Source of the DNA: Spongilla lacustris
Taxonomy: Eukaryota > Porifera > Demospongiae > Spongillida > Spongillidae
Reading direction: 5' to 3'
NCBI GenBank assembly: GCA_949361645.1
Contig: OX442417.1
Span: forward strand, 15,781,427-15,845,426
Length of the DNA: 64,000 bases
In this document: one piece after another, positions 1 to 64,000 of the stretch
Layout: each line of letters opens with the position of its first letter
Position numbering within the stretch: the first letter of the stretch is position 1
The notes under the pieces: model-generated
Seen by the model: only the letters and a program-made list of their open reading frames with translations
Databases searched by the model: none
What the model was told of the DNA's origin: nothing
Translations under genes and position numbers: made by a program

Positions 1-639
1 TCATTCTTACCTCAAATTTGAAGCCAACTAAGCCAACACACGCGAGAATACACGCGCACACCATAGCCAAACGTGCGAAGAATGTACTCCGGATTTGACG
101 TCACGTGTAATCAACACTAATTGCATTCCTTGCGCCCTTAAATGAAAAGGTCCATTGTTTATGTGGAACTCTCCTCCTCCTCCTCGCTGAAATCCTACAT
201 CCATCCCTGTAACGAGATAAGAAATTCTGACAGAAAGGCAGCATGTCATTGTGTGTTTGTCTGTGTGTGCGTGGGAGAGGGGGGGGGGGGGGCGGCAGTC
301 TGTGTATTTGCCCCCCCCCCCAGTGACAGACAAACCACCTCGCCACTGGAAGGGAGGAGAGGGGAGGGAAGGGAGGAGAGGGAAACAGGGAAGGGAGTTG
401 GGAGAGGGAAGTGGAAAGGGAGACCAGTGAGAGGAGAGAGAGCAAGGTAGGGGGGTGAGGGAGGAGCCTCAACCACGACTATATGGCTACCTCAGAGAAC
501 AGTAAGGAACAAGTGACCAACTTTTTTGCATGCTAACAAACAAGTCATGCAAGGATGGGGGGTCTGGTACATCCTTCTACAGGGTGGATAAATTATTGTA
601 ACATCAGCCAGTAAATTTGTCAGGACAAGTGTCTTTTAC
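1..639. other. Non-coding, low-complexity flank
   Basis: No gene is recognised. There are short G and C homopolymers near 280-320 and a purine-rich GGGA/GGAG tract at 345-470. Bases 470-640 resemble 24467-24605, so this edge belongs to the duplicated material that also lies 3' of the third zinc-finger gene. Confidence 0.6.
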
Positions 640-1120
640 ACCAGGCAATATCTCACTGTTACATTTTTGGTATCTCCCACTATTTTGCTCTGTTGTCTTA
701 AAAAGTATGGATAGCTGTATGTCTGTGCATCATACCTAAATGAGGTGTCCATTTCAATCCTAAATAAGTCCATTAATTAATGCACTTACTCAACCGCACT
801 TGATGTGACCTGATCAAAGCAGCTTACAAAGATGTAGGTGACCTTCACCTACACACAGACCTACAACACACCCTGAAAACCATGTCAATGACACCTCCTC
901 ACACTTCCACGCTGAAGTCCATCTCGTCACCATCCTCTGTAGACGTCATTAGATGCATACCTGAGCTCACCATAGCCAGCTGTGGATACCCCTGTACACA
1001 AACACCCAATTCCACAACCTTCTGGTAATATAGATACCACAACATGGTGATTACCCTCCAGCTCCGATTAATAATTTAGAATTCAAATTTTACAAATCAT
1101 CACAACCACTAATGCAATAG
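640..1120 (-). repeat. Duplicated 3' flank of zinc-finger unit A
   Basis: The block lies just downstream of the minus-strand zinc-finger gene. It is recognisably the same sequence as 11630-12060 plus 13510-13577 (unit C, split by an insertion) and 25560-26058 (unit D). Shared landmarks are a TTCCACTATTTTGCTCTGT-like start, an ACCATCCTCTGTAGACGTCATTAGA stretch and an AATTTAGAATTCAAATTT stretch just before the stop codon. It shows that the genes were copied with their surroundings. No coding capacity was seen. Confidence 0.75.
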
Positions 1121-3991
1121 TTACACCTGACATGACTTAAAATGGTAATCCAAACTCTTCTTGTACAGGTAAGATTTGGTACATCCACTGTTGCTACACC
1201 TCAACCTCTCTCCAGTATGCATCCTGCAATGGGCCTTCAATGCATGTGAGCTTGCAAATGACCTTTTACAGAAACATTTGAAAAATTTTTCTCCGGTATG
1301 AGTGAACATGTGTGTTTGCAGTTGTGACTTTTGTAAAAATCCCTTTCCACATTGTTCACACTCATGTGGCTTCTCTCCAGTATGAGTGAACATGTGTGAT
1401 CGTAGTTGTGACTCTTGTGAAAATGCCTTTCCACATTGTTCACACTGATGTGGCTTCTCTCCAGTATGAGTAAGCATGTGTGTTCGCAGATTTCCCCGTT
1501 GTGAAAATCCCTTTCCACATTGTTCACACTGATGTGGCTTCTCTCCAGTATGAGTGAGCATGTGTGTTCGCAGATTTGACTGCACTGAAAATCCCTTTCC
1601 ACATTGTTCACACTGATGTGGCTTATCTCCGGTATGCGTGAGCATGTATTTACTAGGAGTGGACATCTCTGAAGATGCCTTTCCACATGGTTGACACTGA
1701 TGTGACTTCTCTCCAGTATGAGTGAGCATGTGTGATCGTAGTTGTGACTTTTGTGAAAATGCCTTTCCACATTGTTCACAATGATGTGGCTTCTCTCCCG
1801 TATGAGTGAGCATGTGTGTTCGCAGATTTGACAGTTGTGAAAATCCCTTTCCACATTGTTCACAATGATGTGGCTTCTCTCCAGTATGAGTGAGCATGTG
1901 TTTTCTTAGAGTGGACATTTCTGAAAATCCCTTTCCACATTGTTCACACTCATGTGGCTTCTCTCCAGTATGAGTGAGCATGTGTGATCGTAGTTGTGAC
2001 TTTTGTGAAAATCCCTTTCCACATTGTTCACAATGATGTGGCTTCTCTCCAGTATGAGTAAGCATGTGTGTTCGCAGATTTCCACGTTGTGAAAATCCCT
2101 TTCCACATTGTTCACACTGATGTGGCTTCTCTCCAGTATGAGTGAGCATGTGTGTTCGCAGATTTGACTGCACTGAAAATCCCTTTCCACATTGTTCACA
2201 CTGATGTGGCTTATCTCCGGTATGCGTGAGCATGTGTTTACTAGGAGTGGACATCTCTGAAGATGCCTTTCCACATGGTTGACACTGATGTGACTTCTCT
2301 CCAGTATGAGTGAGCATGTGTGATCGTAGTTGTGACTTTTGTGAAAATGCCTTTCCACATTGTTCACAATGATGTGGCTTCTCTCCCGTATGAGTGAGCA
2401 TATGTGTTCGCAGATTTGACAGTTGTGAAAATGCCTTTCCACATTGTTCACAATGATGTGGCTTCTCTCCAGTGTGAGTGAGCATGTGTTTTCTTAGAGT
2501 AGACATTTCTGAAAATCCCTTTCCACATTGTTCACAATGATGTGGCTTCTCTCCAGTATGAGTGAGCATGTGTGATCGTAGTTGTGACTTTTGTGAAAAT
2601 CCCTTTCCACATTGTTCACAATGATGTGGCTTCTCTCCAGTATGAATTAGCATGTGTGTTCGCAGATTTGACAGTTGTGAAAATCCCTTTCCACATTGTT
2701 CACACTGATGTGGCTTCTCTCCAGTATGAGTGAGCATGTGTTGTCTTAGAGTGGACATTTCTGAAAATGCCTTTCCACATTGTCCACACTGATGTGGTTT
2801 CTCTCCAGTATGGGTGAGCATGTGTGATTGTAGATGTGACTCTTGTGAAAATGCCTTTCCACATTGTTCACACTGATGTGGCTTCTCTCCAGTATGAGTA
2901 AGCATGTGTGTTCGCAGATTTCCCCGTTGTGAAAATCCCTTTCCACATTGTTCACACTGATGTGGCTTCTCTCCAGTATGAGTGAGCATGTGTGTTCGCA
3001 GATTTGACAGGTGTGAAAATCCCTTACCACATTGTTCACACTCATGTGGCTTCTCTCCAGTATGAGTGAGCATGTGTGATCGTAGTTGTGACTCTTGTGA
3101 AAATCTCTTTCCACATTGTTCACACTGATGTGGCTTCTCTCCAGTATGAGTAAGCATGTGTGTTCGCAGATTTCCCCGTTGTGAAAATCCCTTTCCACAT
3201 TGTTCACACTGATGTGGCTTCTCTCCAGTATGAGTGAGCATGTGTGTTCGCAGATTTGACTGCACTGAAAATCCCTTTCCACATTGTTTACACTGATGTG
3301 GCTTATCTCCTGTATGCGTGAGCATGTGTTTACTAGGAGTGGACATCTCTGAAGATGCCTTTCCACATGGTTGACACTGATGTGACTTCTCTCCAGTATG
3401 AGTGAGCATGTGTGATCGTAGTTGTGACTTTTGTGAAAATGCCTTTCCACATTGTTCACAATGATGTGGCTTCTCTCCAGTATGAGTAAGCATGTGTGTT
3501 CGCAGATTTGACAGTTGTGAAAATCCCTTCCCACATTGTTCACACTCATGTGGCTTCTCTCCAGTATGAGTGAGCATGTGTTTTCTAAGAGTGGACTTTT
3601 CTGAAAATGCCTTTCGGCATTGTTCACACTGATGTGGCTTCTGTCCAGTATGAGTGAACATGTGTGTTTGCAGATTTCCCAGTTGTGAAAATGCCTTTCC
3701 ACATTGTTCACACTGATGTGGCTTCTCTCTAGTATGAGTAAGCATGTGTGTTCGCAGATTTCCACGTTGTGAAAATCCCTTTCCACATTGTTCACACTCA
3801 TGTGGCTTCTCTCCAGTATGAGTGAGCATGTGTGTTCGCAGATGTGACTGCACTGAAAATCCCTTTCCACATTGATCACACTGATGTGGCTTCTCTCTTG
3901 TATGAGTGAGTGTGTGTCTCTTCAGATCCAACTGTTGTGAAAATCCTATTCCACATTGTTTGCACTGATGTGTTCGTCTTCCTGATGCCAT
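1121..3991 (-). CDS. C2H2 zinc-finger protein, 34 zinc modules
   Basis: Intronless 956-residue ORF, probably a nuclear DNA-binding protein. After a 7-residue leader (MASGRRT) come 32 Kruppel-type fingers of exactly 28 residues with TGEKP linkers, then two conserved atypical modules. Finger 33 has C-x1-C-x12-H-x3-H spacing (KCFCKRSF) and finger 34 is C-x4-C-x12-H-x3-C. Fingers 8, 21 and 28 are degenerate: the core Phe is Ser and the helix Leu is Pro. Finger 28 also has Tyr for its first His. The start is chosen because MASGRR is shared by all four paralogs. The upstream CTGCAG|GTACAA could be a splice acceptor, so a 5' non-coding exon is possible. No KRAB, SCAN, BTB or other effector domain is visible. 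Target DNA is unknown. Confidence 0.93.
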   Translation of the reverse strand: MASGRRTHQCKQCGIGFSQQLDLKRHTLTHTREKPHQCDQCGKGFSVQSHLRTHMLTHTGEKPHECEQCGKGFSQRGNLRTHMLTHTREKPHQCEQCGKAFSQLGNLQTHMFTHTGQKPHQCEQCRKAFSEKSTLRKHMLTHTGEKPHECEQCGKGFSQLSNLRTHMLTHTGEKPHHCEQCGKAFSQKSQLRSHMLTHTGEKSHQCQPCGKASSEMSTPSKHMLTHTGDKPHQCKQCGKGFSVQSNLRTHMLTHTGEKPHQCEQCGKGFSQRGNLRTHMLTHTGEKPHQCEQCGKRFSQESQLRSHMLTHTGEKPHECEQCGKGFSHLSNLRTHMLTHTGEKPHQCEQCGKGFSQRGNLRTHMLTHTGEKPHQCEQCGKAFSQESHLQSHMLTHTGEKPHQCGQCGKAFSEMSTLRQHMLTHTGEKPHQCEQCGKGFSQLSNLRTHMLIHTGEKPHHCEQCGKGFSQKSQLRSHMLTHTGEKPHHCEQCGKGFSEMSTLRKHMLTHTGEKPHHCEQCGKAFSQLSNLRTHMLTHTGEKPHHCEQCGKAFSQKSQLRSHMLTHTGEKSHQCQPCGKASSEMSTPSKHMLTHTGDKPHQCEQCGKGFSVQSNLRTHMLTHTGEKPHQCEQCGKGFSQRGNLRTHMLTHTGEKPHHCEQCGKGFSQKSQLRSHMLTHTGEKPHECEQCGKGFSEMSTLRKHMLTHTGEKPHHCEQCGKGFSQLSNLRTHMLTHTGEKPHHCEQCGKAFSQKSQLRSHMLTHTGEKSHQCQPCGKASSEMSTPSKYMLTHTGDKPHQCEQCGKGFSVQSNLRTHMLTHTGEKPHQCEQCGKGFSQRGNLRTHMLTHTGEKPHQCEQCGKAFSQESQLRSHMFTHTGEKPHECEQCGKGFLQKSQLQTHMFTHTGEKFFKCFCKRSFASSHALKAHCRMHTGERLRCSNSGCTKSYLYKKSLDYHFKSCQV
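1451..2626 (-). repeat. Tandem 7-finger (588-bp) duplication inside the finger array
   Basis: Fingers 17-23 (2626-2039) and 24-30 (2038-1451) run in the same order by helix type: QKSQ, EMST, QLSN, QKSQ, EMSTPS, VQSN, QRGN. A 6-finger version of the block also occurs at fingers 5-10 (3634-3131). Even the degenerate PCGKASS finger is copied each time, so the copying is recent relative to that finger's decay. Confidence 0.9.
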
Positions 3992-4040
3992 TTGTACCTG
4001 CAGGCTGACAGAGACGTGGCACAGTACTATGCCAAGACAC

Positions 4041-4289
4041 CAGATGTGTACACATGCAGTGTGTTAGTGGTCCCTGCTCAGATGTGCACACATGCAGTCC
4101 CTGCTCAGATGTGTACACATGCAGTGTGTTAGTGGTCCCTGCTCAGATGTGTACACATGCAGTGTGTTAGTGGTCGCTGCTCAGATGTGTACACATGCAG
4201 TGTGTTAGTGGTCCCTGCTCAGATGTGTACACATACAGTGTGTTAGTGGTCCCTGCTCTGATGTGTACACATGCAGTGTGTTAGTGGTC
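4041..4289. repeat. 38-bp minisatellite upstream of zinc-finger gene 1
   Basis: About six and a half copies of a 38-bp unit containing CAGATGTGTACACATGCAG and GTGTTAGTGGTCC. It starts about 50 bp upstream of the start codon. The same unit lies at the same place upstream of the third zinc-finger gene (27277-27499) but is absent from gene 2. It is therefore part of the promoter or 5' region duplicated with the gene. Confidence 0.9.
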
Positions 4290-4787
4290 AATGTGGTACT
4301 TCATTATAATTCCCCCCACCCCTCCGATCGTCACATTTTCAATCTTCAATCGGAACAATGACGTACCAACTGTGATTAGTTTTTATGTTGAGAAATTAAA
4401 TGTCAAAAAGGGGCAGTCTGAGACTGAATTTCTCCATAATTATACAATGAAGAGCAATATATTGTAGTCGCAAAATAACATGGTGGTGTTTGAGTGGAAC
4501 AGTTATCAGAGTACTGTATTAACACTATAGAATCCCTTTTTGTATTTAGCTGTTAGAATCAAGTTTCCCAGTCCCCTTAAAACATTCATAAAAACTTTGG
4601 ATTTCATAATAATTGGAGCTGACTGTTATTCATTCAGGTTAAGATAATAAATGGCTGCACTGGATGAGAAGGCAAAATAGTACAAAAATGAAATAAAAAA
4701 GAGGCTAATATTACCAGATACAATATATAAGAGGATTGAAAACAGGACAAATTAACACTAATTGACGCATGCAATGCTACATTGAAT
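4290..4787. repeat. Duplicated 5' flank of zinc-finger unit A (first part)
   Basis: Similar in order and sequence to 14770-15540 and 27500-27990, and to the orphan 10740-11080. Landmarks are TTTTTATGTTGAGAAATTA, GGGGCAGTC near 4410 and GGATTGAAAACAGG near 4731. The block is interrupted by a hAT-like element and resumes at 6332. No gene was recognised. Confidence 0.75.
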
Positions 4788-5228
4788 CAAGGCTGTAGAT
4801 AAGGGGGTGCTTGGGGAGGGGGCACGAGCCCCCACAAATTTTTTGTAACATATTACATGCAATTATTATAAGTCCAATCATGTGCGTGGTAATCAAATAT
4901 TGAAGGATATCTTCAAAGGAGGACTCCGGTAGCTCCGATAATACATCAGTCAAGTGCTAGTAGCGAGCGGCAGTAATGCAGTCATATTGCAAGAATGCGG
5001 TCATGATGGAGCAAATGTTCCCACACTACTAGTCCTATGATGTGTATACCCGAATTCTCCCTGCATGAAAGCCCATGCAATCAGCCCAGGCTGAAGTTTC
5101 CTTTGAGGAAGTTTGGTACTAAGCATCGTAGATATTGTTCCTCATCAGTGGTATGAAAAGTACCGCTGGTTGCATTATCTTAAGATGCCGTCTTATGCTT
5201 CTGTTGTGTTACTGCAGTCCAGTTCAAA

Positions 5229-5459
5229 ATGAAGATGAGAGGGTACATGGGTACAGTATTTAGATTTGTTTACAAAGCATGCATGCATTGCGATGCTCTT
5301 AGCACGGTTGCAGCAGCTTCAACAGAGGCAATGAATGTGGGCACACAACTAATTATAAGTGCTGGACATACTGAACAGAAACTTATTATTGTCATACCTG
5401 CCAACGAACAAACCTTCAGTGCCCTACGACGATTAATGAATCGCCTGGCTAAGACTTAA
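5229..5459 (+). pseudogene. hAT transposase C-terminal dimerisation fragment
   Basis: A 76-codon ORF ends with IPANEQTFSALRRLMNRL. This matches the hAT dimerisation signature (N-E-x-x-F-S-A-L-R-R followed by a basic helix). Only the extreme C-terminus is readable; the catalytic part is missing. It lies inside the hAT-like element, which supports the assignment. Confidence 0.6.
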
Positions 5460-5478
5460 ATACAATGGCCAATCAAGG

Positions 5479-6028
5479 TTAATGATAGATTGACCGCACG
5501 CCTACATGTAGGAGAAAAACGTGGCTTTAACCTACATGTAGGCGCTATATTGTGACCTCTGGTTCTCGCATTGAATGGCGCATAAAACTTTCAGCTCTAA
5601 TAATGCACCACTAAACCATTGGGCTTCATTTTTTAATCGATTCGAAGACTCTTAAACCATCCGCTCTGTAGATATTCGATTGAGATGGAGGAGCGTATTA
5701 AAATTGCCTACGATCTTGATGGCGGATGGCATAAAAGTTGGAAATCGCGTGTGTTTGGCGACAAGGGGTCAATAAAAAGCTGTCTAAACAACGAAAAAGC
5801 TTATAGCAAAGTTTAATAAGAACAACTTCAGTAAAAGAGGGGCGTGTCTGAACCAGAGCGTACATAGTAGCTGGCGTTTTCTGACGCCACCTTGCAAGTA
5901 GCCCTCTTTGCTGTACTGATTATGCTTATTTCAAGCGTTGCCTATTTGTTCATTGTTTGGAATAACACGATTTGCAACGCCTACATGTAGGTTAACGCGC
6001 CTACATGTAGTGGTCAACCTATCGTTAA
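5479..6028. mobile_element. TTAA-flanked inverted-repeat element (Kolobok-like MITE)
   Basis: The element is bounded on both sides by TTAA. Its inverted termini read TGATAGATTGACC on the left and CGATAGGTTGACC on the reverse-complemented right. Each is followed by the palindrome CCTACATGTAGG or a trimmed form. TTAA duplication plus kinship with the THAP-bearing element at 6591 suggests the Kolobok superfamily. It is nested inside the hAT element, so it is the younger insertion. No ORF. Confidence 0.65.
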
Positions 6029-6331
6029 ACTGCATGGTGCATGCTTATAACCGTTGGCAATGAATTTGCAAGCCGCAATTCCAGTCGCCAGGAGATTTTT
6101 GGTATTTTTCCTTTATGAGTGTATGATAACGTGCGCATGCATGGATAATATGGTTTTAATCAAGTTATGAGCGGATGAATTGTGCATGTATAGGCTTATA
6201 CGTACCGGGCCTCAGTAACATGCTGAATATTGATTAGGCTGAATTTAGACCCACAATGACATTCGGACTGCATGAGTATTGTAACCCCCCCCCCCCCCCC
6301 TCCCAAACTATAAAAGTTATCTACGGCCCTG

Positions 6332-6590
6332 TGAATGCATTGCTATTGGTCAAAGATTGTGAAATAGACAATAATAAGACACAGAACGATGTTAGTACTT
6401 GATTACCTGGAGCTTGAACAGAGAAGTTCAAGGCTACACCTTCACCAACTTACTTCAGCACAAAGAATGCGACAACTAGCATCAAACATTCCTGGTTCCC
6501 CCCCCCCCCCCCCCCCCCCCTACTGCATTCTTTAAATTTCCTTCCATCTGTCTAATTGGAATCGATGAATAGCACAAGTAAAAGGGTATT
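6332..6590 (+). repeat. Duplicated 5' flank with a conserved short ORF
   Basis: Resumes the zinc-finger 5' flank; counterparts lie at 11160-11440, 15610-15830 and 28010-28327. All copies carry a segment reading MxVLxxLELEQRRSR-like on the plus strand, followed by a C-rich tract. In the 11242 copy it is a closed 32-codon ORF. It may be a decayed exon or a leader ORF of a divergent transcript; no function is assigned. Confidence 0.45.
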
Positions 6591-6937
6591 TTAATGATAG
6601 ATCGTCGCCTAAGTGCATTAACCTACATGTAGGCTTGCTAAAGAGTCAATGGTTGAATGAGCTCCAATGCAAATTAGAAGCAAAGCCCTTAGCTGACATG
6701 GAAAAACAAGTGCCTTTCATATGAAAGATAATTACTGGGGTAGTATACAGTTTTTGTATAAGCTTCGTTCTCAACTTTTGAATACGGAATTAGTCATGTG
6801 ACATCGTATCACTTGGATCCAATTATTGATATGTGTAACATTTATTAAATATTGTTTGTACTTTGCAAATGGTGTTTACTGTGCCGTTACATGTAAAGAA
6901 CTTTTTTATTTAATGGCGTACTCGTAACTGTGTTCAG

Positions 6938-7110
6938 AGTGGCTCGATGTGCTGGGCCTCTCTTTACCCATTAAGGAAAATGTGCAAGTTTGTAGCATCC
7001 ATTTCTGCAAGGAAGATTTCGTTGGTATTGATGGTTACACACCTTCAAAGCCAAAACTGAAGACGCAACACGAAGCACTAACAAGTTTAAGCACACTGCA
7101 GCAAACTCAG
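6938..7110 (+). pseudogene. THAP zinc-finger exon fragment
   Basis: TGTTCAG|AG acceptor and CTCAG|GTGATC donor bound an exon reading WLDVLGLSLPIKE...VCSIHFCKEDF. It has the THAP core Trp, the C-x2-H ligand pair (VCSIHF) and the following acidic-Phe. A possible first Cys pair (YCAVTC) precedes a GTAAAG donor at about 6898. The C-terminal AVPS-type motif is not recognisable, and no transposase core follows, so this is probably a relic. THAP domains occur at the N-terminus of P-element and Kolobok transposases. Confidence 0.6.
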
Positions 7111-7434
7111 GTGATCCACAATGCAGGTCAACCTGGCCAATTTTTGCTGATAATATACACAGTACTGACGTATTCCCAACTCCCGGCAGCACACTCACTC
7201 ACGCTAGGTAGCTTGTACGTGGAATACACTGCGCACAAGAACACCACAATGTATTTCCGAGACGGCTCACAGGTGGAGGGTTAAGTTACCTTCGATATTG
7301 CTATCGTCGGTACTGTCTTTGACATGAACTACAGGGTCGTACTGCCATCATTAATATATGACTATAATAATACTTCGTATTAATTAATAATTGGATCCAA
7401 GTGACGCACTATGACGCAAAACTTTGCACGCTAA

Positions 7435-7595
7435 AGGCCGACATACACAGGGCGACTTCTAGTCGATTTGTCGCATGCAACTAAAATGAATATGGACAAA
7501 TGTTCTGCAAACCATCAGTAAACTAAACAATTACAGACCTTTTACCCATGTTCATTCGAGTTGCATGCAACAAGTCAGCAAGAAGTAGGCGTTTG
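7435..7595. mobile_element. Harbinger-like MITE copy, right end damaged
   Basis: Starts AGGCCGACATACACAGGGC after TAA and matches the complete 161-bp element at 30682-30842 along its length, including the inner GTCGCATGCAACT motif. The right terminal repeat is lost where it meets the TTAA-element terminus. Confidence 0.7.
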
Positions 7596-7731
7596 TTCAA
7601 TCCATCATCATGTGATGGGCACATAACGAACACACTGTGACTAAAACTGGCCACTATCTCTTATACAAGATGCTATTTAATTAACTGCTCCAACAGTATA
7701 AGTGTGGGGGTAAGGTAGGAAAAAAAAGAAG

Positions 7732-8875
7732 TACCGTAGAATCCCTATTACAACCCCCCCTCCCTCCGCCCCCAACGCGAGAGATTGAAAAAAAGGGTAC
7801 TTTTTAAAATCACCGTATCTCAGTAACCATTTACGCTAGCGCTTACCTTTTTCAAACTTTTGTAGGAATACCATTTCTTTCCTAGAAAAAGTCCCTGTTT
7901 GGCATCGCATTGACAGAAATTACTTTTGACAAAGTCAGATAACTTACCTGGTTAGTGACAGCTATATCTTTTGAACCGCTCGTATCCAACCGCGGAAATT
8001 CGGTGTACAATAAGTAAAACCATCCTTAAACACAGGTAACGTGTTATTTGCAGCGGTTACCTTACACTTTGCGGTGGAAAACATCATCAAAAAAGTGAGA
8101 CTGCTTCTGTCCGCCATTTTGAAGTAATGGACATACTCATAGGCCCGAGTCCAATCCATGTCTAGTGCTCATACTAACTGGAATAGAGTTGGAATCGATT
8201 TCGCGAAGTTCATATGATTTTCGTGCATGCAGCATTGTTATGATCCATGTCTGACCTTATGCATGTGAATGGGTACAGCCATTAAAATTATATTGGTTAC
8301 GTTACAAAGGTCAGACGACGTACTGGCTGCACCATTCACATGTATAAGGTCAGACATGGATCATAACATTGCTGCATGCACGAAAAATCATATGAACTTC
8401 GCAAAATCGATCCCAACTCTATTGCACTTAATATGAGCACTAGACAAGGATCGGACTCGGGCCTATGGGTATGTCCATTACTTCAAAATGGTGGACAGAA
8501 GTGGTCTCACTTTTCTGACGATGTTTTCCACCGCAAAGTGTAAGGTTACAGCTGCAAATAACACGTTACCTGTGTTTAAGGATGGTTTTACTTATTGTAC
8601 ACCGAATTTCCGCTGTTGGATACGAGCGGTTCAAAAGATATGGCTGTCCCGAACCAGGTAAGTTATCTGACTTTGTCAAAAGTAAATTCCTGTCAATGCG
8701 ATGCCAAACAGGGACTTTTTCTAGGAAAGAAATGGTATTCCTACAAAAGTTTGAAAAAGGTAAGCGCTAGCCTAAATGGTTACTGAGATACGGTGATTTT
8801 AAAAAGTACCCTTTTTTTTCAATCTCTCGCGTTGGGGGCGGAGGGAGGGGGGGTTGTAATAGGGATTCTACGGTA
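7732..8875. mobile_element. Long foldback element, TA-flanked, 1.14 kb
   Basis: Two arms of roughly 550 bp (7732-8282 and 8323-8875) are near-perfect reverse complements around a spacer of about 40 bp. The ends read TACCGTAGAATCCC and GGGATTCTACGGTA, so the target duplication is probably TA as in Tc1/mariner elements. Related zinc-finger units lack it. Each arm contains a C-rich or G-rich run near its outer end and an exon-like ORF. Confidence 0.85.
8488..8657 (+). other. Exon-like ORF in the foldback arms
   Basis: The right arm reads MVDRSGLTFLTMFSTAKCK...WLSRTR and ends at a CCAG|GTAAGT donor. A further open stretch (QCDAKQGLFLGKKWYSY) ends at AAAAAG|GTAAGC near 8760. The left arm carries the mirror copy on the minus strand (7962-8120) with a stop at the Trp of QKIW. 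The product is not recognised. It could be a captured host exon pair or a chance ORF. Confidence 0.3.
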
Positions 8876-8883
8876 ATAAATAG

Positions 8884-8989
8884 TGCAGCAGCCTTAGATT
8901 GTATAATTAGAAAACCTAATAACTTTAGGGGATCATTAATTAGAGGTTAGGGTACGTGGTGTGTGTTGGTACTTAGTTGACGAGCTACA
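8884..8989. mobile_element. Solo LTR relic
   Basis: TGCAGCAGCC...GAGCTACA matches the short LTRs of the Ty3/gypsy relics at 16048-16183 and 30641-30939. Here no internal region follows, so recombination between LTRs is likely. Confidence 0.55.
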
Positions 8990-8999
8990 GTAAAATGAC

Positions 9000-9628
9000 T
9001 GTGGTCTATTTTTGCCAATTACAGACTTCGAGACTTCTATTCAAACCATACCTTCCGCCCCCTTTTTGGTATACTTATGTGTGACTCACCCGAACAAGAA
9101 TTGCGCACGTGAAAACTCCCCAGTAATGGAGCGCGCGTGATCTCGTTTCCAACCCCCCTAGTTAGTAGTACTATATACCATTACTACCCGCAAGTACTAC
9201 CTGGCTGTATATGGACAGCCTCAGAGTCTCAGTTTTCAATGTCGAGCAAAGAACGTCTGGCTAGCGCAAGGCCCGCGAAACAGCACGTACACCATATCCG
9301 TCGTTCGTTAACTAGTTATCTCAAGTCAGGATGCTAGGTACCAATGCAACACAACTACAGTACATATCTATATCAAAACCTCAACGTACCTTACGCGACG
9401 ATAAACTTTAGTTCCACAAGATTGTTCGATCCAAGGTTAATAAACCATTTACGTATGTCTGGGTACGAGACTTGTAGGCACATTCGTACCCAGACCCATG
9501 TTTTCACAGCACAAACACTGAAGGAGCGTTTTCTCAATGATCCTCGCACAGTTTTATGTATGCCTCCTTGTATAGAACAAAGCTGTAATGGTGGTGATGC
9601 ATTGCAGGATCCAAAATATGTAAGTGGC
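9000..9628. repeat. Duplicated distal flank, unit A
   Basis: Parallels 17850-18420 and, with insertions, 32480-32700 and 36040-36320. Shared landmarks are GGTATACTTAGGTGTGACTCACCC-type sequence, ACCCGCAAGTACTACCTGGC and AACCTCAACGTACC. ORFs here are short and not conserved, so it is treated as non-coding. Bases 9510-9628 also match 40785-40890. Confidence 0.6.
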
Positions 9629-9727
9629 TAGTCTCGTACCCAACGGCCACACCCTACAGCTGCGGATGGATTACATCACCGCTACGTGACGTACGGTGAT
9701 GTAATCCAGGGTCTGGGTACGAGGCTA
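9629..9727. mobile_element. TAG...CTA hairpin MITE, 99 bp
   Basis: TAGTCTCGTACCCA at the left mirrors TGGGTACGAGGCTA at the right. The interior repeats TGGATTACATCACCG in inverted form. The paralogous site at 40871-40915 has no insertion. The 9-bp flanks (GTAAGTGGC, GTATGTGCA) are only partly alike. Confidence 0.7.
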
Positions 9728-10739
9728 GTATGTGCAGCTAAGGAGGCTAAGCAAAGCGCCTGATGAGGTCATGGACTAAGATTATACATACAGTACCATC
9801 CTAAATTAGTTTCAGAGTGTGAGCATACATTACATACCTTCAGTACAGGCGGGTAGGTTTGCTAAATAATCTAGGTATGTATTATTTACTGGCTCGAGTC
9901 ATATAACTGGTTCATCTTTTTTGACCCATGAACTTCAACTAATTATAAAAGGCTTCAATAGCCATGACAATAATGTAATATATCAAGCTGAGATATCATT
10001 AGAACCAATGGTTGCATTTCCATGTATGTGTGATTCAAGCCATGAAAAGGCTTGAACAGCGTCTTTGCTCTAAGCTCATGCGTGCACACGCTCCACTGAC
10101 CACAAGGGGAATGCATGTCCACCCTAGCTCAGAATACTTCACATGGTTGGCAGAGTGCTTTCTTAGCTCAGTGGCCACTGCTGTTGCCCCAGCTGCTGAC
10201 ACCCACTTCAGAGGGAAGGGAGGGGTTAAGTGGAGATGTCACTGTAAGGTCAAGGCAGCAGGCTCGCTGCAGAGTCAATAAGAAGCTAGGATGTCAGCAG
10301 GAGGTGTGTGCTGGAGCTCACGTCCCAGTCAACTGCCAGCTTCTGCCTTGGCACTGATGCAGGCATGATGGCAGGTTTGCGGCACTACATCCTTGAGCTT
10401 GGATGCAGCATCCCCATAATGATATTACTTACATGTTAGGGATCCAAAGGGTGTTCTGGAGATAGGGAGGTGAGGTGTCTAGCCCCAGCCACCACTTATA
10501 CAAAGTCAACCCTTTTATGTATGACTGATATAATAACTGAATGTGGTTTGATGCGTTGTTACCGACATGCATATTTTACATGATGACAGATGAGTTGTGG
10601 CTTTGTTGATGATCACTCCTTCATATAGCACAAGTATCAACAAGGGCTCAAAGAAAAAAAAAGCAACAGTCCTATATTGCATAGTTTCGCTATTTACTGA
10701 CATACATTACAGTCTGGAAAAGGGACTATATTTCTGTAT
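9728..10739. repeat. Duplicated non-coding block
   Basis: 10010-10500 is a clear copy of 22150-22620, with landmarks CATGAAAAGG and GCACTGATGC. 9780-9990 matches 21960-22140 and 40960-41090. No conserved ORF survives between copies. Confidence 0.6.
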
Positions 10740-12060
10740 AATAATGCAATGCAAAGCACTATATTCTAGTCGCAAATTTACATGGTGGTGTTTTGAGTGG
10801 AACGGTTATTTATTAAAACTGTAGAATCCGTTTTTGTATTTACACCTAGTATGTTAGTTCATTTCAAACATTCACAAAAATTTTGGATTTCATAATAATT
10901 GCAGCTGTTATTTATTCAGGTTAAGATTATTTTTTTTAAATGGCTGCAGTTGATGATGAAGGCAAAAATAGCTTTTATCAAGGATTTTCTGGTACAAAAA
11001 AGGAAAGAGACCAGAGATAACATATAGAGGGATTGGAAACAGGACCAATCAACACTAATAATGCTTGAATGCATTGCTGTTGCATGACTTTCTTTGTGCA
11101 ATACCAACTTGGTTATTATAAAGAACTGAGACCCATCGAAATCTAAAGGCAACTATAAAAGAGGGAGTGTGACCCTTTAGATCCTCTCATATAAGATGGT
11201 CAAAGATTATGAAATAGACAATGATAAGAAGGCACAGAACGATGTCAGTACTTGAAAACCTGGAGCTTGAACAGAGAAGGTCAAGGCTAAACCTTCGCCA
11301 ACTGGAACACACACTTCAGCACAAAGAATGCTACAACTAGCATCAAACATTCCTGGTTCCCACCCCTCCCCCTCTCCCCCTCACTGCATTCTTTAAATTT
11401 CCTTCCACCTGTCTACTTGGCCAGAATTGAAGAATAGCACAAGTAAAAGCGTATTTTAAACATAGGTTGTCACCTACACGTAGGCCCTGTGCTTAAGCGT
11501 TACATTATTTGGGTTAAAGTTTGCAATAGAACGCCTACATGCAGGCATTTGTTCGATTACCCTATCCTGCCCCCCCCCCCCTCCCACCTTCCAGAAATGC
11601 TGGACGCGCCCATGATGTCACACATCTCAGTATGTCACTGACTTATCTTCCACTATTTTGCTCTGTTCTCTGAAGTAATATGGATAGCTGTATCTCTGTG
11701 CATCATACCTAAATTAGGTTTCCGCTTCTATCACAAGGAAGTCCATTGATGTCATTGATGAAAGCAGCTCACAAAGATGTCACCAAATTGCATAGGTGAA
11801 CTTAACACTCTAAGACCATGCCAACAAATTTAAAGGGACCTACTCACATTGCCATGCAGAAGTACATCTCTCCACCATCCTTTGTACACATCATTAGAAG
11901 CGTACCGAATAGGAGACCTCGCCCCTGTACAAACACCCAATTGACACCACAACCTTCTGGTTATCAATATTATAGACTATCACAGCATGGTGATGTGATT
12001 TTCCCTCCCGCTTTCACCATGGTATTGGACCAATAGAATTTCAGCACACATACCCCTCGA
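10740..12060. repeat. Orphan flanks of a lost zinc-finger gene
   Basis: 10740-11540 matches the 5' flanks of the zinc-finger units and 11630-12060 matches their 3' flanks, but no finger coding sequence lies to the left of the 5' flank. A TTAA-type MITE relic (11457-11562) and a C-run separate the two. The 3' part probably belongs to the gene at 13578, displaced by an insertion at about 12060-13510. Confidence 0.65.
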
Positions 12061-12299
12061 TATCAGTTAGGTTAGGTCATCAATATAATAATATATACAC
12101 CACTTCTCTCTATTATAATAGTTTACATGACATTCCTGCTTCAGACGTCAGGCTCAGGTAAAAAAAATAACTCAGTTTTGCGTTGCCTTTCAATCTACTC
12201 TTTCATGCAGAATCGAAAGATAAGGAGCAAGACCATGGGGGATTTTTTTTACCAGGAGTAGGATGAAGCTGGGATTCACCCTCCAACCCCAGAGTCGTT

Positions 12300-12951
12300 T
12301 ACACCCATAGTAGTGCTGCCCCTGCTGCTGGCACTACAACCCAAAGCGCTGGCCCAGCTGCCAGCAGAAGAAACACGAGATAGGAATGGTTTTAGAGAGC
12401 GCCAGTTACACCAAAAATCGTAGAATGGAGTGGAGATACAATCCACTAGAAGTGCTTCACCCTCCACCAGGAGGACTGCTCCCGCTGCCCCTGTGGACAG
12501 CACCCTGGCCTGCATGGCCGCTGCCACCACCTCCAAGGCTGCAGTGGCGGGAGGCGAGAGGCAGAGGTGGAGGAGGCCGGGATCGGGGAAGAGGAGATTG
12601 AAGGTTCCACAGCCAGACGTGGATTTTTTCACTATATTACAAACTGTTGCAACTACTACTATCATTATTAGAGTAACATTAATCATTATAAATCATTCAA
12701 ATACCAATTTTTTATGGAAGAAGTATTCCTCTCTTGGAGCTACGTACTTCTTTGTTCCTATAGCATGTGAGTCTCTTGGTGTGTTTGGTGCAGAAACGTT
12801 GTACTTTCTTCAGGACCTTGGCCATCGTCTGCACCAAACCACTGGAGAGTTCTTACTCCAGCGCCTTTCTGTGGCTATCCAGAGAGGAAATTCTATACCT
12901 CCATATTCACGTTGGTTTATGTTGTTGTTAGCCATATATGTTAGTTTATAA
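12300..12951 (+). pseudogene. Insertion with retroelement C-terminal domain relic
   Basis: 12300-12620 is a diverged copy of 41940-42187 (Ala/Pro/Ser-rich reading, then acidic residues in another frame). From 12714 the frame reads FFVPIACESLGVFGAETLYF and later LLQRLSVAIQRGNS. This is the pattern I associate with the C-terminal nuclease-like tail of reverse-transcriptase elements common in invertebrate genomes; the family name is from memory. No reverse transcriptase is present. The surrounding 12060-13510 interrupts the 3' flank of the next zinc-finger gene. Confidence 0.5.
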
Positions 12952-13577
12952 TGTACGTTACTTAATATATATATATATATAATTGTAATTTGGTGGGTGC
13001 GTAGGAGTATTATTAATAGCTGCCGTGAAAACTTTTGTTTGGGAAATGATTAACAAAACACCAGATATCGCAATGCCACTATATAGCCAATTCGATGATT
13101 TGGATTTTGGATAGACTTACTAACTCACTCAGTAGCCCACAAAGGATTTTATCCAGTATAGCTTGTGGACGGTCAGTTGTCATGTATATTATTGTGGCAA
13201 ATTATCTGCAGTCACATGTACATGCAAAGATGGTGTAGACTAGCTAGCCCCACCATGTGCAATCTCTAGCATCAGGTTACATAAAAAACAAATGAGTGAA
13301 ATAAGATATAAAAATTTAATTGGTGATGTAGGATTTCAAATGAGTAAACAGTAAGGAAACAAGGAATTATGGATATTATGCATTCATTAATAATAATACT
13401 AACATATATTTAGCACAGCATTTCAGCCAGGTAGATTTGCTCAATAATGAAAGTATGTAATATTTAATGAATGCATAATATCCGTAATCCTTGTTTCCTT
13501 ATCACATCAACAATTTAATTTTTGTATCCTGTAATAATTTAGAATTCAAATTTACTATACAAACACTAATGCAATAG
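12952..13577. other. Non-coding stretch, AT-rich
   Basis: Contains an (AT)n run near 12966-12981. An inverted pair of GGAAACAAGGA-type sequences (13353-13395 and 13470-13502) may be the end of the insertion. From 13510 the zinc-finger 3' flank resumes. Confidence 0.4.
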
Positions 13578-14684
13578 TTACATATGACAAGACTTAAGAT
13601 GGTAAACCAAACTCTTCTTGTATAGGTAAGATTTGGTACATCCACTGTTGCTGCACCTCAACCTCTCTCCAGTATGAGTCCTGCAGTGGGCCTTCAATGC
13701 ATCTGAGCTTTTAAATGATCTCTTACAGAAACATTTGTAAATCTTCTCTCCAGTATGAGTGAACATGTGTGTTCGCAGAATTGACTGATATGAAAATCCT
13801 TTTCCACATTGTTTACACTGATGGGGCTTCTCTCCCGTATGAGTGAGCATGTGTCTTTGCAGATTTGACAGTTGTGGAAATCCCTTTCCACATTGTTCAC
13901 ACAGATGTGGCTTCTCTCCAGTATGAGTGAGCATGTGTTTGGTAAGATTTGACTGTAGTGAAAATCCCTTTCCACATTGATCACACTGATGTGGCTTCTC
14001 TCCAGTATGAGTGAGCATGTGTGTTTGCAGAGATGACTGTTGTGAAAATCCCTTTCCACATTGTTCACACTGATGTGGCTTCTCTCCAGTATGAGTGAGC
14101 ATGTGTTTGGTAAGATTTGACTGTAGTGAAAATCCCTTTCCACATTGATCACACTGATGTGGCTTCTCTCCAGTATGAGTGAGCATGTGTGTTTGCAGAG
14201 ATGACTGTTGTGAAAATCCCTTTCCACATTGTTCACACTGATGTGGCTTCTCTCCAGTATGAGTGAGCATGTGTTTGGTAAGATTTGACTGTAGTGAAAA
14301 TCCCTTGCCACATTGATCACACTGATGTGGCTTCTCTCCAGTATGAGTGAGCATGTGTGTTTGCAGAGATGACTGTTGTGAAAATGCCTTTCCGCATTGT
14401 TGACACTGATGTGGCTTCTCTCCAGTATGAGTGAGCATGTGTATTTTCAGATGTGACTGTTGTGAAAATGCCTTTCCACATTCTTGACACTGATGAGGCT
14501 TCTCTCCCGTATGAGTGAACATGTGTGTTCGCAGAGTAGACTTTAGTGAAAATTCCTTTCCACATTGTTCACATTGATGTGGCTTCTCTCCAGTATGAGT
14601 GAGCATGTGTGTTCGCAGATGTGATGGTCGTGAAAATCCCTTTCCACATTGTTCACACTCATGTGGTCGTCTTCCTGAAGCCAT
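13578..14684 (-). CDS. C2H2 zinc-finger protein, 13 zinc modules
   Basis: Intronless paralog of the gene at 1121-3991, 368 residues from MASGRRP. It has eleven 28-residue fingers, then the same atypical tail pair (YKCFCKRSF and [11 protein letters not shown], ending CHM). Fingers 4-9 are three copies of a two-finger unit (helices QQSSLQT and LQSNLTK). A longer ORF could start at 14786. I prefer the inner ATG because the upstream GTACA-ATG is one base shorter than in the paralogs, so no reading frame is conserved there. Probably nuclear and DNA-binding; no effector domain. It lacks the 38-bp minisatellite upstream. Confidence 0.92.
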
Positions 14685-14769
14685 TGTACCTGCAGACTGA
14701 CAAAGACTTGGTATAGTACTACAGTCAAGACAGTGTGGTATTTTCGCCCGGTCGTCAATGGTCAAATGT

Positions 14770-16047
14770 TTTTGGAACAATGACATACCAAATGTGATTA
14801 CATTTTTATGTTGTGATTACATTTTTATGTTGAGAAATTAAATGTAAATAAAAAGTGGAAAAGGAGCAGTCAGAGACTGAATTTCTCCATAATCATACAA
14901 TGCACAGTACTACATATTTTAATTAACATGGTGATGTTTTGAGGTGGAAAGGTTTGCATATCTTATTAACAGTTTTTATATTTAGTTGTTCGAATCACCA
15001 TGTATGTTAGTGTGCCTATTCCCCAAAAACAGTCATAAAAACATTGGATTTCAAAATAATTGTGGTTGTCATTTATCATGGTTCAGATTTTTTTTATATA
15101 TGGCTTCAGTTGATGATGAAGGAATATAGCCTTTTTTTAACGATTGAGTAAGGTACATATACACATGTATGCACCCATTCAGATAGTGCAGAATGAATCC
15201 TGGAGTGGGGAATATTTTTTAAAGGGTTGAAAATTTTCCAAAGCATTAATTACGAAAACACAACAGCAGGGGTGTACAGCATGCTATAAATGCTCACTGA
15301 TTTGCAAACGTCTTTGCATGCACCTTATCTCTTTGGGCACATCAAACAGAATATATTGTTAAATGATTTTGCATAACCACTACAGTTAAGTCCATCACCA
15401 ATATTTAAACCACTTGATCAAAGCAATACGTTTTTTTTTCTTCTTCTACAGTCTGGGGATTGTGACTAGAGAACAATATAACCAGATATAATATATAGAG
15501 GTATTGGAAACAGGACCAATCAACACAAATTAAATGCATTGCGTGACTTTCTTTGTGCTACCAACCTGGTTATTGTAAAGGATTTGTACCCATCAAAACC
15601 CAAAGACAATTATGAAAGAGGGAGTGTGACCCTTTAGATCCTCTCATATAAGATGGTCAAAGATTGTGAAAATAGACAATGATAAGGAGCCACAGAGCTA
15701 TGTCAGTACTTGAACAAACAAGGACAAGGCTAAACCTTCGCCAACAGGAGCATACACTTCAGCACGAAGAATGCAACTAACATCAAACACTCCTCACATT
15801 CTTTATATCTCCTTCCATCTGTCTGCTAGGAATCGATGAATAGATGAAATAGACAGATAAAAGCACATGAGATGGGCACACTACTAACAACGCACTGAAA
15901 ATAATTCACTAAAACCGGCCACTACCTCTTATACAAGATGCTATTTAATTTGAATTGACGAATTGTTCCAATAGTATAGGTCTGGGGGGGGGGGGGGAAG
16001 GGGAGGCGAGAAATATACTAAAAAACCAATTAAAATAAGTAACAAAT
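14770..16047. repeat. Duplicated 5' flank of zinc-finger unit C
   Basis: Matches the 5' flanks of units A and D in order. It has a tandem GTGATTACATTTTTATGTTG duplication near 14797, a T-rich tract near 15430, the short-ORF block at 15650-15790 and a G-run near 15985. It carries neither the Kolobok-like nor the hAT insertions, so it serves as the empty-site reference. Confidence 0.7.
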
Positions 16048-17835
16048 GTATCGTAGCTGCCCTGGACTGTATTATTGGAGAACCTAATAACGCTAGAGGA
16101 TAATAGGGGAGTTAGTATGCATGGGAGAAGGTCTGCATTTTTGGCATTCGTATTTGGTGTTAGTATTTATTTGATGCACTACAGTGGTGGTGACACAGAT
16201 GCCGTGAACATATATAATGGATGAAGAGCATGCAGTTTCCCCACCTTTTGGTGTTCTCAACCCGTGGTGGGGTTCCCTCAAGCCAAAGTGCAATTCTACT
16301 TGCGGAAAAAAACCAATGATGACACCACATACTACTATGTCCTTTCCGCACTTGACTAAGCTACAACCACCTGACTGTTAGACCTCATAACTCAGTCTTC
16401 AACGAATGGTAAATACGTTGTGTTGAAGACTTGCCGTATCGAGCCTTTCAGCCTCGGCAAAAGGGAGCAAGCATCTCAACTATTTCATTTTCGTGAGTTA
16501 GAAGACAACAAACCCTCCAATCTGATGGATGTGATGTTGGCTCTACTTGGAGGCCATTCTCCCTGTTTGAGGCTGTTTTCTTTTTCAACGCCTCAGACCA
16601 AGCAGTAGGTACATTCTTTCTGGCAGCCTTTAGCATTTTTCAGTGAAAGAAAACACAGTGCATTTGATCGAGAATTGCTGCTCATTTTTATTTTTGGGTA
16701 CAGCATTTTCGTCATTTCCTAGGTCGCCCATTTGTTGCATACATTGACCACAAGCTGTCAACATTCTGTATGACAAAGGTGTCAGAATCATGGTCCGGTC
16801 AGCTCTCCTTTATCTCTGAATTTACGACATGTTCAACACATTGAAGTAAAAAACAACCCAGTAGCTGACTCTCTGTCAAGAGCTACTATTGAATTGGTTC
16901 ACCTTGGAATTGATCACACTGCTATGGCTGCAGACCAACAGAATGACCCTGAGGTACTAGAGTGCCGATCTCCCTCTTCCAGTTCAGTGTTTCCAGACAT
17001 TTCATTAGGAAAACAAGGTTTCAAACTTCTTTGTGACGTTTCCACTGGTCAGATAAATCTAGGCCAGTTGTACCCGTGAGTTGATGACGTCTAATGCTTG
17101 ACCTGATTCATGATTTATCTCATCCCTCCATATGTGCCTCGTGGGAAGTTGTATCGTCAAGATTTGTCTGCAAAGGACTACGTATACACAAGCGTGAAAA
17201 CATGCATTCCATGTTAAAGCTCCAACATTGACACACAAGTGAAGACTGCCCCCACTTGAAAGGTTTGACGTTCCGCATCGCCGTTTTGGCCACATTCATG
17301 TGGACATAGTGGGACCCCTACCCCATCCAATGGTTTCACCCACCATCGCACAATAGTGCCGGTATCATTTGTCATGATGGCCAGAGGCGATTCCTCTCAA
17401 TGAGACATCCACCACAACTTCTATTTAAGCTTTCCTCTATCATTGGATAGCCCTTTTGGTGTCTCCATGGGCATGTCATCCAATAGATGGTCCCAGTTCA
17501 CCTCACAGCTACAGTCCGTTGAAAGATTCCACCGTCCCCTTATGACAGCCTTGGACCAGTTCCTGTGGTGGTGCCCTAACGTAGAAGCTAACCTTTAACT
17601 TACAAAAGACACTGGCCCCACCACTCCTAAAACACATTCTCACAATACTGACAGTTGTCCTAATTTCTCCTTATACAAGATTTGGATGCTGGGTCTGTGC
17701 AGTTTTGGGGGAGTGGTGTAGAAGCCCTGGACTATTGGAGAACCAAATAACTTCAGGGGGATTATAGGGGAGTTAGGTTGCTGAGAAGGTCTGTCTTTTT
17801 GTTCGTGTTTAGAGTTAGTATTTAGTTGTTGCTAA
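16048..17835 (+). mobile_element. Ty3/gypsy LTR retrotransposon relic
   Basis: Two short LTR-like ends (16048-16183 and about 17717-17835) share a core with CCCTGGACT, ATTGGAGAACC and AGGGGAGTTAG. Between them are decayed coding pieces in order: a gag-like stretch near 16480-16600 (NLMDVMLALLG), an RNase H-like stretch near 16720-16880 (AYIDHKLSTF, VADSLSRA) and an integrase-like stretch near 17270-17330 (GHIHVDIVGPLP). Stops and frameshifts interrupt all of them. It is inactive. Confidence 0.75.
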
Positions 17836-18780
17836 AATCGAGAAAGGCTATTTTGACAATTTTCGTTACCTTGTAGCATTCAAGACTTCTATTCTAACCA
17901 TTCATTCCGCCTCTTTTTTCTGGTATACTTAGGTGTGACTCACCCGTACAAGCATATTTGCACACATGAAAATTCTGGATCGAAGTCTAGCGCGATCGAT
18001 CCCGTTTCCAAACCCTCTAGTAGTATACATTATTACCACCCGCAAGTACTACCTGGCTGTATATGGACAGCCTCGGAGCCTTAGTTCTCAATATCGAGCA
18101 AACTTTCTGGAACGTCTGGCAAGCGCAAGGCCCTCGAAACATCACGTGCGCATCATACCGTATAAAAGTAGCTATAGGGATTGTTCAATATCTAGTTATC
18201 TTAAGCCAGGTTACGAATTTAAAGTCATTACCAATGCAAATAACTAACAAAAGTACATATCAGAACCTCAACGTACCTGACGAAAAATTTACTAGTACCG
18301 TACTCGCAAACGTGGTCTCGTTCCCAGACCAATATGACGCAATGTTTTGCATAAGTACTGTATTAACACGCTCAAGGTAATAAACAATTTACCTGTCTGG
18401 GTACGAGACAGGCTATACATTTTCGCTAGGACTGGGCCTACTAGCACGTAAGGTGCACCAACAGGTAGGTATTAAAATGTTCGTATTCAAGCAGATACCG
18501 TCTGTATGTACGGATGTGTTCATAGTACGTTATATTACTATGATGTGTTTACACCCTCTTGGTTAGTCTCGGCCCCAGACCCAACGGACATTTTCCCTTT
18601 GTATGTAGAATGGTTGTGGACTTGTGGTGTCGCTTTTGCATAAATACCCGAGAATTGTCTTGCTCCCAGTAGTAGTAGTCCTTCCTCTGCAGTGGCTTCA
18701 TAATAGGTACTGCCCTTAGTTGTGTCATTTTGTCATGTTGATATTAGTATATAGTAGGGTCATGCCAGCTGCACTTCTAA
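17836..18780. repeat. Duplicated distal flank, unit C
   Basis: Matches 9000-9450 and 36040-36960 (landmarks AGTACTACCTGGCTGTATA and CTAGCACGTAAGGTGCACC). Fragments of the TAGTCTCG...CCAGACC family occur near 18314, 18395 and 18564. No gene was recognised. Confidence 0.55.
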
Positions 18781-19780
18781 CAACATATCCAACTAGTGCC
18801 ACTCATACCACACACATCAGTCCCCAGACCACTCATCAGCCCCATTTTATCCCCAGACGATACCCAAGTGCCCCATTAGGCACAGGAATTCAGGGCCATA
18901 GACAACTATTTTTCTTTGGGGGTGCTGAAAAATGGAAAGGCAAGGGTATGAGATCTGTTTAAGTCTTGTGGACACCAATCCGGTCAATTTATGCTGGCGA
19001 TGAGTTGGGGACTACTATATAGTCCAGGATGCTTCATAGTGGACATATCAACTTAAGCAAACTTTCTTTGCGAAGGCACAAACATGAAATCGAGCAAGGA
19101 ACAGTGCTCAAAAGAACTGTATTACATGTACAAATTACAATGAACATCGCTTTTATAAAAAAAAAGTCTCCAAAAAATTTGGGCCTAGCACCCCGTTGTC
19201 TACGGCCTTGAGGATCCATTCATCCCACAACTTCTCACTCATTCACCACATAAGTGTGTCGTCAAATATGTATCAAAACAGTGCTCGCAGTAGTAGTCTT
19301 TCCTCTATAGTGACTTAATAAAACACAACCTGTCTATTGTGCCATTTTACAACCATCCGCCGCATTTTATCCCCAGACCACACACATCAGTCCCCAGACC
19401 ACTCATCAGCCCCATTTTATCCCCAGACCATACCCATCAGTCCCCAGACCACTCATCAGCCCCATTCTATCCCCAGACCATACCCATGTGCCCCTTTAGG
19501 CACAGGAACGATTCACGAGTCATCAAGTGTGCTGTGAAATATGGCGCCATATAATATCAAAGCAGTGTTTGAGGATAAATGAACCAATTAATTTTAATTG
19601 CAGGGGTGGATGGAAGGGTACAAGTAGGATGAGTAGGATGGTGGTGTGGTATCCACCCAATAGAAGGATGGGTTTGTGGTATCCATCCCATGGAAGGATG
19701 GGTGGATAAGTCATCATAACATTCTAAAGTAAACCTGTAAATAACCAGAGAAATTAAACTGACAGTGCCTCACATGAATC
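18781..19780. repeat. Short tandem repeats in duplicated block
   Basis: 18800-18860 and 19370-19490 repeat CAGTCCCCAGACC / CATCAGCCCCAT units. 19610-19705 repeats GGTATCCA(C/T)CC-AT-GGAAGGATGGG units. Related arrays lie at 37930-37985 and 38090-38215. Confidence 0.6.
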
Positions 19781-19942
19781 CAATGAGGTGATCTCTCCTC
19801 CCAAAGTGGCTGAGGTAAGATGGCTAAACCATGGCTTAAGTTTTCATTTGATAATGAATTCAGAGGAGGTGTGGTTTGGTGGAGGAAGGAGGCGTGGTTT
19901 AGAGAGGGAAGGTCAGAGGAGGTGTGGGTTAGTTGGAAAAGG

Positions 19943-20036
19943 TGAAGACCAGGTTACTGACCCTAGAGGCCTCACAGAGTACTTCCCTCACCTTGAGTAC
20001 TTGACACGTGTGGGCTGGGCACTAGATGGACTCAAG
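19943..20036 (+). pseudogene. DPP8/9-like exon copy
   Basis: Reads RGLTEYFPHLEYLTRVGWA, which resembles the propeller segment of dipeptidyl peptidases 8/9 (EYIARAGWT-type). Copies on the minus strand lie at 24872-24951, 38540-38620 and 41246-41330. The last two have an extra C that breaks the frame. Here the ORF meets a stop just after DGLK, where the other copies have a GTAAG donor. Confidence 0.4.
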
Positions 20037-20120
20037 TAAACTTCTAATAGAGTGCTCTGTGCCCTTCCCTCTAACAGTTATATGAACACCACAAAGTGTG
20101 TTGTGGTAAAACTCTTCTTT

Positions 20121-20349
20121 TTAAAGAGCATGCAATTTTTTTTTAAAGGGTGTTACCGCAACACACTTTGGGGTGTTCATATGCCTGTTTAGGACGCACA
20201 AGCTTAATTGTGTGTCATCTCTTCCTGCCCGACCACTTTCTTGTATGTAGGCTTCTATTGTGTCAGACGCATATAGACCCCAGTGCACAATCTGCTTCAC
20301 ATTGGAGCAGTCAATACCTATTCCATATGCAACTGTGCATATCACAATC
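20121..20349 (-). pseudogene. RecQ-type helicase exon fragment
   Basis: After a CTTAG acceptor the frame reads VICTVAYGIGIDCSN, IVHWGLYASDTIEAY and then IQESGRAGRDD. This covers RecQ helicase motifs V-VI, including the arginine finger motif. No other helicase motif is found nearby. A second copy at 38818-39025 has Gly-stop in place of Gly-Arg, so at least that one is dead. Confidence 0.6.
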
Positions 20350-22990
20350 CTAAGTGAACTGTTAGGGACAATTAAATTTTTGATAATGTCCTTTTTTTTA
20401 CCTCACTGTGGGTTAAACTAGTAAACATATCCACAAGCCTTAATCTGGAGTGATCTGGAGCTCCTTTGCATGGGTTCAGTACAGCCATCACCTAAAGTTG
20501 CATTTAAAAAATCTGTATAGCATGGAGTAATCTTCGTATCTTGAGCAATATGTAATAATCATTGGCCGGAGTTAATAAATATTATATTAAAATTGATATC
20601 ATAAAAGCAGTTATTTAAAGTAATCCAATACCATGTAAAATTTACTCCATGAATGAGGCCAGAGGCGCACCATCATCAAATCCCAGCCCACTTCTCCATT
20701 GAGTACGTGACCCTATCAGATAGAGGCTCACTGCTCGAACCCCTGCAAAAGCAAGCTGTGATATGACATAATGGAGTAGGCTTTGTCCCACTTGAAGGAC
20801 AGAGACTGACCATGTGCTTCAGGAGGTGACTAGCCTCTTTGTGAAGCAGTCCATCCACTGAAAGGACAAATGAGGGGGAGGAGCCTCACTGCCTCTACTG
20901 TGCCTTGTTGTACATTCTCCTCTGTTTTCTCCTACGAGCTGGACTCAAGGATGGCATCAGGAGCTGGATGGCATCATGCAGAGCTGGATGATATGGCAGT
21001 GAACATGTCAGTGCCTATGATATGAACATCGAACTATGTGACCTCTACCTCTGGTTGCCAGACACCTCTGATGTCCACAACTCAAGCCTTAGTCCTAAAT
21101 CACTTGAAGTGACAGTAGCTTCATTCACTATGGGCTAGCTCCTTGATGGCCTGGCTTTGGGCCACACTAGACTAGCGAGATACTGATTAAAACAGTCTGG
21201 ATGGAGTCTTGGCATTGTGGTGCAGCATAACCAAGGGCATGTAAGTGATTTTGACAGAGACAATAGTTTAGTAATTGGTTAGTGCCTGCATATGGTTGCA
21301 GAGGAAGATGTGGCTGTGGACCATGCAATGAGAAGGTTAGTTGTTATGAGACATCAGAAGTCACAAAAATAATTTATGACAAGTGATCACTACTGCATAC
21401 TGACACAACACTTCATTAAAATACTGTATCTGTTTTCGTAACCTGCCAATTATGGCTTTGAAAAGAAACAGAACAATCTTAAAATTTCTGGTTAGATCTC
21501 CAAACCCAGATGTTGGACAAATCCAAAAATACTTGCCAAGGCAACTGATGTGCATGTCAAACCGCTGTGGAAGACAGAATACCTTATACAAGTTAAAAAA
21601 TAAAAGTCATCATCATCATCATCATTATATCAGCATTAGAGTGGAATGATGGTATATTTTGCTTCTAACTGGGTAATTAATGCACTTGGTATTCAATTTT
21701 GCAAAGATGTGGATTCCATTCATGCATGACACTGTTCTCTGACCATGGAGTTATCTTTTCTGTATTCTTCACTGTCTAGATCTCCCCAAGAGCATGCTAT
21801 ACATCACTTCAGCACTGCATTCACTGAGTAACACCTGATGGTGGACCAAGATAACAGGATCATGGGCACTCTCTGTAATTGGATAAGGACCGACTATTAC
21901 TCCCAGTAACGTTAACAGTCCTTAACCGGCCACTGCGTGTGCATGTTTTCAGAGGACTACGATACAGTACCCTCCAAGATTGGTTTAAGAGTGTGCGTAT
22001 ACACATATTTACTGGGTACCTCCTGGCTCATATAACTGGTTCATTATCTCGACCCTTTGATGCTGAACGTGAACTAAAAGGTTTCAATAGGCATGACATA
22101 ATGATGTCATATACACCCAAAATATGATCCATACTGAGATGTCATTACAACCAATGGTTGTATTTCAATGTATGTGTGATGCAAGCCATGAAAAGGTTAG
22201 AACAGCTTCTTTGCTCCAAGCTCAATATGATTCCACCACAAGAGGAATGCATGTCCACCCCACCTCAAAACACTTCACATGGTTGGCAGATTGCTTTCTT
22301 AGTCAGTGGCCACTGCCCCTGCTGCTGACACCAACTTCAGAGGAAAGGGAAGGGTTAAGTGGAGATGTCACTGTAAGGTCAAAGGTAGCAGGCTTGCCAG
22401 AGAGTCAGTTACAAGCTAGGATGTCAGCAGGAGGTGTGTGCTAGAGCTCACGTCCAAGTCCACTGCCAGCTTCTGCCTTGGCACTGATGCACGAATGATG
22501 GCAGGTTTGGAGCACTACATCCCTGAGCTTGTGGTGCCTGGATACAGCATCCCCATATCACTTACATGTTAAGGCATGGAGGGAGCCAGGTGAGGTGTGT
22601 AGCCCCAGCCACTACTTATACAACAAAACAAATGACAACCCTTTTTTGTATTGTAAACTGAATGTGGATTGATGCGTTTATACCTACATGTATACTTTAC
22701 ATGATAACAGATGAGTTGTGACTTTGTTGATGATCACTCCTTCATACAGACATGGGGAGGAGGGGCAAGTGAAGCTACAGTCCTACATTTCATTGTAGCA
22801 CTTTTACTGACATACATTACAGTCTATGATTCTAAATATAGCACTATTACTTTTTGAGGCTGCACACTAGGTTATGATTAGAAAGATACCGTAATGTCAC
22901 ACCTCATTAGAATGATAATACAAAGATGCATGGCCAGGGAAATTTATATCTGCATGGCTGAATGCATGCAAAGTGTACACATGGTACACG
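20350..22990. repeat. Duplicated non-coding block (copy at 38.9-41.1 kb)
   Basis: Runs parallel to 39025-41090 with indels. Shared landmarks are AATCCCAGCCCACTTCTCC near 20680, ATGGCTTTGAAAAGAAACAG near 21450, a (CAT)n microsatellite near 21609 and GGACTATTACTCCC-type sequence near 21890. ORFs differ between copies, so no gene is called. 22150-22620 is also shared with 10010-10500. Confidence 0.6.
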
Positions 22991-23017
22991 TATGTTCTGC
23001 ATAAAAACAAGACACGT

Positions 23018-23460
23018 ACCTACAGGTTCCCAGACCATATATCACCAGAGACACATAACTAAAGGTTCCCTAGACAGGCACAAACCTACAGGTTCCCAAA
23101 CCACATATCACCAAAGACACATAACTAAAGGTTCCCTAGACAGGCACATACCTACATGTTCCCAAACCACATATCACCAGAGACACATAACTAAAGGTTC
23201 CCTAGACAGGCACATACCTACAGGTTCCCAGACCACATATCACCAGAGACACATAACTAAAGGTTCCCTAGACAGGCACATACCTACATGTTCCCAGACC
23301 ACATATCACCAGAGACACATAACTAAAGGTTCCCTCTAAAGGTTCCCTAGACAGGCACATCCCTACAGGTTCCCAGACCGCACATAACTAAAGGTTCCCA
23401 GACCACACATACCTACAGGTTCCTATACCACACATACCTACAGGTTCCCAGACCACACAC
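23018..23460. repeat. 66-bp minisatellite
   Basis: About five full copies of a 66-bp unit (AGGTTCCCAGACCACATATC, then AGACACATAACTAAAGG), followed by shortened units of 20-30 bp. The length is divisible by three, so one frame stays open and would read a 22-residue repeat. No codon bias or homology supports coding. Confidence 0.9.
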
Positions 23461-23691
23461 AGATGGCTCACCTTCAGATATGTCGACATCCTCCCTCCTC
23501 CCCCCCCCCTCCCTTCGGGAATGAATGGCGCCCCGCTCTCCCCTTGTAACAAAAGTTACCATACATGCGCGCACCCCACTGGCTGAATCAGCTGAAAGCA
23601 GACAGCACCCCCCCCCCCCCCACCCCCACCCACTAGTTGAATCGGCTAAAAGCGGACAGCACCCTGTCAAATGGCGCCCTCATGCCTTATC

Positions 23692-23727
<36 letters not shown>

Positions 23728-24129
23728 TTCCAGAAAAGCTGGGGGAGCCCATGGGTATGCTACGTACCGAGAACACAGCGACAGTGGACCCTTGTGTGGG
23801 ATTGGAGGTGTCTACATATTTTGTGCATTCCTAGGAGCACGAGGGGGAGAGGGAGGGAGAGGGTAAACAACCCTCACCACACCACACTACCACTAACAGT
23901 ATCCATGAAAACAGTGTGGTAGTATCCCGATTATGTCAGCGCTAGCTGCAGGTCTTGTTTGGATCGAGTCTAATCACCATGACAACACACATGCACACAC
24001 ACACCATGCACACACATACCATGCACACACACACCATGCACACACACACCATGCACACACACATGCACACACACATACACATGCACACACAAACAGGTCC
24101 ATCTAATCACATATATCTTCCAGGTATGC
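23461..24129. other. Low-complexity intergenic region
   Basis: A C-run of about 33 bases lies at 23695-23727 with shorter ones near 23610. 23570-23660 duplicates a GCTGAA(A)GC(A/G)GACAGCACCC segment. 23985-24095 is a CACACA/ATGCACACACAC microsatellite. No gene was recognised. Confidence 0.6.
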
Positions 24130-24358
24130 TACGAAGCTCAATGATAAGGAGCCATGTGCCACACCTCCCATAAAGAACAGGACATTTTCTTTCCAATTGA
24201 CGCACACTTCTAAATCAAACACAAGCCAATCTCTACTTGTAACCGGTGTGCTAAGGGGGAGTGTTGTGGGTGGGGCATTCTCAGATGGCAGTCTTGTCTC
24301 TGCCAAGTAGAGGTGTCTGTACCCAGAGCCTTCACTACTGAACAGATAGCGTAGGGAA
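24130..24358 (-). pseudogene. DPP8/9-like peptidase exon (S9B propeller)
   Basis: CCACCAG acceptor at 24359-24360. The frame reads SLRYLFSSEGSGYRHLYLAE and later VTSRDWLVFD and WKENVLFFMGG. This fits the beta-propeller of dipeptidyl peptidase 8/9 (SE-x-SG-x-RHLY, T-S-x-x-W-x-V, N-x-x-x-x-x-V-x-F-x-G). An upstream exon candidate is 24872-24951. Exons between these in the family are not seen, and no alpha/beta-hydrolase catalytic domain follows, so it is probably a relic. The 3' boundary is uncertain. Confidence 0.5.
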
Positions 24359-24871
24359 CTGGTGGGTGTGGCCAGACAAAATGTCAGTATGTTTATGACC
24401 TGAGGGAGGGAAGGGGAGAGAGGAGTGAGAACAAGGGGTGGTGGAGAGGAGAGTTCATTTTACCTCAACCACGACTATATGCCTTGGCTAACTTTAGTGA
24501 CCAAATGGTAAGGAACAGGTGACCAATTTTTTTCATGCTAACAAACAAGTCGTGTAAAGATGGCAGTGTGGTACATCTTTCTACCGAGTTAAGTCATCAT
24601 AACATTAACCACACAGGTAAACCTGTTAACAACCAAACTCCCCTTCACATGCAGCGGCTGAGGTAAGATGGCTGAACCCTTACTGCCAAACAAAGCTAAG
24701 CAAAATGTTTGTGTTAGCAAGTGCTTCTGACAGTTATTTAGTAAAAGCTGAAGGGAGGGAGGCGGGGGAGGAAGGGCAAAGGGAGGAGGGAGGGGGAGGA
24801 GGAGGAAGGAGAGGGGAGGAATGAGGGAAGGAGGGTCAGTAGCACAGAGCCCTCATTATTTAGAAGCTTAC
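24359..24871. other. Purine-rich intronic or intergenic DNA
   Basis: 24750-24835 is a GGA/GGGA-rich tract, similar to 38420-38510 and 41155-41210. 24467-24605 matches 470-600. No exon was recognised. Confidence 0.45.
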
Positions 24872-24951
24872 TTGAGTCCATCTGGTGCCCAGCCTATACG
24901 TGTCAAGTACTCAAGGTGAGTGATGTACTCTGTGAGACCTCTAGGAGTGAT
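24872..24951 (-). pseudogene. DPP8/9-like exon, in-frame copy
   Basis: Between a GACCAG acceptor and a CAA|GTAAGC donor the frame reads PRGLTEYITHLEYLTRIGWA without a stop. It is the best preserved of four copies of this exon. On the minus strand it lies upstream of the exon at 24130-24358, which supports one original gene. Confidence 0.45.
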
Positions 24952-25189
24952 CTGGTCTTCACATTAAGCTACACATAGCGTGAAAGCCTCACCCTAAACC
25001 ACACCTCCTATCACCTCCTTCTCAGACCTTATTATCAAATGAAAACTTAAGCAGCTTCAAAGAGGTGGCATTCCTGCACCCAGGGAAGGGAGAGTTGTAG
25101 TCCTTAATGGTCTGGGAACAAGACCAAAGGTTTCTATTACCTGTGTATGGTTGCCACCAGTAACCAGTGACATGGTCTAACTCCTCCTA

Positions 25190-26058
25190 CGAAACAACAT
25201 GATTTTGTGTGCCACTCTTGTCAAACAAGACTGTTGGGGTGAATTGGTATCCCTCACCTGCATTACGAAGGCGGGTTGACCAGCTGAAATCTTACGCAAA
25301 TTCAATACACATCTCTATACACATCTCTGATGCTAAAAAGGTTCAGCCTACTCCCCTTACATGTACATACAGGTTCCGAAATTGTGGTTGAATATATGTG
25401 ATGATATCCTAGGTAAAAAAACATCTCACCACTTTGGATATGCTCTGCTTATACACAAATTCCTACACATGACATACAAGGTCTTGCACAATATAATGGA
25501 AAGGACATCTAGCGCCAAAAAATCTGTCAGGTCAAGTGTCTATTACACCAGGTAATATCTCACTACAGTACATTTTTGGTATCTTCCACTATTTAGCTCT
25601 GTTGTCGTAAGTAGTATGGATAGCTGTACTTAATCCTAATGAAGTCCGTTGATGTACTTCATGTGACCTGCTCAAAGCAGCTCACAAAGATGTAATCGGG
25701 CCAATAGCATAGATGACCCGGCTTCACCTACACACAGACATACAACACACTCTGACGACCATCGTCAACAAATTCAAAGGCAAATCCTCACACTGCCATG
25801 CTGAAGTTCATCTCTCCACCATCCTCTGTAGACGTCATTAGAAGCATACCTGAGCTCACCATAGCCAGCTATGGATAGGATACCTTGCCCCTGTGCAAAC
25901 ACCCATTTGACACGACAACCTTCTGGTAATATAGACTACCACAGCATGGTGATGTGATTTCCCTCCAGCTCCATCAGTGAGCTCCCATAGATAAAATAAT
26001 AACAATTTAGTATTCAAATTTACAATCCAAATCATCATCAACACTACTAATGCAATAA
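25190..26058. repeat. Duplicated 3' flank of zinc-finger unit D
   Basis: 25540-26058 matches 640-1120 and 11630-12060. 25200-25550 matches 41680-41935. It contains no convincing ORF. Confidence 0.65.
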
Positions 26059-27249
26059 TTACACGTGGCATGATTTAAGATGGTAAACCAAACTCTTCTT
26101 ATACAGGTAAGATTTGGTACATCCACTGTTGCTACACCTCAACCTCTCACCACTATGCATCCTGCAGTGGGCCTTCAATGCATGTGAGCTTGTAAATGAT
26201 CTTTTACAGAAACATTTGTAAGTTTTCTTTCCAGTATGAGTGAGCATGTGTGTTCGCAGATTTGACTGCAGTGAAAATCCCTTCCCACATTGACCACAGC
26301 CATGTGGCTTCTCTCCAGTATGAGTGAGAATGTGTCTTTGCAGAGATGACTGTTGTGAAAATCCCTTTCCACATTGTCCACACTGATGTGGCTTCTCTCC
26401 AGTATGAGTGAGCATGTGTGATCGCAGATGTGACTGTTGTGAAAATCTCTTTCCACATTGATCACACTGATGTGGCTTCTCTCCAGAATGAGTGAGCATG
26501 TGTCTCCGCAGATTTAACTGCAGTCTAAATGCCTTTCCACATTGATCACACTGATGTGGCTTCTCTCCAGTATGAGTGAGCATGTGTGCTCGCAGATTTG
26601 ACTTTTGTGAAAATCCCTTTCCACATTGTTCACACTGATGTGGCTTCTCTCCAGTATGAGTGAGTATGTGTCTTCGTAGATATGACAGCAGTGAAAATCC
26701 CTTTCCACATAGTTCACACGCATGTGGCTTCTCTCCAGTATGAGTGAGCATGTGTGTTCGTAGATGCGACTGCAGTGAAAATCCCTTTCCACATTGTTCA
26801 CATGCATGTGGCTTCTCTCCAGTATGAGTGAGTATGTGTCTTTGTAGATATGACTGCAGTGAAAATCCCTTTCCACATAGTTCACACGCATGTGGCTTCT
26901 CTCCAGTATGAGTGAGCATGTGTGTTCGTAGATGCGACTGCAGTGAAAATCCCTTTCCACATTGATCACACTGATGTGGCTTCTCTCCAGTATGAGTGAG
27001 CATGTGTTTTCGCAGATTTCCCTGTTGTGAAAATCCCTTTCCACATTGTTCACACTGATGTGGCTTCTCTCCAGTATGAGTGAGCATGTGTGCTCGCAGA
27101 TGTGACTTTTGTGAAAATCCCTTTCCACATTGTTCACACTGATGTGGCTTCTCTCCAGTATGAATGAGTATGTGTCTCTTCAGATCCAACTGTTGTGAAA
27201 ATCCTTTTCCACATTGTTTACACTGATGTGTTCGTCTTCCTGATGCCAT
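26059..27249 (-). CDS. C2H2 zinc-finger protein, 14 zinc modules
   Basis: Intronless, 396 residues from MASGRRT. Twelve 28-residue fingers are followed by the family tail ([20 protein letters not shown]; end CHV). Finger 1 has the same recognition helix (QQLDLKR) as finger 1 of the gene at 1121-3991, marking these two as closest relatives. Both also share the 38-bp minisatellite upstream. Fingers 4-7 alternate LQSHLRT with LxSYLxR. An in-frame extension to 27327 runs into the minisatellite and is unlikely to be translated. Likely nuclear and DNA-binding; target unknown. Confidence 0.92.
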   Translation of the reverse strand: MASGRRTHQCKQCGKGFSQQLDLKRHILIHTGEKPHQCEQCGKGFSQKSHLRAHMLTHTGEKPHQCEQCGKGFSQQGNLRKHMLTHTGEKPHQCDQCGKGFSLQSHLRTHMLTHTGEKPHACELCGKGFSLQSYLQRHILTHTGEKPHACEQCGKGFSLQSHLRTHMLTHTGEKPHACELCGKGFSLLSYLRRHILTHTGEKPHQCEQCGKGFSQKSNLRAHMLTHTGEKPHQCDQCGKAFRLQLNLRRHMLTHSGEKPHQCDQCGKRFSQQSHLRSHMLTHTGEKPHQCGQCGKGFSQQSSLQRHILTHTGEKPHGCGQCGKGFSLQSNLRTHMLTHTGKKTYKCFCKRSFTSSHALKAHCRMHSGERLRCSNSGCTKSYLYKKSLVYHLKSCHV

Positions 27250-27276
27250 TTGTACCTGCAGACTGACAGAGACGTC

Positions 27277-27499
27277 CAGATGTGTACACATGCAGTGTGT
27301 TAGTGGTCCATGCTCAGATGTGCACACATGCAGTGTGTTCGTGGTCCCTGCTCAGATGTGTACACATGCAGTGTGTTAGTGGTCCATGCTCAGATGTGTT
27401 CACATGCAATGTGTTAGTGGTCCCTGCTCAGATGTGTACACATGCAGTGTGTTAGTGGTCCCTGCTCAGATGTGTACACATGCAGTGTGTTAGTGGTCA
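27277..27499. repeat. 38-bp minisatellite upstream of zinc-finger gene 3
   Basis: About six copies of the unit seen at 4041-4289, with small substitutions (GGTCCATGCTC and GGTCCCTGCTC variants). It begins 28 bp upstream of the chosen start codon. Confidence 0.9.
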
Positions 27500-28327
27500 A
27501 TGTGGTACTTGATTATATTTCCCACCACCCCTCCGGTCTTCACTTTTTTAATCTTCAATCGGACATACCAAATGTGATTACATTTTTATGTTGAGAAATT
27601 AGATGTGGAAAAGGGGCAGTCGGGGGCTTTATTTCTCCATAATCATGCAATGCACAGCACTATATTCTAGTCATAAATTAACATGGTATTTTTAGTGGAA
27701 TGGTTATCAGTGTACCGTATTAACACTGTAGAATCACCTAGTATATGTTACTTTTCCAGCTCCCTTACAATATTCGTAAAAACTTTGGATTTCAAAATAA
27801 TTGCAGCTGTTATTTATTCAGGTTAAGATTACCTTTTTCAAAAAATGGCTACAGTTGATGATGAAAGCAAAAATAGCCCTTTTCAAGGATTGTCTAGTAC
27901 AAAACAGGAAAAAGAATCAAATATTACTAGAGATAATATATAGAGGGATTGGAAACAGGACCAATCACACAAACTTTAACGTATGCAATGCTTGAATGCA
28001 TTGCTGTTGCATGACTTTCTGTACCAACTTGTTTATTATAAAGGACTGAGACCCATCGAAATCTAAAGGCAACTATGAAAGAGGGAGTGTGAGCCTTTAG
28101 ATCCTCTCATAAAAGATGGTCAAAGATTGTGAAATAGACAATGATAAGGAGGCACAGAGCGATGACAGTACTTGATTACCTGGAGCTTGAACAGAGAAGG
28201 TCAAGGCTAAACCTTCACCAACTGACTTCTGCACAAAGCCCGAATGCCACAACTAGCATCAAACATTCCTGGTTCCCCCCTCCCTCTCCTCCCACTCTGA
28301 CTGCATTCTTTAAATCTTCTTCCACCT
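27500..28327. repeat. Duplicated 5' flank of zinc-finger unit D
   Basis: Parallel to 4290-4787 plus 6332-6540, 10740-11400 and 14770-15810. It includes the short-ORF block at 28110-28290. It is cut by the CAC...GTG element at 28328 and resumes at 30246. Confidence 0.75.
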
Positions 28328-30241
28328 CACGGTTGTTCTGCATAGGCAATAGGTTTGATATTTGGAACAACCAATAAAATTTGCGGTACTTGCTCCAAAA
28401 TGACGGCTTCAGAGCTCATTAACTTTCAAGCACAAACCTTCCACATCTGGCACGTACAGTGAGACAAACAGGCCATCGGTAGTTAGGCAAACGTATGTAC
28501 TATCTTCAATATATCAAACGCATGTGTACGCTGTTACAACGTCGATGCACTACGCGTTGCGCAACCGAAGGCTTTTATTGGGCACGATCAGTTGTATTGT
28601 TATCTGGCTTTCGTTCTCCGATTCCTCCCTTATAAGTGCCCTTCGAAATAATACAGGAATGAGAGCATTCACTGGTAAGTCGAAATATTCTTTTATCTTT
28701 AGGTGCCATATTTTTCATATGTGAGGATGGCACGAACAACGTACCACACCAAGTCATGAATAATGCACATTCATGCCATATTACGTATATACAGTGTAAA
28801 GATGGTCGATTTATTCAGGTATGTGGGTGCAGGCTACAAAAAGCTCTTAAAGCTAAGGGCAAAACAGGGCAACGAAAGCCACAAATATTCGTCCGCTCCT
28901 ATTCAAAGGACTTCTTCGATATTGACGTTACAAGTGATGCTGTTGAGATCCACCCCCAGATGTTTTGCATTGTGTAATAAGGCATTGTTAGGGCAAAGGG
29001 GTGTCAAACCCCATACAAGTGCAAACACACATACTGGATACGTGTAAAGTATGTTTATAACTCTCCAATATATGTACATGTGCCAAAATAAGTAGGTGTG
29101 CAAGCCTTTCTGTACACTTAGATGGCAAGGCACTTTTAAGCCTGAACGGCCAAAATGCTACACTAGCTGATTACTTTGATTGTAGCCCTAGCACCCCCAC
29201 CAGTTGTATAGCAAGGCATCCATGCATACCCAGCCTTGGCACATGTATAAGTAATATTGACATCTGTGACGAACATGCATGCTGATGTATCCAATTTGTA
29301 TAGCTGTACTGCGCAGCCAATCCAGCTGCCATGTCACATGTGTTTGTAAGCAGTGCATCTCAGCACATAACCAAGTGCCCCTGTTGTTATGACTTGGCCT
29401 GTCTACAGAACAGTGCAGTGAAACTACCTCCAGATATGGTAAACACACTTCTTGGGGATGTCATGGTGTGCTGTACATTGTGTGGGCAAGGTATCGGAGC
29501 TGGTGACTATGATACACATGAGTGTAGTCAGTTCAGCAAACTACAACAACCATATGGTTGATTGGATTCACTACCACCATGTGGTTGTGGATTGATGGGT
29601 GAACACTTTACAGGGTCAATTCACTCCAAGTTTAACAACCTAAAATTAAATCAGTACATGACTCAGTTGAAAGGAACATTACTTCTCTGTATCACACAAA
29701 AATCCATTGTGCCACCCCACCACAGAAGAACGAAAAGCAACTAAGCAGAATATATATATATTTTAAACCTACATGTATAGATTGTTTATCTATAAAATGG
29801 CGTCAACTGCGCATTATAAAGCGAATATTCAGAAGGCAAATGCTTAAAGTAGAAAATATGGCACCCGTTAAACTAACAAAGAAACGTTCCAAAAACGTAC
29901 GTCCGTTGTTGGTTTCAAATTTCAGGTGACTTTATCAGGGCGGAATCGTCAAAAAACGGTCACTTCTCGTCCCTAGTCACAAAACACGCACCGACAACTC
30001 GCGCTTGGATATAACGTTCTGTACGACGGCATAACAAATGCTTTATATCGTTGATATCACCATTTCTCCTATATTTCATGGTGAAATAATCGAGGCTCAA
30101 CGTCTACAGGAGCTGCTCCAAATGACCCTTTTTGTGGACATGTTTTAGTTGCTATGGGCATAATGAGTTCCGTTGCTAGGTACTTATTATTCATACGGTG
30201 AGGGCCTATTGTCCAATTTTGTACGTATTGTAACAACCGTG
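28328..30241 (+). mobile_element. CAC-terminated TIR transposon with RAG1-N-like gene
   Basis: The 1,914-bp insertion has 10-bp terminal inverted repeats (CACGGTTGTT / AACAACCGTG) and a 4-bp target duplication ACCT (28324-28327 and 30242-30245). Three paralogous units (6545, 11405, 15810) read straight through as CCA(C/T)CTGTCT. CAC termini with 4-bp duplications fit the CMC/Chapaev superfamily. Transib/RAG elements also start CAC but make 5-bp duplications. The interior holds a decayed RAG1 N-terminal-like reading frame and no recognisable transposase core. 29750-30230 shows no feature. Confidence 0.75.
28756..29561 (+). pseudogene. RAG1 N-terminal-like Cys/His-rich protein, decayed
   Basis: Segment 1 (28756-28977) reads FIQVCGCRLQKALKAK, then FFDIDVTSDAVEIHPQMFC. 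The C-x-CG and F-x-IDV-(x)-D-(x)-IHP-xx-FC pattern is that of the conserved N-terminal region of RAG1. A frameshift follows the FC, after which CNKALLGQ continues. Segment 2 holds a RING-like piece (VTCVCKQCIS, in another frame), then CPCCYDLACLQ. A finger follows: LLGDVMVCCTLCGQG, then GDYDTHEC, comparable to the RING plus first zinc finger of RAG1. At least two frameshifts make it a pseudogene. RAG1-N-like proteins are reported from Chapaev-type transposons of invertebrates (N-RAG-TP, from memory). Confidence 0.65.
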
Positions 30242-30286
30242 ACCTGTCTACTTTCAATCGATGAATAGCACAAGTAAAAGCGTATT

Positions 30287-30482
30287 TTAACAATAGATCG
30301 TCACCGACGTGTAGGCACATAAATCTAGGCTTACTAAAGAGCCGAGCTCCAAAGCGAATTAAAAACGAAGCCCTATGCTTACATGTTACATTATTTGAGT
30401 TCAAAGTTTGCAATAGAACACCTACACATAGGCTAAACACCTACTTTTCGCCTACATGTAGGCGTTTGTTCGATCTATAATA
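30287..30482. mobile_element. TTAA-type (Kolobok-like) MITE
   Basis: Starts TTAACAATAGATCG and ends CGATCTATAATAA, with inner CCTACATGTAGG-type palindromes at both sides. It is the short, internally deleted version of the 6591-7625 element at the same unit position. Confidence 0.65.
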
Positions 30483-30640
30483 AACATGTGATGGGCACAG
30501 AACCAACAACGCACAGTGAAAATAATTCACTAAAACTGGCCACTATCTGCTATTTAATGTGAATTGATCAACTGCTCCAATAGTATAGTGCGTGGGGAAG
30601 GGGAGAGATGTACTCAAATCCAATAAAAAGTAGTAAAAAA

Positions 30641-32100
30641 TGTAGTGTAGCAGCCCTGGACTGTATAATTGGAGAACTTAAAGGTCGGCATACACGAGGC
30701 GACTTGTCGCATGCAACTCAAATGAATATGGACAAATGTTCCGCAAACCATCAGTAAACTAAACAATTACGGAACTTTTACCCATATTCATTCGAGATGC
30801 ATGCGACAAGTCGGCAGGAAGTCGCCCCGTGTATGCCGACTGTAATAACACCAGGGGATCATAAAGGAGTTAGGGTGCATGTGACAAGGATTTTTTTTGG
30901 TGTTTGTGTTTGGTGTTAGTATCTTTTTGATGCACTACAGTGGTGACACAGACGCCATTAACGTATATAATGGCTGAAGAGCATGCAGTTTCCCCACCTT
31001 TTGGTCTTCTCAGCCTGGGGTGTGTTTTCCTCAAGCCAAAGCATAATTCAACATGCAGAAAATAACCACCGATGACACTAAGTACTACTAAGCTACAACC
31101 ACCTGACTGTTAGACCTCATAACTCTGCCTCCTATGCCAATCTGATGGATGAGATGTTGGCTCTCTTTGGAGACCATTTTACCTGTTTCCTTTTTCACCA
31201 GCTCTTCCTGGAGCACCTTCCTGAAGATACCTGTGTCCAATTGGTAGATGCAGAGATCTGCATTAGCGAGCCAAGCTGATGCCCCTTGGGCGAGATAGGA
31301 CATGGGCTTCAGTAACAATGCTGTTCATCAACAACTTGCTGGACCAAAGCCAAAAAAAAGAAATATCGTTTTCCTGCTACTGGCAATCAGTTCCACCCTT
31401 ATTGGCAGCCAACCAGAGTCCTATCAAAATATATTAAAAACACGCACTCTTTTCCCTCCAATATTCCAATAGACCTATATTGAAACATCTCCTTAGTGGA
31501 TGTGTCCCATCCTTTATTGTGGGCAGACTTTCTACAATCACACTCACTTTTACTTGACCACAATTGCAAATGACTTGTTGATGCTGAGACTAACCAATCT
31601 GTTCTACTTGGGACAACCAGAACTTTTGTTCCCCATCTATCACATGTAACAACCAATATGCTTATGGAGTTCCCAGACATCACACCACCAGTTTTTACAC
31701 AGGCATCCATCAAGCACAAGGTAGAATTACCAAAGGTCCACCTATCCATGCACGTGCTTACCATTTACACCCAGACAAAATGGAAATGGTGAAAGTGGAA
31801 TATACCAACAGAGACTATGGGTCACATACAAAGGTCATCTAGCCCTTGGGCGTCCCCTTTACACAAGGTACCTAAAGCATCTGGAGGTTGGTGCCCTTGT
31901 GGAGATTAGACACCTCAATGATGTCACTCCTGTCCCCCACGAAGTTATCAATAGAACCCAGTTGCTGCAGACGATATCCCTAAAATTGCCATAGTTACTT
32001 CATTGGGCCTTTATGAGTTTCTCAGGATGCTTTTTGGACTGAAGAATGCCTCACAGGCTTTCCAGCGCATGATAGCCAAGCTTTGAACTTTGTTTTAGTG
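30641..32100 (+). mobile_element. Ty3/gypsy retrotransposon relic, unit D
   Basis: A 5' LTR-like end (30641-30939, with a MITE inside) precedes a gag start (MAEEHAVSPPFG at about 30970). A gag stretch near 31140-31240 reads NLMDEMLALFG and FLEHLPEDT. A pol region at 31550-32080 reads MEFPDITPP and LYEFLRMLFGLKNASQ, typical of Ty3/gypsy reverse transcriptase. Frameshifts and stops occur throughout. No 3' LTR was found. It is the homologous insertion of 16048-17835, retaining a different internal part. Confidence 0.75.
30682..30842. mobile_element. Harbinger-like MITE, 161 bp, TAA duplication
   Basis: Terminal repeats AGGTCGGCATACACG and its inverted partner CGTGTATGCCGACTG flank the element, with TAA on both sides (30679-30681, 30843-30845). 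Other copies of this LTR (16085, 8917, 17742) carry an uninterrupted AACCTAATAAC-type site. A 3-bp TAA/TTA duplication fits PIF/Harbinger. Confidence 0.8.
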
Positions 32101-32562
32101 TATATTAACAATATACTAATGGAGGTCGTGAGCAAACACTGTACACCTGTGGGTTTTGCACATTTTACATCGGCGGTTTTGTGGTTATAACAGAGTGCAC
32201 TAACACGGTTTCGCAGTTTAAACAAATAATAAAAGGCAGTTTGTGTTGCAACACAAAACACGTTTTTGACACAAAACATTGCACATAAGACGTTTAATAA
32301 CATTCACAAAACATTTCTCATTAAAATCAGAGATCATACCGGGTATATATGATCTCTATTAAAACGTTCCCAAGACATAGTTCACGTAGCCGCTAAGGGA
32401 AGAAGGTACAAACGTGTCTGGCTGGAGGCATGCACCGAGAAGACTGTGCAGTTGAAGGTACACGTACCGGCACTGCCTGTTCACTTTTGTTTCCTTGTAG
32501 CGTTCAAGACTTTTAATCAAATCATACATTCCACCTTCTTTTCGGTATACTTAGGTGTGACT
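32101..32562. other. Non-coding stretch
   Basis: No gene was recognised. 32320-32360 contains a short inverted pair (AGAGATCATACCGGGTATATATGATCTCT). From 32480 it matches the duplicated distal flank of 9020 and 17860. Confidence 0.4.
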
Positions 32563-32624
32563 TAGTTGGGCATAGCCCAACCTTCGCGGAAGCCAATACA
32601 CGAAGGTCGGGCTACACCCAACTA
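32563..32624. mobile_element. 62-bp hairpin MITE with 9-bp target duplication
   Basis: TAGTTGGGC...CCCAACTA is flanked by GGTGTGACT on both sides (32554-32562, 32625-32633). Paralogous empty sites occur at 9080-9092 and about 17930. The 9-bp duplication and TAG...CTA ends place it with the other Mutator-like small elements here. Confidence 0.85.
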
Positions 32625-32639
32625 GGTGTGACTCACCCG

Positions 32640-33609
32640 TAAGCATGCACGTGAAACTCGGAAGTCTAGCAGTATCCCGTTTCCATTCCCTACAGGTAGC
32701 AGATATAATTAACAGAGTTTCTCTGCCTGTAGCAAGGGCATCGCGCCCTATAGGACTGGTCCGGCCATGGCCGTACCAAATTTTAAGGACCACACCCACT
32801 GCACCCAACCACACACCCTAAATATTGAGGTTATATGAATTGATCATAAGTGCACGCGTTTACGATACGCGCATGAAGTACATGTAAGTACGCATGCAAG
32901 CAAAAGTCCGGTTCTGCTTTAAAGCTGCTGCATTTTTTTGTCCTTCTTTATGCCATTTATCAATGAGTTCTAGCTCTAGTACCAGAGAATAATAGCGCCA
33001 CATCAAGGCCGTGCAATAACTCCCAAAAAAGCGACCATTTCAAGCTGCCTAGTTTAATACCTGGAATTGGCTGCACTACGATGAACCACAATGAATGAGA
33101 ATCAAGCAAGACTAAATCATCTCCTGCCATGTGCATAGGGTTGAAGCTAACGCATTAGCCATTCATGTTATAGTAAGTGACTTTGTATCGGGTCATGAAA
33201 ATAGATCTAGAGTTACGCTCTTTGACGATACTAATGCTATTTCTTTCTTAGTCACCAATATATCATTATGTGATGATGTTCAGTGACTAATCATACTCAA
33301 CAGTAAAAAATGAAAGATTGAAAGTTGATTTGAAACTGATTAAGTAGAATGAAGAGGAAAGTTATTATTCATTACCACTGATTAATTGTACGCATTTAAT
33401 GTATGCAACTGTCAATCTCTTTATTTCACTAGGTCTAATAACATACGAATTGGTTGCACAAAATTAATAGCTTTCAATTAATAGCTTTATAGTGCCTCTG
33501 TATGTTTCAAATTCTTAATTATCCCTCGTGCTTCACAAATGGTCTATTCAGAACACTTGTCTCCACAATTCAAATGTTTTCACATAATTTTGTGTGAGTT
33601 TTTTCTACA
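32640..33609. other. Intergenic stretch without recognised features
   Basis: No ORF longer than a few dozen codons has support. 32750-32775 contains CCGGCCATGGCCG, also seen near the left end of the hAT-like element at 63290. The left end of the interrupted hAT-like element may lie here but was not located. Confidence 0.4.
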
Positions 33610-34014
33610 AAAAGCGTTGGCTTCTGGGACGGAGCGGTGGGGGAGCTTGCAGCGCTCTCCCACACCCCCTGGCTGGTCGGGAGGGGGCACCCCTCCTAGT
33701 CTCGTACCCAGACCCACACTCGCAGTAGCGGATGAATTACATCACCGCTACGCGAGAAATGGGTCTGGTAAACAGCCTAACAAAAGTCGTTCTAGGCAGT
33801 TTCGCGCCAATAGTGACGTAATGGGTGTAAGTCTCATTAATGGTAACAGTTAATAGCAACAAGGGAGTAAAAAGGGCGGAGCTTCGCCGCCATACTGTCA
33901 AACACAACGTGGCAGCATAGATATTAGACTGGAAGGGATTGGAAACCAGACCAATTAACACCAATCAACAAGTACAGTCCTGGCAGTTCAAGTCCCCAGG
34001 CCTGTACGAATAAA

Positions 34015-35180
34015 ATGGCGGGTACCACTTTTGCACAGGAGCGAGCGGAAAAGAACGTATCCGTGGATTGTGGTAAAGGGAACACTTTTCATAAAGTTCA
34101 TGGTTTTGTAGGTTGTTTTATTTCACATTCAGATGATTTTCAGGGTGCAATCGACCACATTATTGACGATGACCAGTAGCGGATCCAGGGGGGTAGCACA
34201 ACGGGCCCGTGCCCCCCCCCCCCCCCCCGAGGGTCCCGCCCCTACGTATACACGTACTTGTACGACTATGTGTACGCGAACATATGCAAACGCAGCGCAG
34301 AGATATAGCTACGGCAGAAATGGCCTATACGTACATAATGATACATGGGTCAGGCCATGTATAAATATGATTGCTTTTATCGCGTGACGTAATAGCATTC
34401 GGCTCTACAATAGAAGTACAGGCAAAAGGTATGTTACATTAGCCGGCCGTTTAGCGTAAGTTTTTCAATTTTCCCTCTAGAGAGCATATCGAAAAGTATC
34501 AAAAACCGAGCATAACCCCAAAATTAGCCCATGTATTTCCGTGGAGGCATAGATATTTAAGTGCAATTAACGCCCACGCGTCATGTGACCATATGAAAAA
34601 GGTAGTATTTCAATATTTTCTAAACGAATAAACGGTGAGTTCAACTTCAGTACATGTGCTATCAACGGCGATGCATCGGCGCATTGAACATATAGCGGCT
34701 GAGCTCTTGATCTGTCGCTCCCCAGCCTCGAACAGTAATTACATTTTTGGTGCAGTTTTTACGTACTTTTTGGGGGGTTTTCTACGCAAAAAGCGTTGGC
34801 TTCTGGGGCTCCGCCCCAGACCCCAGTGGGGGAGCTTACAGCGCTCCCCCACACCCCCTAGCTGGGCGGGAGGGGTGCCCCCCTCCCGCACCCTCCCCGA
34901 GGAGGCCCGCCTACTACTTCGCCCCACCCCTCGCCACACCCTCGCCGGTGCCCCCCCCCCTCCCAATTCCTGGATCCGCCACTGATGACCTGTTCATTGT
35001 GTTCAAGCTTAATTTACCAAAAATTGCGCGCGAATTAAAGGCTTGGCTTTTAGATTTTTTTTTTGGTCGTAGAAAAGGCACAGATGGCAAACTAACTATC
35101 CGTTGGCACATATTTTTCATCTGGCTATCTGGTGGTCAAGTTCTCAGAATTTTTACGACAAAGCTACGGTCGCTATACCG
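34015..35180 (+). pseudogene. Unrecognised ORF interrupted by a hAT-like insertion
   Basis: The frame starts MAGTTFAQERAEKN at 34015 and runs open to 34174. An insertion with a 7-bp duplication (GATGACC) breaks it. Beyond the insertion the same frame continues (FIVFKLNLPKIARE ... GGQVLRIFTTKLRSLYR) to a CCG|GTGAGT donor at 35181. About 116 codons are read across both parts. It contains several Cys/His but no family I recognise. It lies inside the 2.3-kb TIR element, so it may be an exon of that element's protein. Confidence 0.45.
34175..34983. mobile_element. Non-autonomous hAT-like element, 809 bp
   Basis: Termini are AGTAGCGGATCCAGG and CCTGGATCCGCCACT. The flanks duplicate GATGACC (34168-34174, 34984-34990), one base short of the usual 8. 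The right half carries the GCGTTGGCTTCTGGGGCTCC module. Removing the element and one duplication restores a continuous reading frame in the host ORF, an independent sign of the insertion. Confidence 0.8.
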
Positions 35181-36039
35181 GTGAGTTTCACACCTAGTCG
35201 AAAGTAAGTTTTTTTTTTTTTTTAAATCGAGTACGACGCATTCATGTCACAAAAACTATACTGTGGCACGTAAAACACAGTGCTCAATCTGCCTATCGTA
35301 ACGCCGTACCTTTACGTCGCTTTGTTCGGGCGTAGTACCGGTGAGTTTAATTCTAGACATGGAGCGCTGTAAGTCGAATATCTTCTCTTAGGAATGGAGT
35401 ATTTAAAAAATACTTACTTCTTTGTGATCCACAGTTCGTGCACTACCTTTTACTACTCTTCTTATTTGCCTCTTGCGTACTTGACCAAAAACTTTTGAGG
35501 GGCGAGGTGCCAGACTAACAATTAGCAACTGCCAGGAGTGTGCATTGAAATGTATGGCGCACGTGCGCGGTTTCCAATCCCTTCCAGTCTAATATCTATG
35601 GCTCAGCCATTTTTACTTCCTCCTTTGAACTAGAGTAACAGTTAGAACGGGACACTGTTGATTACATCAAAGGCTGTTAATTGATTTGTTGATTAGATAC
35701 AATTGGGGGGGGGGACGTCCTAGAAAAGAACCCCTCCTTTGGTTCGTTTCGCTTAGGACCTTTGGTAAGCGAAATACACAGTACCATTGTCTCTTATGTT
35801 TAGATAACCATGCTATTTATTAACAGATTGCACCCTGATTGTGACGTCACGGGTGCTCTGCATTCTGATTGTACGCTTTTTTTTGCAGATGCCCAGAGGC
35901 TGTTTACCAGACCCTATGTCGTTGCATTATACTGTAAGCGATAATGCTTACGTACGTTTGGGTCTGGGTACGAGACTACACCCCCTCTACCCCCAACCGT
36001 ACCGCATTTTTTACCCTTCCAACGCCCCTGTGTAATTAG

Positions 36040-37067
36040 TCCACCCGTAAGTACTACCTGATTACACGGACAGCCTCCGAGCTTTAGTTCTCAATAGGGG
36101 AACTTCTGGCAAGCGCAGTGCCCGCGAAATATCACGTGCACCACAACGTTCTAGTTATACGTTATCTTACGCCAGGGTGCGAATTTCAAGTTGAATATAG
36201 TACATATCAGAACCTCAACGTACCTGACAATAAATTTACTCACCAAAAATAAACGGACCGCTCTCGATCAGGCCAGCTCAGCTCAGACGAATAAAACTAT
36301 AAAGGCTAATAAACCATTTACATGTCTGGGCCCCGCCCACACCATTATTTTCTACCACATGTTGTCATTCATTATTAGATCACGTGTCACGTAACATCTA
36401 AATGGCTATCTTTGTCTAGAAAAACTACTTTGCTTCCTTGGAAATGTTGGAATATTGAAGCAGAACACTCCTTTCGCGATTTTCGAAGATTCGTTTGACC
36501 ACGTTATCCAAGCACATCTATAGAGTCCTGGATAGATTTAATTAAAGCGGAGGTGGGCACCTGTATAGATATACATGACCGTGCTTCGCATTGAATCTTC
36601 TAGTGTGCGTGTGAGCTGTTGAGCATCCTTCCGTAAAGAGCTTCTTTAGTTTCGTTTAACTTTTTATTGTGTGAGGGCTTTTTATAATATTAAAGACGTT
36701 GCATAACATGTAGGTTGTGGTGTGTACATGTATAATAATGAATAATGAAAATGAACCGCCCGCCCGCATGCCTTGTATGTCCTATTGAAATGGGAAACAA
36801 GGAATTATATTGGAGTCAGTGGCCATATGCATACCTATATGTTAATTAGAATAGGTGCATGTTCGCTAGCACAAGGCCTACTAGCACGTAAGGTGCACCA
36901 ACGGGTAGTTATACGTAAAATGTTCGTGTTCAAGCAGATACTGTATAAGTAAAATATAAAAGTCTATATTACTATGCTATCTATGATGTGTTGACACCAT
37001 CATGGTTACTACACCATGGTGTGGATTACCTGTGTGTCAGTTGTTCCATCACTATAACCAGTGATTG
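36040..37067. repeat. Duplicated distal flank, unit D
   Basis: Matches 18020-18540 and 9160-9390 (AGTACTACCTGATTACACGG, AACCTCAACGTACCTGAC and CTAGCACGTAAGGTGCACC). 36320-36860 looks like extra, unrelated sequence with no ORF. Confidence 0.55.
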
Positions 37068-37075
37068 GGTGGTGC

Positions 37076-37699
37076 AAGGGCGGATCCAGCGAGGGGGTCC
37101 TGGGGGTCCGGACCCCCCCCTCAGGACCCATGATGAATATAATTACTATTAATACCCCAGTCACGTGCACGTAAAGGTGCTTCGTGCTTCGGTGCATTGT
37201 TCCTCGACGACGCGTCGTTTAAATGCGTTGCTTTGCATTCTTCGTATATCATATAGACGTCGGAAGGTAAATTACGAAACTTAACCTGGGAGGGGGGGGG
37301 GGGGGGGGGGGAGGAAGGGTAGGCGGCTGATTTAATTTCATACAATGACATCGTTCGTACAAGCGACAGTGACATAGGGACGATATACTATCTCTGGTGA
37401 TGCGTAAAATTGCATGCGTCGCCTATGTGATTCCCGCGATGTTTTTCTATGATTCACTTGACCAGCATTTACACGTGCCAAGAGCTAGGTGGTTTTCAAA
37501 CTGCAGGCTATATAGGTCCGCTGAAGATTTATGCAGCTGATGTACAGGGGACGAAACAGAATACTGTTCATTGCTTGAAGTAGGTTATCTGAGTATGATG
37601 CAAATATTAAGTGTTCGCGCGCGCCCCTCCCCTCATCTATTATTCATGTCGGACCCCCCCCCCCCCCCCCCCCCTCGCCGAATTTCTGGATCCGCCACT
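37076..37699. mobile_element. Non-autonomous hAT-like element, 624 bp, exact 8-bp duplication
   Basis: Ends AAGGGCGGATCCAG and CTGGATCCGCCACT are inverted repeats. GGTGGTGC is duplicated exactly (37068-37075, 37700-37707), the hAT hallmark. G- and C-runs lie near 37290 and 37655. No transposase ORF. Confidence 0.88.
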
Positions 37700-37849
37700 G
37701 GTGGTGCCTGGTTGTATCATACTCCCTTTGCATGGGCATTGGTAAATGGTATGTAATGGTGCTGCTGTTGCATTAGCATCCGAGTATTGTCTTGCTCGCA
37801 TTAGAAGTCTTTTCTCTGCAGTGGCTTCAAACACAACCTGTCTATTGTG

Positions 37850-40800
37850 TCATTTTGTCATGTTGATATTAGTATAATAGGGTCATGCCAGCTGCACTTC
37901 ACACAACATATCCAACCAGTGCCACTCATATCACACACATCAGTCCCCAGACCAACATCAGCCCCGTTTTATCCCCAGACCCCATAATCATGTGCCCCTT
38001 TAGGCACAGGAATGATTCGTCACTCATCAACCATATATAAAAACAGTGTTCAAGGATAAATGAACTAATCAATTTAAAATTGCAAGGGTGGATGGAAGGG
38101 TGAAAGCAGGATGGTGGTGTAGTATCCACCCAATGGAATGATGGGGTTGTGGTATCCACCCCATGGAAGGATGGGGTTGTGGTATCAACCCCATGGAAGG
38201 ATGCCGGATGGGTGGATAAGTCTTCATAACATTCAAATACACTACCCACGGCCACACAGGTAAACCTGTAAGTAACCAGAGAAATTAAACTGACAGTGCC
38301 TCACATGAATCCAATGAGGTGATCTCTCCTCCCACAGTGGCTGAGGTAAGATGGCTGAACCCTTACAGCCAAACACAGCTAAGGGCAATGTCAATGCCTG
38401 TAGGTGCCTCTGACACAAAAGCTGAAGGGAGGGAGGGCCCAGAGGAAGATAGATAGGAAAGGAGGAGGGAGGGGGAGGGAGGAGGAGGAGGAGGAAGGGG
38501 AAGGTAAGGGCACAGAACACTCTATTAGAAACTTACTTGAGTCCATCTGGTGCCCAGCCCACACGTGTCAAGTACTCAAGGTGAGGGAAACACACTGTGA
38601 GGCCTCTAGGGAGTGACCTGGACTTCACCTTTAGTTACACAGAGTGTGAAAGCTTCACCCAAAACCCACTTCTCTCCTCCACCTAACTCACAACTTCTCT
38701 GACCTTCCCTCCCTCTAAACCATGCCTCCTCCCTGCACCAAAACTATACCTCCTCTGACCTCATTATCAAATGAAAACTTAGGCAGCTTCAAAGAGGAGG
38801 TGCAATGTTAAAAAAGAGTGTTACCACAACACACTTTGGGTGTTCATATACCCATTTAGGATGCACAAGCTTAATTGTGTGTGTCATCTCTTCCTGCTCA
38901 ACCACTTTCTTGTATGTAGGCTTCTATTGTGTCAGATGCATATAGACCCCAGTGCACAATCTGCTTCACATTGGAGCAGTCGATACCTATTCCAAATGCA
39001 ACTGTGCATATCACAATCCTAAGTTAGCTGTTAGGGACACTAAAAAAAAATTTACCTCACTGTGGGTTAAACTAGTAAACATGTCCACAAGCCTTAATCT
39101 GGAGTAATCAGGAGCTCCTTTGCATGGTGGGTTCAGTAAAGTCATCACCTAAATTGTATTTTTTTAAAATCTGTATAGCATGGAGCTCTTGAGCAATATA
39201 TCATCATTTGAGGGAGTTATTAAATATTATATTAAAATTGATATCGTAAAAGCAGTTATTTAAAGTAATCCCATACCATGTAAAATTTATTCCATGAATG
39301 AGGCCAGAGGCGCACCATCATCAAATCCCAGCCCACTTCTCCATTGAGTACGTGACCCTATCAGACAGAGGCTCACTGCTCGACTGAACCCCTGCAAAAG
39401 CAAGCTGTGATATGACATAATGGAGTAGGCTTTGTCCCACTTGAAGGACAGTGACTGACCATGTGCTTCAGGAGGTGACTAGCCTCTTTGTGAAGCAGTC
39501 CATCCACTGAAAGGACAAATGGGGGGAAGGTGCCTCACTGCCTCTACTGTGCCTTGTTGTACATTCTCCTCAGTTTTCCCCTACGGGCTGGACTCAAGGA
39601 TGGCATCATGCCGAGCTGGATGATATGGTAGTGCACATGTCAGTGTCTGTGATATGAACATCGAACTCTGTCACCTCCACCTCTGGTTGCCAGACACCTC
39701 TGATGTCCACAACTTCAGCCTCACTTGAAGTGACAGTAGCTTCATTCACTATGGGCTGGCTCCTTGATGACTTGGGGCCACACCTGACTAGCCAAATAAG
39801 GCTTGGCATTGTGGTGCAGCATAATTATACAACCAAGGGCATGTAAGTGATTTTGACAGAGATAATAGTTTAGTGATTGGTTAGTGCATGCATATGGTTG
39901 CAGAAGACGTGGCTTTGACTGTGCAAAGAGAGGGTTAGGGGTGTGATGAGACATCAGAAGTCAGAAAAATAATTTACGACAACTGATCACTAACTGGACA
40001 ACTGATCACTACACAACAATAATTAAAATACTGTAGCTGTTTTTGTAACCCACCAATTATGGCTTTGAAAAGAAACAGAACAATCTTAAATTTCTGGTTA
40101 GATCTACACCAAACGATAGTTACTGAAAAGGTAATTACAAAGGCAGATGTTGGACAAATTCAAAAGTACTTGCCATGGCAACTGATGTGCACGTCAAGCT
40201 GTGGATGAACCTCTATCACATCTTTGCAAAATTGAATACCTTTATACAAGATAAAAAATAAAAGTCATTATCATCATCATCTTAGAGGATCCCGCACCAA
40301 ATGGAGAAGTGGGCTGGGGTTTGAAGATGGTGCTCCTCTGGCCTCATTCATGGATTAAATTTATTGACTTATTATTTCTCTTTTTAATTACTTATCATCT
40401 AATTGTATGTATTTCATGTTTTAATTTACAATCAAATTCTTCAAGGTGTCATCATCATTATATCAAAATTAGAGTGGAATGATGGTATATTTTGGGTAAT
40501 TAATGCACATGGTATTGAATATGTGGAGTCCATTCATGCATGACACTGTCCTCTGGCCATGGAGTTATCATTTTGGCTGTATTCTTCACTGCCTAAATCT
40601 CCCCAAGAGCATGCTATACATCACTTCAGCACTGCATTGACTGAGTAACAATTATGGTGGAGCAAGATAACAGGATCATGGGCACTCTCTAATTGGATAA
40701 GGACTATTACTCCCTGTAACAGTCCTTATCCCACTGTGTGTGCAGAGATACAAACATAAAATAGACTGGGGGGTGAGCGTGTTCTCAATTATCCTTGCAC

Positions 40801-41340
40801 AGTTCTATGTATGCCTCCCTGTCTTGAACAGAGCCCCATTTCATTTTGTGATGGTGGTGATGCATTGCAGGATCCAAAATGTCTGCATGATGTATGTGCA
40901 GGCAGCTAGGAGGCTAAGCAAAGCGCCTGATAGATATATATGATCATGGACTAAGATGATATATACAGTACCATCCAAAGTTAGTTTAAGAGTGTGTGCA
41001 TACACACATGAATTGCTGGGTACCTCCTGGCTCATATAACTGGTTCATCATGATTAGTCCATGATCTTGACCCTTTGATCAATGCTGAACTTGAGGTGAT
41101 GTCAATGTCTGCATGTGCTTGTGACACCTGTCTAGTAACTGAACCCAAAAGCTGAAGGGAGGGAGGTGGGAGAGGAAGGAGGAGGAGGAACAGGGAGGAG
41201 GAAGGAGGGTAAGGGCACAGAGCACTCTTTATTAGAAGCTTACTTGAGTCCATCTGGTGCCCAGCCCACACATGCCAAGTACTCAAGGTGAGGGAAGTAC
41301 TCTGTGAGGCCTCTAGGGAGTGATCTGGTCTTCACCTTTA
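37850..41340. repeat. Duplicated block (second copy of 18.8-22.2 kb)
   Basis: Collinear with 18720-22130 apart from indels, including the tandem arrays at 38090-38215, the RecQ relic and the (CAT)n microsatellite. 40785-40935 matches 9515-9770 without its MITE. 38400-38640 and 41090-41345 are two further related pieces with the frameshifted DPP8/9-like exon. Confidence 0.65.
38818..39025 (-). pseudogene. RecQ-type helicase exon fragment, stop-containing copy
   Basis: Same motif V-VI segment as 20121-20349. The motif-VI Arg codon is changed to TGA (QESG-stop-AGRDD) and the downstream frame is shifted. Clearly non-functional. Confidence 0.65.
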
Positions 41341-41410
41341 GCTACACAGAGTGTGAAAGCCTCACCCAAAGCCTACTCCTCCCCTCCACCTAAACCACAC
41401 CTCATCTGAC

Positions 41411-41503
41411 CTTCCTGCACCCAGGGCAGATATAGCTGTAGTACTCAATGGTCTGGGAAATAGGGTTGAAGGTATGGTCGACACGCATGCCCATCTCATC
41501 CAC
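41411..41503 (-). other. Exon-like 31-codon segment
   Basis: ACTACAG|GTG acceptor and GGAAG|GTCAGA donor enclose 93 nt, open and in phase 0-0: VDEMGMRVDHTFNPIS, then QTIEYYSYICPGCRK. The paralogous stretch at 25065-25115 is degenerate. The ICPGC motif could be a zinc knuckle half. The family is not recognised. Confidence 0.35.
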
Positions 41504-41679
41504 CTGTAGTAACCATGGTAATCATAGACCAGATGCACACATGCACACATACACACCTCATACAATCAGTAGAGAGGGTCATGTTGTATTGGATAGTGTG
41601 CATGGGTACAACTATTACCTGTGTTTGGTTGCCATCAGCGACCAGTGAAACAGCCTAACTCCTCCTGATTTTGTATGCC

Positions 41680-43185
41680 ACCATTGCCAAACAAACGGAG
41701 GCCTAAGTTTGATCAGCTGAAATCTTCCGTTGATTCCATACACATCTCCTATGCTAAAAAGGTTCAGCCTACTTCCCTTACATGTACGTACATCTGAAAT
41801 TGCTGTAAATACGTATCTCACCACTTTGGATATGCTCCGCTTATGCACAAATAACAGGTGACCTACAATGTCATGCACAATGCAAAGGTCATCCTAGAAT
41901 TATCCAGCGCCAATACGTCTGTCAGGCCAAGTGTTGTTCAGCATGGGCACCCCCCTAAGTGCTGCCCCTACAACCCGAAGTGCTGGCCTAGCTACCAGCA
42001 GAAGCGCCCCTGCTATGAGCACTGCCCCGCCCCCCCGCCCCCTGTGGGCAGTACCCTGGCCTGCATGACCGCTGCCACCACCTCCAAGGCTGCAGTGGCC
42101 GGAGACAAGAGGCAGAGGGGAGGAGGCCGGGACTGAGGAAGAGGACGTCGAAGGAGAAGAGGCTCCAGAGTTGGACATGGATTATTAATATACAGTCCTG
42201 AATAATTGATTTTTTTTACCAAAGATTGCAACTTGGAGGGTTCATATCTCTCCCACTACAGTGCAGATTCATATTTCTCCCACCACAGTGCAGATGCTGG
42301 TATCTGGCATCAAGTTGAAGTTCATTCGCAAATCATTTTTCAGGGTGGTGCAAGGGTTAAATATGGAACTCAACTTCACAAAAAAAAAAAAAGGTCGGTT
42401 GATACTCAAGGTTTTGATTTCACCGTAATCTTAAACCAAGATTCATATTTCATATGTACTGTTTTGTTTATGTTCCACTGATATTGATATTCATTATGTC
42501 ATTATGCGTGGGTAACTACATGCATATAACATACTAAACAATACACAGTGACGTCAATGCACGCTACACCTACATGTGGGTGAACTATAATTGTTTAGCT
42601 CGCTCAATTTGCTCCTGTTGTGCATGCCCCCGCCATATTTGCATGTGGCTAGTCTGGCTGGGTGAAATTAATAGCACCTAGTCCTTACATCAGTACACTG
42701 CATGTAACGTCAAATCGCCCCGATCGCGACTTGCATGGCATTGATACATGCATGTTCCAATGTTTGGTCGCGCGACCTCCAGTGATGAACTGAACATTTA
42801 AAACCAACCTGCATGGGGTGCACTTATAGCTCGTTCACTTTTGCTCACTGGTCTCCTGGCCTGTTGTGCATCATATCTGCATGTGAGATAGTGCATGCAT
42901 GTGCCGGCGTCGCCTAGTCTGACTAGCACCAACCGTAATATCTTAAAATTACCTGCCCATCAATGATGGCTTTGATACTAAAAGGTGCATGACGTGTGCC
43001 CCCCTGGACAAGCTTCTATGTTGTTCCACTATTCCCTATACATGTACATGTGTACCTGGCCGGACCACCATGCATTTATTGTGGTCGCAAGGCGCGCTCC
43101 GGGCCTCCGGCCCATGGCCCACTGAAGCAAAAGGTTTCTTTCTCTTGAAAAACCACTATTATGCGGCCTCAAGCAGATCGACCAC
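41680..43185. other. Mostly non-coding; copy of retroelement-associated sequence
   Basis: 41680-41935 matches 25200-25540. 41940-42187 is a diverged copy of 12300-12620; one frame ends EEEDVEGEEAPELDMDY then a stop, looking like an acidic C-terminus. 42380-42391 is an A-run. From 42500 to 43185 nothing is recognised. Confidence 0.4.
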
Positions 43186-43192
43186 TATAAAA
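43186..43192 (+). promoter_or_regulatory. TATA box candidate
   Basis: TATAAAA lies 72 bp upstream of the start codon at 43264. A start site about 30 bp downstream would leave a 5' UTR of roughly 45 bases. It precedes the best-supported single-exon gene in this part of the window. Confidence 0.45.
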
Positions 43193-43263
43193 TCACATGC
43201 ATGTATCAACGAGTGCTATAATCTAATGCTTGGTACACTTATATAGCCGCTGTATCGACAGCC

Positions 43264-43899
43264 ATGGAGGCCGTTGTATTATTGATCTGTGTGCTGTCGG
43301 CGATCTCATTAGGATCCACGACGAGGGTTGAGCGGAAATCCCCTGCCGAATGTGCCTACATGTCGACCAAGCTGGTGTACGGAAGCGGCGCAATAAACGC
43401 CTCTCAGGTTCCCTCTGTGAGTCCTGTCTGCATACAAGCGGCAAACGATCTTCTAGCCGCCGGTATAGGGGCCAGTGCGGCAGTAGCCCACGGGATTTGC
43501 ATCGCGCAGTGCCAAGCGCTCTACGACCTCATCGAATCATGCTTTGGTAAAGCCTCAGCCGATTTTCACTTCGATCTGTACTGCGGTACGACCAACGGTA
43601 CGGACTGCCTCACGGTGCGCCACGGGCCAACGTACACCCAGTTCGCTTCGACCGTCACTGCGAATTGCGGCCCAGCCAACGCTACATCCTGTACCGGCAG
43701 CTGCGTCACTTCGTTACAGAGCATCAAGGCGTATTCGGGCTGCTGCGGCCTCTACAATCAACAGAGCTACAATGCCTGCAACATAACGTTGCAGGCACCG
43801 TGTGGAAATTCGTTGTTCGGCAGTGGCATAGCCGTGATGACAAGCCAGTTCACTTCTATCCTATATATAATGATATTGATGAGCGTATTGTTGTTGTAG
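43264..43899 (+). CDS. Secreted cysteine-rich glycoprotein, probably GPI-anchored
   Basis: Intact 211-residue ORF, strong start context (ACAGCCATGG) and visibly higher GC than its neighbours. Residues 1-17 form a signal peptide (MEAVVLLICVLSAISLG). The mature part has 14 Cys, including CIAQC, SCTGSC and an adjacent CC pair, which suggests seven disulphides. N-glycosylation sequons are NAS, NGT, NAT and NIT. The last 20 residues are hydrophobic (ILYIMILMSVLLL) with no charged tail, as for GPI attachment. The family is not recognised. It could be a surface receptor or adhesion protein outside the cell. It lies 200 bp before the giant palindrome but is not part of it. Confidence 0.8.
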   Translation: MEAVVLLICVLSAISLGSTTRVERKSPAECAYMSTKLVYGSGAINASQVPSVSPVCIQAANDLLAAGIGASAAVAHGICIAQCQALYDLIESCFGKASADFHFDLYCGTTNGTDCLTVRHGPTYTQFASTVTANCGPANATSCTGSCVTSLQSIKAYSGCCGLYNQQSYNACNITLQAPCGNSLFGSGIAVMTSQFTSILYIMILMSVLLL

Positions 43900-44551
43900 G
43901 CGTAACTATTTTCTATTTTAATTTTATGTAACTATGTCTCGTTAACTACATGTATAGTTATCTCAGGGGCCGGGACAGTAGCCTCGTACCCAGAGACACG
44001 GAAATGCAACGGGCCTTGACAAACATGCACCAACCAGTTACCTTTGAAAACTCACCTCTATAAACGGTTTTTGCTGCATACATGTACATGGTCTGTTGTC
44101 CCAGGGTTGTCGTAACCGCGTTTAACCGCGGTTAAATATCGCGGTTTTATATGGGATGTAATTCGTGCCAAAACTACACCACACGCGGTTTACGACGCAC
44201 ACCATACCCCAAAATTGCACAGCCTGGGGACCCGATTGATGGTTTCGGGTCCCCATACCGGTCACATGTGTCAATCGTGCCAAAACTCGCCACTGTCATT
44301 TCAAAATTTCTCTGCTTTCTTTTTATAATAAGACGTTCCACTTTCGATGTATTTCTCGTATTTACTTAACACATGGCCACGCTTTGGACTTGTCTACCAG
44401 GTCCAAAGGTTTTATCTTTTAGTATAGCTCAAGGAAGCTGGAAGTGAGGCTAACGTTTAGAATGACGGTGTAAATTGCATGTCATTCTGAAGCTGCCTGT
44501 GTATGCTGCATGCTGTAGTTATCACTAGCTAATATTTTATGTTCTTTCCAG

Positions 44552-44595
44552 ATCTCCTGAGTGATGACAACCGGTCTGTCGACTCTAACTCTCAC
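44552..44595 (+). other. Exon-like 44-nt segment, conserved in both palindrome arms
   Basis: TTCTTTCCAG acceptor and CTCAC|GTACGT donor. It would read (D)LLSDDNRSVDSNSH. A second segment at 45014-45062 has the same acceptor and reads (D)LLGDEHRTVDFQLQL, so the two are duplicated exons. In the right arm (about 52384-52427 and 51893-51940, minus strand) the differences include silent ones (GAT/GAC, GGC/GGT), plus a 1-nt loss in the first. Function unknown. Confidence 0.35.
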
Positions 44596-46699
44596 GTACG
44601 TTTTGATAAGTCGTAGGTAGTGTTCGTGGGCGTTTTAGCAAATAAAGGACTGACTTTTCCAATGTAATTAACTTACTTTACGGGGATAAATACGGAGGAC
44701 CGTAGCTTTGTGTTTTTGGTGTGTGTTGTGCCCCGGTACTTTTACATGTGTACCTTGCTGTTCTGTGTAGTTTTCTTTTCACAACATTGGGGGTGTGGAA
44801 AGGAAATGAGGGGTGGAGTATTTAGATGGGGACTGGGGCTTTGATCATCATCTGTGTGCCTGATACACGTCTACCATAGTAAGCTGACATTCTTGGGGAT
44901 GTTTGCGCGTATACATATAGGCCTACATGCATGTGTATGCACACACGTATGTATACATGTGCATGATTGGGTGTGTCAGTGTGTGTGCTTATGGTCCTCT
45001 ATGTTCTTTCCAGACCTGCTGGGCGATGAGCACCGGACCGTCGATTTTCAACTTCAACTCTCGTGTATGTTAATTCTACTAGCTTGCACTAGTTAGATGA
45101 AGGAATCTAACTGTGTCCATGATTCAAAATGTTATGCAGGGTATTAACAGGACCACAGATATCTGATTTAGGTTGTATGTGCTGAATAATTGTCCTGCCC
45201 AAAAAAGTGGTATTTTGGGACAGGTTATTAATAGTGATCAACAGTTACAATTTTAGCCTCCACACTATAAGGTTCAGCATATGATGAATGATTTGTTGTA
45301 CAACCAGTTGTTCTGTTTAATTAATTCTCCCACTCTAATATTCTATGATGTACATTAAATGCTCATTATTATCATACTGGTCCAAAAAGAATTCTACATC
45401 AAGTAATGTTGTACTTTAAAGCACTTGGGGTGGGGGGGGGGGGGAGGGGGGGGGGGCATGCACAGCTACAGTGGTAAATCAATCATGACCCAATGCACTT
45501 TGATCTTTGTATTAAACATATTGGGACAACCAGAATAGGTTGGACGCTGAATTAAAATTAAAATAACTGAGAGTGAACGCAGCACAATTAATAGATCTAG
45601 GCCAAGTAGGATTTTGAAGAATACTTTGAAAGGATGGGGGAGGGTGTGTGACCAAAACCCAAATAGATATTCCCACATAGTATTATTGCACCTTGAATAG
45701 CATACATCTATCCATATATTAAGAATAAAATTATTCATCACGTGAAGATTTCTGAAAGCTGGTTATTGGAGCTGTACTTTCATATTCTCTTGTGCTTTTT
45801 GATTTAACATGCTAAAATTCCTTGATGTTATTAAAATTCGGTTTTTTTAAATTGATCTGTGTCCACATATTTCAATGACATTACCATGTTATGATTTTGC
45901 CCTTTAAGGTAAAATGATACATGACCAACTTGAAGGTTTTTCCTGATCAATTTAGGCTGAAAGAGTGGATGTTTTAGGATTTCATTTCAAAGTAATCATA
46001 ATACTTGCAACACACAATATTCATATCCTATATACCAATGTATCTATAATTAATATCTTATTGTATCTTGTATCCATGCATTTATTAATTTCTAGATATG
46101 GATAGCCAAGCACATCTCAGCAATTTGGCTGAAACTAAAGTTACCCACAGAGCAGTATACATTTAATTATATAACAATGTCCTACATGTACATGTAGGTG
46201 TAGAACTTTTGTCCTACACGTAGATCTAGAATATTTGAAGATTAAAGAAGTAAAATATTGTGAGGTGTCCCTTTGGTGATGGGGCGGAGTCCCAGAGGTG
46301 TGGTCTTTTTGTGGACTGGTTGCGTGTCTCTGTGTGTGTTTGCATGAGTGTATGTGGTGTGTGCATCAATCCTTACACTCAATTTTTTCTCTCTCTCCCT
46401 CTCTTAAATCTTCCTCCCCCCCCCCACCCAACAGTTACACCAACTTCAATGGAACACTTCCTGCTTAGTGTTCAATATTCTGTACAAGAGCTCTTTGCAA
46501 ACTGACTAGTCTGTATAATCCAATATATGGAACTGTTTTTATTATGCAAATTGTGTGATGTTCTTGTCATAAAACGTTGCTACGTGCATGAATCCAGCCA
46601 ATTCCGATTAAGTGGAGAGAAGCAGTATCATTGATATTTCCACCACCATGCAGAGTAGAGGGATATTTAAGATACAGTAAAATTTGATATTATTTTCAT

Positions 46700-46981
46700 G
46701 TGGTGACCTGCAAAGTGGTGGTGATGCTGTTCTCAAGCACAACAAGCTATGAGACATTCTACTGGAGTCATTCAATCGGGCCCACATACATGTTCAAGTT
46801 GAGGCTGGCTGGACGACATAGTTTTTCTACTGGGACTGCAGTAAAAAACCTGGCTGTCATTTTACTACTTTATGCAAAGATTTTTAATGGAGTGGGTATG
46901 ACAGCTGGTGCAGCAGCTAAGGCTGCAGAGGAAGCTATTAAATTAAGCATACAACCAACAACCAGAAGTGTATTGAGTTAG
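46700..46981 (+). pseudogene. Retroelement C-terminal tail relic, left arm
   Basis: Reads GVGMTAGAAAKAAEEAIKLS then stops shortly after. The right-arm copy (49560-49910, minus) continues WDGLVSLAVESYGAWGRKAQE, a pattern I associate with the nuclease-like C-terminus of invertebrate reverse-transcriptase elements. About 130 bp is missing from the left arm here. Confidence 0.45.
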
Positions 46982-47745
46982 TTGGTAGTTTAATTTTAAT
47001 TGTAATAGTAATGATTATAAAAGATTAAATGATTATGTTCACAACCCAATGAGCACAGTCACAATATCATAAATTAATCCTGTTCAAAAAAGTTCTAGTA
47101 GACTGTAGTTCTGATGTCAGTTTACTCTTCTTCCCATTTACTATCCCCAGTTTCTTTTTCCCTTGCAGAAATTAAGTTTTTTGTGGGTGGTAAACTACAT
47201 GCACCACCTCAGTTGCATCTCAGTTTAAATCCTAAATGATTCTAGAAGAGCGAGTAGCTGTATAATCAATACGTAAGCTACAAATTTCAAGCTATCTCTG
47301 GACTTGCATTTGAATTTTAAAAGATAATGATAAGACATAATTTTGAAACTTCACATGCCTCTCCTGCCAAATTAACTCATTCTAAGGGAAAATGTAATTT
47401 AATGAATACTGCAACAGTGTGAACACATGATCAAGTAAAATTAATACATTCCTTGCAATGTTGATTGGGATAAGCAGGTAGTGAAACATTGCAAGGAATG
47501 TATGTATGGTTCTAGCCAACTGCAGATGTTGTCTGGTGTCAGTTCATTCTTCCAATGTACCATTCCCAGTTTTATTGTTTGTCCCTTGCAGAAATACAGC
47601 GTTTTGTTCACCTATTACTAAACCACCACCTCATGCAGTTACGTACAGCTTTGTTTAAATCCTTTTTTAATGATTCTAGAAGCAAGAATGACTATAAATG
47701 TTTCAAGCTATGACCAACCTGGTCATCATTTAATGTATTATAATT

Positions 47746-48714
47746 TTATTTATAATTGTGAAAAGTTAGGTCTGTATTTATGTTTTGCTAATTGACTATA
47801 TGGATTGTTGAAGATTTAGTCATTTAGGATGTTTACTATGTTTTTAGTTGTTGCCTGATTTCTTTTTTTTTGTGTGTGTGCCCATAAAATGTTTTTCAAA
47901 TGGTGCAAAGTGTAAACATGCCACATGCATGCATAGCAATATGATATACAAGTTGGGAAAAATAAAGTATTCTTTTTTTTTTTTGGTTAACTTGACTGTT
48001 ATACCTGGTTCTATGCATTTAGGTATTCTCACTGATAGACTTAATATTTGGATGTTAGTCATGAAGCGTTGTTAACAATATCATTTAATTCTATCAATTG
48101 TTGTAAACAAACATACAGGTGCATATATATATACACACTGCATCTAAACTGCATGATTGCCATGACATATTTTAGACCTGACTAGGCATAGATATTAAAA
48201 GTATGCTATCAATGCAGCAACGAGGATATATTGAGTCTAGAATAATTTAGCAATGCATATTTGTGTACATACAGGTTGAGTTAATATTTCTCATACTGAC
48301 ATCTACATATGCAAACACAATACTAGCATGATAAACAACTAGCAGAATTGACAAATCTTGCATATTTACACTATGCAAAGCACTAAATGTTATTTTATGG
48401 GCAAACATGAAAAAGATGATAACATAATACTAAATCTTCAACACATGTACACATGTACATGTAGCCAATTATAAATACATATGTAAGATGTTTTGGGCAA
48501 AAATATTTAAATGTTTCAGGCGAATTTGTTCTTTCAATGACCATGTCACAACGTGACATCATGTGTGTTGTAAGGAAATGGGTGGTTAATTAATCTTGCT
48601 GGATCATATGTTAACCCTATTGTGGCATTCATTAAAGTACACTTTCCCTACAGTGGGCTAATTTGAAGACACAGGCATGGGAATAATATAGACCTATTTT
48701 TGAGTTTTTAAAAT
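47746..48714. other. Spacer between palindrome arms
   Basis: About 970 bp of AT-rich sequence not mirrored elsewhere in the window. A TTTTTTTTTTGGTTAAC stretch near 47975 and (TA)n near 48126 are visible. Short ORFs on both strands lack support. Confidence 0.6.
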
Positions 48715-51700
48715 TGTAATGCATTAAATGAAGAGCCAGGTTGGTCATAACTTGAAACATTTATAGCTTATATATAGCTTCTACAGTTACTCTCGCTTCT
48801 AGAATCATTAAAAGAGGATTTAAACAAAGATGTAGCTAAGGTGGTGGTTTAGTAATAGGTGAACAAAAAGCTGTATTTCTGCAAGGGACAAACAATAAAA
48901 CTGGGAATGGTACATGGGAAGAATGAACAGACACCAGACAACATCTGCAGTTGGCTCATACATTCCTTGCAATGTTTCACTACCTGCTTATCCCATGCAA
49001 GGAATATATTGATCATGTGTTCATACTGTTGCAGTATTCATTAATTACATTTTTCCTTAGAGTGAATTAATTTGGCAGGAGAGGCATGTGCAGTTTCACA
49101 ATTATGTCTTATCATTATCTTTTAAAATTCAAATGCAAGTCCAGAGATAGCTTGAAATTTGTAGCTTACGTATTGATTATACAGCTACTCGCTCTTCTAG
49201 AATCATTTAGGATTTAAACTGAGATGCAACTGAGGTGGTGCATGTAGTTTACCACCCACAAAAAACTTAATTTCTGCAAGGGAAAAAGAAACTGGGGATA
49301 GTAGATGGGAAGAAGAGTAAACTGACATCAGAACTACAGTGCACTAGAACTTTTTTGAACAGGATCAATTTATGATATTGTGACTGTGCTCATTGGATTG
49401 TGAACATAATCATTTAATCAAGTTATGTATAATACACGTATATACACTGAAATACCTTATATAATTACAATTAAAATTATCACAAGTTGATTTTGAAATG
49501 ATCAGAGCCAGGTTAAAAGATTAAATGTTGTCTTGGACTTGCTGCTCAATGTGTGAAGCACTCCTGGGCTTTTCTGCCCCAAGCGCCATATGACTCCACA
49601 GCAAGAGACACAAGACCATCCCAACTCAATACATTTCTGGTTGTTGGCTGTATGCTTAATTTAATAGCTTCCTCTGCAGCCTTAGCTGCTGCACCAGCTG
49701 TCATACCCACTCCATTAAAAATCTTTGCATAAAGTAGTAAAATGACAGCCAGGTTTTTTACTGCAGTCCCAGTAGAAAAACTATGTCATCCAGCCAGCCT
49801 CAACTTGAACATGTATGTGGGCCCAATTGATGACTCCAGTAGAATGTCCCTTAGCTTGTTGTGCCTGAGAACAGGTCAGCATTACCACCATATTTGCAGG
49901 TCACCATGAACATGAAAAATAATATCTATCTTAAATATCCTTCTACTCTGCATGGATGGTGGAAACAACTAACATACTGCTTCTCTCCACTTAATCGGAA
50001 TTGGCTGGATTCATGCACGTAGCAACGTAGCAACGCTTTAAACATCACACAATTTGCATAATAAAAACAGTTCCATATATTGGATTATACAGACTAGTCA
50101 GTTTGCAAAAAGCACTTGTACAGAATATTGAACACTAAGCAGGAAGTGTTCCATTGAAGTTGGTGTAACTGTTGTCGTCAAATATACTGGTGCGACCAGC
50201 ATGTACTGTTGGGTGGGGGGGGGGGGGGGAGAGGAAGATTTAAGAGAGGGAGAGAGAGAAAAAATTGAGTGTAAGGATTGATGCACACACCACATACGCT
50301 CACACTCATGCAAACACACACAGAGACATGTAACCAGTCCACAAAAAGAGCACACCTCTGGGACTCCGCCCCATCACCAAAGGGACACCTCACAATATTT
50401 TACTTCTTTAATCTTCAAATATCCTAGATCTACGTGTAGGACAAAAGTTCTACACCTACATGTACATGTAGGACATTGTTATATAATTAAATGTATACTG
50501 CTCTGTGGGTAACTTTAGTTTCAGCCAAATTGCTGAGATGTGCTTGGCTATCCATATCTAGAAATTAATAAATGCATGGATACAAGATACAATAAGATAT
50601 TAATTATCGAACCAAATTAACAACTAAACAGAACAATCCAACAGTGTAGGGAAGATATTGCAGGTCATAGATGTGAAACAATTTAATCAAAATACAATAT
50701 TTTTTTGCATGCACAGGTTAATACTAACATTAAGCAAAACTAACTACATTGCTCATGCACGATGAGCCTGAAATTGCAGCTGTAGTGGTCAAGCCTGCCA
50801 GAGTGCTGTGCAATGACCACTGCCAAGAGCTCTTTATACACAAAATAGACCAGACATACATATCTGGCCTACAAAAAAACACTCACACATTTTTTTAAAT
50901 ACACAAATTGGTAAGTGGGATATGAATATAGTGTGTTGCAAGTATTATGATTACTTTGAAATGAAATCCTAAAACACCCACTCTTTCAGCCTAAATTGAT
51001 CAGGAAAAGCCTTCAAGTTGGTCATGTATCTTTTTACGGTAAAAGGCAAAATTATAACATGGTAATGTCATTGAAATATGTGGACATCAATTTTAAAAAC
51101 CCAATTTTAATAACATCAAGGAATTTAAGCATGTTAAAATTGAAAAGCACAAGCGAATAGGAAAGTACAGCTCCAATAACCAGCTTTCAGAAATCTTCAC
51201 GTTATAAATAATTTTATTCTTGATATATATGTATAGATGTATGCTATTCAAGGTGCAATAAATAGTAATGTTGCTATGTGGGAATATCTATTTGGGGTTT
51301 GGTCACACACCCTCCCCCATCCTCTCCAAGTATGTTTCAAAATCCTACTTGGCCTAGATCTATTAATTATGCTGGGTTCACTCTCAGTTATTTTAATTTT
51401 AATTCAGCATCCAACCTATTCTGGTTGTCCCAATATGTTTAATACAAAGATCAAAGTGCATTGGGTCATGATTGATTTATCAAGGCCATAGATAACTGTA
51501 GCTGTGCCCCCCCCCCCCCCCCGCCCCAAGTACTTTCAGGTACAACATTACTTGATGTACACTTACAGGAGAATTTATTTTGGACCACTATTATAATAAT
51601 GAGAATTTAATATACATCATAGAGTAAGTAGAGTGAGAGTTAAACAGAACAACTGGTTGTACAACAAATCATTCATTATGTGCTGAAATAGTGTGGAGGC

Positions 51701-52850
51701 TAAAATTGTAACTGTTGATCATTATTAATAACCTGTCCCAAAATACCACTTTTTTGAGCAGGACAATTATTCAGCACATACAACCTAAATCAGATATCTA
51801 TGGTCCTGTTAATACCCTGCATAACCTTTTGAATCATGGACACAATTAGATCCCTTCATCTAACTAGTGCAAGCTAGTAGAATTAACATACACGAGAGTT
51901 GAAGTTGAAAATCGACGGTCCGGTGCTCATCACCCAGCAGGTCTGGAAAGAACATAGAGGACCATAAGCACACACACATGCTCACACACTGACACACCCA
52001 ATCATGCACATGTATACATACGTGCGTGCATACACATGCAAGTAGGCCTATATGTATACGCACAAACATCCCCGAGAATGTCAGCTTACTATGGCAGACG
52101 TGTATCAGGCACACAGATGATGATCAAAGCCCCAGTCCCCATCCTCATTTCCTTTCCACACCCCCAATGTTATGAAAAGAAAACTACACAGAACAGTAAG
52201 GTAACGTACACATGTAAAAGTACCGCGTGTCTGGGCACAACACAAAACACAAAGCTACGGTCCTCCGTATTTATCCCCGCAAAGTACATGTAGGTAAATT
52301 ACATTTGGAAGAGTCAATCCTTTAATTGGTGAAATGCCCACGAACACTAACTAGTGCACCGAGACGACTGATCAAAACATACGTGAGAGTGGAGTCGACA
52401 GACCGGTTGTCGTCACTCAGGAGATCTGGAAAGAACAATTGAGTGAACATAAAATATTAGCTAGTGATAACTACTGAGTAGCATGCACGCGTAACACAGG
52501 CAGCTTTAGAATGACATACAATTTACACCGTCATTCTAAACATTAGCCTCACCTCCAGCGTCGCACGTCCTTGAGCTATACTAAAAGATAAAACCTTTCC
52601 TGGAAGACAAGTCCAAAGCGTGGCCATGTGTTGAGTAAATACGAGAAATACATCGAAAGTGGAACGTCTTATTATAAAAAGAAAGCAGAGAAATTTTGAA
52701 ATGACAGTGGCGAGTTTTGGCACGATTGACACATGTGACCGGTATGGGGACCCGAAACCATCAATCGGGTCCCCAGGCTGTGCAATTTTGGGGTATGGTG
52801 TGCGTCGTAAACCGCGTGTGGTGTAGTTTTGGCACGAATTACATCCCATA
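48715..52850 (-). repeat. Right arm of giant inverted repeat
   Basis: Reverse complement of 44104-47745 with two extra stretches: about 49480-49630, containing the rest of the retroelement tail, and about 50605-50925, with no recognised content. The mirrored exon-like pieces, G-run (50215) and C-run (51509) are in the expected places. Confidence 0.88.
49560..49910 (-). pseudogene. Retroelement C-terminal tail relic, right arm
   Basis: Frame includes GAAAKAAEEAIKLS and then LVSLAVESYGAWGRKAQECF before a stop. It is longer than the left-arm copy. No reverse transcriptase or integrase was seen beside it, so it is a decayed 3' end. Confidence 0.5.
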
Positions 52851-54247
52851 GTTTTAAAACTTACCGCGACGTATCATGTTCAGAAACCCCTAACCAAGCT
52901 GGTGATCACGTAAATGTACATCTCAGTTGGCAGTTCTTTGCTATTAACCTTGGGTGGTTTGGCTGCAGCAAGTGCATCGCGCGAGTAGCCAATACCTTTT
53001 AATAAAAGTTTTACCATGGACATCATCACATTCAATCCCATACCATCCAGTCCTAGCAAAGTGAACAGCACCCTCCTAGCTTCAGATGCTAAGAAAAGGC
53101 AAATGAGTAACACACCTTTGTGGAAGAAAAAAAAAAAATTCCAGGACGATACGACGGATATCTTCTGCTATACAAGTGCAAGTGATGATTTTAACTTGTA
53201 TGGGTTTTTTTTAAAGGGAGTCAACAGAAGGATAATACAATACGGGGGGCGGGGGGGGGGGGGGGGAGGGGAGGGGGGGAAACGTGATAAGTATATGAAA
53301 TAAGAGTTATAAGACTTTAGAAAAGCTGACCCACTTATGTGGTGGAATGAACGTGAAATGCTGATTCAACCGCTCCTTCATAAAGTGCATTTACTGTTGC
53401 CAGGTTTATTAGGAGAATTGATTGATTATTGCTCTAATGTGACCACCGCATTCGTGCTCCGTAAAATATTGCATACCTTAACCGCGGAGAATAACCGGGG
53501 TTACGCGGTTCAAATCTAACCGTGTCCAATACAGAATGAATGTGTGATCACGTGCAGCATATGTGTGGCCTCAGCATTACTTGCATGCTTGATGATGCAT
53601 GCACCCATTGAATGCTATGAAATTACAAGTATTACAGATCTGCCGCCAGTTCAAGACAGTTATCTGCTATTATTTATTTTTATTTATCTATAAATCTTAT
53701 TGTTCGTACTAAGTACTAATTCACCTTTAGTTTTATATTTTTAAAGATGGCGTGTGGGAACATCCAAGTTTTGTGGTCAGTACATGCATGCACCCTAACT
53801 TTTTTTTTTTTTTAGTCCGGTTTTCCCTATACATTGAACCCAGAATTACATACACGTAAGGGTGGAAAACCGTCATGATTATTCATTAGATGATTGAGTG
53901 TAATGTAAGGCGGAAGAGGAGTCGAGATCGCAAGTGGGCGTGCCTGTAGGCCGGCACAGGCCAGGTCCTATTTACTGTACGGTATCTATGACCCCTCGTC
54001 CTTATATTATTTATCTGACCTGACAACACGCCATTGTAAGCCCCAAAAAATGTTTCCATACATGTAGATACGCCGTCATGACGTCATTAGCACATGACTT
54101 GCATGTCGAATTTTTAATTCCGATTCATGTACTGTATTATGGCGAGCTCCTCCCCCCACAGACGAGCCCCTCCCCCCAGACGATCATAGGGGCGTGAGAG
54201 TGAACAATACCCTATACGCTTCTTTTTAATAAAATTAATAAAAACGG
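52851..54247. other. Insertion next to the palindrome, and kinase upstream region
   Basis: 52865-53470 seems inserted between two AACCGCG-type motifs that flank the right arm. A 77-codon minus-strand ORF (52880-53113; LASEARRVLFTLLGLDGMG) is open but unrecognised. A G-run spans 53244-53280. 53530-54247 has no gene. The last 30 bases before the kinase start are AT-rich (TTAATAAAATTAATAAAAA), with no clear TATA box. Confidence 0.4.
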
Positions 54248-55310
54248 ATGGACGTCCTTGAGCTCAGCGTCCTCAGCGCCGCCAAGGCATCGGACTTCGA
54301 GATCTCCCACTCCGTAGGCATGGGGCGGAGCGGTCTCGTGGTGGCGGCCCGCTGCACGAGGCCTGGCCTCCCCAACCCCTCAAAGCTGTACGCCCTCAAG
54401 CTTCTCTTCAACTTCACGCACGAGTACACGTCGGTGATGCGCAACGCCTACGAGAACGAGTGGCTGGTCCTGTCTCGCGTGATGCCCCACCCGAGCGTGG
54501 TGAGGTTCTGGTCACAGTTCATCAGCGAGATACCCGACAGCCTCCTGCCACACCTCCCCGCCGAGATCAGGAAGGCGGTCGACCACAGCAGCAGGATGGG
54601 GAGGACTGTCCGCAGGAAGGGACAGTTCCTGGTGCTCGACTTCCACAAGCAGGACCTGCAGGCGTGGCTGAACGGGCAGCAGTGTCCGCTAGGGTTTGAG
54701 CAAACCCTGAGATTTACGGAGCAATTACTGGAAGCCACTCTGTACTTGGAGAACGCCTTGATAAGGCACCTCGACCTGAAGCCCGCGAACATTCTGGTGG
54801 CCGAAAGCGAACGTCTGGTGTTGTGCGACTTCGGGTGCGCCGTCCAGTTCTCCGACAGCTCTTTCGCCCTCAAGTACGTGAGGGGGTCGCTGCCTGGCGG
54901 GAACAGGGCTCACCTCGCGCCGGAAGTGGTGAACAAGCACCACCTGCTCCGGACGGACCCCTCCGGAGAAGGGACGATTAGCTACCTCAAGGAGACCTCC
55001 TTCGCTGTGGGCGTCCTCGTGCACGAGATAGCCACTAGCCAGCACCCGCTTCTGGACTATCCACTAGCCTACACAAGAAATGGCGTCGTGGAGTACTCTG
55101 TTGGTGATATTCAACCTCTCCCTGCCTTCTACCCAAACAGTTTCTGCTCCATAGTTACAGACCTCCTCCAACCGGACCCTGTTAAGCGGATAGCTCTTAC
55201 GGAGGCATTGCAGCAGCTGCGTCTGTGTTGCCTACGGAAACAGAGCTTTGTTGGGGTGGGCGGGATACAGGGGGAACTGGATAGGGTGAAGCAGGAGAGA
55301 GACCTTGCCA

Positions 55311-55374
<64 letters not shown>

Positions 55375-58300
55375 ATGTGTGTGTGAGCATGTGTGAGCAT
55401 GTGTGTGTGCATGTGTGTGTTTGTGGGTGTGTGTCTATGCCTGTGGGTTAATTGTGCATGTGTTCAAGAAGTTTTTAAAAAGCAATTTTGGTGAACATCA
55501 ACTGTGAGTGCAGTGCCATGGATGGGTGCCATGGATGGGTGCCATGGATGGGTGCCATGGATGGGTGCCATGGGAGCCATTGGGAGGGGGTGACACACAA
55601 GATGAGAACTGATATTCAATCTCTCCACGCATAATTAAGATACAACCAATCAGGGTCTTCCCTTGTCCACACCACACCTAGGCAAAGCTGAGTGTCATGG
55701 CTGCCGAGAGAGACTTTGCGATGGGTGAGGTGAAGCAGATGGTGGAGCAGTGCCAGAGCATCGCTGAGGAGTTTGAGACCATGTCGAGGCACACAGAGGC
55801 CCTCCAGCGGGAACTGAGAAAGGTACAGGTCTTGTTCGTGGTGCATGGTACCAGGTGGTGGAGATGGGCAGTACTTGTTGCCTATGCACTTATCAAAGGT
55901 CTCCTCCCCCCCCACCCAGCCTCGTTCCCACGCCCTATCTTTATATAGTAAAGTTAGCAAGGGGGAATATTGTATTTATTATTTTTTACCCACTAACTAA
56001 AAAAAAAAATAGGACCTGGGACCCCCCCACCCCCACCCCCCCTAGTGCAGGCACAGAAGGGACATTTGGGTTGGGATCGACTGGGATTTTAGCCCCAGGT
56101 AGGTGTGGGGATTAGCATATTATTCATGATGACGCAGGATATTTTATGCGGGCGTCTCTTCTGCTGCCCCACATAGTATGTAGGGGGGATTTGAATGGCT
56201 AGAATGCCCCAGGGGTGGGGGATTCGAAAACCGCAATCTTCAAATCGCCAACCTTCGCCCCATCTGTGAACACACCTGGGGGGAGTGGGGGAGACCATTG
56301 ATAGGTGCATTACTTGAGGTGTAAGACTTGTGTGTGTATATTAAACTGCTTAGCAAATGCGTCATATTCTACAATTGATTTTATATTTTCCGTGCCCATT
56401 TAATGCGATGCCAACATGATGTAGGCTTTGATTCCTGTTGAATACATGTAGTGCATTTACTGGTAAGTAGATATGTGATTAAAATGAAACACTTTAGTAG
56501 ATGAGAAGCCAAGAGACAAGATTACTTGATATTGGGGTATCTGGTATGTAAATGTTCACCAACTTATTCATAGAGAATGTTTTTTGTATTTACTTCTTAA
56601 CCCTCTGATCTTGTATGCAAATGTTTAACCCCTTAAAAACTGACCAGCACGTAAATACTCAACGCTAACCAGTATGTAGATGTTTAACCCTTTAATGCTG
56701 ACCAGTGTTTAAATGTTTAACCCTTTAGTATGTAAATGTTTAATCCTTTAACACTGACCAATGTTGTGTAAATGTTTAACTCTCTAACAACATACACTTG
56801 ACACTAAAATAATATATTGCAATGTGAAAGCAAATGTGGGTGTGGTTATCTTCCTTCACCATGTGTAGTAACTGTGGCTGTCATATTTACTCCATCATCT
56901 GCTGCGTCTTTACCACACTTAAAACAGCTGGTTAGGATGTGTAACCAACTTCCAGGTTTTGTGGGTTATTCAGTTATTCCCTATTACCTATTTGGTCAGG
57001 TACACATTTACTGGTAGTGGAATAGCAGGTTACCGATTTAAGGACTTCTTTATATGTGAAATCAGGGATTTACTGCCAATTTTGCAACAGGGGGTGGGTT
57101 TCGGAGTGTATGAAAATATAGGGGGTGGGTAAAAATAAAAGTCTTCCCTCAGTACCATTAAATGGTATGCCAGCCATGCAGTTTTATTACCAGGGGGGTG
57201 GGTTAGCCAAATTGGGGGCAAACCAGGGGGTGATTATGGGGTGGATAGGGGGGTGATTATGGGGTGGATAGGGGGTGGGAGCGGTAAATCCCTGGATATA
57301 CTCATTTGGCATGCCCTCCCAAGTTAATTATTTAATTTTGTCCCTAGGCTCAGGAGGAACGGAACCAGGCCATCCAGGTTAGTGAGGGGGCCTATGAGGT
57401 GAACAAGATGTTGCGGGAACAGCTGGCGCTGGTGTCTAGGGAGAGAGACCTGGCGAGGAAGCAGGTATGTGTGGGGGGGGGGGGGGGAGAGAGAGAGAGA
57501 GAGTAGTCTCGTCCCCAGACCCAATATATATAAGGCAGCAAGCGGGTAGATTATATCGCCGCTCTGCTGCATGTATTGGGTCTGGGGACGAGACTAGGAG
57601 GTGCAGAGGGATGGGGCACACTCTCGGCTCATCTCTGGTTCTAGGTGGATGAACTAAGGGAGATTGCATCAAAGAGCAGGATGGAAGACCGCATCGAGTA
57701 AGCCACACACCCCTGCATGAAGTCATGTACATAACCCCACCTAATGTTACTTTTGCTATGCCCACCCAATTGTTTGCGTACTGCCATTAATAATTGAGTG
57801 TGCATACTTTTCCATTCATACAGTCCACCTTGAAGGTTATGTAAATCCCCTTTGCTATTTTCGGGCGGGGGTGGGGGGGGAGGGGGTCACTCTTGTTGGC
57901 ATGCCTTCTAACTTCCTCTCTCCCAACAATAGTGAATGCAAACAATGCTTAACATTTTACATTGCGTCTGCTAACAACGAGAGTGCCTGTCTGTGGCACC
58001 CAGGGGTGAGTTAGGGCAGCTGCAAGGGCCTGTACGAGTTCACTTAAGTTTATCTCCTAACCTTTCTCTGCTTTGTTGCCCTGGCAGAAGGTAAGCCACT
58101 CCCCTTACTGGTACCCCCACCCTGTGCTAACCCTTTTCCTCCTTCCATATTTGTGGTGGGGGTGTGGCCTCTTTGATAGCATGTAAGTTAGGTGTTGGTG
58201 GGGATGAATCCTTATATAGTACTCTCTACCCCCCTTTAGGTGGTAAGTGGTATCATGTTCTCTAAGCCTTCTCCACCTTGTGTTTCCATGGCTCCTCCCC

Positions 58301-58502
58301 TTGTGTTTCCATGGCTCCTCCCCCTTGTATTTCCGTGGCTCCTCCCCCTTCTTTCCCAATGGTGGACAACTGTCACCTCTGCCATACAGCATGTGAGTGT
58401 GTTTTACTTAGCCGATATTAGAACTTACCACATTATCGCGCTGACATAATCATTAAGGTAGTTATAAAATTCCCTAACATAAATGTACATATACTTTGAA
58501 GC

Positions 58503-58555
<53 letters not shown>

Positions 58556-59188
58556 CACATTTATACTCATACCATAAAGCTTTGATTTCATTTGCTGTGT
58601 AGCAATGCGATTCCAAGTTTGGTGTCAACACTATTTACCAGCTATGAACAGGCAGGCCCAAAATATGCCGTAACCATGGCAGCAAGGCATCTGAATTCAA
58701 TGTATGCACAACATCTATGGTTAATATTTAGAATAATGCTAATTATGACACCTTGGAAGGCCGTGTTCAAACTAGGGGGAGTTAAATATTGACCTTATGA
58801 ATGTTTAATGGAACTTTCATACATACTGTTATGTTCTGTTCTCTCCTCTTCATCCCCCTCCCCACCCTACAGAATGTAAGTATTGGATGTGTGTGTGTCA
58901 ACATTTCTGATATTGACATACCTTGATGTTTCATTTGATGGAAATCTTTTAGAGGGTAAGAAAGCACACAAGTTTGTGTTCGGAGATCTTCACACCACAC
59001 CCATTTTCTCTCCCTCCTCCTCCACCACACCAACTCCCTCCTCCACCACACCCACTCCCTCCACCACACCCACTCCCTCCACCACGCCCACTCTCTCCCC
59101 TCCCCTCCTCCAGTGGAGCTGCTGCTACAAGCCTGAACTCAGCGCAGAAGGTTGCAAGACTTCCAAACATGTTCCAATTCAGTCTTGA
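54248..59188 (+). CDS. PINK1-like kinase with coiled coil and CHORD-like zinc module
   Basis: Reconstructed exons: 54248-55312, 55682-55822, 57348-57464, 57645-57697, 57933-58005, four 3-nt microexons (58088-58090, 58240-58242, 58390-58392, 58873-58875) and 59114-59188. Total 1,536 nt, 511 residues. The kinase domain (about 17-335) has a Gly loop GMGRSG (24-29), K51, Glu in ENE (69-71), HLD (174-176; Leu replaces Arg of HRD), N181, DFG (194-196) and GGN...APE (217-226). DFGC, GGN-before-APE and the YALKLLFNF strand point to the PINK1 branch. No mitochondrial presequence or membrane segment is seen. Exons 2-4 encode charged coiled coil. The C-terminus reads C-x2-C-x13-C-x2-HPG, then WSCC-x9-C-x4-H, resembling CHORD zinc modules. 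It converges with the DIX gene. Confidence 0.78.
55313..55373 (+). repeat. (GT)n microsatellite forming the intron-1 donor
   Basis: About 30 GT repeats begin exactly at the AAG|GT splice donor of kinase exon 1. Many registers could act as donors, and read-through would add a Val-Cys repeat ending at a stop near 55396. Confidence 0.85.
55823..57347 (+). other. Kinase intron 2
   Basis: 1.5-kb intron, GTACAG donor and TCCCTAG acceptor. It contains an A-run and C-runs at 55999-56040. At 56620-56790, repeated ATGTTTAACCCTTTAA-type units are interspersed with TGACCAGTxxGTAAATG. 57190-57270 repeats GGGGTGATTATGGGGTGGATA. No internal exon was found. Confidence 0.65.
57504..57596. mobile_element. TAG...CTA hairpin MITE in kinase intron 3
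   Basis: TAGTCTCGTCCCCAGACCC mirrors GGGTCTGGGGACGAGACTA, and an inner ATATCGCCGC-type segment resembles that of 9629-9727. It follows a (GA)n run, so the left flank cannot be compared reliably; no target duplication is visible. Confidence 0.7.
58088..58090 (+). other. Candidate 3-nt microexon 1 (AAG, Lys)
   Basis: CTAAC branch-like motif, pyrimidine tract and TGGCAG acceptor stand immediately before AAG, followed by GTAAGC. Phase 0 on both sides. Intron before it: 58006-58087. Confidence 0.5.
58240..58242 (+). other. Candidate 3-nt microexon 2 (GTG, Val)
   Basis: CTACCCCCCTTTAG acceptor, then GTG, then GTAAGT. Phase 0. Introns of 149 and 147 bp flank it. Confidence 0.5.
58390..58392 (+). 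other. Candidate 3-nt microexon 3 (CAT, His)
   Basis: CCTCTGCCATACAG acceptor, then CAT, then GTGAGT. Phase 0. The codon could add a further metal ligand in the HPG-WSCC loop. Confidence 0.5.
58504..58552. repeat. (CA)n microsatellite
   Basis: About 24 CA units inside the intron between candidate microexons 3 and 4. Confidence 0.9.
58873..58875 (+). other. Candidate 3-nt microexon 4 (AAT, Asn)
   Basis: CCCCTCCCCACCCTACAG acceptor, then AAT, then GTAAGT. Phase 0. The next acceptor, CCTCCTCCAG, starts the final WSCC exon at 59114. Confidence 0.5.
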
Positions 59189-59400
59189 GCACCGCCCCTC
59201 CTCCCCAAATACAAGCGTCTGGTATCACTCCTCCCCAGTCCACTCTCTCCCCTTATATATATGTGTGTGTGTGCATTTGAATAATCAGCCATGAATGAAT
59301 GAACGTGTTTACAAAGCAGAGATATACAAAGAAGACCCTAGCACAGAGAAAGGCTACAGTTACACACACACATGCACACATACACAGGCACAGACACACT

Positions 59401-61299
59401 CTATCTGTGGTGGGCTACCTCCCTCACATAGATCAGGACCTTTCCATTCCAGCTGGGCAAGACGTATTCGTCATCTGTGATCTGAAGGGTACATGTTGTT
59501 AGAGCAAGTATGAGGTATGGGAATGGGGCCACATGAGGTACAGGAACGGGACCACATGAGGTAAGGGAATGGGCTAGGCCACGTGAGGTACAGGAATGGG
59601 ACCACATGAGGTAAGGGAATGGGCTAGGCCACGTGAGGTACGGGAATGTGGCCACATAAGTACAGGAATGGAACACTACATGCGCACAGTCATGAGCTTT
59701 TATCATAAGCAATCATCCATTGGACTTCATGACGTCACAACAATGATGGATATGGCATCAAAGGAATATTAATCTTCTAAAAGCTTTGGTATGTAAACAT
59801 CATACCATGTTATGTACACCCACAGCTTTCACAAACACTTAAATGGCCAAACCTCTGGATGACCGCACCCACATATTACCCCTGATGACACACCCACCTA
59901 TTACCCCTGATGACACACCCACCTATTACCCCTGATGACACACCCACCTATTACCCCTGATGACACACCCACCTATTACCCCTGATGACACACCCACCTA
60001 TTACCCCTGATGACACACCCACCTATTACCCCTGATGACACACCCACCTATTACCCCTGATGACACACCCACCTATTACCCCTGATGACACACACCCTAT
60101 TACCCATGGAGACACACCTACCTCTTCCTTTACAACTCCACAGTCTGGGTCTTCAGTTTTGATATAAAAGCGATAGTTGCTATGACGATCAAGTGTGGCT
60201 TTGAAGTCCTTTAGCCGTATTGCATCAATCCTGTGAAGAGAGACCACATGTGAGGGCCTATGAGGGTATGTGAGGGCCTATGAGGGTATGTGAGGACCTG
60301 TGAGGGTATGTGAGGACCTATGAGGGTACGTGAGGACCTGTGAGGGTATGTGAGGACCTATGAGGACCTGTGAGGGTATGTGAGGACCTGTGAGGGTATG
60401 TGAGGACCTATGAGGACCTGTGAGGGTACATTGAGGGTCTGTGAGGACCTGTGAGGGTATGTGAGGACCTGTGAGGGTATGTGAGGACCTGTGAGGGTAT
60501 GTGAGGACCTATGAGGACCTGTGAGGGTACATGTGAGGGTCTGTGAGGACCTATGGGCCTCACATCCACACCACACATGCAATACCTCCTTCATAACCTA
60601 ACCTCCTTAACACACACCACTCTCCTCCATACATCATCATTACCTCTTCGGCACGCTGGTGACATAAGGTGTTTCTGTCTTGTCATTCAGCAAGTAGTAC
60701 ACCACCTTAGTGCTATCAGAGAGTGGGGCAGAACCTGGGGGGGAGTGTAGGGGTAAAGGGGGGTGTATTGTAGTGCAGTGCAGTGTAGGGGGTGGGGTAG
60801 TGTGGAGTGTGGGTGTGATTAACAAGATGCCACCCTTTAAATATATCTCTGCCATGCCCACATTTACATGTGGGGATAAAAGAATACACACATGGTGTGT
60901 GGTGTTGGGAACACAACAGAACATACCCTAAAACACATGTGGCTACACAAACCACACACATAAACAAGAGTAGACATTTACAGATCTAAGCCTAACCATT
61001 GAAGTGTGCACACAATGTAGTCCATTAAGATATACACCCACATGCACACATAAGTATGCACATACATACATACACCCACATGCACACACATACACATATA
61101 CCCATCCACACTTTCTTGCGTACAAATATACTATAATACATACACACGCAATCATAGATAAAAATCACACACACACATCACAATGTGTGCAGTATCACAC
61201 ACATACCTTCTCTCACGTCTGAATAGTGTCTCTCTCTCTCCCTCTCCTTATCCTTCTCCCTCTCCTTATCCTTCTCCCTCTCCTTATCCTTCTCCCTCT
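59401..61299 (-). CDS. DIX-domain protein, C-terminal exons (DIXDC1/Axin type)
   Basis: Four exons on the minus strand: 61299 (gap edge) to 61207, 60734-60644, 60230-60122 and 59481-59401. Junction phases fit (G|GT, AG|G, then phase 0) and all introns are GT-AG. The first readable exon is a basic/acidic REKDKE repeat running into the gap, then HYSDVREG. The DIX domain follows: STKVVYYLLNDKTETPYV, then RLKDFKATLDRHSNYRFY, DCGVVKEE and DDEYVLPSWNGKVLIY, ending VREVAHHR. DIX domains polymerise head to tail in Wnt signalling scaffolds in the cytoplasm. C-terminal position excludes Dishevelled; PKR, LKDFK and W-x-GK look most like DIXDC1. The 5' part is lost in the gap. Confidence 0.85.
59515..59660. 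repeat. Intronic tandem repeat, about 50-bp unit
   Basis: Repeats of GGAATGGGACCACATGAGGTA and GGGCTAGGCCACGTGAGGTA inside the last DIX-gene intron. Confidence 0.75.
59873..60108. repeat. 25-bp minisatellite in last DIX intron
   Basis: About nine nearly identical copies of TATTACCCCTGATGACACAC plus CCACC. They sit 14 bp from the donor of the preceding exon, within the 638-bp intron 59482-60121. Confidence 0.9.
60244..60555. repeat. 20-bp minisatellite in DIX intron
   Basis: About fifteen copies of a TGAGGGTATGTGAGGACCTG-type unit. The array fills most of the intron 60231-60643. Each minus-strand unit contains a CCTCACATAC-like tract. Confidence 0.88.
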
Positions 61300-61499
61300 N
61301 NNNNNNNNNNNNNNNNNNNNNNNNNNNNNNNNNNNNNNNNNNNNNNNNNNNNNNNNNNNNNNNNNNNNNNNNNNNNNNNNNNNNNNNNNNNNNNNNNNNN
61401 NNNNNNNNNNNNNNNNNNNNNNNNNNNNNNNNNNNNNNNNNNNNNNNNNNNNNNNNNNNNNNNNNNNNNNNNNNNNNNNNNNNNNNNNNNNNNNNNNNN
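61300..61499. other. Assembly gap (200 N)
   Basis: Two hundred undetermined bases interrupt a CTCTCCTTATCCTTCTCC tandem repeat, which on the minus strand codes the REKDKE repeat of the DIX gene. The repeat probably caused the assembly break, so the true length is unknown. Confidence 0.97.
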
Positions 61500-61777
61500 A
61501 AACCGGTACGGTAGACCCCCGATATGCAATGTAGCATAATTGCTATAGCACTAGTAATTTATTAAATACTTTACTGGGATGGCCTAATACTATCTTCATG
61601 CTCCAAGATGGATGCTTCTTTGAAACCAGCCCTCACTGTTTCCTGTGTATTATGATTTGCAGGTTTATATTAATGTGTAGCACCAACACCAACCCCATCC
61701 TACCCCCCCTTCCTCTTCTGGTATTAGTTTAAATTTCATCAGATTTGGCTCTGTATTACATTCTAGTACTGGTACAA
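61500..61777. other. Upstream region of zinc-finger gene 4
   Basis: Without the minisatellite of genes 1 and 3. GTACAAATGGC at the start codon is conserved with them. A TTCTAG acceptor-like site lies 12 bases upstream, consistent with a 5' non-coding exon. Confidence 0.4.
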
Positions 61778-62632
61778 ATGGCTTCAGGAAGGAGACCACA
61801 TCAGTGTGAACAATGTGGGAAGGGATTTTCACAACAGTCAAATCTGCGAACACACATGCTCACTCATACTGGAGAGAAGCCACATGGCTGTGGGCAATGT
61901 GGAAAGGCATTTTCACATAAGTCAAGTTTGCAAGGACACATGTTCACTCATACTGGAGAGAAGCCATATCAGTGTGAACAATGTGGAAAGGGATTTTCAC
62001 ATAAGTCAAGTCTGCAAACACACATGCTTACTCATACTGGAGAGAAGCCACATGGCTGTGGGCAATGTGGAAAGGCATTTTCACATAAGTCAAGTTTGCA
62101 AGGACACATGTTCACTCATACTGGAGAGAAGCCATATCAGTGTGAACAATGTGGAAAGGGATTTTCACATAAGTCAAATCTTACGAAACACATGCTTACT
62201 CATACTGGAGAGAAGCCACATGGCTGTGGGCAATGTGGAAAGGCATTTTCACATAAGTCAAGTTTGCAAGGACACATGTTCACTCATACTGGAGAGAAGC
62301 CATATCAGTGTGAACAATGTGGAAAGGGATTTTCACATAAGTCAAATCTTACGAAACACATGCTTACTCATACTGGAGAGAAGCCACATCAGTGTGAACA
62401 ATGTGGAAAGGGATTTTCACAACAGTCATCACTGAAAAAACACATGCTCACTCATACTGGAGAGAAGATTTACAAATGTTTCTGTAAGAGATCATTTGCA
62501 AGCTCAAATACATTTAAGGCCCACTGTAGGATTCATACTGGTGAGAGGTTGAGGTGCAGCAATAGTGGATGTACCAAATCTTACCTGCACAAGACTAGTT
62601 TGGATTACCATCTTAAGTCATGTCACGTGTAA
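61778..62632 (+). CDS. C2H2 zinc-finger protein, 10 zinc modules
   Basis: Intronless, 284 residues from MASGRRP; an in-frame ATG at 61745 would add 11 residues. Eight 28-residue fingers and the family tail ([20 protein letters not shown]; end CHV). Fingers 2-7 are three copies of a two-finger unit, HGCGQC (helix HKSSLQG) and YQCEQC (helix HKSSLQT or HKSNLTK), so the unit is 168 bp. It is the only family member here on the plus strand and sits about 34 kb from the others. Probably nuclear and DNA-binding. Confidence 0.92.
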   Translation: MASGRRPHQCEQCGKGFSQQSNLRTHMLTHTGEKPHGCGQCGKAFSHKSSLQGHMFTHTGEKPYQCEQCGKGFSHKSSLQTHMLTHTGEKPHGCGQCGKAFSHKSSLQGHMFTHTGEKPYQCEQCGKGFSHKSNLTKHMLTHTGEKPHGCGQCGKAFSHKSSLQGHMFTHTGEKPYQCEQCGKGFSHKSNLTKHMLTHTGEKPHQCEQCGKGFSQQSSLKKHMLTHTGEKIYKCFCKRSFASSNTFKAHCRIHTGERLRCSNSGCTKSYLHKTSLDYHLKSCHV

Positions 62633-63265
62633 CTATTGCATTATATACCTATGCTGTTAATTTGTATTGTGTTAAGTTATGGTTTGAAGTTACAAATGTG
62701 TGAATGATTGGATGTGTCTTTGATAACCAGAAAGTTGTGCCGTCAAAATGTTATGTGTACAGGACTGAGTGAGGCATCCTATAGAAATCCAATGCTATAT
62801 CACTCTATATGCTTCACATAACATCTACAGAAGGATGGTAGAGAGATGCATGGCAATGTGAAGAGGCGACTGGCATGGTCTTTGGGAGGTTGGGTGTATG
62901 GGATGTGTGTACATGTGTACATATGTGATTGAAGTACATTCGATCTGGACTGCACACATGTTTGTGGTGTAGGCCTGGGGACTCACTTTTTTGCTACATA
63001 CATGAAGTAGATTTCAATGATCACGTGGCAATTACACCACCAGGAAAGTTCATTTAGTAATACATTTTTGAAACAGTCATCTCCGCAAGCGTATACATAA
63101 TTGCACTAGGTAAGTGTATTTGTATCATACTAGCAAATCATTTCTGATACATATCTGCTTGCTAAGATCGATGTTTCAAATATGTTTTTTGCTATGATAC
63201 AATCACCATTTATGATACAAATGTAGAAAAACCTGGGTGTGTAGTTGATTCAAATCGCACACTTC
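62633..63265 (+). repeat. 3' flank of zinc-finger gene 4
   Basis: 62820-62880 (AGAAGGATGGTAGAGAGATGC) corresponds, on the other strand, to the 3' flanks at 900-930 and 25800-25830, so part of the family's downstream sequence is kept. The rest holds no recognised feature. Confidence 0.45.
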
Positions 63266-63766
63266 CAGTGGCGTAGGAGCTGGGGTGGCTGCAGCGGCCA
63301 TGGCCGTTGCACTTTTTCATCAACAAGATTTTTTTTTTCCTAAACAAATATAGGTCTAGGTTGACAAGCGCGCATACCTATTCAATTAGCTGAGTTAATG
63401 ACATGAAAGTGGACTTCAAATCGATCGTGAGAGCTAGCTCAAGCTAGGCTACCCCCGTACAACGTAGTTTACAACGGTTGCCACAAGTGACCTAGGCTGT
63501 ACTATAGGCCTAGCTGTTTTGTATTTTATGTTACATGCGCAGAAGGTTTCAAAACCAGGCTGCTCAAAACGAACTAACCTGTTTACAGTATTTGCGTAGT
63601 TTTGGGAGCCATGGGGGGTTTTCTATGCAAAAAGCGTTGGCTTCTGGTGCTCCACCCCAGACCCCCATGGGAGAGCTTACAGTGCTCCCCCATACCCCCT
63701 AGCTGGGCGGTGCCCCCTCTCGCACCCTCCCAGGGGAGACGGGTGAACCACCCTTGATGGCCACTG
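63266..63766. mobile_element. Non-autonomous hAT-like element, about 500 bp
   Basis: CAGTGGCGTAGGAGC at the left and GGCCACTG at the right, with a shared CACTTC in the flanks. It contains the AAAAAGCGTTGGCTTCTGG...CTAGCTGGGCGG module seen at 33610 and 34790. Confidence 0.6.
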
Positions 63767-63863
63767 CACTTCATATTCCCTTCCTACGCTTCTCATCTTC
63801 ACTAGTGAAAAGTTATCAACTAATTAAATTCTTCTGTCTTGCTCTTTCAGACGCCTTCTTTAC

Positions 63864-63968
63864 TAGCCTCGTCCCCAGGCCCTATTTTATATTAAAGTTA
63901 GCGGGGACAAAAAATATTTTTTGTCCCCGCTAACTTTAATATAAAAATAGGGCCTGGGGACGAGGCTA
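63864..63968. mobile_element. Near-perfect hairpin MITE with 9-bp target duplication
   Basis: The 105 bp fold back almost completely: TAGCCTCGTCCCCAGGCCC against GGGCCTGGGGACGAGGCTA, with a GCGGGGACAAAAAA centre. CTTCTTTAC flanks both sides (63855-63863, 63969-63977). The high identity of the arms suggests a young insertion. Confidence 0.92.
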
Positions 63969-64000
63969 CTTCTTTACATGCTGCACCTTCAGCTGAGATA

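Follow-up and report, generated by a model that had tools for sequence, protein, structure and literature searches.

We propose, with a probability of about 0.88, that six exons of one codon each (encoding K, H, V, H, N and R) are spliced singly into the loop between HPG and WSCC in a zinc module predicted for the C-terminus of a PINK1-related kinase from Spongilla lacustris. The sequence analysed (assembly GCA_949361645.1, contig OX442417.1, 15,781,427-15,845,426, forward strand) is 64,000 nt long and is here called the window. All coordinates are positions inside it, and the focal interval is 58006-59113 (1108 nt). This interval contains six in-phase candidate exons of 3 nt, AAG-CAT-GTG-CAT-AAT-AGG, giving HPG-KHVHNR-WSCC.

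Gene model

Judged from its sequence, the gene is best read as a PINK1-related kinase/coiled-coil/zinc-module gene. Its features are listed below. Splice sites were scored in bits with generic animal matrices.

54248..55312, +, exon 1: PINK1-related protein kinase domain, starting MDVLEL (Pfam Pkinase 76.7 bits)
55682..55822, +, exon 2: coiled coil, phase 0, collinear with homologs P0003, P0004 and P0052
57348..57464, +, exon 3: coiled coil; P0081 is a close homologous exon (83% identical)
57645..57697, +, exon 4: end of the coiled coil, ending in phase 2
57933..58005, +, exon 5: first half of the zinc module, ECKQC...CLWHPG, donor gtgagt
58088..58090, +, one-codon exon candidate 1: AAG (K), cag-AAG-gtaagc, acceptor 5.5, donor 3.8
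58180..58182, +, one-codon exon candidate 2: CAT (H), gatag-CAT-gtaagt, acceptor -0.2, donor 5.0; H in P0052
58240..58242, +, one-codon exon candidate 3: GTG (V), tag-GTG-gtaagt, acceptor 4.8, donor 5.0; I in P0052
58390..58392, +, one-codon exon candidate 4: CAT (H), cag-CAT-gtgagt, acceptor 3.8, donor 4.7; F in P0052
58873..58875, +, one-codon exon candidate 5: AAT (N), cag-AAT-gtaagt, acceptor 7.3, donor 5.0; N in P0052
58953..58955, +, one-codon exon candidate 6: AGG (R), tttag-AGG-gtaaga, acceptor -3.5, donor 3.5; R in P0052
59114..59188, +, last exon: WSCCYKPELSAEGCKTSKHVPIQS and stop, phase 0, acceptor 9.8 (the best in the interval)

The start of exon 1 (MDVLEL) matches the start of homologs P0001 and P0002, which are 88-90% identical. 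PINK1 chains are the best 12 PDB sequence matches to the kinase domain (best E 4.4e-17), and the relative from Geodia barretti carries the name PINK1 in one source. PINK1 has a mitochondrial targeting sequence and a C-terminal extension; the present model begins directly before the kinase domain, and its C-terminal part consists of the coiled coil and the zinc module. The splice scores of exon 2 are low with the generic matrix (acceptor -0.7, donor -2.4), and its next junction is ungapped against P0003, P0004 and P0052. The donor of exon 1, GTGTGT, is the beginning of a (GT)n tract.

Six candidate exons of one codon

All six candidates have canonical AG/GT borders and are in frame, in phase 0, with weak acceptors in two of the six. 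A first-pass annotation had listed four of them, AAG, GTG, CAT and AAT, with donors GTAAGC, GTAAGT, GTGAGT and GTAAGT. These are confirmed at 58088, 58240, 58390 and 58873, as is the phase 0 joining of the HPG and WSCC exons. The list was nevertheless incomplete, omitting CAT at 58180-58182 and AGG at 58953-58955, whose acceptors are weaker (-0.2 and -3.5, against 3.8 to 7.3). A run of one-codon exons in the zinc module is supported more strongly than was claimed, with six candidates and not four.

Seven donors in the interval score at least 3.5, namely that of the HPG exon and those of the six candidates, with nothing else. At loose thresholds (donor at least 3.5, acceptor at least -3.5), chosen after the sites had already been seen, AG-NNN-GT occurs six times in the interval, compared to 15 times in a background of 526,892 other strand-bases (both strands of the window and of 20 pieces of 10 kb each from its contig), which gives an expectation of 0.032 per 1108 nt. 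With a stricter cut (donor at least 3.5, acceptor at least 3) the numbers are four and three. In the background, 3-nt candidates cluster in groups of two at most, and an AG stands exactly 3 nt upstream of 84 of the 783 strong donors found elsewhere. Poisson values for the excess range from 1e-12 to 7e-11, and are indicative only, because the matrices are generic and the loose thresholds were set post hoc.

A control with exon lengths of 1-15 nt (acceptor at least 0, donor at least 3.5) finds four candidates in the interval. On the forward strand of the window the densest cluster is one of five, within a tandem array of zinc fingers (2053-3481). Two more clusters have three members, one on the forward strand of L019, with mixed lengths, and one on the reverse strand of the window, in another zinc-finger array. 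In this control the zinc-finger array outnumbers the focal interval by five to four, which counts against the six-exon reading.

The seven introns around the candidate exons would be 57-480 nt long, and introns as short as this are credible. An introner-like origin was considered and rejected, since the nine introns in 57465-59113 share only simple-sequence matches of 11-16 nt.

The loop in homologs

Among 80 homologs, P0052 (43% identical) is the only one with the complete module, including the WxCC half. It reads HPG-RHIFNR-WSCC, which is equal in length to HPG-KHVHNR-WSCC and aligns to it ungapped. When the six residues are put in all 360 possible orders, 2 match RHIFNR as well as KHVHNR does; of 1,000,000 random sextets, 17 do so. 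The 210 ordered choices of six from ten mechanical sites place KHVHNR joint first; the tied choice, KHVVNR, depends on a weak site, GTA-gttata.

The C-terminus of P0003 reads HKG-R-V-S-S-C-A-stop. As a phase-0 donor GTNAGY reads V-S, P0003 probably also has a donor after the first loop residue. The Geodia barretti model P0004 stops before the zinc module. No further homologs of the module came from a search in which its four-codon form was the query. When aligned C-terminal pieces were used instead, eight proteins were returned, all of them short coiled-coil pieces that lack the WSCC half. The 53-residue module found two matches, both being this locus.

Comparison with known zinc modules

With the six-codon loop, the module alone scores 27.0 bits against Pfam BTK (PF00779, curated cut-off 24), and the module of P0052 scores 26.4. 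The full-length proteins score 22.0, below the cut-off, and 21.8, respectively. Eighteen altered loops score 14.4-23.0 overall: 18.6 for the four-codon loop, 17.8 for none, 18.3-21.7 for the six single skips, 19.5 for the reversed order and 14.4-23.0 for nine random loops. The HPG-KVHN-WSCC product of the first-pass annotation is thus probably not the protein, given these scores and the six-residue loop of P0052.

The spacing H-x10-CC-x9-C is that of the BTK/ITK zinc motif, and can be read from the ITK alignment too. It is found in the six-codon form and in P0052, whereas a loop of four codons leaves H-x8-CC. The alignment of the six-residue module to ITK (2e6i) is ungapped, and the two share this spacing. 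Sequence matches of the module in the PDB have little significance (ITK, E 0.02; CHORDC1, E 0.019). In Tec kinases a PH domain precedes the BTK zinc motif. The predicted module differs in following a kinase domain and a coiled coil, and no PH domain is found among the Pfam matches of the full model. It also has an extra upstream CxxC...C, which resembles CHORD and is not present in the BTK/Tec type. Membership of CHORD (PF04968, curated cut-off 24.6) was rejected, the score being 16.2 bits, with 6 of 10 control loops scoring as high or higher. An AlphaFold2 prediction for P0052, made from an alignment that included 28 of the 80 homologs, gave no usable model of the module: in most of the stretch 466-521, pLDDT is less than 50.

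A model for assembly of the loop

Inclusion of all six codons in the mRNA would give HPGKHVHNRWSCC, with the predicted zinc ligands then spaced H-x10-CC-x9-C. With only 3 nt between them, the acceptor and donor of such an exon would be too close for U1 and U2-type complexes to bind simultaneously, and we infer from this that the seven introns are recognised by intron definition and excised singly. Every excision would lengthen the neighbouring exon by 3 nt and leave the next site intact, in a zipper-like manner. Inclusion of all six is likely to be constitutive, since the ligand spacing would be lost in a shorter loop. On this model the loop is likely to be made up of six one-codon exons that are spliced in step by step and used constitutively.

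Alternative explanations

The same sites can be read in other ways. The first-pass annotation held that only the four strong microexons are used, giving HPG-KVHN-WSCC, with optional skipping (up to 16 isoforms) tuning the loop. The acceptors of these four do score highest (3.8 to 7.3), and any skip keeps the frame. However, the two extra sites carry donors of 5.0 and 3.5, P0052 has H and R at their places in its loop of six residues, and the BTK score falls from 27.0 to 18.6 when they are left out; we consider this reading very unlikely. Tuning of loop length in particular is unsupported, as every shortened loop tested scores lower against BTK and P0052 keeps the full length. It is somewhat easier to imagine, but still improbable, that all six exons are used and their inclusion is regulated, so that as many as 64 variants of the loop would differ in their binding of metal or partners. 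Six symmetrical exons (3 nt, phase 0) would be safe in frame under any skip, two of the acceptors are weak, and many known 3-nt exons are alternative, the examples given in the sources being RPS24 (PMC11162997) and hth (PMC7392893). Against this, the BTK score drops in all six single skips as well as in the four-codon form, and the only homolog with a full loop keeps its length of six. A six-step splicing dial, in which zipper-like assembly would include or skip each codon in frame to give up to 64 zinc-loop variants, is likewise improbable.

A loop made of one or two longer exons, the 3-nt patterns being coincidental or recursive splice points, is more improbable still. The earlier statement that the interval has no longer exon candidate holds with qualifications: among lengths up to 60 nt, exons of 42 nt (58049) and 55 nt (58188) pass the loose threshold, both ending at microexon donors. 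There are also three stretches, within the range 6-150 nt, that are open in frame and carry selected donors. The longest (126 nt, 58267-58392) ends at the good donor of microexon 4, but has a poor acceptor and would add 42 residues; those of 18 nt (AGPKYA) and 15 nt (ASEFN) have weak donors, and AGPKYA, the only in-frame candidate of 18 nt, scores -12 against RHIFNR. Longer single exons were rejected because none encodes a peptide like RHIFNR. Ratchet points of the Drosophila type, described as juxtaposing acceptor and donor (PMC8605326), were likewise rejected, as three bases separate AG and GT at all six sites. Least credible is a decayed or mis-assembled 3' end, with the true last exon elsewhere and WSCC as a remnant. 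The Geodia barretti model P0004 does end before the module, but gene finders are described as often missing such exons (PMC8831610), which would explain that model. The reading frame of the last exon is open and in phase, no acceptor in the interval scores higher than its own (9.8), and its similarity to P0052 extends through WSCCYK...GC...H...P.

Relation to known microexons

Schistosome micro-exon genes similarly have many small symmetrical exons, but these are larger (6-36 nt) and encode secreted proteins. Single 3-nt microexons have been described in Drosophila troponin T and homothorax and in mouse and rat NCAM (PMC8042270, PMC7392893). As described there, they resemble the present candidates in being one codon long, in frame and with canonical splice sites, but there is one per gene, compared to six consecutive candidates forming one loop. 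Human RPS24 has consecutive microexons of 3, 18 and 22 bp (PMC11162997); in that account the likeness is that consecutive microexons occur in one gene and include a 3-nt one, while the three are unequal and alternatively spliced, lie 3' in a gene for a ribosomal protein, and number only one of 3 nt among them. Plant APC11 and VPS55 have 1-nt exons, and exons of 1-3 nt can be spliced but are missed by annotation; in this account no more than two microexons are mentioned side by side (5 and 12 nt, in rice) (PMC8831610). Recursive splicing in Drosophila, in which intron pieces are removed stepwise using a donor at the joined acceptor, resembles the stepwise removal proposed here, but is described for zero-nt AG/GT points in long introns with no coding payload (PMC8605326), as opposed to one codon per step and introns of 57-480 nt. 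Our literature search found single 3-nt exons and no comparable run. If the candidates are real exons, they are likely to be the longest known run of one-codon exons.

One-codon exons are far too short for joint recognition of their splice sites, and here six would need to be placed in order with none lost. If confirmed in mRNA, the locus would offer a natural setting in which to test intron definition, and the order of splicing, where exons are as small as they can be. It would also pose an evolutionary puzzle, namely that a loop of seemingly constrained length depends on the kind of exon that is most easily skipped. Current annotation loses protein ends of this kind, as exemplified by the Geodia barretti model.

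Six one-codon exon candidates

A 12-exon gene was modelled at 54248-59188 on the + strand.

Modelled features of the gene
+ strand: kinase domain, one exon, first in the gene
+ strand: coiled coil, three exons after the kinase exon
57933-58005, + strand: exon with the end CLWHPG
+ strand, between the 57933-58005 exon and the last exon: six 3-nt exons
59114-59188, + strand: last exon, WSCCYKPELSAEGCKTSKHVPIQS-stop

The interval from the CLWHPG exon to the last exon (58006-59113) contains ten AG-NNN-GT strings, six of which have a donor score of at least 3.5. Donors of this strength number seven in the interval, namely that of the HPG exon and those of the six candidates.

One-codon exon candidates (donor score at least 3.5 in each)
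58088, + strand: K
58180, + strand: H, weaker acceptor
58240, + strand: V
58390, + strand: H
58873, + strand: N
58953, + strand: R, weaker acceptor

The first-pass annotation had four microexons here, giving HPG-KVHN-WSCC. Its four triplets lie exactly where it placed them, but it overlooked the second and the sixth, and the count is six. At the level of sequence the run of candidates is real, and larger than was then described.

Homologs and the predicted zinc module

The WxCC half of the module occurs in one of 80 homologs, P0052, with 43% identity across 99% of the query and the loop HPG-RHIFNR-WSCC. In genomic order the six triplets read KHVHNR, which compared with RHIFNR gives three identities, K/R, V/I and a single H/F. 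As good a score is reached by only 2 of 360 orders of the same residues and by 17 of 1,000,000 random sextets. Among the 210 ordered six-site choices from the ten mechanical sites, KHVHNR is joint first with KHVVNR, which would require a weak-donor site. The earlier four-codon product aligns to RHIFNR only with gaps, which fall at the places of the two missed triplets.

An unspliced phase-0 donor, GTNAGY, translates as V-S. The homolog P0003 (55% identical) ends HKG-R-V-S-S-C-A-stop, its last six residues being RVSSCA, and this end is possibly a read-through of the donor after loop residue 1, with the second intron retained. Read in this way, the V-S would place a donor after loop residue 1 in the species of P0003 too.

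With six residues the module has the spacing H-x10-CC-x9-C, the same as in P0052 and in ITK (2e6i), which aligns to it ungapped (E 0.02). Against Pfam BTK, the cut-out module scores 27.0 with six codons (P0052 module, 26.4), 17.8 with no loop, 18.6 with the earlier four codons, 18.3-21.7 for the six single skips, 19.5 with the loop order reversed and 14.4-23.0 for nine random six-residue loops. Both the length and the identity of the six residues therefore matter. The whole protein scores 22.0, under the cut-off of 24 (whole P0052, 21.8), and 14.6 without the loop; the four-codon form has no match at E up to 1. The CHORD match is weak (16.2 vs a cut-off of 24.6) and does not favour the real loop, because six of ten control loops equal or exceed it. 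In PDB searches CHORDC1 (E 0.019) and ITK are equally weak matches to the module, and the P0052 module finds CHORDC1, RAR1 and ITK at E 0.084-0.18. Most of the module has pLDDT <50 in the AlphaFold2 model of P0052. We infer from sequence that the predicted module would bind zinc.

Chance and repeats

The background was the window plus 200 kb of the same single contig, scored with matrices of generic animal frequencies. Thresholds met by all six candidates give 15 sites in 526,892 other strand-bases, or 0.032 expected per 1108 nt, although such figures are orders of magnitude, because the matrices are generic and the loose thresholds were set after the sites were seen. Stricter thresholds, met by four candidates only, give 3 sites outside the interval. 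The largest background cluster of 3-nt candidates is two. An AG lies exactly 3 bases 5' of 84 of the 783 strong donors outside the interval, compared with all six internal donors within it.

Repeats can mimic microexon-like runs: when exon lengths of 1-15 nt are allowed, a zinc-finger tandem array at 2053-3481 clusters five candidates, against four in the interval at the same threshold. Among the six introns between the microexons and the two outer neighbours, none is a repeat of another.

84-nt tandem repeats in the window
1290-3972
13743-14666
26225-27230
61796-62467

The + strand copy of these repeats (61733-62632) encodes a C2H2 zinc-finger array, and the unit at the other three sites resembles the reverse complement of its unit. 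The array at 1290-3972, where 5-nt AG...GT candidates recur, is a source of false microexon runs. In L019, a control sequence from outside the window, microexon-like candidates of 15, 12 and 8 nt lie inside 1.1 kb (3014-4106, + strand).

Proposed splicing and known microexons

The introns of the interval are, 5' to 3', 82, 89, 57, 147, 480, 77 and 158 nt long. With splice sites 3 bases apart, simultaneous occupation of acceptor and donor would be implausible, and the Insplico paper infers likewise for short microexons and reports weaker acceptors in SRRM4-dependent microexons that lose their downstream intron first (PMC10250204). We therefore propose that the introns would leave one at a time. 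Wherever a 3-nt exon is joined, the junction would still carry an intact donor (or acceptor) that the following step can use. The weak acceptors of microexons 2 and 6 suggest that these may join their downstream neighbours first. Since the loop appears length-constrained, constitutive inclusion of all six exons is more likely than the tuning of the loop through up to 16 isoforms that had been envisaged.

The run fits an extreme form of a known kind, the microexon. Published accounts describe single 3-nt exons (PMC8042270, PMC7392893), a row of three microexons (3, 18 and 22 bp) in human RPS24 (PMC11162997), 1-nt exons in plants and two adjoining microexons of 5 and 12 nt in rice (PMC8831610), zero-nt ratchet points in Drosophila (PMC8605326) and, in a 2026 review, non-canonical splicing (PMC13149111). 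A literature search that covered few subscription papers showed no run of 3-nt exons among its results; in the papers covered the term 'tandem microexons' did not occur, and 'consecutive microexons' occurred in two, both about RPS24.

The kinase and the neighbouring gene

The window lies on contig 3 of the assembly, which is animal-sized (248.6 Mb, 51 contigs). The predicted kinase is PINK1-related: among the best 60 of 598 PDB matches the top 12 are PINK1 chains, and a relative in the demosponge Geodia barretti, 53% identical with 90% of the query covered, is named PINK1, which points to a sponge as the source of the window. The intron after the kinase exon starts within a (GT)n tract some 120 nt long (55313-55434), so the exact position of its donor, GTGTGT, cannot be fixed. 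In the intron before exon 4 (57465-57644), 57504-57526 and 57574-57596 form an inverted repeat whose 23-nt arms match perfectly. On the minus strand, three exon-like pieces at 59401-60746, once joined, match the DIX domain of Pfam (PF00778) at 91.4 bits; this predicted gene is of Dishevelled/Axin type and lies tail-to-tail with the kinase gene.
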